This document shows positions 1 through 52,212 of a stretch of DNA of 52,212 nucleotides, piece after piece. Source of the stretch: Chthoniobacter flavus (GTDB lineage: Bacteria > Verrucomicrobiota > Verrucomicrobiia > Chthoniobacterales > Chthoniobacteraceae); NCBI GenBank assembly GCA_945861435.1, contig CAMAUX010000037.1:1-52212 (forward strand), given 5' to 3'. Position numbers and translations under genes: made by a program. Position 1 is the first letter of the stretch, and each line of letters opens with the position of its first letter. The notes beneath the pieces were generated by a model, which was not told the DNA's origin, did no database searches, and worked only from the letters and a program-made list of their open reading frames with translations.

Positions 1-126
1 TTCAGACGATGCCCCGCTTGCGGCTTCGGCCTCACGGCCTCATTCCGGGCATCGCTTTCGGTCGCGAACCGTCTAATTCGACCGGCGGGACTTTCACCCG
101 CGTGGTTTCCGGCTTCCCCGGCGCAC
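1..126 (-). other. Probable group II intron, 5' end only (continues beyond left edge)
   Basis: Read on the minus strand from about position 126, the sequence begins GTGCGCCGGGG. This matches the GUGYG 5' boundary of bacterial group II introns (Ll.LtrB also starts GTGCGCC). It is followed by GGGTGAAAGTCCC, the kind of early domain I hairpin these introns carry, and then by further stem-forming GC-rich sequence to the window edge. Only about 126 nt are present, so domains II-VI and any reverse transcriptase/maturase gene would lie outside. The boundary could instead be at 128 (GTGTG). The assignment rests on motif recall; an unrelated structured RNA is possible. Confidence 0.5.
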
Positions 127-816
127 ACCTAAAAACGTGAATGGACTTCTCGAAAGCGGGGGGAGTGCGCTCAAAAGCAGCTTTCTACAACGGAGTGGAT
201 TGTCACCCAATCAGTTCATTGCGGAGCACTGGGTTTCTCTGCCTTTGAAAGGCTTCCGTTTCAACGCCTCGTCCCATCGCCGCTTTTAAGCTTAACGAAG
301 TGCCATTCGAGTCCGTCCATCACGAACTCCTCACGGCCCCTCTGTGCTTCAAGGGGTGCCGCTGCCGGGCCGCCCCCCGGGAGCCCAGGGAGTCCCCGAA
401 GGACGGAATCTTCAGGCAATCATGCCAAGACCCAACCCTCGGCCTGATATGCGCCAGCTAAGCAGCAACCCCCGGCTCGAAGCCTCCTCCCGCCGGGTGC
501 CCGCAACTTAGTGCGCCGAGCCACCCACGGACACGTGATGATTCGCAGTCCCAATCCGCGCACCGCTCGTGCACCCGGATCCAAAGACAACGACGAGAGC
601 GGCAACAACGATAGTCAACGAGGCTTTCATAAATGGTCTTTCCTATCTCAATCGCCCACCGCCCTCTCGCTACGCGTGCGCGCCTTGCACTCCTGAACCT
701 GCGCCCGCGATGCGACCACTCCCAAAGCCGGGAGCCCATCGCCGGCGACCCACCCAAGCCCCAAGGATGATCGCCACCGGCGTTGACAGCAGGACCTGAT
801 CTTTCCACAAGCATCC
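127..816. other. Non-coding stretch between intron-like sequence and DedA gene
   Basis: No convincing gene is seen on either strand; the short open frames here lack recognisable domains. At 298-308 lies the 11-mer AAGTGCCATTC, which recurs at 22660, 29215 and 29483, and inverted at 40230, next to repeat elements elsewhere in the window. The run of C and G at 366-383 could form a stem. No tRNA or other known RNA was recognised. Confidence 0.5.
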
Positions 817-1446
817 ATGCGTCTGTGGTGGACCGTCCTCGGCCTTGCGCTGGTGCTTCTCCTGCCTTTTTTATTCTGGGGCGGCACCTTCATGGAGTGG
901 CTCGATGGCGGCGCGGCTATCGAAAAACTCCGGTCCTTCGGCGCATGGGGCGGCATCGCCGTGATCGCCCTTCTGATCGGCGACCTCTTCCTCCCCATCC
1001 CAGCCACCCCAGTCATGTCCGCCGCCGGCTACCTTTACGGCATCTGGTGGGGTGGGCTCTTCTCCGCCACAGGATCTTTCCTCAGCGGAATGCTCGCCTA
1101 CGGACTCTGCCGCAAATGGGGTCGCTCAATCGCACTCCGACTTGCCGCCCCCGGTGAACTGGAACGCGGCGAGACGCTTTTCCGAAAATTCGGGGGCTGG
1201 CTCGTGGTCCTCTCGCGATGGCTGCCACTGCTTCCGGAGGTCGTCACTTGTGTGGCCGGCCTCACCCGCATGCCCCCGCGCCCATTCGCCGCCGCCCTCG
1301 CCTGCGGCTCCATCCCGATGGCGTTCGTCTACGCGGCCATTGGCGCCGCGGGCCACGGCGATCCCCAACTCGCCCTTTGGTTGAGCGCACTGGTCCCCAT
1401 CCTCCTTTGGTCCATCCTGCAGGCGCTCCTGCGCAGGCGCCGCTAA
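817..1446 (+). CDS. DedA/VTT-domain (TVP38/TMEM64-like) membrane protein
   Basis: The predicted protein has 209 residues and is mostly hydrophobic. An N-terminal membrane anchor (about residues 4-22) is followed by a VTT (SNARE-associated) core. This has the re-entrant segment with LPIPATPVMSAAGYLYG (about 59-75), a glycine-rich helix, and the typical RWLPLLPEVVTCVAGL stretch in the second half. Family members are inner-membrane proteins linked to lipid scrambling and membrane homeostasis. The start ATG at 817 gives the anchor directly. It is separated from the downstream SDR gene by about 115 nt, so it is probably a separate unit. The family call is firm; the substrate is unknown. Confidence 0.82.
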   Translation: MRLWWTVLGLALVLLLPFLFWGGTFMEWLDGGAAIEKLRSFGAWGGIAVIALLIGDLFLPIPATPVMSAAGYLYGIWWGGLFSATGSFLSGMLAYGLCRKWGRSIALRLAAPGELERGETLFRKFGGWLVVLSRWLPLLPEVVTCVAGLTRMPPRPFAAALACGSIPMAFVYAAIGAAGHGDPQLALWLSALVPILLWSILQALLRRRR

Positions 1447-1562
1447 AACAGCAGCTTCATCCTCCGTCCACACGGGCTTCATCCGGGGGCGCTGAAATTT
1501 CCCGCTCCGGCCACTAAGAAGTCGCACGCCCACAGGTTTACTGGTATGACCACTCCGACTTC

Positions 1563-2315
1563 ATGAACCAGATCGACCTCCAAAACCGTGCCGCCATCGT
1601 CACCGGCGGAGCCCGCGGCATCGGCCTCGCCATCACAGAACGACTCCTCGCCTCAGGCGCACGCGTCTCCCTCTGGGACATCGACGCCACAGCTCTGGAA
1701 CAGGCCGCCGCAGAACTCGCAGGCGCGGGTACTGTCCACACCGCAACCGTCGACCTTGCAGACTTCTCCTCGGTGCACGCCGCTGCAGAGTCTACCGCCA
1801 ACGCCTTCGGCAAAATCGACATCCTCGTGAACAACGCAGGCGTCGCCGGCACGAACGCCAAAACATGGGAGACCGCCCCTGAAGAATGGCGGCGGGTCAT
1901 CGACATCAACCTGCACGGCCCCTTCTACTGCTGCCATGCCGTCGTGCCGCACCTCCTCAAAAACGGCTACGGTCGCATCGTCAACATCGCCTCCATCGCG
2001 GGCAAGGAAGGCAACCCCACCGCCGCCCATTACAGTGCATCGAAGGCCGGCGTGATCGCCCTCACCAAGTCGCTGGGCAAGGAACTCGCCACCGCGAACA
2101 TCACCGTCAACGCGGTCGCACCCGCCGTGATCGCCACCGACATCCTCAAGCAGGTGACCCAGGCGCACATCGATTACATGCTCTCCAAAATCCCCATGGG
2201 CCGTCTCGGCAAACGCGAGGAAGCCGCTGCACTCGTCGCATGGCTCTGCTCCGAAGATTGCTCCTTCAGCACCGGCGCCGTGTTCGACCTCTCCGGCGGC
2301 CGCGCCACCTACTGA
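1563..2315 (+). CDS. SDR family NAD(P)-dependent oxidoreductase
   Basis: A classical short-chain dehydrogenase of 250 residues, the usual length. It has the cofactor motif TGGARGIG (14-21), the structural NNAG (90-93), a serine in NIASIAG (about 144), and the catalytic pair Y157/K161 in YSASK. An aspartate in the SLWDID segment at the end of the second strand favours NAD over NADP. The closest look is to 3-oxoacyl-ACP-reductase-like enzymes, including those acting on sugar acids. A GntR/FCD regulator follows after 40 nt, a pairing common for sugar-acid catabolism, so a polyol or aldonate substrate is plausible but not shown. Probably the first gene of a unit running to 9691. Confidence 0.85.
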   Translation: MNQIDLQNRAAIVTGGARGIGLAITERLLASGARVSLWDIDATALEQAAAELAGAGTVHTATVDLADFSSVHAAAESTANAFGKIDILVNNAGVAGTNAKTWETAPEEWRRVIDINLHGPFYCCHAVVPHLLKNGYGRIVNIASIAGKEGNPTAAHYSASKAGVIALTKSLGKELATANITVNAVAPAVIATDILKQVTQAHIDYMLSKIPMGRLGKREEAAALVAWLCSEDCSFSTGAVFDLSGGRATY

Positions 2316-2355
2316 TCCGTCCCCCATTCACCACCCCTGCCTTCCACCTCCCCAC

Positions 2356-3057
2356 ATGCACTCCACCGCAATTCAACGCCCCGCCTCCCTTGTCGAGGAG
2401 GTCTGCAGACAGCTCGCCAAACTCATCCGCGGCGGTGACGCCGGCGAGGAACGCTGGCTGCCGGGCGAACGCTCACTGGCGGAACAATTGGGCGTAAGCC
2501 GCACCGTCGTGCGCGAGGCCACCAAGCGCCTCGAGCAACAGGGCATGCTCGAAATCCAGCATGGCAACGGAATCAAGGTCGTCGACCGCCTCCACCGCCC
2601 CCTCAACGAATCCCTCGCACTCCTGCTCCCCGACGTCGCCGAACGCCTCCTCCAACTCAACGAAACGCGACTCTCCATCGAGCCAGACGCCACCGCACTC
2701 GCCGCCGAACGCGCCACCCAAACCCAGCTCGAGGAACTGCGCCGGATTCACTCCGAACTGGAAGCCGCACCGGACTCCGCTGCCGCCATCACCGCCGACC
2801 TCGCCTTCCACCGCGCCATCACCGACGCCAGCGGCAACCTCATCTTCCGCCTCGTCCTCGAATCGCTCGGCGATCTCGGCCGCGCCAGCCGCAAACGCAC
2901 CATTGGCCGCATTGGTAAACAGACCGCGATCGACCACCACGCCCGCGTCCTCGCCGCCATCGAACGCCGCGACCCGGCTGCCGCAAGAAAGGCCATGCAC
3001 GCCCACATCCTCGCTGCCGGAAAGGACATGGCACTCTCCTCTTCCGCCCAATCCTGA
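2356..3057 (+). CDS. GntR-family regulator, FadR/FCD subfamily
   Basis: The protein has 233 residues. The N-terminal winged helix-turn-helix (about 8-72) carries LPGERSLAEQLGVSRTVVRE and a wing ending in HGNGIKVV. The remaining all-helical region (about 90-220) has the FCD pattern of histidines and acidic residues (FHRAI; DHHARVLAAIERRD) that bind a metal and a small carboxylate ligand in this subfamily. It probably represses its own operon, as it lies 40 nt after the SDR gene and 29 nt before the PSD1 gene. The effector is unknown; FCD ligands are typically sugar acids, lactate or similar. No operator was identified. Confidence 0.88.
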   Translation: MHSTAIQRPASLVEEVCRQLAKLIRGGDAGEERWLPGERSLAEQLGVSRTVVREATKRLEQQGMLEIQHGNGIKVVDRLHRPLNESLALLLPDVAERLLQLNETRLSIEPDATALAAERATQTQLEELRRIHSELEAAPDSAAAITADLAFHRAITDASGNLIFRLVLESLGDLGRASRKRTIGRIGKQTAIDHHARVLAAIERRDPAAARKAMHAHILAAGKDMALSSSAQS

Positions 3058-3086
3058 ACGGATCCCGCCGCCCCTCAGTCCACAGC

Positions 3087-6000
3087 ATGCACTCACGCAT
3101 GAAGCGCTCATCCTCCGCCCTGCTGCTCTGCGTCCTCCTCGCAGTGGGCGCTCCGTTCGCTCCCGGCGCGGAGTCGCGCAAACGCACGGCCGTCGACGAG
3201 AGCGAACTTCCGGAGCCCGTGAAGCGTCCGGTAAAATACTTCGGCGACGTGCATCCCGTCCTCATGGAGCACTGCGTCTCCTGTCACGGACCCGACAAAC
3301 AGAAGGGCGGCCTCCGGCTCGACTCGCGCGAGATGGCACTCGCCGGCGGAAGCTCCTACGGCCCCGCCATCCTCCCCGGCAAAAGCGCCCAGAGCCCGCT
3401 CATCCTCTTCATCGCCCACCTTGAGCCCGAGATGGAGATGCCTCCGAAAAAGGACATCCTTCCCGAACAAACCCTCGCCGTCCTCCGCGCTTGGATCGAT
3501 CAGGGTGCCGACTGGCCCACACCGCCCGGAGGCGCCGCACACGCCACCAAGACGCTCGGCAACCAAGAGCTCTTCTTCAAAAAGGCCGCCACCCACTGGG
3601 CATTCCAACCCGTTCGCAAAGCCGATGCCGCATCGCTGTCAGCAGGCCCCGCCACCATCGACTCCCTCATCAATGCCCGGCTCCAGACAAAAGGCCTCGC
3701 CCGCTCACCACGCGCCGATGCCCGCACACTGCTTCGCCGCCTTCACTTCGACACCACGGGCCTGCCTCCCTCCCCGGACGAACTCGCCTCTTTCCGCACA
3801 GCCTTCGAGCACGACGCCCCAGCCGCACTCACCAGCAAGGTCGACGAACTCCTCGCCTCCCCTCACTTCGGCGAACGCTGGGGCAGGTACTGGCTCGACA
3901 TCGCGCGCTACGCCGACACCCAGGACTTCTTCCCCACGCAGGACCTGCGCTACCCGTTTGCATGGACCTACCGCGACTACGTCACGGACGCCTTCAACTC
4001 CGGCAAGCCGCACGACCAGTTCCTGCGCGAGCAAATCGCCGCCGATCAACTCGGCCTCCCAGACAACGACCCCGCACTCGCTGCGCTCGGATTCCTCACC
4101 GTCGGCCCCCGCTTCCTGCGGCGCCTTGAGGAGCAAATCAACGACCGCATCGACGTGCTCACCCGCGGCCTCATGGGCATGACCGTCGTCTGCGCCCGCT
4201 GCCACGATCACAAGTACGACCCCATCCCCACCGCCGATTTCTACGCGCTGCACGGCGTCCTTAGCAGCACCGAGGATCTCACGACACTGCCGGAAATCCA
4301 CGCCACCACCGCCGCACCCACCACCGCACAACGCGCCGACTACGAAGCCGCCATGGCCAAGGCGCGCCAGGCGCTCGCCGACCTCACAAACTCTCTCCGC
4401 GAGAAGGCGGTCGCCGCCGTCACCGCCAAACCCGAGGCCTACTTCGATGCCCTAGCCCAAGTCGAACTCCTGAAGAAGGACCAGCGCAAAGTCGTCAGCG
4501 ACACCAAACTTCCCGAAGCCGTTCTCTCCCCGCTCAGCGCCCAGTGGAACGCCCTCCGCAAATCCAGCACCGCCGCGGACGATCCCGTCCTCGGTCCGCT
4601 CGCAAGAATCGCCGCCGCTCCGGAATCCAAGCGCGGCGAACTGCTCGAATCCATCAGCAGCACAGGCCTCCTCGCGGAAAACAAACCCGCCGTGCATCCG
4701 CTCGTGCTCGCGACCATCCGCGAACAAAAACCAACCGACGCACAGACCCTCCTCCTTCTCTACGGCAAACTCCTCGCCAACGCCGCTGCAGATAACGCGG
4801 GCGACTCGCGGGAAATCCTCACCGCCTTCACCAAAGATCCCGGCCTCCTCGCCCTCCAGCCGAAGGACATCGATGCTGCGGGTCGCGCATCCACGGAGAA
4901 CCGCAGGGAATACGACAAACTCGACAAGGCCCTCGCCGAGGTCGAAGCCACGCATCCCGGTTCACCGCCGCGCGCCATGGCTGTGCGGGACCGCGCAAAA
5001 CCCGTGAAGCCCGTGATCTACATGCGCGGCGATCCCGCCAAAAAAGGCGACCCCGTCGACCGCCGCTTCCTCCAAGTCCTCGATCCTGCAAAAAAGCCCT
5101 TCTCCGCAGAACACAGCGGACGCAGGGAACTCGCTGAAAAGATTGCCAGCCCCGACAACCCGCTCACACCGCGGGTCTGGGCCAACCACGTGTGGCGGCA
5201 TCTGCTCGGGCTTCCACTCGTGAAGACCACGGGGGATTTCGGACTGCAATCCGCGCCGCCCACACACCCCGAACTTCTCGACTGGCTCGCCTCCGCACTC
5301 GTGCAGCGCAACTGGTCCACCAAGCAGCTCGTCCGCGACATCCTCCTCTCCGAAACCTACCAGCAGGACAGCACCCAGCGCACGGGCCCCGCCGCCGCAG
5401 ACCCTGACAACCAACTCCTCTGGCGCGCCCACCGCCGCCGTATGGACTTCGAATCCATGCGCGACGCCATGCTCGCCACCAGCGGCAAACTCGACCCCAA
5501 GGTCGGCGGACGCGCGGTCAACCTCTCCTCCACCCCGTTCACCAGCAGGCGCACCCTCTACGGCTTCGTGGACCGGGTGAACATCGACCCGCTTTTCACC
5601 ACCTTCGACTTCCCCTCGCCCGACATCTCCAGCACCGAACGCGCGCAGACGCTCGTCCCGCAACAGGCTCTGTTCGCACTCAACGACGCATTCATCATCG
5701 AGCAGGCACGCACCCTCGCAAAGGGCGCCCTCGATTCCGCAGCACCCGGCGCTGATTCTGCAACGGCACTCGACTGGCTCTATCTTAAACTCTTCCAGCG
5801 CCATCCCACCGCTCCCGAATCGCGGATGGCCACTGCCTTTCTGCAAGAAACAGACTCGCTCCGCCAAGACACCACACCGCACGGCACATGGCTCTACGGC
5901 GTCGGAAGCGCCGACCCGGAAACCCCTCGCACCGAGGCTTTCCAGCCACTCCCGCACTTCGACGCCCAGACCAAACGCTATCAGGGCGGCCGCGTCTTCC

Positions 6001-6518
6001 CCGACTCCCAACTCGGTTTCGCCAGCCTCAGCGCCGGCGGCGGCCATCCCGACAAGGGAATCCAAAAGGCCGTCCTCCGCCGCTGGATCGCCCCCTGCTC
6101 CGGCGACTTCACCATCCACGGCGAACTCAGCGTCAACGCAGCCGGCAAGGGCGACGGCGTCCGCGCACGCGTCATTTCCTCACGCTCCGGCCTCTGCGCC
6201 GAATGGATCGTAGACCGCATCGAAAACACCTCCCTCAAAACCAGCCTCGCAACCCTCCATGCCGAGGCCGGGGACATCCTCGACTTCGCGGTCGACTGCC
6301 GCGAGACCACACAGTCCGACGGCTTCCGCTGGTCGCCGACAATCCGCCTGCAAATGCCCGCTGGAGCTTCAACGCCGGCCGACAAGCCCATGACCGGCGC
6401 CCCGTCCTTGTGGGACGCACAATCCGAATTCAAGGCACCTCAGCCCACCAAACTCCTCCCGCTCGAGCAACTCGCCCAGGCGCTCCTGATCACCAACGAA
6501 TTCCTCTTCATCGACTGA
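3087..6518 (+). CDS. Planctomycete-type cytochrome c protein, PSCyt1-DUF1549-DUF1553 (PSD1 module 1)
   Basis: The predicted protein has 1143 residues. An N-terminal signal peptide (about 1-29) is followed by a PSCyt1 domain with heme motif CVSCH (63-67). A DUF1549 region has a second CARCH (369-373) followed by DHKYDP, and a DUF1553 region (about 680-900) contains the NPLTPRVWANHVWRHLLG segment. After this comes an extra C-terminal beta-rich stretch (about 930-1110) absent from the two paralogues in this window. Such proteins are exported and nearly always paired with DUF1501. Their substrate is unknown, though polysaccharide degradation has been proposed. The DUF1501 gene starts about 15 nt downstream. 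ATG at 3099 is an alternative start. Confidence 0.88.
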   Translation: MHSRMKRSSSALLLCVLLAVGAPFAPGAESRKRTAVDESELPEPVKRPVKYFGDVHPVLMEHCVSCHGPDKQKGGLRLDSREMALAGGSSYGPAILPGKSAQSPLILFIAHLEPEMEMPPKKDILPEQTLAVLRAWIDQGADWPTPPGGAAHATKTLGNQELFFKKAATHWAFQPVRKADAASLSAGPATIDSLINARLQTKGLARSPRADARTLLRRLHFDTTGLPPSPDELASFRTAFEHDAPAALTSKVDELLASPHFGERWGRYWLDIARYADTQDFFPTQDLRYPFAWTYRDYVTDAFNSGKPHDQFLREQIAADQLGLPDNDPALAALGFLTVGPRFLRRLEEQINDRIDVLTRGLMGMTVVCARCHDHKYDPIPTADFYALHGVLSSTEDLTTLPEIHATTAAPTTAQRADYEAAMAKARQALADLTNSLREKAVAAVTAKPEAYFDALAQVELLKKDQRKVVSDTKLPEAVLSPLSAQWNALRKSSTAADDPVLGPLARIAAAPESKRGELLESISSTGLLAENKPAVHPLVLATIREQKPTDAQTLLLLYGKLLANAAADNAGDSREILTAFTKDPGLLALQPKDIDAAGRASTENRREYDKLDKALAEVEATHPGSPPRAMAVRDRAKPVKPVIYMRGDPAKKGDPVDRRFLQVLDPAKKPFSAEHSGRRELAEKIASPDNPLTPRVWANHVWRHLLGLPLVKTTGDFGLQSAPPTHPELLDWLASALVQRNWSTKQLVRDILLSETYQQDSTQRTGPAAADPDNQLLWRAHRRRMDFESMRDAMLATSGKLDPKVGGRAVNLSSTPFTSRRTLYGFVDRVNIDPLFTTFDFPSPDISSTERAQTLVPQQALFALNDAFIIEQARTLAKGALDSAAPGADSATALDWLYLKLFQRHPTAPESRMATAFLQETDSLRQDTTPHGTWLYGVGSADPETPRTEAFQPLPHFDAQTKRYQGGRVFPDSQLGFASLSAGGGHPDKGIQKAVLRRWIAPCSGDFTIHGELSVNAAGKGDGVRARVISSRSGLCAEWIVDRIENTSLKTSLATLHAEAGDILDFAVDCRETTQSDGFRWSPTIRLQMPAGASTPADKPMTGAPSLWDAQSEFKAPQPTKLLPLEQLAQALLITNEFLFID

Positions 6519-6533
6519 TCACCTCTACCCGTG

Positions 6534-7955
6534 ATGCAACCCGCCCCCCATCCACTCTCCCGCCGCCAAGCCCTCGCCCGCACAGGCTTCGGCCTCGGCA
6601 GCCTCGCACTCGGCGCACTCCTCAACGACATGGGCCTCACGTCCGCCCATGCCGCCAACCTCTCACCACTCGCACCGCGCGCACCGCAATTCCCGGGCAA
6701 AGCAAAGCGCGTGATCCATCTGTTCATGAACGGCGGCCCTTCGCAGATGGACACGTTCGATCCCAAGCCAAAGCTCAACGAACTCCACGGCAAATCCCTC
6801 CCCACCAACAAGGATCTCGGAAAGGACAAACGCCTCAGCGGGGCCGCGCTCGGCTCCACCTTCAAGTTTGCCAAGCACGGCCAGAGCGGCATCGATATCA
6901 GCGAGCTGTTCCCCCACGTCGCAAAACATGCCGACGACCTCTGCGTCGTCCGCTCCATGTTCAGCGACGTCCCCAATCATGAGTCCGCACTCATGATGAT
7001 GAACACCGGCAACATCACCCTCCCGCGCCCCAGCGTCGGCTCATGGACCCTCTACGGCCTCGGCTCCGAGAACCAGAGCCTGCCGGGCTTCATCGTCATG
7101 TGCCCCGGCGGACTCCCCGTCTCCCAAAGCGCCAACTGGCGCAGCGCCTTCCTCCCCGGCATCTACCAAGGCACCCACATCGACACCAAGGAGACCCGGC
7201 CCGACCAACTCATCGCCAATCTCCGCAACGATTCCATCCTGCCAAGCCAGCAGCTCAAGCAGCTCAGCTACATCCAGCAACTCAACGAACTCCACCGCCA
7301 AAACCGCACCGGCGATCCCCAGCTCGAGGCCCGCATCCAATCCATGGAACTCGCCTTCCGCATGCAGGGCGAAGCCACCGACGCGTTCGATGTCACCCGC
7401 GAACCCGCTCCCATCCGGGAAATGTACGGCGACAACCTCCAAGGCCGCCAGATGCTCATGGCCCGCCGGCTCGCAGAACGCGGCGTGCGCTACATCCAAG
7501 TCTGGCACGGCGCGGGCCAGCCATGGGACAACCACAACAGCATCGAGGAAGCCCACAAAAAACTCGCCGGCGAATGTGACCAAGCCATCGGCGCCCTGCT
7601 CCAAGACCTCAAGCAACGCGGCATGCTCCAAGACACCCTCGTACTCTGGGGCGGCGAATTCGGACGCACCCCCACCGCCCAGATGCCGCTCACTCCAAAG
7701 GTCGGCCGCGATCATCACAACGACGGCTTCAGCATCTGGATGGCCGGCGGCGGCGTCCGCCCGGGCCACATCCACGGCGCCACCGACGACATCGGCCTCT
7801 CCATCGCCGAGGGCAGGGTCGACGTCCACGACCTCCACGCCACCCTCCTCCATCTCCTCGGCTTCAACCACGAAACCCTCACCTACCGCTACGCCGGCCG
7901 CGACTTCAGGCTCACCGACGTCTTCGGCTCCGTCGTCAAAGAACTCCTCGCATGA
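6534..7955 (+). CDS. DUF1501 Tat-exported protein (module 1)
   Basis: About 473 residues. The N-terminus LSRRQALARTGFGLGSLALG is a twin-arginine signal, so the protein is exported folded. The body has the DUF1501 landmarks: FMNGGPSQMDTFDPKP near residue 65, LWGGEFGRTP, a DHHNDGFSIW segment and a closing GRDFRLTDVFG. DUF1501 has an alkaline-phosphatase/sulfatase-like fold, but no enzyme activity is established. It follows PSD1 by about 15 nt and overlaps the next gene by ATGA, so all three are probably translated from one message. A GTG three bases upstream is an alternative start. Confidence 0.87.
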   Translation: MQPAPHPLSRRQALARTGFGLGSLALGALLNDMGLTSAHAANLSPLAPRAPQFPGKAKRVIHLFMNGGPSQMDTFDPKPKLNELHGKSLPTNKDLGKDKRLSGAALGSTFKFAKHGQSGIDISELFPHVAKHADDLCVVRSMFSDVPNHESALMMMNTGNITLPRPSVGSWTLYGLGSENQSLPGFIVMCPGGLPVSQSANWRSAFLPGIYQGTHIDTKETRPDQLIANLRNDSILPSQQLKQLSYIQQLNELHRQNRTGDPQLEARIQSMELAFRMQGEATDAFDVTREPAPIREMYGDNLQGRQMLMARRLAERGVRYIQVWHGAGQPWDNHNSIEEAHKKLAGECDQAIGALLQDLKQRGMLQDTLVLWGGEFGRTPTAQMPLTPKVGRDHHNDGFSIWMAGGGVRPGHIHGATDDIGLSIAEGRVDVHDLHATLLHLLGFNHETLTYRYAGRDFRLTDVFGSVVKELLA

Positions 7956-9691
7956 TCCCCCAAGCCCCCCGCCCAACCAACCACCGCACAGCCCTCGCTC
8001 TCGCCCTCTGCGCCACCACGGCGCTGACCGCCCATGCGGAGGTCCAGATGGACCCCCTCAAAGTCCCCATGCGCGATGGCATCCATCTCGCCACCGATCT
8101 CTACCGCGACGACACCGTGCAAAAAGCCCCGGTCGTCCTCATGCGCACGCCCTACGACCGGACCAAGGCAAAGGGCACCGCCGAGAAATTTGCAAAGGCC
8201 GGCTACATCGCGGTGATCCAGGACTGCCGCGGAACCCGCGCCTCCGAAGGCGTGATGGCTCCTTACAACAACGAGGGGCAGGATGGCTACGACACCATCG
8301 AGTGGATCTCGCGCCAGCCTTGGTGCAGCGGACGCGTCGGCATGATGGGCGGATCCTACGTCGGCGCCGTCCAGTGGCAGGCTGCCGTCGAACATCCGCC
8401 GGGCCTCGCCACCATCGCTCCCCAAGCCACATGGAGCAGCTTCTATCGTAACCTCTACCTCGGCGGCGCCGTCCGCCTCTCGCTCATCGCAGGCTGGATC
8501 GCCGGCAACACCGCTAAACCCGCCGACATCAAACCCGGCGACATGAACGTCGCCCTCATGCGACTCCCACTCAGCGATGTCGACCAGGCCATCGGTTGGC
8601 CCATGCCATGGCTCGACGCCTTCCTCACCCATCCCGAACCCAACGGCTTCTGGACCCGATTCGATCTCACCCCGCACCTCCCAAACCTCACCCTTCCTGC
8701 TCTCCACGTCGTCGGCTACTACGACTTCTTCTCACGCGAATCGGTCGACAATTTCATGGTCATGCAAAAGCAGGCGCGTGACCCGAAGGTCCGCCAACAG
8801 CAGCGCCTCATCCTCGGCCCATGGGATCACGGCAGCGTCGGTAAAACCAAGGTCGCCGAAGTCGACTTCGGCCCGGATGCGGCGGTGGACACCATGGCGC
8901 TCCAACTCGACTGGTTTGATCGCCATCTCAAACAGGATCCCGCCGCGCTCGCAAAACCCTTCCCCCCCGTCCGCTACTTTTCCATGGGCGACAACGTCTG
9001 GCACGACGCGCAGACATGGCCCCCCGAGGGATTCACCCCCACCGCGTTCCATCTCCGCTCCGATGGAAAAGCCAACACCCGCAAAGGCAGCGGCCGCATC
9101 ACACGCGAAGCTCCCACCAAGGACGAACCCGCCGACTCCTTCCGCGCCGATCCCGCCAACCCCGTCCCCGCATGTCCTGTCACCGATGCGCGTCCGATCA
9201 AGGCCGCTGTCTGGGGCCCCGTCGACCAAGGGGCGCTCGAAGACCGCGACGACGTGCTCGTCTACACCAGCGCTCCGCTTGAAGACCCGCTCACCTTCGC
9301 CGGCAACGTCGAAGCAAAACTCCATGTCTCCGCCGACACTCCCGACGCCGACTGGGCCGTGAAGCTCGTCGACGTGCGTCCGGACGGCTTCGCACAAAAT
9401 CTCGCCTCCGGCATCCTGCGCGCCCGCTACCGGCACTCGCTCACCCAACCCACCCCGCTCGAGCCCGGACGCATCTGCGAGATCACCGTCGATCTCGGCC
9501 CGGTTGCCGCGACCATCGCCAAGGGCCACAGCCTGCGCGTCGACATCTGCGGCGCCCACTTCCCCCTCTACGACCGCAATCCCAACACCGGCGCAGGCCC
9601 CTTCGACGCACGCACCGCTGTCGCAACCGAGTCCGTCCATCACAAACCCGGGGCGCTCTCCAAGCTCATTATCCCGTGCAAATCGCGATGA
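7952..9691 (+). CDS. CocE/NonD-type serine hydrolase, exported
   Basis: 579 residues, typical of the CocE/X-Pro dipeptidyl-peptidase family. A signal peptide (ending near AHAEV, about residue 30) precedes the alpha/beta-hydrolase domain. The nucleophile is S135 in GGSYVG, with D258 in GYYDFF and H293 in GPWDHGS completing the expected triad. The C-terminal part (about 350-575) is the jelly-roll PepX_C domain. Family members cleave esters, amides or acylated beta-lactam/peptide substrates; the substrate here is unknown. The start overlaps the DUF1501 stop (ATGA), so it is the last gene of the SDR-to-hydrolase run. Its presence suggests the PSD1/DUF1501 pair works with an exported acyl or peptide hydrolase. 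Confidence 0.87.
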   Translation: MIPQAPRPTNHRTALALALCATTALTAHAEVQMDPLKVPMRDGIHLATDLYRDDTVQKAPVVLMRTPYDRTKAKGTAEKFAKAGYIAVIQDCRGTRASEGVMAPYNNEGQDGYDTIEWISRQPWCSGRVGMMGGSYVGAVQWQAAVEHPPGLATIAPQATWSSFYRNLYLGGAVRLSLIAGWIAGNTAKPADIKPGDMNVALMRLPLSDVDQAIGWPMPWLDAFLTHPEPNGFWTRFDLTPHLPNLTLPALHVVGYYDFFSRESVDNFMVMQKQARDPKVRQQQRLILGPWDHGSVGKTKVAEVDFGPDAAVDTMALQLDWFDRHLKQDPAALAKPFPPVRYFSMGDNVWHDAQTWPPEGFTPTAFHLRSDGKANTRKGSGRITREAPTKDEPADSFRADPANPVPACPVTDARPIKAAVWGPVDQGALEDRDDVLVYTSAPLEDPLTFAGNVEAKLHVSADTPDADWAVKLVDVRPDGFAQNLASGILRARYRHSLTQPTPLEPGRICEITVDLGPVAATIAKGHSLRVDICGAHFPLYDRNPNTGAGPFDARTAVATESVHHKPGALSKLIIPCKSR

Positions 9692-9735
9692 GAACGACTC
9701 TCCCATCCATTGCGAGTCTAAGAGCCGCAGACACG

Positions 9736-10017
9736 CTAGTACACCTCCTCATGCGTGCCGACGCCTTCCAACAAGATCGCGTCCTCCGACTCGTGCCTCA
9801 CAAACCGAAACACGATTCGCAAATCGGGGCTGATCGAACACGCCCACGAGTTTGCCAGCCGCCCCTTCAGTTTGTGCGTCCGGAGCGACGGCTGAAACGC
9901 ATCGCTTTCAAGTCCGGCGAGAGTCTCACCGAGTGCGGGGGCGATCCCCGGCCGCTTCTTCACCAACCGCCGGGCCAGCCGCAAAAACGCACGGCTGGGC
10001 AGAAGAGCGCGTCTCAC
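9736..10017 (-). CDS. RelE/ParE-superfamily toxin (YafQ/HigB-like mRNA interferase)
   Basis: 93 residues, the normal size for this fold. The second half reads like a RelE-type core: THKLKGRLANSWACSI, then LRIVFRFV and ILLEGVGTHEEVY at the C-terminus, where family catalytic residues (Arg, His, Tyr) lie. The likely activity is ribosome-associated mRNA cleavage. It starts with GTG and overlaps the antitoxin stop by 4 nt (GTGA), a translational coupling usual for antitoxin-first pairs. It lies convergent to the hydrolase gene, 44 nt away. The exact subfamily is uncertain. Confidence 0.82.
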   Translation of the reverse strand: MRRALLPSRAFLRLARRLVKKRPGIAPALGETLAGLESDAFQPSLRTHKLKGRLANSWACSISPDLRIVFRFVRHESEDAILLEGVGTHEEVY

Positions 10018-10220
10018 TTCACGACCCGACGCATCACCTCGCCCGCCTCAACCGGCTTTAGCTTCCCTGCCGCCCACTCGCGCCCGGCACTCCGCACCGC
10101 CGCCTCCAACTGCACACGCCGCCTCTCCGCGATCCGCCGTCGCAGGGTCTCGGCAACCTGCTCCTGCTCCTCCAAGGACAGACGATCGAACGAGTCGAGC
10201 AGGCGGGCGAATCCGTTCAT
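10014..10220 (-). CDS. Antitoxin of the RelE-type pair
   Basis: 68 residues, highly charged and helical (LSLEEQEQVAETLRRRIAERRR). No DNA-binding motif is obvious from the residues alone, so it is identified mainly by position. It ends in the overlap with the toxin gene and has the size and acidic/basic alternation of small antitoxins. It probably wraps the toxin and autoregulates the pair. The upstream region is shared with the divergent PSD1 module 2 gene, whose start is about 140 nt away. Confidence 0.7.
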   Translation of the reverse strand: MNGFARLLDSFDRLSLEEQEQVAETLRRRIAERRRVQLEAAVRSAGREWAAGKLKPVEAGEVMRRVVK

Positions 10221-10358
10221 GCCCCAACCCTACTTCCACGCGTCACCCGCCTCAACCCTCATTTGCCGCCCACTCAGTATTCAGGGCTTCGTGGCGCCCA
10301 GAGTTGCAGGCCACATCGGCACCGGAAGCTGACATCCATCACGCAACCCATCCCCCCC

Positions 10359-13124
10359 ATGCGCCGCCTGCTAATCGCCATCACCGCCGCCGCTCCCGGC
10401 CTCCTCGCCGCGGTCGAACCCTCACCCGATGACGCGGCATTCTTCGAGTCTCGCATCCAGCCCCTGCTGCAAAAGCGCTGCTTCGAATGCCACTCACACG
10501 AGAAAAAAATCAAGGGAGGCCTCGCCCTCGATTCACGCAACGGCTGGCAGCACGGCGGCGACAACGGCCCCGCACTCATCCCGGGCGACACCGAAAAGAG
10601 CCTCCTCATCAAGGCCGTCCGCTACCTCGACTCGGACTTCCAAATGCCTCCCAAGGCAAAGCTGCCGCCAGAGGAAATCGCCCTCTTTGAACAATGGATC
10701 AGGCAGGGCGCACCCGACCCGCGCGCGGAAACGGCTGCGGTCAGCAAGCGGGTCATCGACATCGAACAAGGCCGCCGCTTCTGGGCCTTCCAACCCGTCG
10801 CCAACCCCGCGCCCCCGGCCGTCCGCAACACCGCATGGCCGCTGGATTCGATGGACCGCTTCATCCTCGCGCGCCTCGATGCAGCGAACCTCGCCCCGGC
10901 CGCCGATGCCGACCGCCCCACATGGCTGCGCCGGGTCAGCCTCGACCTCACAGGCCTGCCACCAGCTCCCGCCGACATCGCGGCGTTCCTCAAGGACAAC
11001 GCCCCGGACGCCTGTGAAAAGGTCGTCGACCGTCTCCTGTCCTCGCGCGCATTCGGAGAGCGCTGGGCGCGCCACTGGCTCGATCTCACCGGCTACGCCG
11101 ACATGATGGGCACCTCCAACAGCGTCTTCGCCGAACACGCATGGCGCTACCGCGATTACCTCATCAACGCCTTCAACGCCGACAAACCCTTCGACCAGTT
11201 CGTCCGCGAACAGATCGCCGGCGACCTTCTCCCCGCCCACTCTCCCGCGCAACGCGCAGACCACATCACCGCCACAGGTTTCCTCATGGTCGGCGACGTC
11301 GAGATCGTCAATCCAGACAAGGCGCGCATGGAGGCAGACCACATCGACGCCCAGATCACCAAGATCGGCGCCGCCTTCCTCGGCATGACCCTCGGCTGCG
11401 TGCGCTGTCACGACCACAAGTTCGACCCCATCGGCGTCCAGGACTACTACGGCATCGCAGGCATGCTCCGCAGCTCCCCCTCCACACACAAAATCCCCTT
11501 CGGCGTCTGGAGCCACCTCAACGCCACCGAACTCCCCGAATCCCCGGACCAACTCGCCTCCCGCAAACAACGCGAAGCCGCACACGAACAGTCCATCGAC
11601 GATCTCAAAAAACAGCAGACCGGACTCAACGACGAAAAAAAGTCCGTCGCCGCGCAACTCACCCAGATCGAGAAGACCGAGAAGGATGCCGCCAAACCCA
11701 GCACCAACCGAGCTCCAGCGACCACCCCCAAACCCGCCACCAAAGCGGACGCAGCATGCGCGGGCACGGCAACCAACACCTCCACCACGGTTCCAGAAAC
11801 ACCCAAACCCTCTCCAGACAAGGAAACGCTCACCAAACGCCGCACTGAGATCGACGACAGTCTCAAGAAGCTCGGCACGCAAATCCAACACGCTGAATTC
11901 TTCCGATCGATGGTCCCGAAGGCCTTCGCAATGCGCGACAGCGAGGCCCCCGCCGACATGCCCGTCTACATCCGTGGCAATCCCTACGCACCGGGCCCCG
12001 TCATCCCACGCGGCGTCATGCGAGTCGCATCATGGGCTCCATTCCCAGCCATCCCTCAGGGACAAAGCGGCCGACTTCAGCTCGCAGACTGGCTCGCAGA
12101 CCCGCGCAACCCACTCACCGCGCGCGTTGCCGTGAACCGCGTCTGGCAGAAGCTTTTCGGCGAGGGTCTCGTTCGCAGCGTGGATTACTTTGGTGAACGC
12201 GGCGAACGCCCTTCGCATCCGGAGCTGCTCGATCATCTGGCCACGCGATTCATGCGAGAGGGTTGGTCTCCGAAGAAACTACTCCGCGCTCTCGTGCTCA
12301 GCCGCACCTACCGCATGGCAGGCACCAACAACGCCACCGCCCTCCAGACCGACCCGGACAACCGCCTCCTCTGGCGCATGAACCGCCTCCGCCTCGATGC
12401 CGAGGCCATCCGCGACTCCCTCCTCGCCGTCAGCGACGAGCTCCAACCATCCACCGGCGGCCCGGCTCTGGTCCTTGAGAACCCCGCCAACACAGGCTCC
12501 CTTGTTCAGAAAGGCATCAACCCACCCTCCTACACCCACAGAGTTCCCCGGCCTTCTCAGGAGTTCGAACGGACGATCTACCTTCCCGTCATGCGCGGCG
12601 GATTCGCCGGCCCGGATTTCGCAGGACCCGACCGCCTCCGCGGCACATTCGATTTCATCGATCCCGCCCAGATCGCAGGGCAGCGCCCGCAGACCGTCGT
12701 TCCGACCCAGGCGCTTTTCCTCCTGAACAACGACCTGCCCCGCAAGCGCGCAGCCGCCCTTGCAAAAGATCTCGTCCAGAAGCATCCCGACCGCGGGGCC
12801 CGAGTGGAAGAGCTCTGGCTGCGGGTGCTCAGCCGTCCAGCCACCCCCGAGGAACGCGCGGACGCGCACGCCTTCCTTGACCAGCTTACAAAGCCGCCCG
12901 CAACCGCTCTTGAGACCAAGGCCCCCAAAGCCACGCCCTCCACGCCCTCCACGCCCTCCACGCCCTCCACGCCCTCCACACCCTCCACGCCAGCCACGCC
13001 AGCCACGCCAGCCACGCCATCGACGTCCAAGCCGATATCCCCGGATATCACCAACGAGAGCGCCGCATGGACCGAGTTGATCCACAGCCTCATGGCCTCC
13101 AACGAATTCATCTATCGCCTATGA
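10359..13124 (+). CDS. PSCyt1-DUF1549-DUF1553 protein (PSD1 module 2)
   Basis: About 921 residues from the ATG at 10359, which directly gives a signal peptide (MRRLLIAITAAAPGLLAAV). Upstream in-frame codons add only a non-signal-like extension. The PSCyt1 heme motif is CFECH (41-45); CVRCH (347-351) with DHKFDP marks DUF1549. A lysine- and glutamate-rich probable coiled coil (about 405-520) is interrupted by a Thr/Pro-rich linker. DUF1553 follows. Near the C-terminus is a Thr-Pro-Ser/Thr-Pro-Ala run encoded by a 9-bp tandem repeat (12933-13022). The expected DUF1501 partner lies 1.4 kb downstream, beyond the transposase gene and repeat array. Confidence 0.87.
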   Translation: MRRLLIAITAAAPGLLAAVEPSPDDAAFFESRIQPLLQKRCFECHSHEKKIKGGLALDSRNGWQHGGDNGPALIPGDTEKSLLIKAVRYLDSDFQMPPKAKLPPEEIALFEQWIRQGAPDPRAETAAVSKRVIDIEQGRRFWAFQPVANPAPPAVRNTAWPLDSMDRFILARLDAANLAPAADADRPTWLRRVSLDLTGLPPAPADIAAFLKDNAPDACEKVVDRLLSSRAFGERWARHWLDLTGYADMMGTSNSVFAEHAWRYRDYLINAFNADKPFDQFVREQIAGDLLPAHSPAQRADHITATGFLMVGDVEIVNPDKARMEADHIDAQITKIGAAFLGMTLGCVRCHDHKFDPIGVQDYYGIAGMLRSSPSTHKIPFGVWSHLNATELPESPDQLASRKQREAAHEQSIDDLKKQQTGLNDEKKSVAAQLTQIEKTEKDAAKPSTNRAPATTPKPATKADAACAGTATNTSTTVPETPKPSPDKETLTKRRTEIDDSLKKLGTQIQHAEFFRSMVPKAFAMRDSEAPADMPVYIRGNPYAPGPVIPRGVMRVASWAPFPAIPQGQSGRLQLADWLADPRNPLTARVAVNRVWQKLFGEGLVRSVDYFGERGERPSHPELLDHLATRFMREGWSPKKLLRALVLSRTYRMAGTNNATALQTDPDNRLLWRMNRLRLDAEAIRDSLLAVSDELQPSTGGPALVLENPANTGSLVQKGINPPSYTHRVPRPSQEFERTIYLPVMRGGFAGPDFAGPDRLRGTFDFIDPAQIAGQRPQTVVPTQALFLLNNDLPRKRAAALAKDLVQKHPDRGARVEELWLRVLSRPATPEERADAHAFLDQLTKPPATALETKAPKATPSTPSTPSTPSTPSTPSTPATPATPATPSTSKPISPDITNESAAWTELIHSLMASNEFIYRL
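12933..13022 (+). repeat. 9-bp tandem repeat (10 units) inside PSD1 module 2
   Basis: Ten 9-bp units: five identical ACGCCCTCC, then ACACCCTCC, three ACGCCAGCC and ACGCCATCG. They encode Thr-Pro-Ser six times, Thr-Pro-Ala three times and Thr-Pro-Ser once. The period keeps the frame, so unit gain or loss only changes linker length. It lies between the DUF1553 core and a short conserved C-terminal tail. Confidence 0.95.
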
Positions 13125-13521
13125 GACTCAACCACCATGGACCGCGACTGTTTTGCGCATCCCACGGATGGGTGAGCGCAAAGGCCACCGCTCTCCGCAC
13201 GCACACACACTCCGGCGAGCCGGAGGCTCGACATCACCCCACCTGCGCTCATTCAGGGCTTCTCGATATTCAACGAACCGCTCCGCCACCAGTGGCCACC
13301 ACCAGCCCAGAGCACCATCTGCGACTACTCTGCCCCCCTCGCGAATTGGCAATGGCGCAGGCAATCCCTGTCCCACCCTACGCGCACTCCGGCGAGCCGG
13401 AGGCTCGCGAGCGATTAGCCGGTGGTGGAGCGAGCTCCTGCGAGCGCAACCACCGGTCCCCTTACACACACGCGATGCGCTCCGGAGGATGCGCGAGAAC
13501 CGCCTGCAAACGCACGGCGCG
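13125..13521. repeat. Repeat-rich intergenic region with hairpins, 3' of the transposase gene
   Basis: No gene is seen in these 397 bases. The palindrome-like string CTCCGGCGAGCCGGAGGCTCG occurs in two copies, near 13209-13229 and 13387-13407. At about 13419-13455 a hairpin has outer arms CCGGTGGT and ACCACCGG, the same outer stem as in the long repeats at 29077 and 52139, but with different inner sequence. These are probably diverged members of the repeat family lying on the other side of the transposase gene. Confidence 0.65.
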
Positions 13522-13968
13522 TCACCACAAATACCGCTCGTCATACTCCACCAGCCCCTGCTGCAACATCGCCACATACTCCTCCTGAAACGTTCTCACC
13601 CGGTGATGCTCCTCCTGCCGCAAGATATACCCTCTTACCGTCTCCACATGCGACGCGCTGACGGTGAATCCCCCATACCCCTCCTGCCATGCGAACAGGG
13701 GCATGCGCAATTCACGATGGATCCACAAGGAGGACTCACTTTTGACCTCACGCATCACGCCCGAAAGGCGGTGCTCCGCCCGCAACCCAACCAGCACATG
13801 CACATGGTCCTTGGTGCCGCCCACCGCATGCGAAATGCACCGATTCCCACGGACGACACCACCGATATACTCGTGAATCCGCCCGCGCACATACGGCGTG
13901 ATCAAGCCCGCGCGCCCCTTGGTGCTGAACACCACATGGTAATGCAACGAAAGATGCGTCGATCCCAC
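13522..13968 (-). CDS. IS200/IS605-type Y1 (HUH) transposase, REP-associated-like
   Basis: 148 residues, the full length of TnpA/RAYT-type single-strand transposases. The HUH motif is H55-V-H57 in DHVHVLV. The catalytic tyrosine is Y114 in VRGYILRQEEHH, with Q118 on the same helix. The N-terminal LHYHVVFSTK and the GYGGFTVS segment are typical. These enzymes cut and join single-stranded DNA at hairpins. No TnpB gene is adjacent. Hairpin-bearing repeats flank it on both sides, as in REP/RAYT arrangements: three 180-bp units start about 50 nt from its start codon. It lies between PSD1 module 2 and its DUF1501 partner. It appears intact. Confidence 0.88.
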   Translation of the reverse strand: MGSTHLSLHYHVVFSTKGRAGLITPYVRGRIHEYIGGVVRGNRCISHAVGGTKDHVHVLVGLRAEHRLSGVMREVKSESSLWIHRELRMPLFAWQEGYGGFTVSASHVETVRGYILRQEEHHRVRTFQEEYVAMLQQGLVEYDERYLW

Positions 13969-14017
13969 CCCTCACCCATCTCGCGCTCCTGCCGGAGCGC
14001 AACCCGCTCCAATGCGT

Positions 14018-14455
14018 CATCCGGTGGCTCGCTCCATCCGCTGCGCGGACTCCGCTCAGCACCGGCTATTCGCGCTCATGCCTCCGGCATGAACGGCACC
14101 CACCTGCCTTCGGTGTACTCAGATTCAACCTTTACGCGGCCCATCCATCGGATTGATCCCACAACGAATCATCACCGCTCAACCCTCCTCCACTCCTCAT
14201 CCGGTGGCTCGCTCCATCCGCTGCGCGGATTCCGCTCAGCACCGGCTATTCGCTCTCATGCCCCCGGCATGAACGGCATCCCTTCGCCTGCGGCGCCCCC
14301 GGATCCAACATCTCCGCCACCCTTCCTCCGGATTCATCCCGCAACGACTCACCGCCTCGCAACCCTCCTCCACTCCTCATCCGGTGGCTCGCTCCATCCG
14401 CTGCGCGGACTCCGCTCAGCACCGGCTATTCGCTCCCATGCCTCCGGCATGAACG
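14018..14455. repeat. Array of three 180-bp repeats with REP-like hairpin cores
   Basis: A core of about 77 bp begins at 14018, 14198 and 14378, an exact spacing of 180 bp. Each core runs from CATCCGGTGGCTCGCTCC to a hairpin with arms CATGCC and GGCATG. Loops are TCC in copies 1 and 3, with a C change in copy 2. Spacers between cores 2 and 3 also match partly (a shared CAACCCTCCTCCACTCCTC). The cores are related to the minus-orientation form of the long repeats elsewhere (29077-29148). The array separates the transposase start from DUF1501 module 2. Confidence 0.9.
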
Positions 14456-14519
14456 ACCACTCCTTTCCATCCCCGTTCCGCGATCCGCAGTCTCGTCCTC
14501 TCAACCTCCCCGTCACGCC

Positions 14520-15920
14520 ATGAACTCCCCACTCCCCCTCTCCCGCCGCCAATGGCTTCGCAACACCGCCTGCGGCTTCGGCGCACTCGCACTCCAGGAC
14601 ATCCTCCGCGCCGCATCGGATCCGCTGAGCGCACGCATTCCCGGTGTCACACCCAAGGCCAAGCGCGTGATCTTCCTGTTCATGGCGGGCGGACCATCGC
14701 AGATGGATCTCTTCGACCCCAAACCCTACATCACCGAGCGTCACGGGCAGACGGTGCAGTCGCCGTTGCGCGCTGAGGTCACGCAGGTGGGCACGGAAAA
14801 GTATCTCGCACTCGGCGCCATGGCACCGGTGCAACCGCGCGGACAGTCCGGCACCACCATCTCCGACCTGATGCCCCACCTCGCCTCGGTCGCAGACGAC
14901 CTCTGCCTCCTCCGCGGCATGAACGCCGACAACCCCCAGCATGCCGGCGCCACGCTCCAGTTCCACACCGGCACCTTCGCCGAAGTGCGGCCATCGATGG
15001 GCGCATGGATCAGTTACGGGCTCGGCACCGAAAACAAGGACCTGCCTTCGTTCGTGAGCGTCCAACCCGGCGGCGTTCGCGAGTACGGATCAGCCTTCCT
15101 TCCCGCCATCCACCAAGGCACGGCGCTCAGCGTTCCCCTCGACGACAAGACCTCCCCGGTCCAGAACCTCCGCAACGCCTCCCCCACAGCCGAGGCCCAG
15201 CGCGCGCGCATCGACCTCATGCAGCGCATGAACCGCCGCCTCACCGGCCAACTCCAAGGCGACCCGGGCATGGAGGGCATGATCCAGAATCTTGAACTCG
15301 CGTTCCGGATGCAAACAACGACCCCGCAGATCGTCGACATCTCCCGCGAGACCGACGCCACCAAGCAACTCTACGGCATCGGCGGAAAGGACACCGACAA
15401 GAACGGTCGCGCCTGCCTGCTCGCACGGAAACTGAGCGAGGCAGGCGTGCGCTTCGTTCAAGTCACCATGGGCGGCTGGGATCACCACGGCGACATCCGC
15501 GGCAACCTGCCCAAACTCTGCGCCCAAACCGACCAACCCGTCGCCGCACTCCTCAAGGACCTCAAATCGCGCGGACTCCTCGAGGACACGCTCGTTCTTT
15601 GGAGCGGCGAATTCGGACGCACCCCGTGGAGCCAGGATCTCAGCGGCACAGCGCCCATCGACAAACACGGACGCGAGCACCAACCCGAGAGCTTCTGTGC
15701 ATGGATGGCCGGTGGCGGCGTGAAACCAGGCCTCACCTTCGGCACCACCGACGACATGGGGTACCGCGTGGTGGAGGGCAGAATCCACGTGCACGACCTG
15801 CACGCCACCCTCCTCCACCAACTCGGCATCGATCACACCCGCCTTACCTGGCGCCATCTCGGCCGCGACTTCAGGCTCACCGACGTCTACGGCGAGGTCG
15901 TCCGCGAGATCCTCGCCTGA
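14520..15920 (+). CDS. DUF1501 Tat-exported protein (module 2)
   Basis: 466 residues. The Tat signal LSRRQWLRNTACGFGALAL lies at the N-terminus. Core motifs are FMAGGPSQMDLFDPKP (about 57-72), MGGWDHHGD, LWSGEFGRTPW, and the terminal GRDFRLTDVYGEVVREILA, which closely matches module 1. The start follows the third 180-bp repeat by about 65 nt, so its promoter or leader is repeat-derived or immediately downstream of repeats. Its natural partner is the PSD1 gene ending at 13124. Enzymatic role is unknown, as for the family. Confidence 0.87.
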   Translation: MNSPLPLSRRQWLRNTACGFGALALQDILRAASDPLSARIPGVTPKAKRVIFLFMAGGPSQMDLFDPKPYITERHGQTVQSPLRAEVTQVGTEKYLALGAMAPVQPRGQSGTTISDLMPHLASVADDLCLLRGMNADNPQHAGATLQFHTGTFAEVRPSMGAWISYGLGTENKDLPSFVSVQPGGVREYGSAFLPAIHQGTALSVPLDDKTSPVQNLRNASPTAEAQRARIDLMQRMNRRLTGQLQGDPGMEGMIQNLELAFRMQTTTPQIVDISRETDATKQLYGIGGKDTDKNGRACLLARKLSEAGVRFVQVTMGGWDHHGDIRGNLPKLCAQTDQPVAALLKDLKSRGLLEDTLVLWSGEFGRTPWSQDLSGTAPIDKHGREHQPESFCAWMAGGGVKPGLTFGTTDDMGYRVVEGRIHVHDLHATLLHQLGIDHTRLTWRHLGRDFRLTDVYGEVVREILA

Positions 15921-16309
15921 CCGTCCCGGCCCCACGGGGATTTTTCCGGGAGCATGGGCGTCTCGCTCCTTAACGCCTGGCACCCGTCGAATGAGACGAT
16001 AGTGCCACTCTTTGAGTGGGCCGGCGTAGACGCGCCCCGGTTGACCAGCCTATATCACTCTCAATCCCCCACTCCCATGAGGACTGCACACACAGGAGTT
16101 GTTGGCGCCAAACGCACGGCACACCAACCCGCCTCCATTCGGAGGAGCCCTGCGAAGGCACTGCAGCGTCCGCTACCATCGACCACCAGAGCCTCCTCCC
16201 GCCTCATAGGGATCTCACTATCCTCGCGGCCACCTTCGCCCAATTCACACAAACGCTCCGGATCCAAACATGGCTCGGAGTCAACGCATCGCGACTTCCC
16301 CCACACACC
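15921..16309. other. Gap between DUF1501 genes of modules 2 and 3
   Basis: 389 bases with no supported gene; open frames here are low-complexity and lack a signal or domain. A small stem CACTC-TTT-GAGTG lies at about 16005-16017 without a following T run, so it is not called a terminator. The promoter of module 3 should lie here, but no clear -35/-10 pair was found. Confidence 0.5.
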
Positions 16310-17713
16310 ATGAAACATCCGCTGGACCTCACTCGCAGGCAGTTCCTCGGGAGCATGACCACCGGCCTCACCGGAGTCGCACTCTCACGCCTTACAGCCG
16401 CCGGATCCTCTCTCCAGCCTCACTTCGCTCCAAAGGCGAAGCAGGTCCTGCAGATCTTCTGTCCGGGCGCGGCATCCCACATCGACCTGTGGGACCACAA
16501 GCCGATGCTTGAAAAGTTTCACGGCACACCGATGCCGGGCGCAGGAACCGAAGTCACCTTTCAGGGCAAGAACGGGAATCTGATGAAATCTCCGTGGGCC
16601 TTTGCGCCGGCGGGGCAGAACGGTAAGATGATCTCCTCGCTGCTGCCGCACATGGCACGCCACGTGGACGACATCGCGTTCATCCACAGCATGACCTCGC
16701 GCACGAACACGCACGGGCCGGGCTGCATCTACATGAACTCCTGCTTCACCCGCGAAGGCTTTCCCAGCGCGGGTTCATGGGTCAGCTACGCTCTCGGGTC
16801 CGCGAACGAAAATCTCCCCACCTACATCTCAATCCAGGATCTCCGCGGCGAACCGCCCAACGGCAAGGCCAACTGGAGCAACGGATTCCTCCCCGCGCAG
16901 TTCCAAGCCGTGTCGATGGCGGCACAGCAACCCCTCCGCAACCTCGCGCGTCCGGACTCCATCAGCGATCCCACCGAGCAGGCCACCCGCGCATTCCTCG
17001 GCAGCATCAACGCGGAACACGCCACGGCCCATCCCGGCAACGACGAACTGCGCGCCCGCATGGCCGCGTACGAACTCGCCGCGAAAATGCAGCTCACCGC
17101 ACCGGAGGTCAGCGACCTCTCGCGCGAACCCGCTCATGTCCACGCCCTCTACGGCACGGACGATCCCAACAAACTCAAGGCCGCCTACGCAAAGAACTGC
17201 CTGCTTGCGCGCCGCTTCCTCGAGCAGGGTGTGCGCTACGTCAGCCTCTACTGCGCATCGCGTGCCAGCGCCGTCGACGGCCTCCTCAACTGGGACGCAC
17301 ACAAGACCCTCAAGGCCGACTACGAACGCCACTGCCCCATCTTCGACCAACCCACCGCCGCGCTCCTCACCGACCTCAAACAGCGCGGCATGCTCAACGA
17401 CGTCCTCGTCGTCTGGTGCACCGAGTTCGGCCGCATGCCCACACACCAGGAAGGCACCAGCGGCCGCGATCACAATCCCGACGCATTCACCACATGGATG
17501 ATGGGCGCCGGTGTGAAAGGCGGCATCAGCCATGGCGCCACCGACGACTTCGGCCGCCGCGCAGCCGTGGACGTCGCCACCGCCTACGACTTCTACGCCA
17601 CCCTCCTTCACCTGCTCGGCCTCGACCACGAAAAGCTCACCTACTACCACAACGGCGCCAACCGAAGGCTCACCGATGTGCACGGCCACGTGATCCAACC
17701 CATCCTCGCCTAA
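16310..17713 (+). CDS. DUF1501 Tat-exported protein (module 3)
   Basis: About 467 residues from ATG 16310, which places the Tat motif TRRQFLGSMTTGLTG at the N-terminus. Longer in-frame starts would bury it. Core features are FCPGAASHIDLWDHKP (a variant of the GGPSQMD motif in the paralogues), VWCTEFGRMP, RDHNPDAFTTW and RRLTDVHGHVIQPILA. It is the most divergent of the three DUF1501 proteins, with changed residues in the N-terminal motif. It is followed after 2 nt by its PSD1 gene, so the gene order is reversed relative to modules 1 and 2. Confidence 0.87.
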   Translation: MKHPLDLTRRQFLGSMTTGLTGVALSRLTAAGSSLQPHFAPKAKQVLQIFCPGAASHIDLWDHKPMLEKFHGTPMPGAGTEVTFQGKNGNLMKSPWAFAPAGQNGKMISSLLPHMARHVDDIAFIHSMTSRTNTHGPGCIYMNSCFTREGFPSAGSWVSYALGSANENLPTYISIQDLRGEPPNGKANWSNGFLPAQFQAVSMAAQQPLRNLARPDSISDPTEQATRAFLGSINAEHATAHPGNDELRARMAAYELAAKMQLTAPEVSDLSREPAHVHALYGTDDPNKLKAAYAKNCLLARRFLEQGVRYVSLYCASRASAVDGLLNWDAHKTLKADYERHCPIFDQPTAALLTDLKQRGMLNDVLVVWCTEFGRMPTHQEGTSGRDHNPDAFTTWMMGAGVKGGISHGATDDFGRRAAVDVATAYDFYATLLHLLGLDHEKLTYYHNGANRRLTDVHGHVIQPILA

Positions 17714-17715
17714 AT

Positions 17716-20598
17716 ATGTCCGCACATCGCCTCCCCTCGGCCTGCGCGCTGCTTCTCGCCCTCGCTGCAACCCTGCACGCTGCAGATCCAGCAGGCATCG
17801 CCTTCTTCGAACAGAAGGTCCGCCCCGTCCTCGTCGAGCACTGCTACGGCTGCCACAGCGCAGATGCAAAAAAGCTACGCGGCAACCTCCACCTCGACTC
17901 CAAGGCCGGCTGGCAGAAAGGCGGCGACAGCGGCGAGGCGGCCATCATCCCGGGCGATCCAGAAGCCAGCCTCCTGATCCGCACCATCCAGCATCGCGAG
18001 CCCGACCTCGACATGCCTCCCAAGAAACCCAAGCTCCCCGATGCCCTCATCGCGGACCTGGTGAACTGGGTGAAGATGGGCGCTCCCGACCCACGCGATG
18101 GCGCGCAGCTCGAGGCGCGACGCGCCGACAAGTCCTGGTGGTCCCTCCAGCCCATCCCCACCCAGCTGCCACACAATAGCATCGACGCCTTCCTCTCCGC
18201 ACGCCTCGCCTCCGCAGGTCTCTCCCAAAATCCCCCCGCAGATCCGCGCGCCCTCCTCCGGCGCATGAGCTACGACCTCACCGGACTGCCGCCCACTCCG
18301 GACGAAGTGGACGCGTTCGTTTCCGCACACCGCACGGATGCAACGGCCGCCATCACCACGCTCATCGACCGCCTCCTCGCCTCACCGCGTTACGGCGAGC
18401 GCTGGGGACGCCACTGGCTGGATGTCGTCCGCTTCGGCGAGAGCAACGGCTTCGAGCGCAACTTCATCATCGACGACCTCTGGCCCTTCCGCGACTACGT
18501 CATCCGCTCGCTCAACGAGGACAAGCCGTTCAACCAGTTCATCACCGAGCATCTCGCAGGTGACGTCGTCGGCAAGGACAACCCCTCCGTCGAGGTCGGC
18601 AGCGCTTTCCTTGTCGCAGGGCCCTACGACGATGTCGGCAACCAGGACGCGGTCGCCCAGAAGAACATCCGTGCAGCCACCCTCGACGACATCATCACCG
18701 CCACCAGCTCCGCCTTCCTCGGACTCACGGTCAACTGCGCACGCTGCCACAACCACAAGTTCGACCCCATCCCGACCGAGGACTACTACCGCTTGCGCGC
18801 TGCCTTCGAAGGCGTCACGCACGGACGCAGGGTTCTCGCTTCAAAGGAACAACGCGACGCCTTCACCGCCGCCACGACGCCGCTCAACACCGAGCTCAAG
18901 TCTCTCGAGGCCGAACAGACCGCCCTCCACAAGGCAATCGAGACACGAGCAACAGACGCCTTCACCACCCGAAAGCCCACCCGGCCCAAAATCGACGAAA
19001 ACGGCACCAGCGAATCCTTCGATCCCGTGGAGGCGCAATCTGTCCGGTTCGTCATCCATGGGCTGACGGGCGACCACCAGCCCAGCACCAAGGGAAAGCC
19101 CGCCGGCTCATCCAACGGCAAGCTCACCGAGTTCCAAATTTGGAGCGCCGACGAACCCACGCGCAACGTCGCCCTCGCATCGCTCGGCACCCGCGCGGAG
19201 GGCGCCAAATCGGCCACTGCAGAGGATTTCCCAGAGGCCTACGGCCCGCAGTACTGCATCGACGGGGCGCTCGGTGAGGCATGGTTCATCGGCCGGCCTG
19301 CGATCCTGACCCTCACCTTTCCCAAGCCGGAAAAGATCCGTGGCATCACCTTCATCAACGCGCGCGGCGATCGGACCACCGAGGAAGGCAAGGTCCGCGG
19401 TTCCACCCCGTGCGAGTACGAGGTGCAGGTTTCCATGGATGGAAAGGACTGGCGCACCGTGGCCACCGACGAGGGGCGTGAGCCATGGACCCCGGCCCAC
19501 GGCATTGCAAAAGCCCGCGCGGAAGTCATCACGAAGGCGGAGCAGGAACAAATCGCGGCCCTTGAAAAGAAGATCACGGACCTGCAGGCAAGACTGAGCC
19601 GCGTTCCCAAGCTCCCCCAAGCCTGGGTCGGATCACACGCGCAACCCAAGGACGCCACCACCGTCCACAGGGGCGGCGACCCGATGAAGCCCGGCGATCA
19701 GGTCCTACCCGCGAGCCTCAACGTTCTGGACCGCGTCACACAACCCTACGCGTTGAAGTCGGATGCAGACGAGGGTCAGCGCCGACTCGCGCTCGCACAG
19801 TGGATCACCAGCGATGGAAACCCGCTGACCGCAAGGGTGCTCGCAAACAGGGTCTGGCAGCATCACTTCGGCACCGGCATCGTCGATACTCCCGGCGACT
19901 TCGGCTTCCTCGGCAGCAAGCCGGCGCATCCCGAACTCCTCGATTACCTCGCCACGCGGCTCATCGCCAACGGATGGCGGATCAAGCCCCTCCACCGCGA
20001 GATCCTCCTTTCCAAAGCTTACCAGCAGAGCGCCGCTTACCGTGGGGATGCTGCAAAGCAGGACAAGGACGCCCGCCTCCTCTGGCGCTTCCCGCCGCGC
20101 AGACTCAGCGCGGAGGAGATCCGCGACACCATGCTCACCGTCGCAGGCCGGATGCAGTTGGATCCCATGGGCGGCCCTGGATTCCGCCTCTACAAATTCA
20201 CCCAGAACAACGTCTCCACCTACCTGCCACTCGATGCCCACGGCCCGGACACCTACCGCCGTGCCGTATACCACCAGAACGCACGGGCCAGTGTGGTCGA
20301 CGTACTCAACGACTTCGACCTGCCGGACACCGCATTCGCAGCGCCGAAGCGCGCCAGCACCACCTCGCCCATGCAAGCGCTCACCCTGCTCAACCACAGC
20401 TTCACCCTCGACATGGCTGGCTCACTCGCCACCCGCATCGCATCCGGTGATCCTGTGAGGCAGGCCTACCGCCTCGCACTCCAGCGCCAACCAAGCGCGC
20501 AGGAACACGCCGCTGCATCCAGCCTCCTCGCTGCCCACGGCCCCGCTGCCCTCTGCCGCGCACTCCTCAACGCCAACGAACTGCTCTATCTGGAATAA
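17716..20598 (+). CDS. PSCyt1-DUF1549-DUF1553 protein with inserted F5/8C-like domain (PSD1 module 3)
   Basis: About 960 residues from ATG 17716, two bases after the DUF1501 stop, with a signal peptide ending near LHAADPA. The heme motif is CYGCH (43-47); CARCH (341-345) with NHKFDP marks DUF1549. Between DUF1549 and DUF1553 (about 440-600) is an inserted beta-sandwich of discoidin/F5-8C type (SNGKLTEFQIWSADEP; LTLTFPKPEKIRGITF; YEVQVSMDGKDW), usually carbohydrate-binding. It is followed by a coiled coil (IAALEKKITDLQARL). DUF1553 (about 660-950) closes with the LLNANELLYLE end. The inserted domain suggests the module is targeted to a glycan; the glycan is unknown. Confidence 0.88.
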   Translation: MSAHRLPSACALLLALAATLHAADPAGIAFFEQKVRPVLVEHCYGCHSADAKKLRGNLHLDSKAGWQKGGDSGEAAIIPGDPEASLLIRTIQHREPDLDMPPKKPKLPDALIADLVNWVKMGAPDPRDGAQLEARRADKSWWSLQPIPTQLPHNSIDAFLSARLASAGLSQNPPADPRALLRRMSYDLTGLPPTPDEVDAFVSAHRTDATAAITTLIDRLLASPRYGERWGRHWLDVVRFGESNGFERNFIIDDLWPFRDYVIRSLNEDKPFNQFITEHLAGDVVGKDNPSVEVGSAFLVAGPYDDVGNQDAVAQKNIRAATLDDIITATSSAFLGLTVNCARCHNHKFDPIPTEDYYRLRAAFEGVTHGRRVLASKEQRDAFTAATTPLNTELKSLEAEQTALHKAIETRATDAFTTRKPTRPKIDENGTSESFDPVEAQSVRFVIHGLTGDHQPSTKGKPAGSSNGKLTEFQIWSADEPTRNVALASLGTRAEGAKSATAEDFPEAYGPQYCIDGALGEAWFIGRPAILTLTFPKPEKIRGITFINARGDRTTEEGKVRGSTPCEYEVQVSMDGKDWRTVATDEGREPWTPAHGIAKARAEVITKAEQEQIAALEKKITDLQARLSRVPKLPQAWVGSHAQPKDATTVHRGGDPMKPGDQVLPASLNVLDRVTQPYALKSDADEGQRRLALAQWITSDGNPLTARVLANRVWQHHFGTGIVDTPGDFGFLGSKPAHPELLDYLATRLIANGWRIKPLHREILLSKAYQQSAAYRGDAAKQDKDARLLWRFPPRRLSAEEIRDTMLTVAGRMQLDPMGGPGFRLYKFTQNNVSTYLPLDAHGPDTYRRAVYHQNARASVVDVLNDFDLPDTAFAAPKRASTTSPMQALTLLNHSFTLDMAGSLATRIASGDPVRQAYRLALQRQPSAQEHAAASSLLAAHGPAALCRALLNANELLYLE

Positions 20599-20654
20599 CC
20601 CGGGCGCGCGCCCTCAGCCACTCCGCTGCAGCGTGCTCGAATAACCCAAACCCG

Positions 20655-22232
20655 CTAACCGCATTCCTGCGATGCGCTCCGCAACTGCGCGGCTTGAGCT
20701 CTGATCTCTCCGCGCTTTGTCTCATCGAGACGCCCAAGATTCCTCACCTGCATGGCCATCCTCTGGTTCTTCCGCAGGGTGTCCTCATGCTGGAGAAGGA
20801 AATCCCAGTACAACGTCGTGAACGGGCAGGCCTTCGCACCGGTGCTTTCCGCGGGATTGTATCGGCAGCCTGAGCAGTAATTGCTCATGCGCTCGATGTA
20901 CTTGCCCGTGGCGATGTAGGGCTTGCTCGCCATCAACCCGCCGTCCGCGTGCTGCGACATGCCGAGCGTGTTCGGCAGCTCCACCCACTCCACCGCATCC
21001 ACGTATACCGCAAGATACCATTCGTGCACCTCGCGCGGACGCACCCCAAGCATCAACGCATAAAGTCCGGTCACCATCAGCCGCTGAATGTGATGCGCAT
21101 ACCCCAGCCGCAGCGTCTGTCCCAACGCATCGCGCAAACACTCCATCTCCGTCTCCCCTGTCCAATAAAATGCGGGCAATGGCTGCTCCGCTCCGAGCGC
21201 GTTCATCTCCACGTAGCCCGGCATCTGCCGCCAGTAGATCCCACGCACATATTCCCGCCATCCAAGGATCTGCCGGATGAACCCCTCCACCCCCGCAAGC
21301 GGCGCGCGCCCCTGCTTCCATGCTTCCTCCGCAGCCACAATCACCCGGCGAGGATCGAGCAGCTTCACATTCATCACCGCGCTCAGACGGGAGTGAAATA
21401 GCCACGGCTCGCTCGTCCACATCGCATCCTGCCAGTCGCCAAAGTCACTCAACCGATGCGCAACAAAGTCCTCCAGTGCCTGCCCCGCCTCTTCCGCAGT
21501 GACCGGCCAGTCAAAAGCCGTGAGGTCCCCCGGATGCTCCGCAAATCGCTCGTTCACCACCGCGATCACCTCACGCGAGATTGCGTCCGGTTCAAACCGA
21601 CGCGGCGGCAGATGCAGCGGCGGGCCGCCTTTCCCAAAACTCTTCCGGTTCTCGCTGTCAAAGTTCCATGCGCCCCCCGCAGGCTTTCCTCCCTCCATCA
21701 GCACGCCATGCCGCTGCCGCATCTCGCGGTAAAAGAACTCCATGCGCAGCTGCTTCCGCCCCTCCGCGTGTGCCGCAAACTGAGCGTGACTGCAGAGGAA
21801 ATGACGGTCATCCCGCATCTCCAAAACAATGCCAGCCGCCGCTGCCGCCTCGCCAATCTCCGCCCGCACACTCCACTCCCCCGGCTCCGTCATGATCCAG
21901 CGTTCCGGCTTCAGCGACCCCGCGGATTCCAAAAGCGCAGCCGCAAACGTCTCGGCGTCGGAACTTCTGGACTCCCCGCCATCCAGCATCCATGCGCCTC
22001 CGGCCCTTCCCAGTTCGCGATAGATCACCCTCCGACCGTTCAACCTCAGCGCATCGCGAAAGTGCCGCATCGCGGACAGGAAAAATGCGATGCGCGGTTT
22101 GCTGCTCCACACCTTGCTGCTTTCGCCCGCCACCTCCGCCATCCAGATGGCATCGAGCGCCGGATCGAATCCGTCCAACGCGGCGGAATCAACATTGAGT
22201 TGGTCGCCAAGAATAATGATGAGGTTTCGCAT
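20655..22232 (-). CDS. phrB: (6-4) photolyase, Fe-S bacterial type (PhrB/DPRP family)
   Basis: 525 residues. The N-terminal Rossmann domain starts MRNLIIILGDQLN, typical of deoxyribodipyrimidine photolyase-related proteins. The C-terminal FAD domain holds four cysteines at C365, C453, C456 and C469. The spacing of 88, 3 and 13 residues equals that of the [4Fe-4S] ligands of Agrobacterium PhrB as I recall them. The YAHHIQRLMVTG segment contains the conserved histidine pair of (6-4) repair enzymes. It is therefore predicted to repair (6-4) photoproducts using light, FAD and probably a lumazine antenna. It is divergent from the photolyase-like gene at 22896, with a repeat element between them. 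Confidence 0.9.
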   Translation of the reverse strand: MRNLIIILGDQLNVDSAALDGFDPALDAIWMAEVAGESSKVWSSKPRIAFFLSAMRHFRDALRLNGRRVIYRELGRAGGAWMLDGGESRSSDAETFAAALLESAGSLKPERWIMTEPGEWSVRAEIGEAAAAAGIVLEMRDDRHFLCSHAQFAAHAEGRKQLRMEFFYREMRQRHGVLMEGGKPAGGAWNFDSENRKSFGKGGPPLHLPPRRFEPDAISREVIAVVNERFAEHPGDLTAFDWPVTAEEAGQALEDFVAHRLSDFGDWQDAMWTSEPWLFHSRLSAVMNVKLLDPRRVIVAAEEAWKQGRAPLAGVEGFIRQILGWREYVRGIYWRQMPGYVEMNALGAEQPLPAFYWTGETEMECLRDALGQTLRLGYAHHIQRLMVTGLYALMLGVRPREVHEWYLAVYVDAVEWVELPNTLGMSQHADGGLMASKPYIATGKYIERMSNYCSGCRYNPAESTGAKACPFTTLYWDFLLQHEDTLRKNQRMAMQVRNLGRLDETKRGEIRAQAAQLRSASQECG

Positions 22233-22374
22233 GAGCTGTATCCGTGGAGTGAAGGGGGAAAGACGGACGAGTTAAAGGCTGCTGGTTCAGCACAGAATAC
22301 CCCAACGCATCCGAAATCCCCCTCAATCCCGGAGCTCTCACTCCAAAGGCATAGGCAGTCCCGGATGGCACGCA

Positions 22375-22670
22375 GTTCAGGGCATCGGTCGTGCCTTGTG
22401 GAGGGCGCCCGGGCGAGCAAGAGGCGCTCGCAACTTCAGCATGCCGGGGGGATGACAGCCAACAACCGGTCGGTGTACGCCATCCGCAACGCGGATGGCG
22501 GGAACCACCGGATCACCGTTTCCCTCGCGACGCGCCCCGGCAGCGGGCGCGAGAAGGGCGATGATGCGAGGAAGAGTTGCCGGTCCCTATTCGCTCCACT
22601 ACTCGCACTCGTCTGCGCGCCATCGTCGGCCCCAAATCCCACGGCGAAGCCCTTTATCTAAGTGCCATTC
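22375..22670 (+). repeat. Long multi-hairpin repeat, copy A
   Basis: Starts GTTCAGGGCATCGGTCGTGCC and runs through CAACTTCAGCATGCC, the hairpin region with CGCCATCCGC/GCGGATGGCG arms, and the GCGGGCGCGAGAAGG block. A tail of about 110 bp ends GAAGCCCTTTATCTAAGTGCCATTC. It is nearly the reverse complement of copy B (28929-29215) over its whole length, tail included; other copies share only the head and hairpin part. It lies between the two divergent photolyase-type genes, so it sits in their promoter region. Terminal inverted repeats are degenerate here. Confidence 0.9.
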
Positions 22671-22895
22671 AGGCCTGTCCTCGCCCAATCTCTCGCCTCC
22701 CACCCATGCACCCATCATGAATCCATCGCAACCGCAGCAGCCCACCAACCGCCGCGCCCCGCGCGATCACGCCACCACCGCAGGCATCCCCTCCCTCCGG
22801 CATCCACGCAACGGCGCGCACTTCGGGGCAACGCACTCCTCCGATTCCCACCGGTCCTTACTTCGCAACCCCGGCATGTGCAACCACCCCTCCCG
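22671..22895. other. Leader region before photolyase-like gene
   Basis: 225 bases between repeat copy A and the chosen start at 22896. An open frame continues through it, but the residues are Pro/Arg/His-rich with no domain, so it is read as untranslated. No clear promoter motif was found. Confidence 0.4.
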
Positions 22896-24134
22896 ATGCC
22901 TCCCCTTCAGCCGCTGACACGCCACGACGCCCTCGCCTCATGGAGCGAATTCCTCCCCACGCTCGCCTCCTACGCAGGCGCCCGCAATCACGTGCAGACG
23001 GGCCACGGGAACGTGTCGCGTCTTGGCGCCAGCATTCGATTCCGGACACTGACCGAAGACGAGATCATCCAGACCACCCTCGAACGGCACACGTTCCGCG
23101 CGGCTGAAAAGTGGCTCCAAGAGGTCTGCTGGCGCCGCTACTGGAAGGGCTGGCTGGAAATGCGTCCGCAGGTCTGGTCGCAATGGCGTCGCAGGATCCG
23201 TTCGCTGCAGCAAACACTCCCCGCGGAAACACTGGCGCGCGCAGAGGCCGTCACAGCCGCCAGAAGCGGTGTCGCCTGCATGGACCGGATCGCGCGCGAA
23301 CTCGTCGACACGGGCTACCTGCACAACCACGCCCGCATGTGGTGGGCCAGCTTCTGGATCCATGCCGAACAGCTGCCATGGGAGCTGGGTGCAGACTTTT
23401 TCTTCAGGCACCTGCTGGATGCCGACCCCGCGAGCAACACCCTCTCGTGGCGCTGGGTCGCCGGACTCCAAACCGCCGGAAAGGCCTATCTCGTCCGCCT
23501 TTCCAACATCGAGAAATACGCACCGGATTACCTCGCCGCCGATGTATCGGGCGCCGACCGCATCGCCGACGGAGTGGTGACCGCGCACGTGCCGGAAGAC
23601 TTCTGCGATGTCACCAAACTCACACCCCCGCAGTATCCGACCTCCTTCCACCAAAACACCGTACGCACCGGATTGTGGCTGCATCCCGACGACCTCGCTC
23701 CCGAGAGCGGCCCTCTTTCCGGCCTCGCTCCAGCGGCGATCGCGGGCTGCATCAGCGACCGCGTTTACCGGGGCGTTTACCGACTCAGCAGCCAGCGGAT
23801 CGACTCCCTGCACACGGTGATCCGCGACGGACTGGCCCGGGCTGCGGCGCATTACGCGGCTCCCGCAGTGGTTGTCGATTCCGAGGACCCGGTGCAGGGA
23901 CTCGGCGCATGGGCGGGCGATCATGCACTCTCCGAGGTCGTCGCGTTCGCTCCCATGGTGGGACCGATCCACGACATGGTCCCGCGGCTCAGGCAGCACC
24001 TCGCATCCATCGGCACCCGTCTCACGCTCATCCGAAGGCCCTCGGACCAGATAGCGCTCGATTTCTCAACGGCGGGCTTCTTTCCCTTCTGGCAGAAAAT
24101 GAGCAGTCATCTCAGCACGCCCAGCCAGCAATGA
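22896..24134 (+). CDS. Photolyase/cryptochrome-like FAD-binding protein lacking an N-terminal antenna domain
   Basis: About 412 residues from ATG 22896. The photolyase FAD-binding fold begins almost at once: TFRAAEKWLQEVCWRRYWKGW, then TGYLHNHARMWWASFWIH (the conserved N-H-x-R-M helix), then DADPASNTLSWRWVAGLQTAGKAY, all FAD-contact segments (about 50-220). The usual preceding Rossmann antenna domain is absent. Instead, about 170 residues follow the FAD domain. They include GLWLHPDDL, a helix, PAVVVDS, and VVAFAPMVGPIHDMVPRLRQHL, resembling the strands and helices of an antenna domain placed at the other end. It is first of a plus-strand set with the renalase-like and membrane genes. Repair activity is not provable from sequence. 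Confidence 0.8.
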   Translation: MPPLQPLTRHDALASWSEFLPTLASYAGARNHVQTGHGNVSRLGASIRFRTLTEDEIIQTTLERHTFRAAEKWLQEVCWRRYWKGWLEMRPQVWSQWRRRIRSLQQTLPAETLARAEAVTAARSGVACMDRIARELVDTGYLHNHARMWWASFWIHAEQLPWELGADFFFRHLLDADPASNTLSWRWVAGLQTAGKAYLVRLSNIEKYAPDYLAADVSGADRIADGVVTAHVPEDFCDVTKLTPPQYPTSFHQNTVRTGLWLHPDDLAPESGPLSGLAPAAIAGCISDRVYRGVYRLSSQRIDSLHTVIRDGLARAAAHYAAPAVVVDSEDPVQGLGAWAGDHALSEVVAFAPMVGPIHDMVPRLRQHLASIGTRLTLIRRPSDQIALDFSTAGFFPFWQKMSSHLSTPSQQ

Positions 24135-24227
24135 AACCGCCCCGCGCAACGACACCCATCCCCCAATCCGCCCGAATCCCCTGCAGTGCAGGAACGGATC
24201 GGCGCCGCTCCGGATTCACAGCCCCCC

Positions 24228-25196
24228 ATGAATAAACCAATCCCCCACACCGCAGACGTGCTGATCATCGGCGCCGGCATGGCGGGGCTTTCGGCCGCGG
24301 CAGCCCTGCAAAAATCCGGGCGCAAAACCCTGATTGTCGACAAGAGCCGGGGCGTGGGCGGACGCATGGCCACGCGCAGGATCGAAGGCGCCACCTTCGA
24401 TCACGGAGCGCAGTTTGCCACCGCGCGCGACCCCCGTTTCGTTCAAGTCCTCGAAGAAGCCCGCGCAGCCGGGGCCGCCGTGGAATGGTGCCGGGGTTTC
24501 GATGGCCAGCCAGATGGGCACCCGCGCTGGAAGGGGGCGCCGGGCATGTCCTCACTCGCCAAACATCTCGCTGCGGGCATGGAAATCATCCACGGCAGGC
24601 AGGTCCTCGCACTGAGCCCGGCTGAGGACCATTGGATTGCCACCATGGCCGATGGAGAAACATGGTCTGCCGCAGCGGTAATCCTCACCGCGCCCGTTCC
24701 CCAATCACTGGCGATTCTCGAGGCGGGTGCAGTCACCCTGGAGCCGGCTCTCGAGAAGCGTCTTTCCTCCATTCAATATGAGCGCTGCATCGCCGTCATG
24801 GCGGTGCTGGACGGCCCCTCGCGGCTGCCTCCGCCGGGCGGCTTTGCACCGGCTGAGGGCCCGATCGCGTGGATCGCGGACAATCAGTTGAAGGGCATTT
24901 CGGCGGACCCCGCAATCACGCTGCACGCCACCCATGCGGTGAGTGTGGAGTGCTGGGATCACGACCGCGATGAGACAGCGCGCCGGCTGCTGGCCGCGGC
25001 GGCTCCATGGATCGGTGCCGGCATCAAGTCCTTCCATGTTCACGGCTGGCGCTACAGCAAGCCCCTCCAGACCGATCCGCTCCCGTGCGCACTCGTGCAA
25101 AACGCCCCCCCGCTCGTTCTTGCGGGAGACGCCTTTGGCGGACCTCGCATGGAAGGCGCGGCCCTTTCAGGCTGGGCCGCAGCCGCGCTGCTTTGA
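24228..25196 (+). CDS. Renalase-like FAD/NAD(P)-binding oxidoreductase
   Basis: 322 residues. The N-terminal dinucleotide motif VLIIGAGMAGLSAAAAL (about 10-26) is followed by VDKSRGVGGRMATRR (39-53) and FDHGAQFATARDP, the hallmark string of renalase-like amine-oxidase relatives. The C-terminal GDAFGGPRMEGAALSGWAAA completes the FAD site. Such proteins often lie beside photolyases in bacteria; they may recycle or supply reduced flavin or nicotinamide, but this is inference. ATG 24228 is chosen over 24186 because it starts just before the Rossmann strand. It lies 93 nt after the photolyase-like gene. Confidence 0.85.
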   Translation: MNKPIPHTADVLIIGAGMAGLSAAAALQKSGRKTLIVDKSRGVGGRMATRRIEGATFDHGAQFATARDPRFVQVLEEARAAGAAVEWCRGFDGQPDGHPRWKGAPGMSSLAKHLAAGMEIIHGRQVLALSPAEDHWIATMADGETWSAAAVILTAPVPQSLAILEAGAVTLEPALEKRLSSIQYERCIAVMAVLDGPSRLPPPGGFAPAEGPIAWIADNQLKGISADPAITLHATHAVSVECWDHDRDETARRLLAAAAPWIGAGIKSFHVHGWRYSKPLQTDPLPCALVQNAPPLVLAGDAFGGPRMEGAALSGWAAAALL

Positions 25197-25344
25197 TTGT
25201 CCCCCCACGGCATGCGAGCATTGCAAAAATGGAGGCCGGGGCATTTACCGAGATGAACGTGCAAGGATTCCCTGCCGTCATCGCGGCCCCGGTCGCCGCA
25301 ATCCGACGCTCAGCCGCCTCCATCACCCAACCTTTCACCCATCC

Positions 25345-26004
25345 ATGAACCTGTTTTTTTCATGCCATGCCGCCGCGACATGGGCCCTTGTGGGCCTGAT
25401 CTGGACCATCCAGCTCGTGCATTACCCGCTGTTTGCACAGGCAGCCGGGGAGAGCTTCAAAACCTATCATCAGCGCCACACCACACGGATCACTTGGATC
25501 GTCGCGCCACTCATGCTCGCGGAATCCCTCACGGCCATGGGACTTCTGATCGCGGGCTCCCGCGATCCATGGCTGCTCGCAAGCCTCGCCCCGCTCGCCT
25601 TCAACTGGCTTTCCACGTGGCGGGTGCAAATCCCCCTGCACGAAAAACTCGCCGCGGGCTTCGATCCCCGGGCGCATCAGCGCCTCGTCGCGACCAACTG
25701 GTGGCGCACCGCTGCATGGACCCTGCGCGGCATCAGCCTCCTGCTGGCGGCTCACGAGAGCTCAGCCCTGGCCAGTGCCGAGGCCCTTCGCGGGCTTGTT
25801 GCGCCGGCACCGTTCACTGCAGAACTTCACCTCCAGCCACACCGCCTCCCATTTCTTGCGCCATGTGAAGGGGCGCCCGCAGACCACGCAAATCTTGGAG
25901 GGAAGATCCCGCTTGTGAACGCCCCTCATGACGCCGTTTCTCCCGACCCCTCGCCCGGCAGTGGCGGCGCGCTCTCGTTCATCGCACGCAGGGACTTCAG
26001 GTAG
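25345..26004 (+). CDS. Small multi-pass membrane protein of the photolyase neighbourhood
   Basis: 219 residues as read. The first about 140 form roughly four membrane segments ([69 protein letters not shown]), with a conserved-looking HYPLF and [10 protein letters not shown] recognise the type from photolyase clusters but know no function. The last about 80 residues are not membrane-like. They run antisense through the entire DUF2256 gene and 79 nt into the DUF4130 gene, so the extension is probably either a recent loss of the original stop or non-functional. The N-terminal part is convincing, the C-terminal part doubtful. Confidence 0.65.
25762..25929 (-). CDS. DUF2256 zinc-ribbon-like small protein
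   Basis: 55 residues, starting [12 protein letters not shown]. It has a CxxC pair (C14, C17) in [15 protein letters not shown], and a second pair C37/C41 in [11 protein letters not shown], a metal-binding layout. This is the DUF2256 family, small proteins commonly found next to photolyase/cryptochrome genes; function unknown. Its ATG overlaps the stop of the DUF4130 gene (ATGA), so it is the last gene of the SRPBCC - radical SAM - DUF4130 - DUF2256 operon. It is entirely antisense to the C-terminal extension of the membrane-protein frame. Confidence 0.88.
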
Positions 26005-26819
26005 GCATTGTCCGGCGCTGGCTTCGCGGGCCGTTCCGGGGTGCCGAGCATCCCCTTCACACGCACCCCACTTTCCGCAATAAGCCCCGCGATGAGCGGC
26101 GCTTCAGGCAGGTTCTTCCAATACTTCTTCGGCATCTCCGACTGCATCGCGCTGATTTTCAGCCGGGCCGGATTGAAGATGTTCCGGTAATAAGTCCGCC
26201 ACAGATCATCCAGCGCATCCGCGTCGGGTGCGCTGCCCTTCGGAACTCCGGGGCTGAACTGCAGGCGCCGCCCATCCCAATGCGCGCACTCATGCGGCGT
26301 CAGGATCGACCAGTCCATGCCCGCAAAGCGCTTTTCAAAAAACGGCGTCGCCAGCCGGACGATGCGATGGTCCGGCTCGAACCAAGCCATGAACTGCTCG
26401 CGGCCCGTCGCCTCATCCACCCCCACCAACCGAAAGCGGACAAAGGCGTGCATCTTGTGGATGTCACGCCGCACCGCCTTGCACCAGTCCTGCACCTGTC
26501 GCACATCGCGGTCCGTGGCGATGGAAAGCAGATGCCGCTCTCCGTCGGTCGTCACGCGCCACAGAAGCCGGTAAAGCAGGGCCCAGCGCCTTGCATCGGT
26601 GTGCGCCGCAGCCGTCCGCGCCATGTCCATAAAAGCCGGCGGTACCTTGATGGCGCGCCGCACCGAAGCCAGCCCACCGGAGTCCGCACCGGCAAACAAC
26701 GCAGCCTCCTGCGGATCTTCCGTCCACAACACCTCGTCGGGCCCCACACCCTGCTCCAACAACCCACGAGCCGCATCCCGCCATGCCTCAAACTCCGGTT
26801 CGATGAGGACGGTGCGCAT
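25926..26819 (-). CDS. DUF4130 / TIGR03915-type putative DNA metabolism protein
   Basis: 297 residues. Recognised by [21 protein letters not shown] at the start and by [12 protein letters not shown] with [12 protein letters not shown], followed by [20 protein letters not shown]. This is the pattern of the protein family always seen with the radical SAM protein TIGR03916, and in some bacteria fused to a uracil-DNA glycosylase of the UdgX type. No glycosylase domain is attached here: the C-terminal residues end in a YFRNIF-like helix ([12 protein letters not shown]) and a short proline-rich tail. The reaction is unknown. It lies 11 nt after the radical SAM gene, and its stop overlaps the DUF2256 start. 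Confidence 0.86.
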
Positions 26820-26830
26820 GCGGAAAAGGG

Positions 26831-28123
26831 TTAGAGTTCTCCCGATCGCACCGAAAGAAGGTCGGTTTCGGTGGACTTTGGCGGCGCGTCAAAGGGCAGG
26901 TCCAGCTGCTCCGGTGGCGGTAGAAACCTCGCCCGAAGCGAGTCCGCGTCCAGCCCCAGCCTCGCCGGATGATGGTCCGCCGTGATGATGAAAGGCATCA
27001 GCTTCTTCATCTGCAATCGCAGCCGAATCAGGTCCGCAAGGCGCAGCCTCGTGTACCGACGCGCACTCAGAATCCGCTCCACATTGCGCACGCCAAGGCC
27101 CGGGATCCGCAGCAGCACCTCTCGGGGCGCCCTGTTCACGTCGACAGGAAACCGCTCCCGGTTCCGAAGCGCCCACGAAAGCTTGGGATCCAGAGCAAGG
27201 TCAAGATTGGGAGCCGCCTCTGATGCAAGCTCCCCGGGCTGGAAGTCATAAAAACGCAGCAGCCAGTCCGCCTGATAAAGCCGGTGCTCGCGGATCAACG
27301 GCGGCGCCTTCAGGGGCAGGACCGCGGACGGTTCCGGAATCGGGCTGAAGGCCGAGTAATAAACGCGCCGCAGCCGGTGGCTCGTGTAGAGCCGGTCCGC
27401 ACAGTTCAAAATCACCGCATCCGTCGAGGCATCCGCGCCCACCAACATCTGCGTGCTCTGCCCGGTGGCAAAGGGCGGTGGCTTCGGAGCATCAGGCTTC
27501 CGCTTCTCCGCATGCCGCTCGTCGATCTTCTCGCGGATATGCCCCATCGCGTCCTCGGTGCGGGCGAGGTTCTTCTCCGGCGCCAGTGTATTGAGGCTGT
27601 TCTGGCTCGGCAGTTCCACGTTGATGCTGATCCGGTCTGCGTAACGTCCCGCAAGCGCGATGAGCTCCTGCGAAGCTTCCGGGATCGTCTTCAGATGGAT
27701 GTAACCCCGGAACTGGTGCTCCTCCCTCAGCTTCCGCGCCACCTCGATCACGAGTTCCATCGTGTGGTCCGCGCTGCGGATGATCCCGCTGCTCAGGAAC
27801 AATCCCTCGATGTAGTTGCGCTTGTAGAAGTCCAGCGTGAGCTGAACCACCTCCTCCGGCGTAAACCGCGCACGGGTCACATTGCTGGAGCGCCGGTTGA
27901 TGCAGTAATGGCAGTCGTAAATGCACGCATTAGTCATCAACACCTTCAGCAGCGAAACGCACCGCCCGTCCGGCGTGTAGGAGTGACAAATGCCCGATCC
28001 CCCCGTGGATCCCACTCCAGTGCTCCCCCGCGAATCCTTGCGTGCCGCGCCACTGCTTGCGCAGGAGGCGTCATACTTTGCCGCATCGGCGAGAATCGCG
28101 AGTTTCTGGGTGAGTTCCATCAT
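26831..28123 (-). CDS. Putative DNA modification/repair radical SAM protein (TIGR03916 type)
   Basis: 430 residues. The radical SAM cluster motif is C67-x3-C71-x2-C74 in NACIYDCHYC. Additional conserved parts are ICHSYTPDGRCVSLLK before it and FLSSGIIRSADHTMELV and INVELPSQNS after. Near residue 335-350 is a helix-hairpin-helix (LLRIPGLGVRNVERIL), a non-specific DNA-binding element that points to DNA as substrate. The start ATG overlaps the upstream SRPBCC stop (ATGA). Family members co-occur with the DUF4130 protein; a DNA repair role is presumed from context and HhH, not demonstrated. Confidence 0.88.
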   Translation of the reverse strand: MMELTQKLAILADAAKYDASCASSGAARKDSRGSTGVGSTGGSGICHSYTPDGRCVSLLKVLMTNACIYDCHYCINRRSSNVTRARFTPEEVVQLTLDFYKRNYIEGLFLSSGIIRSADHTMELVIEVARKLREEHQFRGYIHLKTIPEASQELIALAGRYADRISINVELPSQNSLNTLAPEKNLARTEDAMGHIREKIDERHAEKRKPDAPKPPPFATGQSTQMLVGADASTDAVILNCADRLYTSHRLRRVYYSAFSPIPEPSAVLPLKAPPLIREHRLYQADWLLRFYDFQPGELASEAAPNLDLALDPKLSWALRNRERFPVDVNRAPREVLLRIPGLGVRNVERILSARRYTRLRLADLIRLRLQMKKLMPFIITADHHPARLGLDADSLRARFLPPPEQLDLPFDAPPKSTETDLLSVRSGEL

Positions 28124-28608
28124 GGGCGGGTGGTCGGTGTGCCGGCGCCCGAACTGCGCTCAGCCCATTTCCGGGTGCGGTAATGCCGGTACATGAACAA
28201 CAACATAAGATAGAGCCGCACCCCTGTTTCGGAAACAAGACGTCCCCACCAGGAGCGCCCCCACTGGTAGGTCACCGTGTCGTGCATCACGCACTTGCCT
28301 GTTCCTTGCTCCTCAAAGCGATGCTCGTGAACAAAAAGAGCAAAGGGACCTTTCACGATCTCATCCACCAGCACACGGGGGCGCTGCACCGTTTTCCAAC
28401 GGCAAGTCCAGCGCATCGGGATGATCCACCAGTCGCGGCAATGCAGTTCGATCATCCGCCCCTCCTGAGCCGGCCCGTCCGTGTTCAAGGACACGAGCTG
28501 CATCGTCGGCGGCATCACCTCGGTGAGATTGCGGGGATCACTGTGAAAGGCGAACGCCGCATCCGCGCTGGTGTCGAGTGCTGTGCTGGCGTGAAAGTGT
28601 GAGGGCAT
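28120..28608 (-). CDS. SRPBCC (START/cyclase-like) ligand-binding protein
   Basis: 162 residues from ATG 28608; the 11-residue upstream extension to 28641 has no support. The pattern fits SRPBCC helix-grip proteins: ALDTSADAAFAFHSDPRNL, LHCRDWWIIPMRWTCRW, FVHEHRFEEQ, and MHDTVTYQWG. Members of this COG4276-like group are frequent in photolyase clusters. They bind hydrophobic ligands of unknown identity. It is the first gene of the minus-strand operon, coupled to the radical SAM gene by an ATGA overlap. Confidence 0.8.
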   Translation of the reverse strand: MPSHFHASTALDTSADAAFAFHSDPRNLTEVMPPTMQLVSLNTDGPAQEGRMIELHCRDWWIIPMRWTCRWKTVQRPRVLVDEIVKGPFALFVHEHRFEEQGTGKCVMHDTVTYQWGRSWWGRLVSETGVRLYLMLLFMYRHYRTRKWAERSSGAGTPTTRP

Positions 28609-28689
28609 AAGGAGTGGCTGAAAACTACCGCGGACAGGCACAGCGCAAGCCCCTGCACGGACTCACTCGCTGAAGCTGGAGCAACCCTC

Positions 28690-28707
28690 AGCCTTCGAAG
28701 GCTTTTT
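28690..28707. terminator. Possible short terminator-like hairpin
   Basis: AGCCTTCGAAGGCT is a perfect palindrome (28690-28703) and is followed by a run of five T on the plus strand. As RNA it gives a 5-bp stem with a UCGA loop, weak for an intrinsic terminator. No plus-strand gene ends just before it, so it may be incidental or protect the repair operon from antisense reading. Confidence 0.3.
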
Positions 28708-28840
28708 GTCCAGAATGGCACCACCTCAGCCTCGGACGCAGGAACCCACCGAATCGCCCTCCACGCGACCTGCCATGGCCAGAGGACGAAAGAAGGCCAT
28801 TCATGCGGACGGATTCGAGGAGATTTTGTCTCCCCCGAAT

Positions 28841-28928
28841 GGCTCTTGTTGAGAATCGCGAAATAGGGTGACCGCGCCACGCCCAGAAAATGGGCCTTCC
28901 GGTTGTCACCGTGATGTACGACGCCCAA
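28841..28928. repeat. Second repeat family (hairpin element), copy 1
   Basis: The block from GAATGGCTCTTGTTGAG through ATCGCGAAATAGGGTGACCG to TACGACGCCCAATA recurs at 40305-40391. A hairpin has outer arms GGTGAC and GTCACC, and inner arms GCCCA and TGGGC. Loop bases differ (GAAAA here, GAGCA in copy 2) while the arms are unchanged. It abuts the terminal inverted repeat of copy B of the long element directly. Confidence 0.88.
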
Positions 28929-29215
28929 TAGTTAAGGGCTTCACCGTGGTTTTTTGGGGCGACGATGGCGCGCAGGCGAGTGCGAGGAGTGGAGTCGATA
29001 GGGACCGGCAACACTTTCTCGAATCATCGCCCTTCTCGCGCCCGCTGCCGGGGCGCGTCGCGTGGGAAACGGCGATCCGGTGGTTCCCTGCGTTCGCGAT
29101 GCGAACTACGGTCACCGACCGGCTATGGGCTCCCATGCCTCCGGCATGCTGAAATTACGAGTGCCTCTTGCTCGCTTGGGCTCCCTCAACAAGGCACGAC
29201 CGATGCCCTTAACTA
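28929..29215 (-). repeat. Long multi-hairpin repeat, copy B, with 14-bp terminal inverted repeats
   Basis: The ends are TAGTTAAGGGCTTC (28929-28942) and GATGCCCTTAACTA (29202-29215), inverted with one mismatch in 14. The length is 287 bp including the terminal TA. Inside are three hairpins: arms CATGCC/GGCATG (29134-29148), GTTCGC/GCGAAC (29092-29106), and outer CCGGTGGT with ACCGACCGG. Orientation is opposite to copy A, to which it is the closest match, including the tail carrying GACGATGGCGCGCAG. No coding frame is credible, so it looks like a non-autonomous mobile element. Confidence 0.9.
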
Positions 29216-29235
29216 AGTGCCATTCTTGTCCGTCC

Positions 29236-29493
29236 CAAATGGCTCTTGGGTAAGGGCATCAGCCATGCCTCGATGGGGTAGCTCAAAACGGGCGCTCTAA
29301 CTGTCTGCATTCCGGAGGCATGAGAGAAATTAGCCGGCCGGTGTACGCCATCCGCAACGCGGATGGCGGGAACCACAGGAATCCCAGTTTCCCACACGAC
29401 GCGCCACGGCATGGGGCGCGAGAAGGCCGATGTTGGGAGCGAGTTCGCTAGTCCCTAACGACTCCCATTTAGGTTAATAACTAAGTGCCATTC
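29236..29493 (+). repeat. Long multi-hairpin repeat, copy C
   Basis: Begins with AAATGGCTCTTGGGTAAGGG and ends CTAAGTGCCATTC. It includes the head TAAGGGCATCAGCCATGCC, an imperfect CATTCC..GGCATG hairpin and the perfect 10-bp inner stem CGCCATCCGC/GCGGATGGCG (29346-29368, loop AAC). The GACGCGCC...GGCGCGAGAAGG hairpin follows. It is in tandem with copy D about 270 bp on. Confidence 0.88.
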
Positions 29494-29506
29494 TTCTCGG
29501 CCCCAA

Positions 29507-29760
29507 ATGGCTCTTCGGTAAGGGCATCAGCCATGCCTCGATGGGGCAGCTCAAAACAGGCGCTCTGACTGTCTGCATGCCGGAGGCATGAGAGAAGCCG
29601 GTCGGTGTACGCCATCCGCAACGCTGATTGCGGGAACCACCGGAATCCCATTTCCCCATACGACGCGCCCCGGCATGGGGCGCGAGAAGGCCGATGTTGG
29701 GAGAGAGTTCGCCTGTCCTATCGACTCCCCAAATCCGCGTCGGATTACCAACCACTCAGG
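29507..29760 (+). repeat. Long multi-hairpin repeat, copy D
   Basis: Direct tandem copy of C: AAATGGCTCTTCGGTAAGGG head, perfect CATGCC-GGA-GGCATG hairpin near 29575-29590, and the CGGTGTACGCCATCCGC region. The inner stem is degraded here (GCTGATTGCG instead of GCGGATGGCG), and the GGCGCGAGAAGGCCGATGTT block follows. The segment from 29761 to the CopG antitoxin start contains no recognised gene. Confidence 0.85.
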
Positions 29761-29911
29761 AAATGGAAGTCAGCGATCAAAAAATCCCACCGCCATCCGG
29801 GGCGACAAAGAAAGGCGTGGTGGCGGTGGCGCCGGGGGCAGGCGGGATGTCCGACCACGGACGACGTTCCATGCGTTTTGACATCGGGCCCGCTGTATGA
29901 CATCGGCATGC

Positions 29912-30130
29912 ATGCAGTCGATCCTGACCATCCGCCTTGACGATGATCTCGACAGTCTCCTCGAGAAAGTCTGCACACGCTCCAGGCGCAACCGCAGTGA
30001 GGTGGTTCGCGATGCTCTCCGCCGGCAACTGGCCGTCACTTCTTTTGACCAACTCCGCTCCCTCGCTATGCCTTTTGCTGAAGCACAGGGTTTTCTGACG
30101 GATGAAGACGTCTCCAAGACCGTTTCTTGA
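29912..30130 (+). CDS. CopG/RHH-type antitoxin
   Basis: 72 residues from ATG 29912; an earlier in-frame ATG at 29897 adds five residues. The N-terminal strand SILTIRLDDDLDSLLEKV and the helix pair SRRNRSEVVRDALRRQL form a ribbon-helix-helix DNA-binding domain. The C-terminal tail (MPFAEAQGFLTDEDVSKTVS) would bind the toxin. The stop overlaps the start of the PIN toxin gene by 4 nt (TTGA). The protein probably autoregulates the pair. Confidence 0.87.
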   Translation: MQSILTIRLDDDLDSLLEKVCTRSRRNRSEVVRDALRRQLAVTSFDQLRSLAMPFAEAQGFLTDEDVSKTVS

Positions 30131-30537
30131 GAGTATTCCTGGACACCAACATCATCGTCGGCGCCTTCACCACGAGGGGACTATGCGCTGACCTGTTCAG
30201 GAAAATTCTCTCGGCCCACACGCTGGTCATCAGCAAGCACATCCTTGCGGAGACCAAAGATCTCCTCATTCGCAGATTCAAGGTTCCCGAGGAGACGGTG
30301 ACCGAAATCATCGCCCTCTTGGAAAAACAGGAAATGGCGCCCCTGCCGCCTACGCTGCCTCAGATTGTAATTCGGGATGTTGACGATCTTCCCGTTGTCG
30401 CGGAGGCAATCGAGGCGAAGGCGGAGTATTTAGTTTCAGGCGACAAAGACATCCCATCTCTCGTCCCGCTCAGAGAGATCAGAATTGTCACACCCCGCGA
30501 GTTTTGGGGCGTGATTTCCAAAATTTGTCCCCTTTAG
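30127..30537 (+). CDS. PIN-domain toxin (ribonuclease) of a CopG/PIN pair
   Basis: 136 residues, TTG start inside the antitoxin stop. The PIN fold is seen from MRVFLDTNIIVGAF (acidic residue D6), ILAETKDLL (E in the middle), and VRDVDDLP...AEYLVSGDKDI with the late aspartates that complete the metal site. It matches the TIGR00305 type of putative toxins. Predicted function is Mg-dependent RNA cleavage held in check by the upstream antitoxin. It seems intact, and lies convergent to the PDZ/HEAT gene. Confidence 0.87.
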   Translation: MRVFLDTNIIVGAFTTRGLCADLFRKILSAHTLVISKHILAETKDLLIRRFKVPEETVTEIIALLEKQEMAPLPPTLPQIVIRDVDDLPVVAEAIEAKAEYLVSGDKDIPSLVPLREIRIVTPREFWGVISKICPL

Positions 30538-30652
30538 CCACTTGTGCAGGTTTGCCGCAGAGAGGCGGTGCTGATGGCTTGCGACAGGACAATACAAGAC
30601 AAGAGGCGAGATCCAGCCAGCCAGTCAGGCGGTGTCGGATCTTCTCTCCCTG

Positions 30653-33076
30653 TCAGTCCGTTTTTCCTCCGCCTACCCGGATGCGGATGAGTTCCGGCGT
30701 GTCCTTCGAGGCTTCAATCGCTGCGATCGTTTCACGCACATTGTCGGCCTTCATCCGCATCAGATGCGGTGGGAAGTCTTTCTCCTCCTTCTCGAAGTAA
30801 TGCGCGATCTTCGTCAGCTCCGGAATGGCCGCCCTCGCGTGCGTGCCGTAACCGAGCAGGATCTTCATGAGTTCCGGCGTCCGCTTCTGGCTGGCCCATG
30901 GATTCTGATCGCGGGTGTATTTCAGGCAGGCGCTGATGCCTTCCTCGATGTGATGCTTGGCCAGGACGCGCAGGCCTTCCACGCGAATCCCATCGGCGAA
31001 CATCTCGCCGCTGGGCGCAGGCTGAACAATGGCCTCGTGAATGGCAGGCAGCAGAGGCTTGATCTCCTCGAGCGAGAGATGGCTGTAGACGGAGCCGATG
31101 GTGCCGCGAGCGCGTCCGTCCTCATTCTTCAGTCCCGCACGCACGGCCTTGTACAGCGCCGCGCGATCCACGCCCTCCAATGAACGGGCCAGCATCCCGT
31201 CCCGCTCAAACAGTGCGAACGAGAAATAACGCTGCTGCATGCCGCGCGGATCGTTTTTCTCATCCACCTGAGCCAGCAGTTCGAGCAGTTGCGGCACGGT
31301 TTTCATCGCAGGCGCGCCGATGGCGGCGAGTGCCTCCGCAGCTTTGATGCGCAGCCACAGGTCTTTGTCAGCCAGCGTCCTTTGCAGCGCGTCCACGGCT
31401 GGCGCACCGCGTCCGCGAAGGAAACTCAGCCCCCGACAAGCGCCGTAGCGGGCGTCGAGGCTCGGAGAATCCAGCATCTCGATCAACGGTGCGACGGATG
31501 CGGATTTGCGGCGTCCCCATGCCATGGCGGCTCGCTCACGCACGACGGGCGACCAACTGCGGAGACGCTCGAGGAGTTGTTCGTCACTCAGGGCATCGTA
31601 AAAACTGTTGCGGTCTTTGTTCGTCCAACCACGCCCGTCGAGGATGAGCGATTGGGCGGCGGCGGCGTTCAGCTGCGGCACACGTTTCGCATCCTTCCCG
31701 GTGAGCAGGAGCTTCTTGAGCGGCATCGCGTAGGCCAGCAGATAGCCGCCCGTGCAGTCCCAGCCTGCATAGCTGTCATTCCCCTTTTCAGGCGGTCCTT
31801 GATGGGTGAACCCTCCGTCCGCACCGCGCGCGAGGTCGCTGTACCATGTCCCGAACTCGCTCATCCACGCCCCCGTCGCCTCGGGTCCCGACAACGCAAC
31901 TCCGGGCATGGACCAGAGCATGTTGAAGAAATTACCCGTGTGCCCGCAGTCGCGCTCGGCTCCATGGGAGGTGACGCACATGCGTGAAAAGAACTCCGCG
32001 CCCCTGGCCTCGCCGAGCAGGTTGAACAAGACAGCGACCATGCCGCACTTGCCGTTGTCCTCGTGCGTTTCCATCCAAGGACTGTGATCGCCGTAAGGGA
32101 TGCAGCCCTTGCCCGTGTAAAAGCGCAGCAGCTTGGCACTGCGCTCGATCGCCAGATCCAAGGCCGGGTCTTTGACTCCCGCCATCCGCGCCATCACCAT
32201 CGCGATCGTGAGCGGCACGCCGGGAGAGTTCATCATCCCGTAGCCGGAAAGCCGCCCGTCGGGCCTCGCGAACCCATGCCCCCACGAACCCACCGCGCTT
32301 TGGCCATGAGCGGCTTCAAGCGCGAGTCGTGCCAGGCCCGGCATGACCGAATCATCGCCCGTTGCGAATTTGTATTCGGCCAGAAACATCATGACGTAGC
32401 CGTAATGCCATGTCGCCATGCTTTCGGCTTTGAAGTGCGCGGCCCACTCCGCTTCGTTCTTGAGAAGCGGGTAATAACCGGGGTCGCCGCTGGCTAACAG
32501 ACCGAGCGCATTGAGTGCTCGGGGGATGGGGCTCAGCTTTTTCGCATAAGCGGGCTCCGCCATGCGCGCGGCGAGTGCCTTGCATCCTTGTTCGAAAACG
32601 CGCTTGGACTTCGGGCAATCGAAGGGCGCCGTGGCGCTGTAAGTTCCGAGCACCGGCAGGTTCACCACAACCTCCGCCGCGCTGCCTGCGCGCCACCGGG
32701 TGAGGCTCAGCTTCCCTTTACCCGCTTCGGTTTCAGCAAGCGTCAGCGCCCTGCCCATCTCGGTGCGCGGGTCATAAGAGAACGGTTTGCCGCCCACGCC
32801 GAGAATCACGTCGCCGACATCGAGAACGCCGTCCGCAGGAGATCCCTTGGCCACCTGGGTGATCGCGATCTGTCGGCCATCGGAGGTGACCATCTTGTCG
32901 CAAAACATCCAGCCGCGCAGGCCCGTGGCACCCAGATTCCAGTCGTGCTTCGCTCCCTCAGGAATCTTTTCGCCTTGGGTGAAGTCCGGGTTGGGCATCG
33001 CCTGTGGCGCACCGGAAACCAGTCCTGACGTGGCGAAGAAGGCCAGAACAGCGAGGGCAGTGAACGTGGGTTTCAT
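30653..33076 (-). CDS. Exported PDZ plus HEAT-repeat protein (DUF6288-like)
   Basis: About 807 residues from ATG 33076, which gives the signal peptide MKPTFTALAVLAFFATSGLVSG. A PDZ-like domain (about 45-130; GLRGWMFCDK, GDVILGVGGKPF) is followed by a long alpha-alpha barrel-like middle region. The latter resembles glycoside-hydrolase-like DUF6288 proteins (WHYGYVMMFLAEYKFATGD; GSWGHGFARPDGRLSGYG). HEAT repeats (about 560-660) contain LIEMLDSPSLDARYGACRG and LRIKAAEALAAIGAPA. Function is unknown; export is clear. It is monocistronic, with the HipBA operator region upstream on the other strand. Confidence 0.72.
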   Translation of the reverse strand: MKPTFTALAVLAFFATSGLVSGAPQAMPNPDFTQGEKIPEGAKHDWNLGATGLRGWMFCDKMVTSDGRQIAITQVAKGSPADGVLDVGDVILGVGGKPFSYDPRTEMGRALTLAETEAGKGKLSLTRWRAGSAAEVVVNLPVLGTYSATAPFDCPKSKRVFEQGCKALAARMAEPAYAKKLSPIPRALNALGLLASGDPGYYPLLKNEAEWAAHFKAESMATWHYGYVMMFLAEYKFATGDDSVMPGLARLALEAAHGQSAVGSWGHGFARPDGRLSGYGMMNSPGVPLTIAMVMARMAGVKDPALDLAIERSAKLLRFYTGKGCIPYGDHSPWMETHEDNGKCGMVAVLFNLLGEARGAEFFSRMCVTSHGAERDCGHTGNFFNMLWSMPGVALSGPEATGAWMSEFGTWYSDLARGADGGFTHQGPPEKGNDSYAGWDCTGGYLLAYAMPLKKLLLTGKDAKRVPQLNAAAAQSLILDGRGWTNKDRNSFYDALSDEQLLERLRSWSPVVRERAAMAWGRRKSASVAPLIEMLDSPSLDARYGACRGLSFLRGRGAPAVDALQRTLADKDLWLRIKAAEALAAIGAPAMKTVPQLLELLAQVDEKNDPRGMQQRYFSFALFERDGMLARSLEGVDRAALYKAVRAGLKNEDGRARGTIGSVYSHLSLEEIKPLLPAIHEAIVQPAPSGEMFADGIRVEGLRVLAKHHIEEGISACLKYTRDQNPWASQKRTPELMKILLGYGTHARAAIPELTKIAHYFEKEEKDFPPHLMRMKADNVRETIAAIEASKDTPELIRIRVGGGKTD

Positions 33077-33556
33077 AGTCTGAGGGAGGGGAAAGATGGG
33101 ACGGTTGACAGAGAGCCTGCAGCTTCCACTTTTTCGGTTCCAAACAACAGCGCGCTCTCGGCGATAATGAGAACCATTTGGGGCCATGCGCTGTCCCCGT
33201 CTTTGCTCCGCCTGCTGTCCGCCCCGGAACAAGCCGCCGGCGACTCAGGCTGGGAGACGGAGGGAATCCGGTGGACCGAAGCGATCCTTGTTCATGTCCG
33301 GCGGTCCACTCGCGCTTTCGTGCAAACGCCTTTGCCTGCCTGCTGCGAGGTCTGATGACACGCAAACGGAGACTGGCGTCCGCAGCGCTCTGGCCTGCCG
33401 GAGATTCTCAAGACGATGTGGCATCTTTCGATGAAGCGGAGTGATCCACCTTTCCGAACAGGCCGCATGGGAAGTCGCGCCTTAGCTGGCATCCATTGAT
33501 GTCTGACATACCAAAACTAAATTGCCAATAAGTCTGATATCTCTGACATTATTTGA
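33077..33556. other. Gap between PDZ/HEAT gene and hipB
   Basis: 480 bases with no supported gene. Two structured parts are seen: an inverted pair GTGGACCG/CGGTCCAC near 33272-33308, and the AT-rich operator-like segment just before hipB (see separate entry). The stretch CCATTTGGGGCCATG near 33174 resembles the ends of the repeat elements only weakly. Confidence 0.5.
33501..33549 (+). promoter_or_regulatory. Direct repeats upstream of hipBA, candidate HipB operators
   Basis: Three similar 9-mers precede the hipB start: GTCTGACAT (33501-33509), GTCTGATAT (33532-33540) and CTCTGACAT (33541-33549). The region is AT-rich in a GC-rich context, as expected for a promoter. HipB-type regulators repress their own operon by binding such sites. 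Assignment is by position and repetition only. Confidence 0.45.
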
Positions 33557-33868
33557 ATGCCAAGCCCTGACTCCCTCCCTCTCCCAGTCGGTCACGCCCT
33601 CCGAAAACTCGGGCGCGACCTCGCGCTCGCCCGCCGCAAACGCGCCATCTCCACCGCCGACATGGCCTCCCGCCTCTTCGTCAGTCGCGACACTCTCTGG
33701 CGCCTTGAACGCGGGGATCCTTCCGTCTCCGCCGGCACGTTGGCCACCGCTGTTTTTGTACTCGGTTTGCAGGAGCGTCTCGCAAACCTCGCCGCGCCGT
33801 CCTCGGACGAGGTGGCTCTCAGCCTCGATGAACAGCGCGTCCCCAAAAAGATCCACCGTCGCCGATGA
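33557..33868 (+). CDS. hipB: HipB-like XRE-family antitoxin
   Basis: 103 residues. The XRE helix-turn-helix spans about 15-75: LGRDLALARRKRAISTADMA, RLFVSRDTLWRLERGDPSVS and AGTLATAVFVLGL. The C-terminal tail (SSDEVALSLDEQRVPKKIHRRR) resembles the flexible HipB end that contacts HipA. The stop overlaps the hipA ATG (ATGA), giving coupled translation. It is preceded by repeated operator-like sequences. Confidence 0.87.
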   Translation: MPSPDSLPLPVGHALRKLGRDLALARRKRAISTADMASRLFVSRDTLWRLERGDPSVSAGTLATAVFVLGLQERLANLAAPSSDEVALSLDEQRVPKKIHRRR

Positions 33869-35094
33869 GCATCGAAGTCCATATCGATTGGGCGGGCGAA
33901 ACCCACCTCGCCGGACGTCTGTTTCCCGCGGAGCGCGGGACCACCGTCTCCTTCGAGTACGCGCGCGATTGGCTGCTCAGGCCTGGTAGCTTCGCTCTCG
34001 ATCCAACCTCGCTGCCGCTGCGTCCAGGCATGCAGCACAGCGCCACCCTCTTTGGAGGGATTCAAGACTGCGGCCCGGACCGGTGGGGCCGGCTCCTGAT
34101 CGAACGGGCAGTCCGCAAAAAAGTGCTGCCGCAAAAACCGTTTCGCGAGGTGGATTACGTCGTGGCACTGGACGACCAATCCCGTATCGGCGCACTTCGG
34201 TTCCGCTCCGGCCCCGAGGAAGCGTTCATCGCGGTTTCCGTGGGCGTGATTCCGCCCGTGGTACGGCTGGCCGCCTTGTTGCGCGCCGCTGAAGCGATCC
34301 ATCAGGAAAATGAGACTGCCGAAGACCTCCGTTTTTTGCTCGGCGAAGGCTCGCCTCTGGGCGGCGCTCGACCCAAATCCGCGGTGCGCCGGGAGGATGG
34401 AGGGCTGGCCATCGCCAAGTTCCCCAAGCCCGACGACACCCGGGACATTGCCGCCGGGGAACATCTCGCGCTGCATCTCGCCCGCAACGCCGGAGTCCGG
34501 ACCGTTGAGGTCCAACGCGTGGCCGTTGGTTCTTCCAGCGTGACGGTGATTTCCCGCTTCGACCGTCACGGCGAACAACGCATTCCTTTTCTGTCGGCGG
34601 CCAGTTTGCTGGGGCTGGAACCAAGTTCCCCGGGCTCCTACACCCAGATTGCCGATGCCATCCGGCGGTTTGGCGATGATGTCGCGACGGACCTGCGGGA
34701 ACTCTGGCGGCGGATGGCTTTTTCACTCCTTGCGAGCAACTGCGATGATCACCTGCACAATCACGGGTTTCTCATGCACCATCTCGGGCGGTGGAGTCTT
34801 TCGCCGGCGTACGACCTCAATCCGGTGCCGGAAATGGAAAGGGCCCGGACGAATAAGACGCCCGTCTCGGAGGAACACGGGGAATCCGGGATTGCGGTCG
34901 CGCTGGAGATGGCTTCTCGCTTCGGACTCAAGCCGCGGGAGGCCCGGCTCATCTTGAAGGAGGTATTCACGGCGGTTCGCCAGTGGCGGAATATCGGCAA
35001 ACGGCTCCGCCTCAAAGCGGCAACCTTGGACGCATACGCCAGCGCTTTTGAGAACCACTCCATGGATGAGGCGGCCAAGCTGCTCAAAGGTTGA
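33865..35094 (+). CDS. hipA: HipA-family serine/threonine kinase toxin
   Basis: 409 residues, near the usual 400-440. The N-terminal HipA_N-like part (about 1-110) precedes the kinase core. The nucleotide loop is GARPKS (167-172), followed by AIAKFPK with the ATP-contacting lysine. The catalytic segment is NCDDHLHNHG (about 292-301), and LSPAYDLNPVP provides the metal-binding aspartate. All key residues are present, so the toxin is probably active. In E. coli, HipA phosphorylates glutamyl-tRNA synthetase and causes persistence; the target here is unknown. Confidence 0.9.
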   Translation: MSIEVHIDWAGETHLAGRLFPAERGTTVSFEYARDWLLRPGSFALDPTSLPLRPGMQHSATLFGGIQDCGPDRWGRLLIERAVRKKVLPQKPFREVDYVVALDDQSRIGALRFRSGPEEAFIAVSVGVIPPVVRLAALLRAAEAIHQENETAEDLRFLLGEGSPLGGARPKSAVRREDGGLAIAKFPKPDDTRDIAAGEHLALHLARNAGVRTVEVQRVAVGSSSVTVISRFDRHGEQRIPFLSAASLLGLEPSSPGSYTQIADAIRRFGDDVATDLRELWRRMAFSLLASNCDDHLHNHGFLMHHLGRWSLSPAYDLNPVPEMERARTNKTPVSEEHGESGIAVALEMASRFGLKPREARLILKEVFTAVRQWRNIGKRLRLKAATLDAYASAFENHSMDEAAKLLKG

Positions 35095-35126
35095 GCAGCA
35101 GACTTTCGGTGCCGGGCTGGGGCCAA

Positions 35127-35160
35127 CGGGAGCCTATGGGGACCGGGAGCCTATGGGGAC
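35127..35160 (+). repeat. Two tandem 17-bp repeats after hipA
   Basis: CGGGAGCCTATGGGGAC is present twice without a gap (35127-35143 and 35144-35160), just downstream of hipA. The remaining bases up to 35351 hold no supported gene. Confidence 0.9.
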
Positions 35161-35351
35161 AGGCGCAGCTGCTGCTCGCTCGTCGATCCAGACGCGTGGC
35201 GGCGCGCCGGGAAAAATCGCCTCGGCGACCGCGTCACCTCCGAAGTGCGCCACTCCGCGCTCGCACGAGGTCAGCTTCAAAGGTGACGATTGCCGGAATT
35301 GTTTTCTGTGGGTTCCCAGCGGGACTGTCCCAAGGCGCTCATCAAAGCTTT

Positions 35352-36788
35352 TTACCGAGGCCCGGGCGCTTCGGATTCCTTCTCCTTCGACAGCCATTCC
35401 TTGGTCGAGCCCTCGGGCCACATCTGGCTCAAACAGCGGGTCTCGCCGTGGATGTTCCACTGCATCCACTGCGGTGTCTGCGCGGTGCCGTGCGGGGCGA
35501 CAAAGGTGAGTTCGGTATTACTCTTCCATGCCGGCGTCTTTTGGCCGCTCCACTGCGGATGCGCTGGCGAGATGATCTGCACCTTCCCGGAATCAATCTC
35601 CACCACGCTCACCGCGGCGCTGTTGCTCTGCACCAAAGCCACCCGCCGGCCGTCGGGAGAAACGCTGAAGGAATCAATGTCGGATGGGAGTGCGCCTTGG
35701 GGGCAGGGCACTTCCTGAAGCTTCTTGAGGTCCGCGGAGATGATGTAGAGCCGGGCGTTCTCCCCGGACTCTGCGCCCACGGCGGGCAGACTGAACGGCG
35801 TCGACTTCAGAAGCACGCGTCCGTCCGGCAGCGAACGGAGGAAGCCCATGCCGCCGTCAGCCACAGTGGCAACATAGCGCGTGCTCGTTTGCGCCATCGA
35901 TCCATCGGGCAGACGATCCTTCTCCGGATCCAGCAGCTCCCCCGTGGTGTCAGCAAGACGTCTGGCCCTGATGGTGCCGGGATGGTTGTTGTCGTGTCTC
36001 TCGATGAAAATCAGCGATTCGCCGTCCGCCCGCCAATCATACGCATAGGTGAGGTGTTGATCGACGTGACGCGATGCGCCGCCTGCCAGCGGCATGACTT
36101 TCAATGAGAAGGTCTCCCCGTCTTCGTCCGCGGTCAGGTACGCAACCAAGGGATGCTTGGGCGACACGCGGGCCTGAGTCGGTTCGAGAATCATGCTGGT
36201 GAGCAGCACCCGCGTCTCGGGCTTGCTGCCGTCGAGTTTCACCAAGCAAAGTTCGACCACCTCGAAACCCTCGCTCTGAAGCGCCTTCACCATCTTGTCA
36301 CCGTCCGGAAGAGTGCCCAGCAGCTTCTCCATCTCCACACGGTCGCGCTCATGCGCAATCCGCATCGCCGCGACGCTGCGCATCAAGGTTCCCTTCTCCA
36401 AGCCTCTCGTCATCTTGCCCAAAATCTCGAGTTTGTCCGGTTGCCGCGCCGCCGCCTCCAGCAGGGTGGGCATGAGCGGGATCCGTTCCTCGATCTCGGC
36501 GACTTCGCTCCCGGGCAGCAACGAACGGACTTCATTCCAGCGTTGAAACACGCGGGTCCTTGAGCACACGAAGCCGCTGCCATCGCTCAGCCAGCTGACC
36601 GAGCCCGCCTTGCCGAAGCCATCCATCGCGCCGCCGAGTTTGCCATCGGCTGACGCCAGATGCAGTCCGTCGTCCAGCAGCACCAGAGCGCGATCGCCCT
36701 TGGGCGACCACCAGAAGCGCTGCTCCGGCAAGCAACCGGCGAGCAGAAAAAGACAGGATGCGAGGAAGAGAAGGGAGAACGTTTTCAC
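35352..36788 (-). CDS. Lipoprotein with WD40/TolB-like beta-propeller repeats
   Basis: About 478 residues from a GTG at 36788, chosen because VKTFSLLFLASCLFLLAGC is a clear lipoprotein signal with a LLAGC lipobox (cysteine about 19). The rest shows repeated short strands of propeller type: WWSPKGDRALVLLDDGLHLAS, VSPKHPLVAYLTADEDG, YDWRADGESLIFIERHD and FSVSPDGRRVALVQSNS. A helical insert (about 85-190) breaks the first blades. It probably sits in the outer or inner membrane facing the periplasm. No specific function is recognised. Confidence 0.72.
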   Translation of the reverse strand: MKTFSLLFLASCLFLLAGCLPEQRFWWSPKGDRALVLLDDGLHLASADGKLGGAMDGFGKAGSVSWLSDGSGFVCSRTRVFQRWNEVRSLLPGSEVAEIEERIPLMPTLLEAAARQPDKLEILGKMTRGLEKGTLMRSVAAMRIAHERDRVEMEKLLGTLPDGDKMVKALQSEGFEVVELCLVKLDGSKPETRVLLTSMILEPTQARVSPKHPLVAYLTADEDGETFSLKVMPLAGGASRHVDQHLTYAYDWRADGESLIFIERHDNNHPGTIRARRLADTTGELLDPEKDRLPDGSMAQTSTRYVATVADGGMGFLRSLPDGRVLLKSTPFSLPAVGAESGENARLYIISADLKKLQEVPCPQGALPSDIDSFSVSPDGRRVALVQSNSAAVSVVEIDSGKVQIISPAHPQWSGQKTPAWKSNTELTFVAPHGTAQTPQWMQWNIHGETRCLSQMWPEGSTKEWLSKEKESEAPGPR

Positions 36789-36981
36789 GGGAGGGAGAGC
36801 GCTTCGTGTCAGCGGGGCGGGATCAAGCGACTGAAACCCGCGACGCAGTGTCCCCCCACTCCGCCACGGACACCAGAGCGCTCTCTTCAACAACGAGGAC
36901 CTTTGGGGACCAAGAACGAGAGCGAGAAACAGGACACATCTTGTGAAAGCAAAGACGCCTCGTGAGTGAACGCTGAGGAGA

Positions 36982-38595
36982 TTACTTCCTGGCCGCCGCC
37001 CTCTTCCTTGGCGCGGTTTCCCGCGGGTAGCGGACGACCTCCACATCGTTCCTTTGCAACGCTCCCGGTGTGCTCCGGCCGTCGGTGATGAGCTTCTCAA
37101 GGAGCGCTTTCATCTCGGCGACTTTCTCAGGCATCGCCGCGGCAAGGTTCCTCGTTTCGCCAATGTCGTCCGCGAGATTGTAGAGCTGCACGGGTTGCGA
37201 TTGATCGCCGCCGCCGCCCCAGCCGCCGGAGCCGGGTGCGGGGATGTATTTCCATGACCCGCTGCGCAGTGCTGGGGTGCCGCCGATGGACGTGCTGACC
37301 GCGTGCGCGCGGATGGGTTTGTCGTCGCCCTTGAGCAGAGGCATCAGGCTGAAACTGTCCTCCCCGGCCGCGTCGGGCAGCTGCATGCCGAATACTTCAG
37401 CGAAGGTGCGGATGAAGTCGGCTTGATACACCAGTTGATTGCAGACACTGCCCGGCTTCACAACCCCCGGCCAGCGCACGATGAAAGGCACGCGATGCCC
37501 ACCCTCCCATGCGTCCGCCTTGTAACCACGCAACGATCCGCTCGGGTAATGGCCCATTTGTTCGAGGTCCTTCACCCCAATGTAGGGCGCGCAGCCGTTG
37601 TCGGCGGTGAAGATGACGAGCGTTCGGTCCGCGGCGCCGCTTTTTTCCAGCACATCGAGCACACGACCCACCACAGCATCCGTCTCCATCACGAAGTCCG
37701 CGAAGAGATTGAGATGGCTCTTGTCCTTCCACTCCGGATTCACGGCGAGCGGGGTGTGTGGCGAGGTGAGCGGCAGGTAAACGAGGAAGGGTTCCTTCTT
37801 CTGCACGGACTCGTCGATGAACTGGATCGCGCGATCGCCGAGTGCTGGCAGAATCCCTTCGAGCTTCCAATCCTTGAGCGCCGGGCCTTGGTTGCTCGCC
37901 TGGTTTTTGACCAGATATTCGCGCGGCAGAAACTCCGTGGGGATGCCGAGCGTGCGCTCGTTTTCGATGAAACAAAACGGCGGCCAGTTCGGGATGTCGG
38001 TGCCGAAGTAGAGATCGAAGCCGCGTGTGGACGGCCCGCCGGGGATGGGCTTTGAGAAGATGTCACGCCATGCGGCGACCTGCTGCTCAGTGGCGACCGC
38101 TCCAGCAGCCGCGGCTTTCTTGTCGGCCTTGGCTGCCTCGTCCTCGAGATGCTTCGCAGGGGAAAGCAACGGCCGCTGCTCCTTCGTCACGGGCCAGTCC
38201 CAACCGAGATGCCACTTCCCAATGCACGCGGTGCGGTAGCCCTGCTGCTTCGCCAGCGAGCCGATGGTCATGCGGTCGGGCGCGATCAAGGGATCGCCGA
38301 ACACGCCGACGATGCCGCTCTGCAATTTCGTGCGCCAGTGATAGCGCCCGGTGAGCAGCGTGTAACGCGATGGAGAGCACACCCCGGAGGACGAATGTCC
38401 ATCCGTGAACCGCATGCCCTGCGCCGCCAGTTTGTCGATGTGCGGCGTGGGAATCTTCCCTCGCTCCGGATTGTTGCACCGCACATCGCCGTAGCCGAGG
38501 TCGTCCGCAAGGATGACGAGAATATTGGGTTTCGTGTCGGCGGCCCGCATTGCAGTGAGAGGCAGCACCAAGGCCATCAAGAGGAGGGTTTTCAT
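36982..38595 (-). CDS. Exported formylglycine-dependent sulfatase
   Basis: 537 residues from ATG 38595, with signal peptide MKTLLLMALVLPLTAMRAAD. The metal-binding DD at 31-32 (ILADDLGYGD) and the sulfatase signature C73-x-P-x-R in GVCSPSRYTLLTGRY are present. C73 would be converted to formylglycine. GKWHLGWDWP and FTADNGCAP complete the active site. It belongs to arylsulfatase-type S1 enzymes and probably removes sulfate from polysaccharides or glycosaminoglycans outside the cytoplasm. The stop of the upstream Sel1 gene lies 8 nt from its start, so the two are likely cotranscribed. Confidence 0.9.
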   Translation of the reverse strand: MKTLLLMALVLPLTAMRAADTKPNILVILADDLGYGDVRCNNPERGKIPTPHIDKLAAQGMRFTDGHSSSGVCSPSRYTLLTGRYHWRTKLQSGIVGVFGDPLIAPDRMTIGSLAKQQGYRTACIGKWHLGWDWPVTKEQRPLLSPAKHLEDEAAKADKKAAAAGAVATEQQVAAWRDIFSKPIPGGPSTRGFDLYFGTDIPNWPPFCFIENERTLGIPTEFLPREYLVKNQASNQGPALKDWKLEGILPALGDRAIQFIDESVQKKEPFLVYLPLTSPHTPLAVNPEWKDKSHLNLFADFVMETDAVVGRVLDVLEKSGAADRTLVIFTADNGCAPYIGVKDLEQMGHYPSGSLRGYKADAWEGGHRVPFIVRWPGVVKPGSVCNQLVYQADFIRTFAEVFGMQLPDAAGEDSFSLMPLLKGDDKPIRAHAVSTSIGGTPALRSGSWKYIPAPGSGGWGGGGDQSQPVQLYNLADDIGETRNLAAAMPEKVAEMKALLEKLITDGRSTPGALQRNDVEVVRYPRETAPRKRAAARK

Positions 38596-38602
38596 GGGAG
38601 GA

Positions 38603-39973
38603 TCAGCGGGGATCGATGACAAAGGCGGGCCGGGAAAGGATGCCTTTGGAGAGAGCGCCATAGTGGTCCGACCGCCAGAAGCACTTCAAGTCCCCGGCGG
38701 TGATGAGTTGCAGGCCGGGCGTCGCCACGGCGGGATTGCAGAGGATGTAGAGGTCCTCATCGGCAATGTAGCCGCACACATTCAACGTATGGCCGGCACT
38801 GCCGTTCGGAAATTGCGGGCCGATGTATTTGAAATCCACAACCACGGGACGCCCCGCATCAAGTTCGCTCCTCAGCATGTCGGTGGCTTTGACGAAGCCT
38901 TCGTCATCGGGCGTGAAGGTGATGAGCTTCCAATGCTGGCCGATCTTTTTGGAAGCATCCAGCAGGTGACCCCAATCCGTCCCGGTGCCAAGAGGCGAAG
39001 GACACAGCTTCTTGAAATCCCAACCCCCGATTTGGCTTCCCTGAAAGCGGGCGAAGATGGCGCAGGCAGTGGAGCCGCAGTTGTTGTAGCCCTGCTGGAT
39101 GTGCGGCATCTGCACAAACGCAAACTTTCCCGGTTCACCTTTGCGTTGGCGGTGGCCGAGGAGTTTCAGAAGATCCGCAGCCTCCTGCGCGGAGGCTTCG
39201 GCGGAGGGTTGCGCAGGATGCCCGGTGGGACCGGTGGGGCGGAGTTTCGAGGCTTTCGTCCAGTGGGTTTTAGCCGCGTCGATTTCACCGGATTGATACT
39301 GCATTTCCCCCAGCAACACGAGGCCCGCTGGATCGTTCAACTCCGCCGCACGCTCGGCAAGACGCTGCGCCAGCGCCGCGTCAACCGGGACGCCTTCGCC
39401 CGAATAACAAGCCATCGCGGCAAGCGCCGCCGCGCGGCCATTGCCTTTGTCCGCAGCCTTCCTCCACCACTGGAGCGCCTTCGCGCAATCCTGCTCAGTG
39501 CCTTGGGCTCCGAAGTAGCATTGCCCGAGGTTGAACGCGGCTTGCGCGGACCGCTCCGCCGCGGCTTGGAAGTAGGCGATGGCGATCGCAGGATTACGTC
39601 TCACCGCGGCGCCACGGAGGTAAGTGAATCCGACGAAATCCATGGCATCGGCATCACCCGCATCCGCCGCGCGATGCGCCCACGTCAATGCCTCGGCGTC
39701 GTCCTTGGCGACGCCCTTGCCATCCCGATAGCGGATGGCGAGGGCGAGCTGCGCCCTGGCATCACCCGCAGCAGCTTGGATGCGCAAAGCATCCACACCC
39801 GCGTGCTCCTCGGCGGACAAGGTGGCAGCGCACAGGATCGATGCGAAGAGGAGCTTTGATAAGAGGGAATGCCCCGTGGTGCTTGTTCTGCGGACCGCAT
39901 CGGAAGAGGAACACTTCTCCGTGTGATGGTCGCAATCCACGTGACCGGAATTGTTGATGCGCATGGGAATCAC
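38603..39973 (-). CDS. Sel1-repeat protein with C39-like cysteine peptidase domain
   Basis: 456 residues from the first ATG; a hydrophobic segment (KLLFASILCAATLSAEE, about 41-57) starts unusually late, so the true start may be downstream (a GTG lies at 39940). Sel1-like repeats follow (about 65-220; repeated A-x-A-x-x-x-LG-x-x-Y pattern such as AQAAFNLGQCYFGAQG). Then comes a domain of Peptidase_C39_2 type (about 280-430): catalytic Cys in YNNCGSTACAIF and His in GHTLNVCGY. It is directly upstream of the sulfatase gene on the same strand. Substrate unknown. Confidence 0.75.
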   Translation of the reverse strand: MIPMRINNSGHVDCDHHTEKCSSSDAVRRTSTTGHSLLSKLLFASILCAATLSAEEHAGVDALRIQAAAGDARAQLALAIRYRDGKGVAKDDAEALTWAHRAADAGDADAMDFVGFTYLRGAAVRRNPAIAIAYFQAAAERSAQAAFNLGQCYFGAQGTEQDCAKALQWWRKAADKGNGRAAALAAMACYSGEGVPVDAALAQRLAERAAELNDPAGLVLLGEMQYQSGEIDAAKTHWTKASKLRPTGPTGHPAQPSAEASAQEAADLLKLLGHRQRKGEPGKFAFVQMPHIQQGYNNCGSTACAIFARFQGSQIGGWDFKKLCPSPLGTGTDWGHLLDASKKIGQHWKLITFTPDDEGFVKATDMLRSELDAGRPVVVDFKYIGPQFPNGSAGHTLNVCGYIADEDLYILCNPAVATPGLQLITAGDLKCFWRSDHYGALSKGILSRPAFVIDPR

Positions 39974-40304
39974 AATGCACCCACTCCCTGCAGCTTCTCA
40001 AGCAAGGCAAACATTGCGCGGTTTGCGAGGAACGCGCCTTTGCGCCCGCCGATCGCGAAGGCCCACGGAACGCACTGAATGCACGGACCATGACACAGAC
40101 TCTGATCCTCCTCATTCCCCTCCTCCTTTCCGTATCGTCCGGGCCGATGTTCCGTGGGCCAACCCTCCTCCCATCCCTCTTGCGCATCGGCGCACGAAGG
40201 TGTTCCCCGAAGGAGATTTCGCCTATCCCGAATGGCACTTATTGAGCCGGCCACAAAACACCAGCGATAGCGCGGGTCGATTTGGTTACGCTTTGGCAGT
40301 CCAC

Positions 40305-40392
40305 ATTATTGAGGATCGCGAAATAGGGTGACCGCGTAGCGCCCAGAGCATGGGCATTCCGGTTGTCACCGTAATGTACGACGCCCAATAGT
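40305..40392. repeat. Second repeat family, copy 2
   Basis: TTGAGGATCGCGAAATAGGGTGACCG through CGACGCCCAATAGTTT matches the block at 28841-28928 with about one difference in seven, estimated by eye. The hairpin arms GGTGAC/GTCACC and GCCCA/TGGGC are intact while the loop differs. About 75 bp further on, copy E of the long repeat begins. The flank at 40230 carries the inverted 11-mer GAATGGCACTT. Confidence 0.85.
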
Positions 40393-40470
40393 TTCATCCC
40401 TCGCTCGCCAGGCATCGAGACACTGCGTGCGGCGCATCATTAGAGCGGGTATTCAATGGCCTGATTAATA

Positions 40471-40740
40471 GTGATGGGCATCGGTCGTGTCGTGCCTTGG
40501 TGAGGGAGCCCGGGCAGGCAAAAGGCACTCGCAACTTCAGCATGCCGGAGGCATGGGAGCCCATAGCCGGCCGGTGTACGCAATCCGCAACGCGGATCGC
40601 GGGAACCACCGGATCATTTGTCCCCACGCGATGCGCCCCGGCATGGGGCGCAAGAAACGCCCCACCACACGCGGGGAAATTTTGCCGGTCTCTATAAGCT
40701 GTCCCCATTTGGCTCTATTCGAACCGGTCCTCATTCCACG
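40471..40740 (+). repeat. Long multi-hairpin repeat, copy E
   Basis: The head ATGGGCATCGGTCGTG... is shared with copies A and B. The CAACTTCAGCATGCC block, the CATGCC-GGA-GGCATG hairpin (40541-40556 area) and inner stem CGCAATCCGC/GCGGATCGCG (one mismatch) follow, then a GCCCCGGCATGGGGC hairpin. The tail differs from A and B. The intergenic region from 39974 to 40852 (879 bases) has no supported gene and consists largely of these two repeats and their flanks. Confidence 0.85.
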
Positions 40741-40852
40741 CGACAACGGGGATTTCAGGAAGGGAAGTGCGCTCGCGATCCCTGTGACAGATTTCCATAT
40801 TCCCTCCGTGATTTCTTCTGTCCGGTTCAACCAATTCTGCCAGCGTGCCCGC

Positions 40853-43327
40853 ATGCTCCCCCGCTCAATCTCCGCGCTTGGTCTGTTCCTCCTCGGACTC
40901 ACCTGCACCACCACCGCCGCACCGCAGGAATGGTCCGGGATTTATCCCGAGCTCGCCTATTTCAACAACGAGGGCGAATGCGGCACCGGCGCCGTAGTCC
41001 CATGGGCCGGCCGCTTGTGGGTGATCACCTACGGTCCTCACCTGCCCTACGGCTCAAGCGACAAGCTCTACGAAGTCACGCCGGACCTCCGGCAGATCGT
41101 ACGCCCCGAAAGCGTCGGCGGCACTCCGGCCAACCGCATGATTCACAAGGAGTCCAACCAGTTGATCATCGGGCCCTATTTCATCAGTGCTGAAGGCGAT
41201 GTCCGTGTGATCCCGCCGAAGCTCATGCCCGGCCGCCTCACGGGCAATGCGCGCCATCTCACGGATCCAGCGAACAAGGTCTACTACGCGACGATGGAGG
41301 ACGGACTCTATGAAGTGGATGTCCGCACGCTCGCAGTGAAAGGGCTCATTCGGGAGATCAAGAATGTGCCCAAGCCCGGTCAGACGGCCGAGGTCAGCCC
41401 CGCCGCGATCACCTCGACGCTTCCTGGTTATCACGGCAAGGGCCTCTACTCCGGACAGGGGCGGGTGATCCTTTCCAACAACGGCGAACTGTCTTCCAAG
41501 GCGCTCGTCGATCCCACCATCGTCAGCGGCGCTCTCGGCTCATGGAATGGCGAAGGCAACTGGTCCCTCGTGCGTCGCAACCAGTTCACGGAAGTCACAG
41601 GCCCGGGAGGATTGAGCGGCAATGCAGATCCGGCGAAGGACCCGCTCTGGACGATCGGCTGGGATTACCGCTCGCTGATCCTGATGGTGATGGAGGAAGG
41701 CAGGTGGACGAGTTATCGACTCCCGAAAGGCAGCCACTCCTACGACGGCGCGCACGGCTGGAACACCGAGTGGCCGCGCATCCGCGACATCGGCGAAGAA
41801 CGCTCGCGCTTGATGACCATGCACGGGCTCTTCTGGAAATTCCCCGCCGGCTTCTCCTCGAAGAATTCCGCAGGCCTCGCCCCGCGCTCCGCCTACCTCA
41901 AGGTCATTGGCGACTTCACGCGTTGGAACGATCGCCTCGTCTTCGGCTGCGACGACACCGCCAAGTCCGAATTCCTCAACAAGCGTCCCGCAAAAGGCGC
42001 GCTCGCCGGGCCCGGCCAGTCGCAGTCCAACCTTTGGTTCACAGCACTCGACGCGCCAGACCATGCAGGACCCGCACTCGGCCGCGGCAGCGTGTGGATC
42101 GACGAACCCACCAAAGCCGGCACCCCTTCGGATCCTTTCCTTCTGGCCGGCTTCGCCAAACGCGCACTCTTCCTCCGTCACGACGGAGACGCTCCCACCA
42201 CGTTCACCATGGAGATCGATGCGAAGGGCGATGGCCATTGGACCCAATGGAAATCGCAGACACTCCCCGCTGACGAAATCTCGCACTGGATCGAGATTCC
42301 CACGGACACGAACGGCGCATGGATTCGCGTCCAAACGGACCGCGACGTTTCCACGGCCACGGCGATCTTTCAGTACGCAGCAAACGATCCGCGCTCAGCC
42401 GAACGCGACCCATTGTTCGCCGGACTTAGCACTGCAGGGGAATCGGCTTCGCAAGGCGGCTTCCTCCTCACACGCGGCGCGAATCTCCGCACCCTCTCGG
42501 TCCTCGCCACAACCGTGACACCCGGCGACACCGTGATTCACGAGGCCTACGAACTGTCCGCCGACATGCAACTCACCAAACAATCCGACCCGCAGGTCGC
42601 CGGGTATATCGCGAAGAATACCGCCATTCCTGAAGGAGTCGTTTCAGCCGACGACGCCTCCGTGATCTTTGAGGAGAGCGGCGTCCGCTGGCGTCTGCCG
42701 CGTTCTGCCGAGTCCGCGCAGGGCGGCCTGCTCGCACGCAGCGCTCTGCGCAAGGCGCGTGAAGTTTGCACAGAACGCGACCTGCTTCAGGCCCACGGAA
42801 CCTTTTACGAACTGCCCGCGCGGAACGCCATGGGAGCGATCCGGATGCGCCCCATCGCGACGAGCAACTCCGCCGTGCACGACTTCTGCTCGTATCGCGG
42901 CCTGCTCGTGCTCAGCGGAATCCATGCGGAAAGTGCAAAAGGCAACCGGCATGTCATCCGCTCCGACGATGGGAAGGCCGCCGTCTGGGTGGGTGCCGCG
43001 GACGACCTCTGGAAACTCGGCAAGCCGCGCGGCCACGGCGGTCCTTGGAAGCACACCGACGTCGCGCCCGGAAAGCCCTCGGACCCGTACCTGATGACCG
43101 GCTTTGATCACAAGACTCTCACTTTGGAAAACCACGGCGACGCCGACACGACTATCGCCGTGGAACTCGACGCCGCGGGGGACGGACGCTTTGCGCCTTA
43201 CCTCAGTTTCAAACTCGGCCGCGGCGAGAAGAAGACGCATGTCTTCCCCTCTTGGCTCAATGCGTACTGGGTTCGGACGATCTCCGCAGTCGCGACCAAT
43301 GCCTCCGCGCAACTCACCTACGAGTAA
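40853..43327 (+). CDS. Exported protein of unknown function with a duplicated C-terminal domain
   Basis: About 824 residues from ATG 40853, with signal peptide MLPRSISALGLFLLGLTCTTTA. The N-terminal 400 residues show repeated short strands (LYEVTPDLRQIV; LIIGPYFISAEGDVRVIP; LYEVDVRTLAVKGL) as in a beta-propeller. Two related stretches (about 411-505 and 732-824) share K/PSDPFLLAGF..LFLRHDGDAPTTF versus KPSDPYLMTGF..LTLENHGDADTTI, an internal duplication. It is not recognised as a known family. Secretion and size suggest a surface or periplasmic binding role. It is convergent with the PiT gene. Confidence 0.7.
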   Translation: MLPRSISALGLFLLGLTCTTTAAPQEWSGIYPELAYFNNEGECGTGAVVPWAGRLWVITYGPHLPYGSSDKLYEVTPDLRQIVRPESVGGTPANRMIHKESNQLIIGPYFISAEGDVRVIPPKLMPGRLTGNARHLTDPANKVYYATMEDGLYEVDVRTLAVKGLIREIKNVPKPGQTAEVSPAAITSTLPGYHGKGLYSGQGRVILSNNGELSSKALVDPTIVSGALGSWNGEGNWSLVRRNQFTEVTGPGGLSGNADPAKDPLWTIGWDYRSLILMVMEEGRWTSYRLPKGSHSYDGAHGWNTEWPRIRDIGEERSRLMTMHGLFWKFPAGFSSKNSAGLAPRSAYLKVIGDFTRWNDRLVFGCDDTAKSEFLNKRPAKGALAGPGQSQSNLWFTALDAPDHAGPALGRGSVWIDEPTKAGTPSDPFLLAGFAKRALFLRHDGDAPTTFTMEIDAKGDGHWTQWKSQTLPADEISHWIEIPTDTNGAWIRVQTDRDVSTATAIFQYAANDPRSAERDPLFAGLSTAGESASQGGFLLTRGANLRTLSVLATTVTPGDTVIHEAYELSADMQLTKQSDPQVAGYIAKNTAIPEGVVSADDASVIFEESGVRWRLPRSAESAQGGLLARSALRKAREVCTERDLLQAHGTFYELPARNAMGAIRMRPIATSNSAVHDFCSYRGLLVLSGIHAESAKGNRHVIRSDDGKAAVWVGAADDLWKLGKPRGHGGPWKHTDVAPGKPSDPYLMTGFDHKTLTLENHGDADTTIAVELDAAGDGRFAPYLSFKLGRGEKKTHVFPSWLNAYWVRTISAVATNASAQLTYE

Positions 43328-43411
43328 GCGCAGCAACTATTCCTCCCCCCCAGGCTCCGCCCACGCCACCCAACCCCGCATCGCCCCATCGCCGTTCCCA
43401 GGTTAATTACA

Positions 43412-44368
43412 TCATCTGTGGTTTAGCAGCCAGCAGGCTGTTCCGCTGATAACGGCTGAGCAGGGCAGCGTGATCACCCACGACAGAATGATCTGTCCGA
43501 CCGCTTTCCCGTGCGTCTTCCTTGTGCTGATGCCGATGCCGACCAGCGAGCCGACGCTCACGTGAGTGGTGCTCACGGGCAGGGAGTGGAAACTCGCGGC
43601 CGTGACGAGCAGGGCAGTAGCGATGTTCGCGGCGAAGCCTTCGCCGGGGTTCATGTCCGTGACTTTTTTCCCGAGTGTCTCGGCGACGTTGCGCGCGTCG
43701 AGCAAGCCACCGGCGGCCATCGTCACCGCGATGGCGACAAATCCGTAGCGAATGTCGAGCGCATGGACGATGAGCAGCAACGCGGCCATTTTCGGCGTGT
43801 CATTGAGCCCGCGTGCAAAGCTGGCAGCGCCTCCGCTGAGGAAATGCAGGGTATCGAGTGTCCGCGTGCGGTGATCGGGCAGCAACCGTCCGGCTTTGAG
43901 CAAAACGTAGATGAGAGCGCCACCTGCGATGGCCAGCACCGGGCTGAGCAACAGCGGCTGCAGGAATGTCTTCCCGAGCGCGGCGCTATGAACTGTGTGG
44001 TCACCGCTCACCAGTCCCGCACCGACCAGCGCACCAGTAAGGGCGTGGGTGGTGGAGACAGGAAAGCTGAAGCGCGTGGCGAGGAAACTCGTCAGCGCGG
44101 CACCGATCGCAACCGCCAACAGGAACTCCGGAGCCTGCGTGAGTGCATCGGGCACGAGCCCTTTGCCGCTGAAGGTCTTCAAAAGACCGCGCGCCAGAAA
44201 CAATGCCGCGATCGCGCCAGCAAAGGTCGTGGCTGTGCCCCACCAAAGCGCGACGCGCAGACTGGTGGTGCCACTCCCGTAGAGCGACGCCACGCCTTTG
44301 AAGTTCGCGTTCGCCCCATTGGTGAAGGCGACGAAACAAGTCCCGAGAAAGAGGAGGGCAACGATCAA
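43412..44368 (-). CDS. PiT-family permease (phosphate or sulfate type)
   Basis: 318 residues, about eight to nine membrane segments. The two PiT signature repeats are seen: FTNGANANFKGVASLYGSG near the N-terminus and FARGLNDTPKMAALLLIV in the middle, along with FPVSTTHALTGALVG and LPVSTTHVSVGSLVG, the inverted-repeat halves. It is shorter than typical PitA (about 500) and lacks the large cytoplasmic loop. PiT members move phosphate, but CysP-type members move sulfate. Following the rhodanese gene by 9 nt under an ArsR-type operator, a sulfur oxyanion is as plausible as phosphate. Confidence 0.83.
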   Translation of the reverse strand: MIVALLFLGTCFVAFTNGANANFKGVASLYGSGTTSLRVALWWGTATTFAGAIAALFLARGLLKTFSGKGLVPDALTQAPEFLLAVAIGAALTSFLATRFSFPVSTTHALTGALVGAGLVSGDHTVHSAALGKTFLQPLLLSPVLAIAGGALIYVLLKAGRLLPDHRTRTLDTLHFLSGGAASFARGLNDTPKMAALLLIVHALDIRYGFVAIAVTMAAGGLLDARNVAETLGKKVTDMNPGEGFAANIATALLVTAASFHSLPVSTTHVSVGSLVGIGISTRKTHGKAVGQIILSWVITLPCSAVISGTACWLLNHR

Positions 44369-44377
44369 GCGAGCGAG

Positions 44378-45301
44378 CTATTTACCGGCAGGCTCCCCAC
44401 CCGTCTCAGCGGGCAGGGACTTGTTTTTGATCCAGACGTATTCCTTCCACGCGCCTTCGTAGAGTCTCACATTAGGGTAGCCGGCCACGTGCTTGAGGTA
44501 GAAGCGCAACAGGCTGCCTTCGCGAGAGGTGCCGCAGTAGCAGATGATGTTTTTGTCAGGCGTGATGCCCGCCTTCTCCAACTCGCCCTTGGTTTCGGAG
44601 AACGGCTTGAACTTGTGAGTGTTGCCTTTCTCCATCAACCGCGCCCAGTGGAAGCTGATCGCGCCTGGGATGTGGCCCTTGCGCAGCCAGACTTCGTCTT
44701 CGCCCTTGAACTCATTGAGAGGGCGCGCGTCGATCAGCACGTCACCGATTTTTCCTCCCCGCTTTTGGACTTCTTCAATGTCGGCGGCGATGCCCAAGTC
44801 CATCTTTGGAGGGAGATGGCCAACAGGATTCCCAAAGTAATCCTGCACCGTTGGAAAACCCTGCTGCTGCCACTCGGGCAGACCCCCATCGACGATCTTG
44901 ATGTCCTTTACTCCGAATTTTTCCAACACATGCACGACCATCGTGCTGCTGAGGATTTCGTCGTTCGGCAGTTCGCCGCCAGTGGCATAAACGAGATGCA
45001 GCCGATCCTTGTCCACTCCCGCTCGAAGCAGCAAAGCCTTGGTCAGATCGTCGGGAAGATACTGCACTGGCACGCCTTTGTCCGTGCCGCGCAGTGTGTC
45101 GAACTCGAGGTGATGGGCCGTCGGCAGGTGGCCGCGGAAGTAGTCTTTGTAGCCGCCGCGTGTATCGAGGACGATCGGCCGCTTGTTCGCGTCTGGATTG
45201 TCGATGAGTTTCTTCGCTTCGGCAGCTGAGATAATGCCGATGTCAGCGATGGCGCAATGCGCGGCAACCGCGAGCGTGGCGAAGGCGAGGACGGGTTTCA
45301 T
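44378..45301 (-). CDS. Exported tandem-rhodanese sulfurtransferase
   Basis: 307 residues from ATG 45301, with signal peptide MKPVLAFATLAVAAHCAIAD. Two rhodanese domains follow. The first (about 30-140; IVLDTRGGYKDYFRGHLPTAHH) lacks the active cysteine. The second (about 170-295; VLIDARPLNEFKGED) has the active loop C256-GTSREGS and is probably catalytic, transferring sulfane sulfur. The inactive-active tandem layout is usual for thiosulfate or 3-mercaptopyruvate sulfurtransferases, here placed in the periplasm by the signal. It is the first gene of an operon with the PiT gene, divergent from arsR. Confidence 0.87.
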   Translation of the reverse strand: MKPVLAFATLAVAAHCAIADIGIISAAEAKKLIDNPDANKRPIVLDTRGGYKDYFRGHLPTAHHLEFDTLRGTDKGVPVQYLPDDLTKALLLRAGVDKDRLHLVYATGGELPNDEILSSTMVVHVLEKFGVKDIKIVDGGLPEWQQQGFPTVQDYFGNPVGHLPPKMDLGIAADIEEVQKRGGKIGDVLIDARPLNEFKGEDEVWLRKGHIPGAISFHWARLMEKGNTHKFKPFSETKGELEKAGITPDKNIICYCGTSREGSLLRFYLKHVAGYPNVRLYEGAWKEYVWIKNKSLPAETGGEPAGK

Positions 45302-45345
45302 TTGGGTCGTGATCGTTTTTGGAGCGAGGGGATTCCGAGGGCATG

Positions 45346-45367
45346 TATATGCCTTGTAAGGCATATA
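45346..45367. promoter_or_regulatory. Palindromic operator for the ArsR-type regulator
   Basis: Perfect inverted repeat: arms TATATGCCTT (45346-45355) and AAGGCATATA (45358-45367) with a 2-bp spacer. On the plus strand TATAAT at 45366-45371 overlaps the right arm and is a good -10 for the regulator gene. It lies between divergent start codons (45301 and 45413), so binding here should repress both directions. Arm length and spacing suit ArsR/SmtB dimers. Confidence 0.82.
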
Positions 45368-45412
45368 TAATGCAGGATTGCTGCCAAGCAGGAAAAGGCG
45401 CGAGTGTGTTTC

Positions 45413-45718
45413 ATGGCCGCAGCCGATTGCACCGATATCCTCAAGGCCCTTGCCGACCGCACCCGCCAGCGGCTCGTCAAAGCGCTCCTCGCCGGCGATC
45501 TCGGCGTTAACGAACTCTCCGGACGCCTCGAAGTGTCGCAATACAACACGTCCAAGCATCTGCGAGTCCTCAAGAGCGCCGGCATCGTCGATCTCCGCAC
45601 CATCGGTCAACGCCACGAGTACTTCATCGCTACGGCCTTTCGACGTCGACTCGCACGCGAAGGAACGACACTCGATTTCGGCTGCTGCACGTTCCGCATG
45701 GACCAGCTCCCAGATTAG
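45413..45718 (+). CDS. ArsR/SmtB-family regulator with a Cys-Cys C-terminal motif
   Basis: 101 residues from ATG 45413; a GTG at 45404 is also possible. The winged HTH is clear: ILKALADRTRQRLVKALL, VNELSGRLEVSQYNTSKHL and HLRVLKSAGIVDLRTIGQRHEY. C6 lies near the N-terminus and C91-C92 in LDFGCCTFRMD near the C-terminus, positions where family members place metal- or persulfide-sensing cysteines. With a rhodanese and PiT gene across the operator, a sulfur or oxyanion signal is possible. It probably represses both itself and the divergent operon. Confidence 0.85.
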   Translation: MAAADCTDILKALADRTRQRLVKALLAGDLGVNELSGRLEVSQYNTSKHLRVLKSAGIVDLRTIGQRHEYFIATAFRRRLAREGTTLDFGCCTFRMDQLPD

Positions 45719-46185
45719 AAGCCCGCCGATCGAGAGGCGGCATCCAACTCACGAGGTTCGACTTCTGGTTGATCTCAATGCTGAGGTCACAGGATCGTGG
45801 GGGCATCGTGTGGGAAGTAAGGACTCATCACGTGATCCCTGGTTTTCACTGCCGCCTTCAGACACCGCGGTTGCTCCCGTTACGGGCGCTCCCGAGATGT
45901 ACTGCACCAACCCACATCGCTGTCGTGGCTTGAAAGGCCGCGAGCGACTTTGGCGGATCTCAGCCACCAAACGCTTTGTCGCAGGCCACACGCACGCACC
46001 CCTTCCGAGCCTGAAGCGACCTGTCCATTCCGCGATGAATGGCAGGCGGACGCGACGGGACGCCTCAGGTTCCCAGACACTTTTTTACAGACCTCGTGCG
46101 GTCGCATCTCCCCGGGAACTTCGCCTCGCCAGCGGCGCGCCTCCCAGCCTAGGCTGCGCGCTCTTCCCCCTCCACCCCTCCCCCC
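45719..46185. other. Gap between arsR and the sugar-isomerase-like gene
   Basis: 467 bases; no gene is supported on either strand (long antisense frames have no domain). A pyrimidine-rich stretch precedes the start at 46186. No structured RNA was recognised. Confidence 0.45.
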
Positions 46186-47091
46186 ATGGACCGACGTCAC
46201 TTCCTGCTCACCAGCGCCGCCGCGATCGCCGGCACGCTCACCCGCGAAAGCCTCGCCCAGAACACAGCGGCCCCCACAGCCGTGAAGATCAAGAAGGCCG
46301 TGAACCTCGGCATGATCAAGGGTGCCGCTGGCGCCTCCATCGCCGACCGCTTCAAGATGGCGCGGGATGCGGGATTTGAGGGCGTCGAACTCAACCTTCC
46401 GGACGACAACCTCAGCGTGGAGATTCTTCAGGATGCGCGCGCCCAGAGCGGACTCGAGATCGCCGGCATCATCTGCACGCCGCACTGGAGCTTTCCACTT
46501 TCCGATCCGGATCCGGCCAAGCGCGAACGCACGGTGCGCGGCCTGCAGCTCGCACTCCGGCAAGGCGGCGAACTGGGATGCACCCGTGTGCTCCTCGTTC
46601 CGGGTGTGGTCACCGAAAGGGTGAACTACGCGCAATGTTGGGAGCGCGCGGTGGAGGGAATCAAACGCTGCGTGGAAACCGCCGAACAGTCCAAGTGCGC
46701 GATCGCCATCGAGAACGTCTGGAACAAGTTCATCATGAACGGAGCCGAGGCCGCCCGCTTTGTGGATGAATTCAAGAGCCCGTGGGTCGGCTGGCACTTC
46801 GACATCGGCAACTGCGTCATCAACGGCTGGCCCGAACACTGGCCCCAGCTTCTCGGCAAGCGGATCCTGAACCTCCACATCAAGGAGTTCAGCCGCAAGA
46901 AGGCGAATGACGAGGGAATGGGCAAAGGCTTCGGCGTCGAACTCGGCGAAGGCGATGTGAACTGGCCCGCCGTCATGCAGGCCGTCCGCGACACAGGCTA
47001 CACGGGCTACGGCATCGCCGAAGTCCCCGGCGGAGACGCGCAGCGCCTCCAGTTTCTCTCCGAGCGCATGACCAAGCTGCTCAACGGCTGA
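46186..47091 (+). CDS. Tat-exported sugar phosphate isomerase/epimerase-like TIM barrel
   Basis: 301 residues. The Tat signal MDRRHFLLTSAAAIAGTLTRE is followed by an AP-endonuclease-2-like TIM barrel. Metal-site residues expected for the family are seen: E in AIENVWN, D and H in WHFDIGN, H in LNLHIKEF and the terminal E in IAEVPGG. These proteins isomerise or epimerise free sugars, keto-sugars or inositols, typically with Mn or Co. Tat export of the domain is common in Planctomycetota and Verrucomicrobiota. The substrate cannot be told. It is monocistronic, with the next gene on the opposite strand. Confidence 0.86.
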   Translation: MDRRHFLLTSAAAIAGTLTRESLAQNTAAPTAVKIKKAVNLGMIKGAAGASIADRFKMARDAGFEGVELNLPDDNLSVEILQDARAQSGLEIAGIICTPHWSFPLSDPDPAKRERTVRGLQLALRQGGELGCTRVLLVPGVVTERVNYAQCWERAVEGIKRCVETAEQSKCAIAIENVWNKFIMNGAEAARFVDEFKSPWVGWHFDIGNCVINGWPEHWPQLLGKRILNLHIKEFSRKKANDEGMGKGFGVELGEGDVNWPAVMQAVRDTGYTGYGIAEVPGGDAQRLQFLSERMTKLLNG

Positions 47092-47151
47092 TCACGCCGC
47101 GGCTGAATTCGACCGGCCGCAACGCGCCCCCGGCTCGGCGCGGCTCCAGAC

Positions 47152-47775
47152 TCACTTCGAAGCCTGCGCCAACTTCTCAAACTCCGCGCAGGAAGCTTTC
47201 ACGGCCACGCCCCACTGCGTCGAGAGGTCCTTGAGATCTGCACCGCCCGCCTTGGAGAGGCGCTCCAGGACACCCTCCAACGCCTTCCCCTCGCGCACTG
47301 CGATCTTCAGGAACTCCTCCGCATACGTGCCAGTCTCCCCGTCCTTCTTGGACCCCTTGGCATGCTGGTCTTTCGCGGAACTGCTCTTCCCTCCGCTGCG
47401 TGTCCCCTTGAGCTGCGCAAAGGCCTTCTTGTCATCGCCGCTCAGGACCGTGGGAATCTCATCCCCGGATGCCTGTGCCATCGGTGCGAGCGCCGCCCAC
47501 ACCGCATCGCACGTGTCAGCGGCCTTGCGCCCGGCCACGACCATCTCCTTGGACACGGCGCCGGAATCGGCCTTCGCAGTGCGCTTGAGATCCAGCAGCA
47601 CCGCGTGCAGCAGGTAAATCTTTGCCAGCGCCTCCTTCACCACAGCACGCTCTCCCGCCTCAAGCTTCCTCGGCTTCGGCGAGGACACCGCCGCAGCAGC
47701 AGAGGGCGACTGCGCGCCGCAAGGGACACCAAGCATCAACAGCATGAGCGCAAAGATTCGGATCAGACTTTTCAT
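47152..47775 (-). CDS. Small exported protein of unknown function
   Basis: 207 residues from ATG 47775, with signal peptide MKSLIRIFALMLLMLGVPCGAQ. The rest is helical and rich in Ala, Lys and Glu, with a Ser/Lys-rich linker (SGGKSSSAKDQHAKGSKK). The final helix contains WGVAVKASCAEFEKLAQ. No known domain was recognised. It lies 75 nt downstream of the zwf-type gene on the same strand and could be cotranscribed. Confidence 0.65.
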   Translation of the reverse strand: MKSLIRIFALMLLMLGVPCGAQSPSAAAAVSSPKPRKLEAGERAVVKEALAKIYLLHAVLLDLKRTAKADSGAVSKEMVVAGRKAADTCDAVWAALAPMAQASGDEIPTVLSGDDKKAFAQLKGTRSGGKSSSAKDQHAKGSKKDGETGTYAEEFLKIAVREGKALEGVLERLSKAGGADLKDLSTQWGVAVKASCAEFEKLAQASK

Positions 47776-47850
47776 TGGTGAAAAAACGCGGCACCCGGCA
47801 CCCAGCCTTCGCGTTGGGGCGGGCGGATCAGGTGCAATCAGGCTGCGCAA

Positions 47851-49848
47851 CTATGCATGGTCATTGCTCCCAGCCATCAACTGCCGCGCCGGGATCGCAA
47901 TCTGGTAGCGCTCCCGAGCCACTGCGCTCATCGCCTCCGCGAAATGCGGATAATCGCGCAGGATGCGGAAGAACTCATGCTGCTCGAGCACGAACAGGTC
48001 GCAGCGCCCCACGGCACGTACCGTGCCCGTGCGCGGCACGGATGCGAGGAGACCGACCTCACCGAAGAAATCGCCGGTCTTGAGTTGCGCGAGGACCTTA
48101 CCGGCGGCATCGACCACCTCCACCTCGCCCTGACACAGCAGGTACATCTCTTGCGCGACCGCACCGCATTCGATGATGACCTCCCCGGCCTCGATCGACA
48201 CGGACCGCAGCGCCATGATCACCGCCTTGAGCAGCATCGGATCAGCCCCCTTGAAAAGCGGGGACCGTTCGAGAGTCTCGGGCGTGACCACCTCGAACCA
48301 GCGCCGTCCATCGCGGCGCACCAGTTCATCCGCAGCCTTCGGCCCCCACGAATTGCGGGAGTAATTCGGGAAGCTATCGCCGGCGGGATGGGACTTCCAG
48401 TAGTCGAGCAGCGGCTGGGCGACCCTCCATGCGGCCTCCACGAGGTCGCCGCGGGAGAAGAGCGTGGCGTCTCCGCGCGAGCACGAGTAGAGCATCACCT
48501 CGTACCCCGTGTACCGGGAGGCCTTGAACGCACTGCCGTAGTTGAACGTCATGTCGACCTGCTGCAGGTCTAGGACGGGCCCGGGGACCTTCGCCTGAAA
48601 CATGAGGCCGATACCCTGCGTAGGCTGGATGTGAAACACCAGCCGGTTGGCATCCAGTTGCGTCACCGCCGAACCCCGCATCGTGGCGAGCGGTGGTTTC
48701 TTGAACTCCACCACGATCTCTGTGCCCCGCTTCCACAGGGCCTTCCCGGACCGCAGGTAAATGGGGACCCCCGCCCAGCGGAGGTTGTCGATGTGCAGAC
48801 GTGCGGCGGCAAATGTCTCCGTGTCGGATCCGGGCGCCACGTCCTTCTCCTGGCGGTAACCGGGTTTGTCGACGGAGCCGTCCGCCTTGTGCGAGGGGCC
48901 GTACTGTCCGCGAACCACATAGCGCTCCACCTCCTTCGGCTCGTAGACACGCACCGCCTGCAGGAGCTTCGCCTTCTCGTTGCGGATGGCATTGGATTCA
49001 AAAGAGCCGGGGGCCTCCATGCACAGGTACGCGAGCATCTGGAACATGTGGTTTTGCATCATGTCCCGCAGCACGCCCGAGCTGTCGTAGTATCCGCCAC
49101 GACCCTGCACATCCACGGCCTCGCAAACATTGAACTGGATGTTGTCGATGTTGTCTTTGTTCCAGAGCGGCTCAAACATCCCGTTCGTAAACCGGAACGC
49201 CAGAAGGTTCTGCACCGTCTCTTTCCCAAGGTAGTGATCCACCCGGTAGATCTGGCTCTCGTCCCAGTATCGCAGGATCTCCTCGTTGAGTTTCAACGCC
49301 GACTCCAGATCCGTCCCGAACGGCTTCTCCACAATGATCCGCTTCCAGCCAGGCCCCTCCCGGAAACCGGCCTTTGCGAGGGTCTCACAAAGGCTGCCGA
49401 AGAAGCGCGGTGCCATCGCGAAATAAAACAGCACGTTGCCCTGCGCACCCACCTCCGCATCCAACCGCGCCACGGTCTTCCGCAGCGCCGTGAAGTCCTC
49501 CACCGTGATGTTGCTGGGCTCGTAATGCAACCGGCTCATCAGCCGGTCGCATTGCTCATCGTCAAACTCCTTGCGCGTGTGAAACGCCCGCAGCCCCTCC
49601 TCCTTCCCCGCCATGGATGCCCGGAACTCCGCAGAATCCATCTTGGTGCGCGACGTGCCCAGCACCGCGAAGTTCTCCGAAAGCAGCCCGTCGCATACAA
49701 GGTTGTAGAGCGCCGGCATCAGCAACCGCTTAGTCAGATCCCCGCTCGCCCCGATAATCACCATGACACAGGGCTCGCTTTTCGCGATCGCAGCAAGGGA
49801 ATCGCTGCTCACGACGGAGAGCGCAATAGACGGGGTGGTTCCAGACAT
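47851..49848 (-). CDS. zwf: Glucose-6-phosphate dehydrogenase fused to a cyclic-nucleotide-binding domain
   Basis: About 665 residues from ATG 49848 (TTG at 49854 is an alternative), against about 490-510 for a normal enzyme. The dehydrogenase part has IGASGDLTKRLLMPALY (GASGDL at 33-38), IVEKPFGTDLESA and the active-site RVDHYLGKE (H205). The added C-terminal part (about 524-650) is a cNMP-binding domain. Its phosphate-binding cassette FGEVGLLASVPRTGTV has G596-E597 and R606 present, so it should bind a cyclic nucleotide. The first enzyme of the oxidative pentose-phosphate pathway may be regulated directly by cAMP or cGMP. Fusion is visible in one uninterrupted frame. Confidence 0.9.
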   Translation of the reverse strand: MSGTTPSIALSVVSSDSLAAIAKSEPCVMVIIGASGDLTKRLLMPALYNLVCDGLLSENFAVLGTSRTKMDSAEFRASMAGKEEGLRAFHTRKEFDDEQCDRLMSRLHYEPSNITVEDFTALRKTVARLDAEVGAQGNVLFYFAMAPRFFGSLCETLAKAGFREGPGWKRIIVEKPFGTDLESALKLNEEILRYWDESQIYRVDHYLGKETVQNLLAFRFTNGMFEPLWNKDNIDNIQFNVCEAVDVQGRGGYYDSSGVLRDMMQNHMFQMLAYLCMEAPGSFESNAIRNEKAKLLQAVRVYEPKEVERYVVRGQYGPSHKADGSVDKPGYRQEKDVAPGSDTETFAAARLHIDNLRWAGVPIYLRSGKALWKRGTEIVVEFKKPPLATMRGSAVTQLDANRLVFHIQPTQGIGLMFQAKVPGPVLDLQQVDMTFNYGSAFKASRYTGYEVMLYSCSRGDATLFSRGDLVEAAWRVAQPLLDYWKSHPAGDSFPNYSRNSWGPKAADELVRRDGRRWFEVVTPETLERSPLFKGADPMLLKAVIMALRSVSIEAGEVIIECGAVAQEMYLLCQGEVEVVDAAGKVLAQLKTGDFFGEVGLLASVPRTGTVRAVGRCDLFVLEQHEFFRILRDYPHFAEAMSAVARERYQIAIPARQLMAGSNDHA

Positions 49849-50157
49849 AGCCAACCTCTAGTCGACCCATCCACGGCTGAAAAGCGCCGAAGGTAAACTT
49901 AACTAATTTAGACATCCCTGCCTCCCCCGCAATGACTTCCAAGCATCCTTCGCCCCCCGGCCCGGCCGACTAAAACCACCAACACCGGAAGGTAAAGAAC
50001 GTCGGATTGAACCGCGGTAAAACCAACGACCACAGGGATTTTTGCCATCCAGCATCATCCGCGCAGGCCCCGCCAATCGCACCGCGGCAACAAGCCCGCG
50101 GGATGGCACTTGCGCCTCGGGGAGCTTCCGGATAGATTCCCGCCCCTTTTTACTTTT
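49849..50157. other. Divergent promoter region between zwf and ilvB
   Basis: 309 bases with no gene. An AT-rich patch (AAACTTAACTAATTTAGAC, 49895-49913) probably contains promoter elements, though no well-matched -35/-10 pair was found. No leader peptide, T-box or riboswitch for ilvB was recognised. Confidence 0.45.
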
Positions 50158-51996
50158 ATGAGCAAGACCTCGTCCACCCAATCCAAAGCCGCACCGGCGG
50201 CGCCCGAACGTGGTGAAACCATGAGCGGCGCGGAGATCCTCGTCGCCTGCCTTGAGCGCGAAGGGGTGGACACCATCTTCGCCTATCCCGGCGGTGCATC
50301 CATGCACATGCATCAGGCTCTGACCAAGTCGACGAAGATCCGCACCTTCCTGCCCCGTCATGAACAGGGCGGCGTGTTTGCCGCCGAAGGCTATGCCCGG
50401 GCAACCGGCAAGGCGGGTGTGGTGATGGCCACTTCGGGGCCCGGCGCAACCAACCTCGTCACCGGCATCGCAGACGCCTACCTCGACTCCACCCCGCTCG
50501 TGGCCATCACCGGCCAGGTGCCCCAGGCGATGATCGGCAAGGGCGCCTTCCAAGAGACGGACGTCTTCTCGGTCACCGCTCAAATCGTAAAGCACAACTA
50601 TCTGGTGATGGACGTTAACGACATCCCCCGGATTGTGAAGGAGGCCTTCTACATCGCCCAAAGCGGACGGCCCGGCCCGGTCCTCATCGATGTCCCCAAG
50701 AACATCCAGCTCGCCACCACACAGCCCGTCTTCCCGGCTGAGATCCACCTGCGCGGCTACGACCCGGTCAAGCACGCGGACGACCTCGCCCTCAACGAAG
50801 TCATGGGCCTCATCCGCGAGGCCAAGCGGCCCATGATCTACTGCGGCGGCGGCATCATCTCCGGGGAAGCCTCCGCAGAACTGCTCGAGTTCGCCGAACG
50901 CACACAGATCCCCGTGTCCACCACGCTCATGGGCATCGGCTGCTTCCCGGAAACCCACGAGCTCTCGCTCAAATGGCTCGGCATGCACGGCACCGTCTAC
51001 GCCAACAACGCCGTCAACGAAGCCGATCTCCTCCTCGCCATCGGCGTCCGCTTCGACGACCGCGTCACCGGCAAGATCAGTGAATTCGCCAAGCACGGCA
51101 CCATCGTCCACATCGACATCGACAGCTCCGAGATCAACAAAAACAAGGTGGTCCGCCTGCCCATCCAGAGCGACGTGAAGTACGCGCTCAACCGCCTCAA
51201 CGGCATGCTGGAGAAGGCCGGAAAGAAGCGCGTCACCGACAACAACTTCACCACCTTCCCCGCTTGGTACGCCCAGATCAAGGAATGGAAGGACAAGTTC
51301 CCCTTCACCTACAACGACACCGACGACGTCATCCAGCCCCAGTACGCCATCCAGCTCCTCTACAAGCTCACCAAGGGTGACGCCATCATCACCACCGGCG
51401 TCGGCCAGCACCAGATGTGGGCCGGCCAGTTCTTCGAATACACAGAGCCCCGCACCTTCATCTCCTCCGCGGGCCTCGGCTCCATGGGCTTCGGATACCC
51501 GGCCGCCATCGGCGCCAAGGTCGCCTTCCCAGACAAGCAGGTCGTCGACATCGATGGCGACGGCTCCTTCCTCATGAACGTTCAGGAGCTCGCGCTGGCT
51601 TATGTGGAAGGCATCGCCGCCAAGGCCATGATCCTCAACAACCAGTGGCTCGGCATGGTCGTCCAGTGGGAGGACCGCTTCTACAAAGGCAACCGCGGCC
51701 ACACGTTTTTGGGCGACCCCAAGCAAACCTACAACGGCAGCCTCGAAGACCCCACCGGCATCTATCCCGACTACGTCAAGATGTGCGCCGGCTTCGGCGT
51801 CACCTGCGAGCGCGTCATGCACAAGAAGGACCTCGCGGGCGCCATCCAGCGCATGCTCGATTCCAAGCAGGCCTACGTCCTCGACGTCATGGTCCCGTAC
51901 ACCGAGCACGTCCTGCCCATGATCCCCTCCGGCGGCACCTATAAGGACGTCATCTACGAAGGACGGCAAACGCTCAAGGCGGGCTCCGGCCTCTAA
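50158..51996 (+). CDS. ilvB: Acetolactate synthase large subunit
   Basis: 612 residues from ATG 50158. The ThDP enzyme domains are in order: N-terminal Pyr domain with catalytic E69 in LPRHEQGG and TSGPGATNLVTGIADAY; central FAD domain; C-terminal PP domain with the ThDP-Mg motif G467-D-G ending N494-N-Q (26 residues on). QVPQAMIGKGAFQETD marks an anabolic AHAS rather than a catabolic ALS. It catalyses the first shared step of valine/leucine/isoleucine synthesis. No small subunit gene (ilvN) appears in the 216 nt downstream, which begin with a repeat element. Confidence 0.93.
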   Translation: MSKTSSTQSKAAPAAPERGETMSGAEILVACLEREGVDTIFAYPGGASMHMHQALTKSTKIRTFLPRHEQGGVFAAEGYARATGKAGVVMATSGPGATNLVTGIADAYLDSTPLVAITGQVPQAMIGKGAFQETDVFSVTAQIVKHNYLVMDVNDIPRIVKEAFYIAQSGRPGPVLIDVPKNIQLATTQPVFPAEIHLRGYDPVKHADDLALNEVMGLIREAKRPMIYCGGGIISGEASAELLEFAERTQIPVSTTLMGIGCFPETHELSLKWLGMHGTVYANNAVNEADLLLAIGVRFDDRVTGKISEFAKHGTIVHIDIDSSEINKNKVVRLPIQSDVKYALNRLNGMLEKAGKKRVTDNNFTTFPAWYAQIKEWKDKFPFTYNDTDDVIQPQYAIQLLYKLTKGDAIITTGVGQHQMWAGQFFEYTEPRTFISSAGLGSMGFGYPAAIGAKVAFPDKQVVDIDGDGSFLMNVQELALAYVEGIAAKAMILNNQWLGMVVQWEDRFYKGNRGHTFLGDPKQTYNGSLEDPTGIYPDYVKMCAGFGVTCERVMHKKDLAGAIQRMLDSKQAYVLDVMVPYTEHVLPMIPSGGTYKDVIYEGRQTLKAGSGL

Positions 51997-52025
51997 CGCT
52001 CCAGACCAGGGGGGCCGCGGATGCA

Positions 52026-52212
52026 CCGAGACAAGGGCATCAGCCCTGCCTCGTTGAGGCTCGCGCCTTGCTGGGAAAGCCCGAGCAAGAAACGGGCCCT
52101 CGCAACTTCAGCATGCCGGAGGCATGAGAGAAAATTAGCCGGTGGTAGACGCAGTCCGCAAAGCGGACGAAGGGAACCACCGGACCACGTTCCCCCACGC
52201 GACGCGCCCCGG
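52026..52212 (+). repeat. Long multi-hairpin repeat, copy F (cut by right edge)
   Basis: ACAAGGGCATCAGCCCTGCCTCG head, CAACTTCAGCATGCC block, CATGCC-GGA-GGCATG hairpin, then the cleanest double stem in the window. Its outer arms are CCGGTGGT (52139-52146) and ACCACCGG (52176-52183), and its inner arms GTCCGC and GCGGAC (52154-52168, loop AAA). The element continues past 52212. Confidence 0.88.

Follow-up and report, generated by a model that had tools for sequence, protein, structure and literature searches.

A short transposase gene of Chthoniobacter flavus, tnpA, is flanked by hairpin modules that recur across the genome. Gene and modules probably make up a REPtron-like system around a TnpA-Y1 enzyme of subclass 1.2, in which an NTAG foot is predicted to serve in recognition or as a guide. 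The locus lies in the window, the 52,212-nucleotide stretch of DNA analyzed here; this corresponds to contig C37 in a draft genome of 5.35 Mb.

The gene (13522–13968, minus strand, GTG start) encodes a protein of 148 amino acids that matches Pfam Y1_Tnp (1.1e-21). Its HUH motif is DHVH (residues 54–57), followed by WQ (94–95) and by Y114 within YILRQEEHH; the intact Y1 transposase with complete HUH and tyrosine motifs of the preliminary description is thereby confirmed. Across 21 relatives these three motifs vary little or not at all. The NCBIfam IS200 model scores tnpA at 61.1 bits, above its cut-off of 55, and matches all 21 relatives scanned (E below 0.01). The RAYT model REP_Tyr_transpos (NF047646) gives 20.6 bits, below its cut-off of 80, and is also matched by 16 of the 21 relatives (best 1.5e-5). 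An AlphaFold2 model of the transposase (pLDDT 89.6) finds its best PDB matches in the TnpA proteins of IS608 and ISDra2; the RAYT structure 4er8 ranks 30th, yet superposes at 3.0 Å.

Subclass 1.2 is tabulated by Quentin et al. (2018; PMC6006769) with the motifs DH[IV]H, WQ and YIKNQKEHH, a length of 148 amino acids and "no" under associated REP. The C. flavus protein shares the DH[IV]H, WQ and Y---Q--HH motifs, the median length of 148 amino acids, the low copy number and the conserved C-terminal stretch. Motifs, length and NCBIfam scores, set against the published description rather than in a tree with published members, place tnpA as a putative TnpA-Y1 of subclass 1.2. It departs from the 2018 table in having flanking hairpin modules, the absence of a REP being a recorded property of the subclass and not what defines its grouping. 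The published subclass is also mainly from Cyanobacteria and Bacteroidetes (PMC6006769), whereas the module-flanked genes found here come from several phyla. Membership of the RAYT or TnpA-REP enzymes (class 2) is rejected, because the protein has YILRQEEHH instead of Y---NP and falls short of the RAYT model. Thus, of the REP/RAYT system initially proposed, the pairing of a transposase with REP-like repeats is well supported, while the RAYT label is not. tnpA is present in one copy, and paralogues within a genome are diverged, without near-identical copies. Five further Y1_Tnp genes occur in this genome (C15:51197, C20:30348, C64:13435, C78:564 and C86:1094); when read in the correct frame, those on contigs C15, C64 and C78 resemble subclass 2.1 in their NHVH and YIDLNP motifs.

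Upstream of tnpA, three cores begin at 14018, 14198 and 14378, spaced by exactly 180 bp as first described. TRF reports a tandem array of period 180 with 2.5 copies at 13997–14455 (score 669), and a 28-nt core pattern has three matches in the window against none expected (100 shuffles). The start codon and the beginning of the gene-proximal core are about 52 nt apart, close to the 50 nt originally given. Read on the gene strand, the upstream unit opens with hairpin A (CATGCC-GGA-GGCATG); a short linker with TAG at its end leads to hairpin B, which has a CCGGTG...CACCGG stem and, in addition, an inner stem. All three units lie on the minus strand. In copy 1, hairpin A is the CATGCCGGAGGCATG stem-loop at 14076–14092 (DNA fold, covariation), the TAG foot is at 14066–14068 (ATAG), and hairpin B is at 14021–14065 (DNA fold; covariance model 7.1e-16). 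Copies 2 and 3 are A-TAG-B units at 14201–14274 and 14381–14454 (covariance model 3.4e-16 and 2.3e-16). Only the unit adjoining the gene has a hairpin C, absent from the other two; it lies at 13982–14001 on the minus strand, 13 nt from the start codon, and is supported by DNA folding and by a counterpart in relatives.

At the other end of the gene, a diverged A-TAG-B-C module (13392–13494, plus strand; covariance model 9.8e-12) is inverted relative to the upstream units and points at the gene. It comprises hairpin A at 13392–13408, a TTAG foot ending at 13418, B at 13419–13456 and C at 13477–13494, and so takes in the diverged hairpin that had been noticed on this side. In one point the preliminary description needs correction: each unit is built of several parts and not of a single core. 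Covariation among copies is seen in hairpin A and in the inner stem of B: five pairs have changed on both sides compared to 1.8 in shuffles, and sliding the partner lowers the share of paired cells from 97.9% to 27–43%. The outer stem of B, nearly invariant in this set, says little on covariation because the copies were selected partly by sequence.

The genes on either side are taken to be of PSD1 type (10263–13124) and DUF1501 type (14520–15920). Here they are separated by 1,395 nt. In seven related genomes, whose DUF1501 relative is 84–86% identical, they lie about 20 nt apart without a transposase, an empty site which shows that the gene and modules arrived as an insertion at roughly 13137–14519 (ends approximate). 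Inside this segment, a further A-type hairpin (CGAGCCGGAGGCTCG) at 13209–13230 is apparently a decayed module (model E 0.06). About 10 tandem copies of a 9-bp unit (CCACGCCCT) occupy 12931–13018, near the 3′ end of the gene preceding the insert. At another locus (L048), a homologue 70% identical to tnpA also sits between DUF1501-type and PSD1-type genes, in an arrangement different from that of the window.

The closest named relatives of tnpA are mostly from Verrucomicrobiota, and 28 of 40 genomes of the family contain a homologue. Homologues are found in at least 569 stretches of a species-genome collection; the best 80 of these come from Verrucomicrobiota, Planctomycetota, Acidobacteriota, Bacteroidota, Pseudomonadota and others. 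The flanks of the relatives repeat this arrangement, with A-TAG-B-C preceding the gene and an inverted module following it; their stems include CCGGTGGT, CCGGGGGT and CCGGCGGT, and in distant homologues CCCAGCGC and others. At 79 of 96 usable homologue loci, from several phyla, the inverted-repeat flanks exceed 30 of 30 shuffles, and their mean score is 50.7 compared to 19.1 for flanks paired from different genomes. The 17 loci that failed this test are mostly distant ones; L075 and its duplicate L078 failed despite an A-B-C-C′-B′-A′ unit just upstream of the gene.

The foot was examined by listing every perfect stem of at least 7 bp with its preceding trinucleotide, without preselecting TAG. 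TAG precedes such stems upstream at 52 of 99 loci (the next-best trinucleotide at 8) and downstream, on the other strand, at 45 of 99, where some loci are related to each other and the 99 are not independent cases. The four-base feet in the relatives' hairpins are TTAG (52), GTAG (36), ATAG (22) and CTAG (1). The type of stem is likewise distributed with the enzyme. On the tree of transposases, 5 changes suffice for the CCGG type of stem, compared to 20.2 in shuffles, and a single clade of 38 rows, starred in the tree, includes 32 of the 34 CCGG-stem loci. Members of this clade come from Verrucomicrobiota, Planctomycetota, Acidobacteriota, Pseudomonadota and Sumerlaeota, so that hairpin type goes with the gene and not with the host; the two have co-evolved across phyla. 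One homologue (L097), from a MAG titled Klebsiella pneumoniae, groups with acidobacterial ones, and the MAG is probably mislabelled.

Modules are numerous elsewhere in the C. flavus genome, where copies were counted by pattern and model searches. The strict pattern TAGCCGGTGN{10,40}CACCGG has 37 matches and its reversed control none. With the covariance model the count is at least 146, a lower bound with 150 of 5,980 candidates scored, and one above the "more than about 100 palindromic copies" by which REPs are recognized. Genome counts are also lower bounds because the assembly breaks at module repeats, many of which lie at contig ends. Contigs C9, C49, C54, C57 and C93 end within modules, as does the window at 52109–52212. 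A single covariance model recovers ten modules in the window below E = 1e-10, in agreement with the suggestion that the cores beside tnpA and those of the long repeats are related. The dispersed ones it identifies lie at 22437–22511 (plus strand, in a MITE-like element of about 300 bp), 29077–29151 (minus, in a MITE-like element at about 28934–29224), 29305–29379, 29573–29643 and 40538–40612 (all plus), and 52109–52183 (plus, where the assembly breaks in the repeat and the contig ends). Two tandem copies of a repeat of about 268 bp that contains modules occupy 29210–29718.

Across the family, the cores are also associated with the enzyme. The strict core is present in 26 of 28 family genomes with a homologue and in 4 of 12 without (Fisher p = 2.3e-4, a comparison confounded by phylogeny). 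That description held that genomes with the repeats but without any related transposase would speak against the association, a situation partly touched by one relative, G005. Its draft genome contains 37 strict cores in two stem types, and a check for a subclass 1.2 gene found none, only IS200-like Y1 genes. Any one of three causes would account for it: the gene was lost, the draft has a gap, or the cores have another mover.

In some relatives, the modules are arranged in pairs. G038 has 157 strict-pattern matches; among the 100 of these that were listed, 39 convergent pairs lie 124–131 nt apart and none is divergent, which is the layout of a REPIN. Convergent pairs at fixed spacing also occur in G036 and in G016, where the left and right B hairpins of a pair can differ and the spacing is 188–193 nt. 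Unlike REPINs, these pairs frequently lie inside elements that have outer terminal repeats. No inverted pair of the G038 kind was noted in the C. flavus genome away from tnpA, where the copies are single or in direct tandem; the REPIN layout was thus not observed here.

The nesting bears on how the modules multiplied. Many modules of this genome, of G016, G036 and G038, and of part of G005 lie inside longer elements whose terminal inverted repeats are unrelated to them; module amplification may thus partly be another enzyme's work. Here the elements measure about 300 bp, have AATGGCACTTAGTTAA/TTAACTAAGTGCCATT ends and contain one module each; those in the window are at 22365–22669 and 28934–29224, and also at about 29223–29740. 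The ends match 37 times genome-wide with up to 2 mismatches. The outer repeats are GCTGAATCGACATTC in G038, where some copies show apparent YTAR-like 4-bp target duplications, GTATCTGTTTAGC in G036, and others in G016 and G005. Such outer repeats weaken the Y1 enzyme as sole explanation of the dispersed copies. They would fit modules that are passengers of MITE-like elements moved by unrelated transposases, with the Y1 enzyme contributing little to the present numbers, a rather improbable account. Against it, the left part of the MITE-like element is missing from about 19 of the 26 distinct strict copies whose flanks in this genome are long enough, and G036 and G005 contain modules and pairs that stand alone. 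The outer repeats also vary between genomes while the inner module plan is constant, and passenger status leaves unexplained both the flanking of the gene across phyla and the co-evolution with it.

That tnpA is an ordinary insertion sequence of the IS200/IS605 family, with these hairpins as its ends, is unlikely, even though its protein exceeds the IS200 cut-off and its predicted fold and catalytic residues are those of IS608 and ISDra2. A classical IS would be expected in multiple near-identical copies, and it is on copy number that this identity is rejected: the gene is single, and the modules far outnumber it. Moreover, the flanking modules are inverted, unlike the same-strand terminal hairpins of IS608. 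The hairpins could also be transcription terminators or RNA-stability elements near genes, next to which the transposase lies by chance, as the gene-proximal modules are intergenic and able to fold. This is very improbable, given that no T run follows the hairpins in the sequences read, that Rfam gave no match, and that the inverted flanks at 79 of 96 loci and a hairpin type that tracks the enzyme tree are not the product of chance. PADLOC and phage records likewise gave no match, and plasmid records two distant ones.

Compared with known systems, the arrangement resembles a REPtron, but its enzyme is not a RAYT. With the class 2 REPtrons, in which RAYT/TnpA-REP enzymes are paired with GTAG REPs, it shares a single-copy Y1 gene, flanking repeats of foot and hairpin that are abundant in the genome, and inverted pairs, the last in relatives. 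The foot is of the NTAG form, ATAG or TTAG at the tnpA locus and GTAG at 36 of the 111 hairpins of relatives, where REPs have GT[AG]G. Y---Q--HH in place of Y---NP, a score below the RAYT cut-off and a three-hairpin module set it apart. The class 3 TnpA-Y1 enzymes of Planctomycetes and Acidobacteria, described as lying between IS and REPtron, are likewise non-class-2 enzymes flanked by secondary structures in high copy; however, their foot is CnGA and their motif Y----Q, as opposed to NTAG and Y---Q--HH.

The sequence establishes the anatomy, the orientation of the flanking modules, the foot, the copy number, the co-evolution with the enzyme and the empty site; binding, cleavage, the guide role of the foot and mobilization are inferred. 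In the proposed mechanism, the enzyme would bind hairpin B and its NTAG foot on single-stranded DNA, with the foot serving as a guide, as it does in TnpA-REP and IS200/IS605 enzymes. Y114 would then cleave the strand through a 5′-phosphotyrosine link, and the enzyme would rejoin the strands. Cleavage by TnpA-REP enzymes requires the GTAG foot, which can also determine where they cut (PMC8266576); since NTAG keeps the AG, the cut is predicted here at CT dinucleotides. Modules, single or as inverted pairs, would in this way be mobilized by the transposase, spreading or being excised as non-autonomous elements, and the gene with its flanking modules would be able to enter a new site. Because hairpin C adjoins the ribosome-binding region, its binding might, by conjecture, also regulate tnpA.

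A search of largely open-access literature found no paper that pairs subclass 1.2 with repeats. Among Verrucomicrobia, GTAG repeats had already been reported for Opitutus terrae (PMC3733652). Di Nocera et al. (2013) also mention that Rhodopirellula baltica has many genes for tyrosine transposases with repeats (PMC3733652), and some of these may represent the same system. The preliminary description, which stressed how little such systems are described in this phylum, was too narrow, because the association spans several phyla.

Taken at the level of sequence, these observations point to a repeat partner for the subclass 1.2 branch, recorded until now without one, and to a widespread and largely overlooked partnership of enzyme and repeat. 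Whether subclass 1.2 constitutes a second, independent lineage of REP partners outside the RAYTs, spread over many phyla and with a three-hairpin NTAG substrate, its inverted pairs repeatedly becoming cargo or core of foreign-moved MITE-like elements, is an evenly balanced question. If true, the REP partnership would reach beyond class 2 (RAYT) and class 3 into the branch closest to the IS200 transposases, and would bear on whether REP systems arose once or several times from IS200-like elements. A hairpin type that travels with its enzyme across phyla would also provide a large natural set of cognate pairs from which rules of recognition may be drawn.
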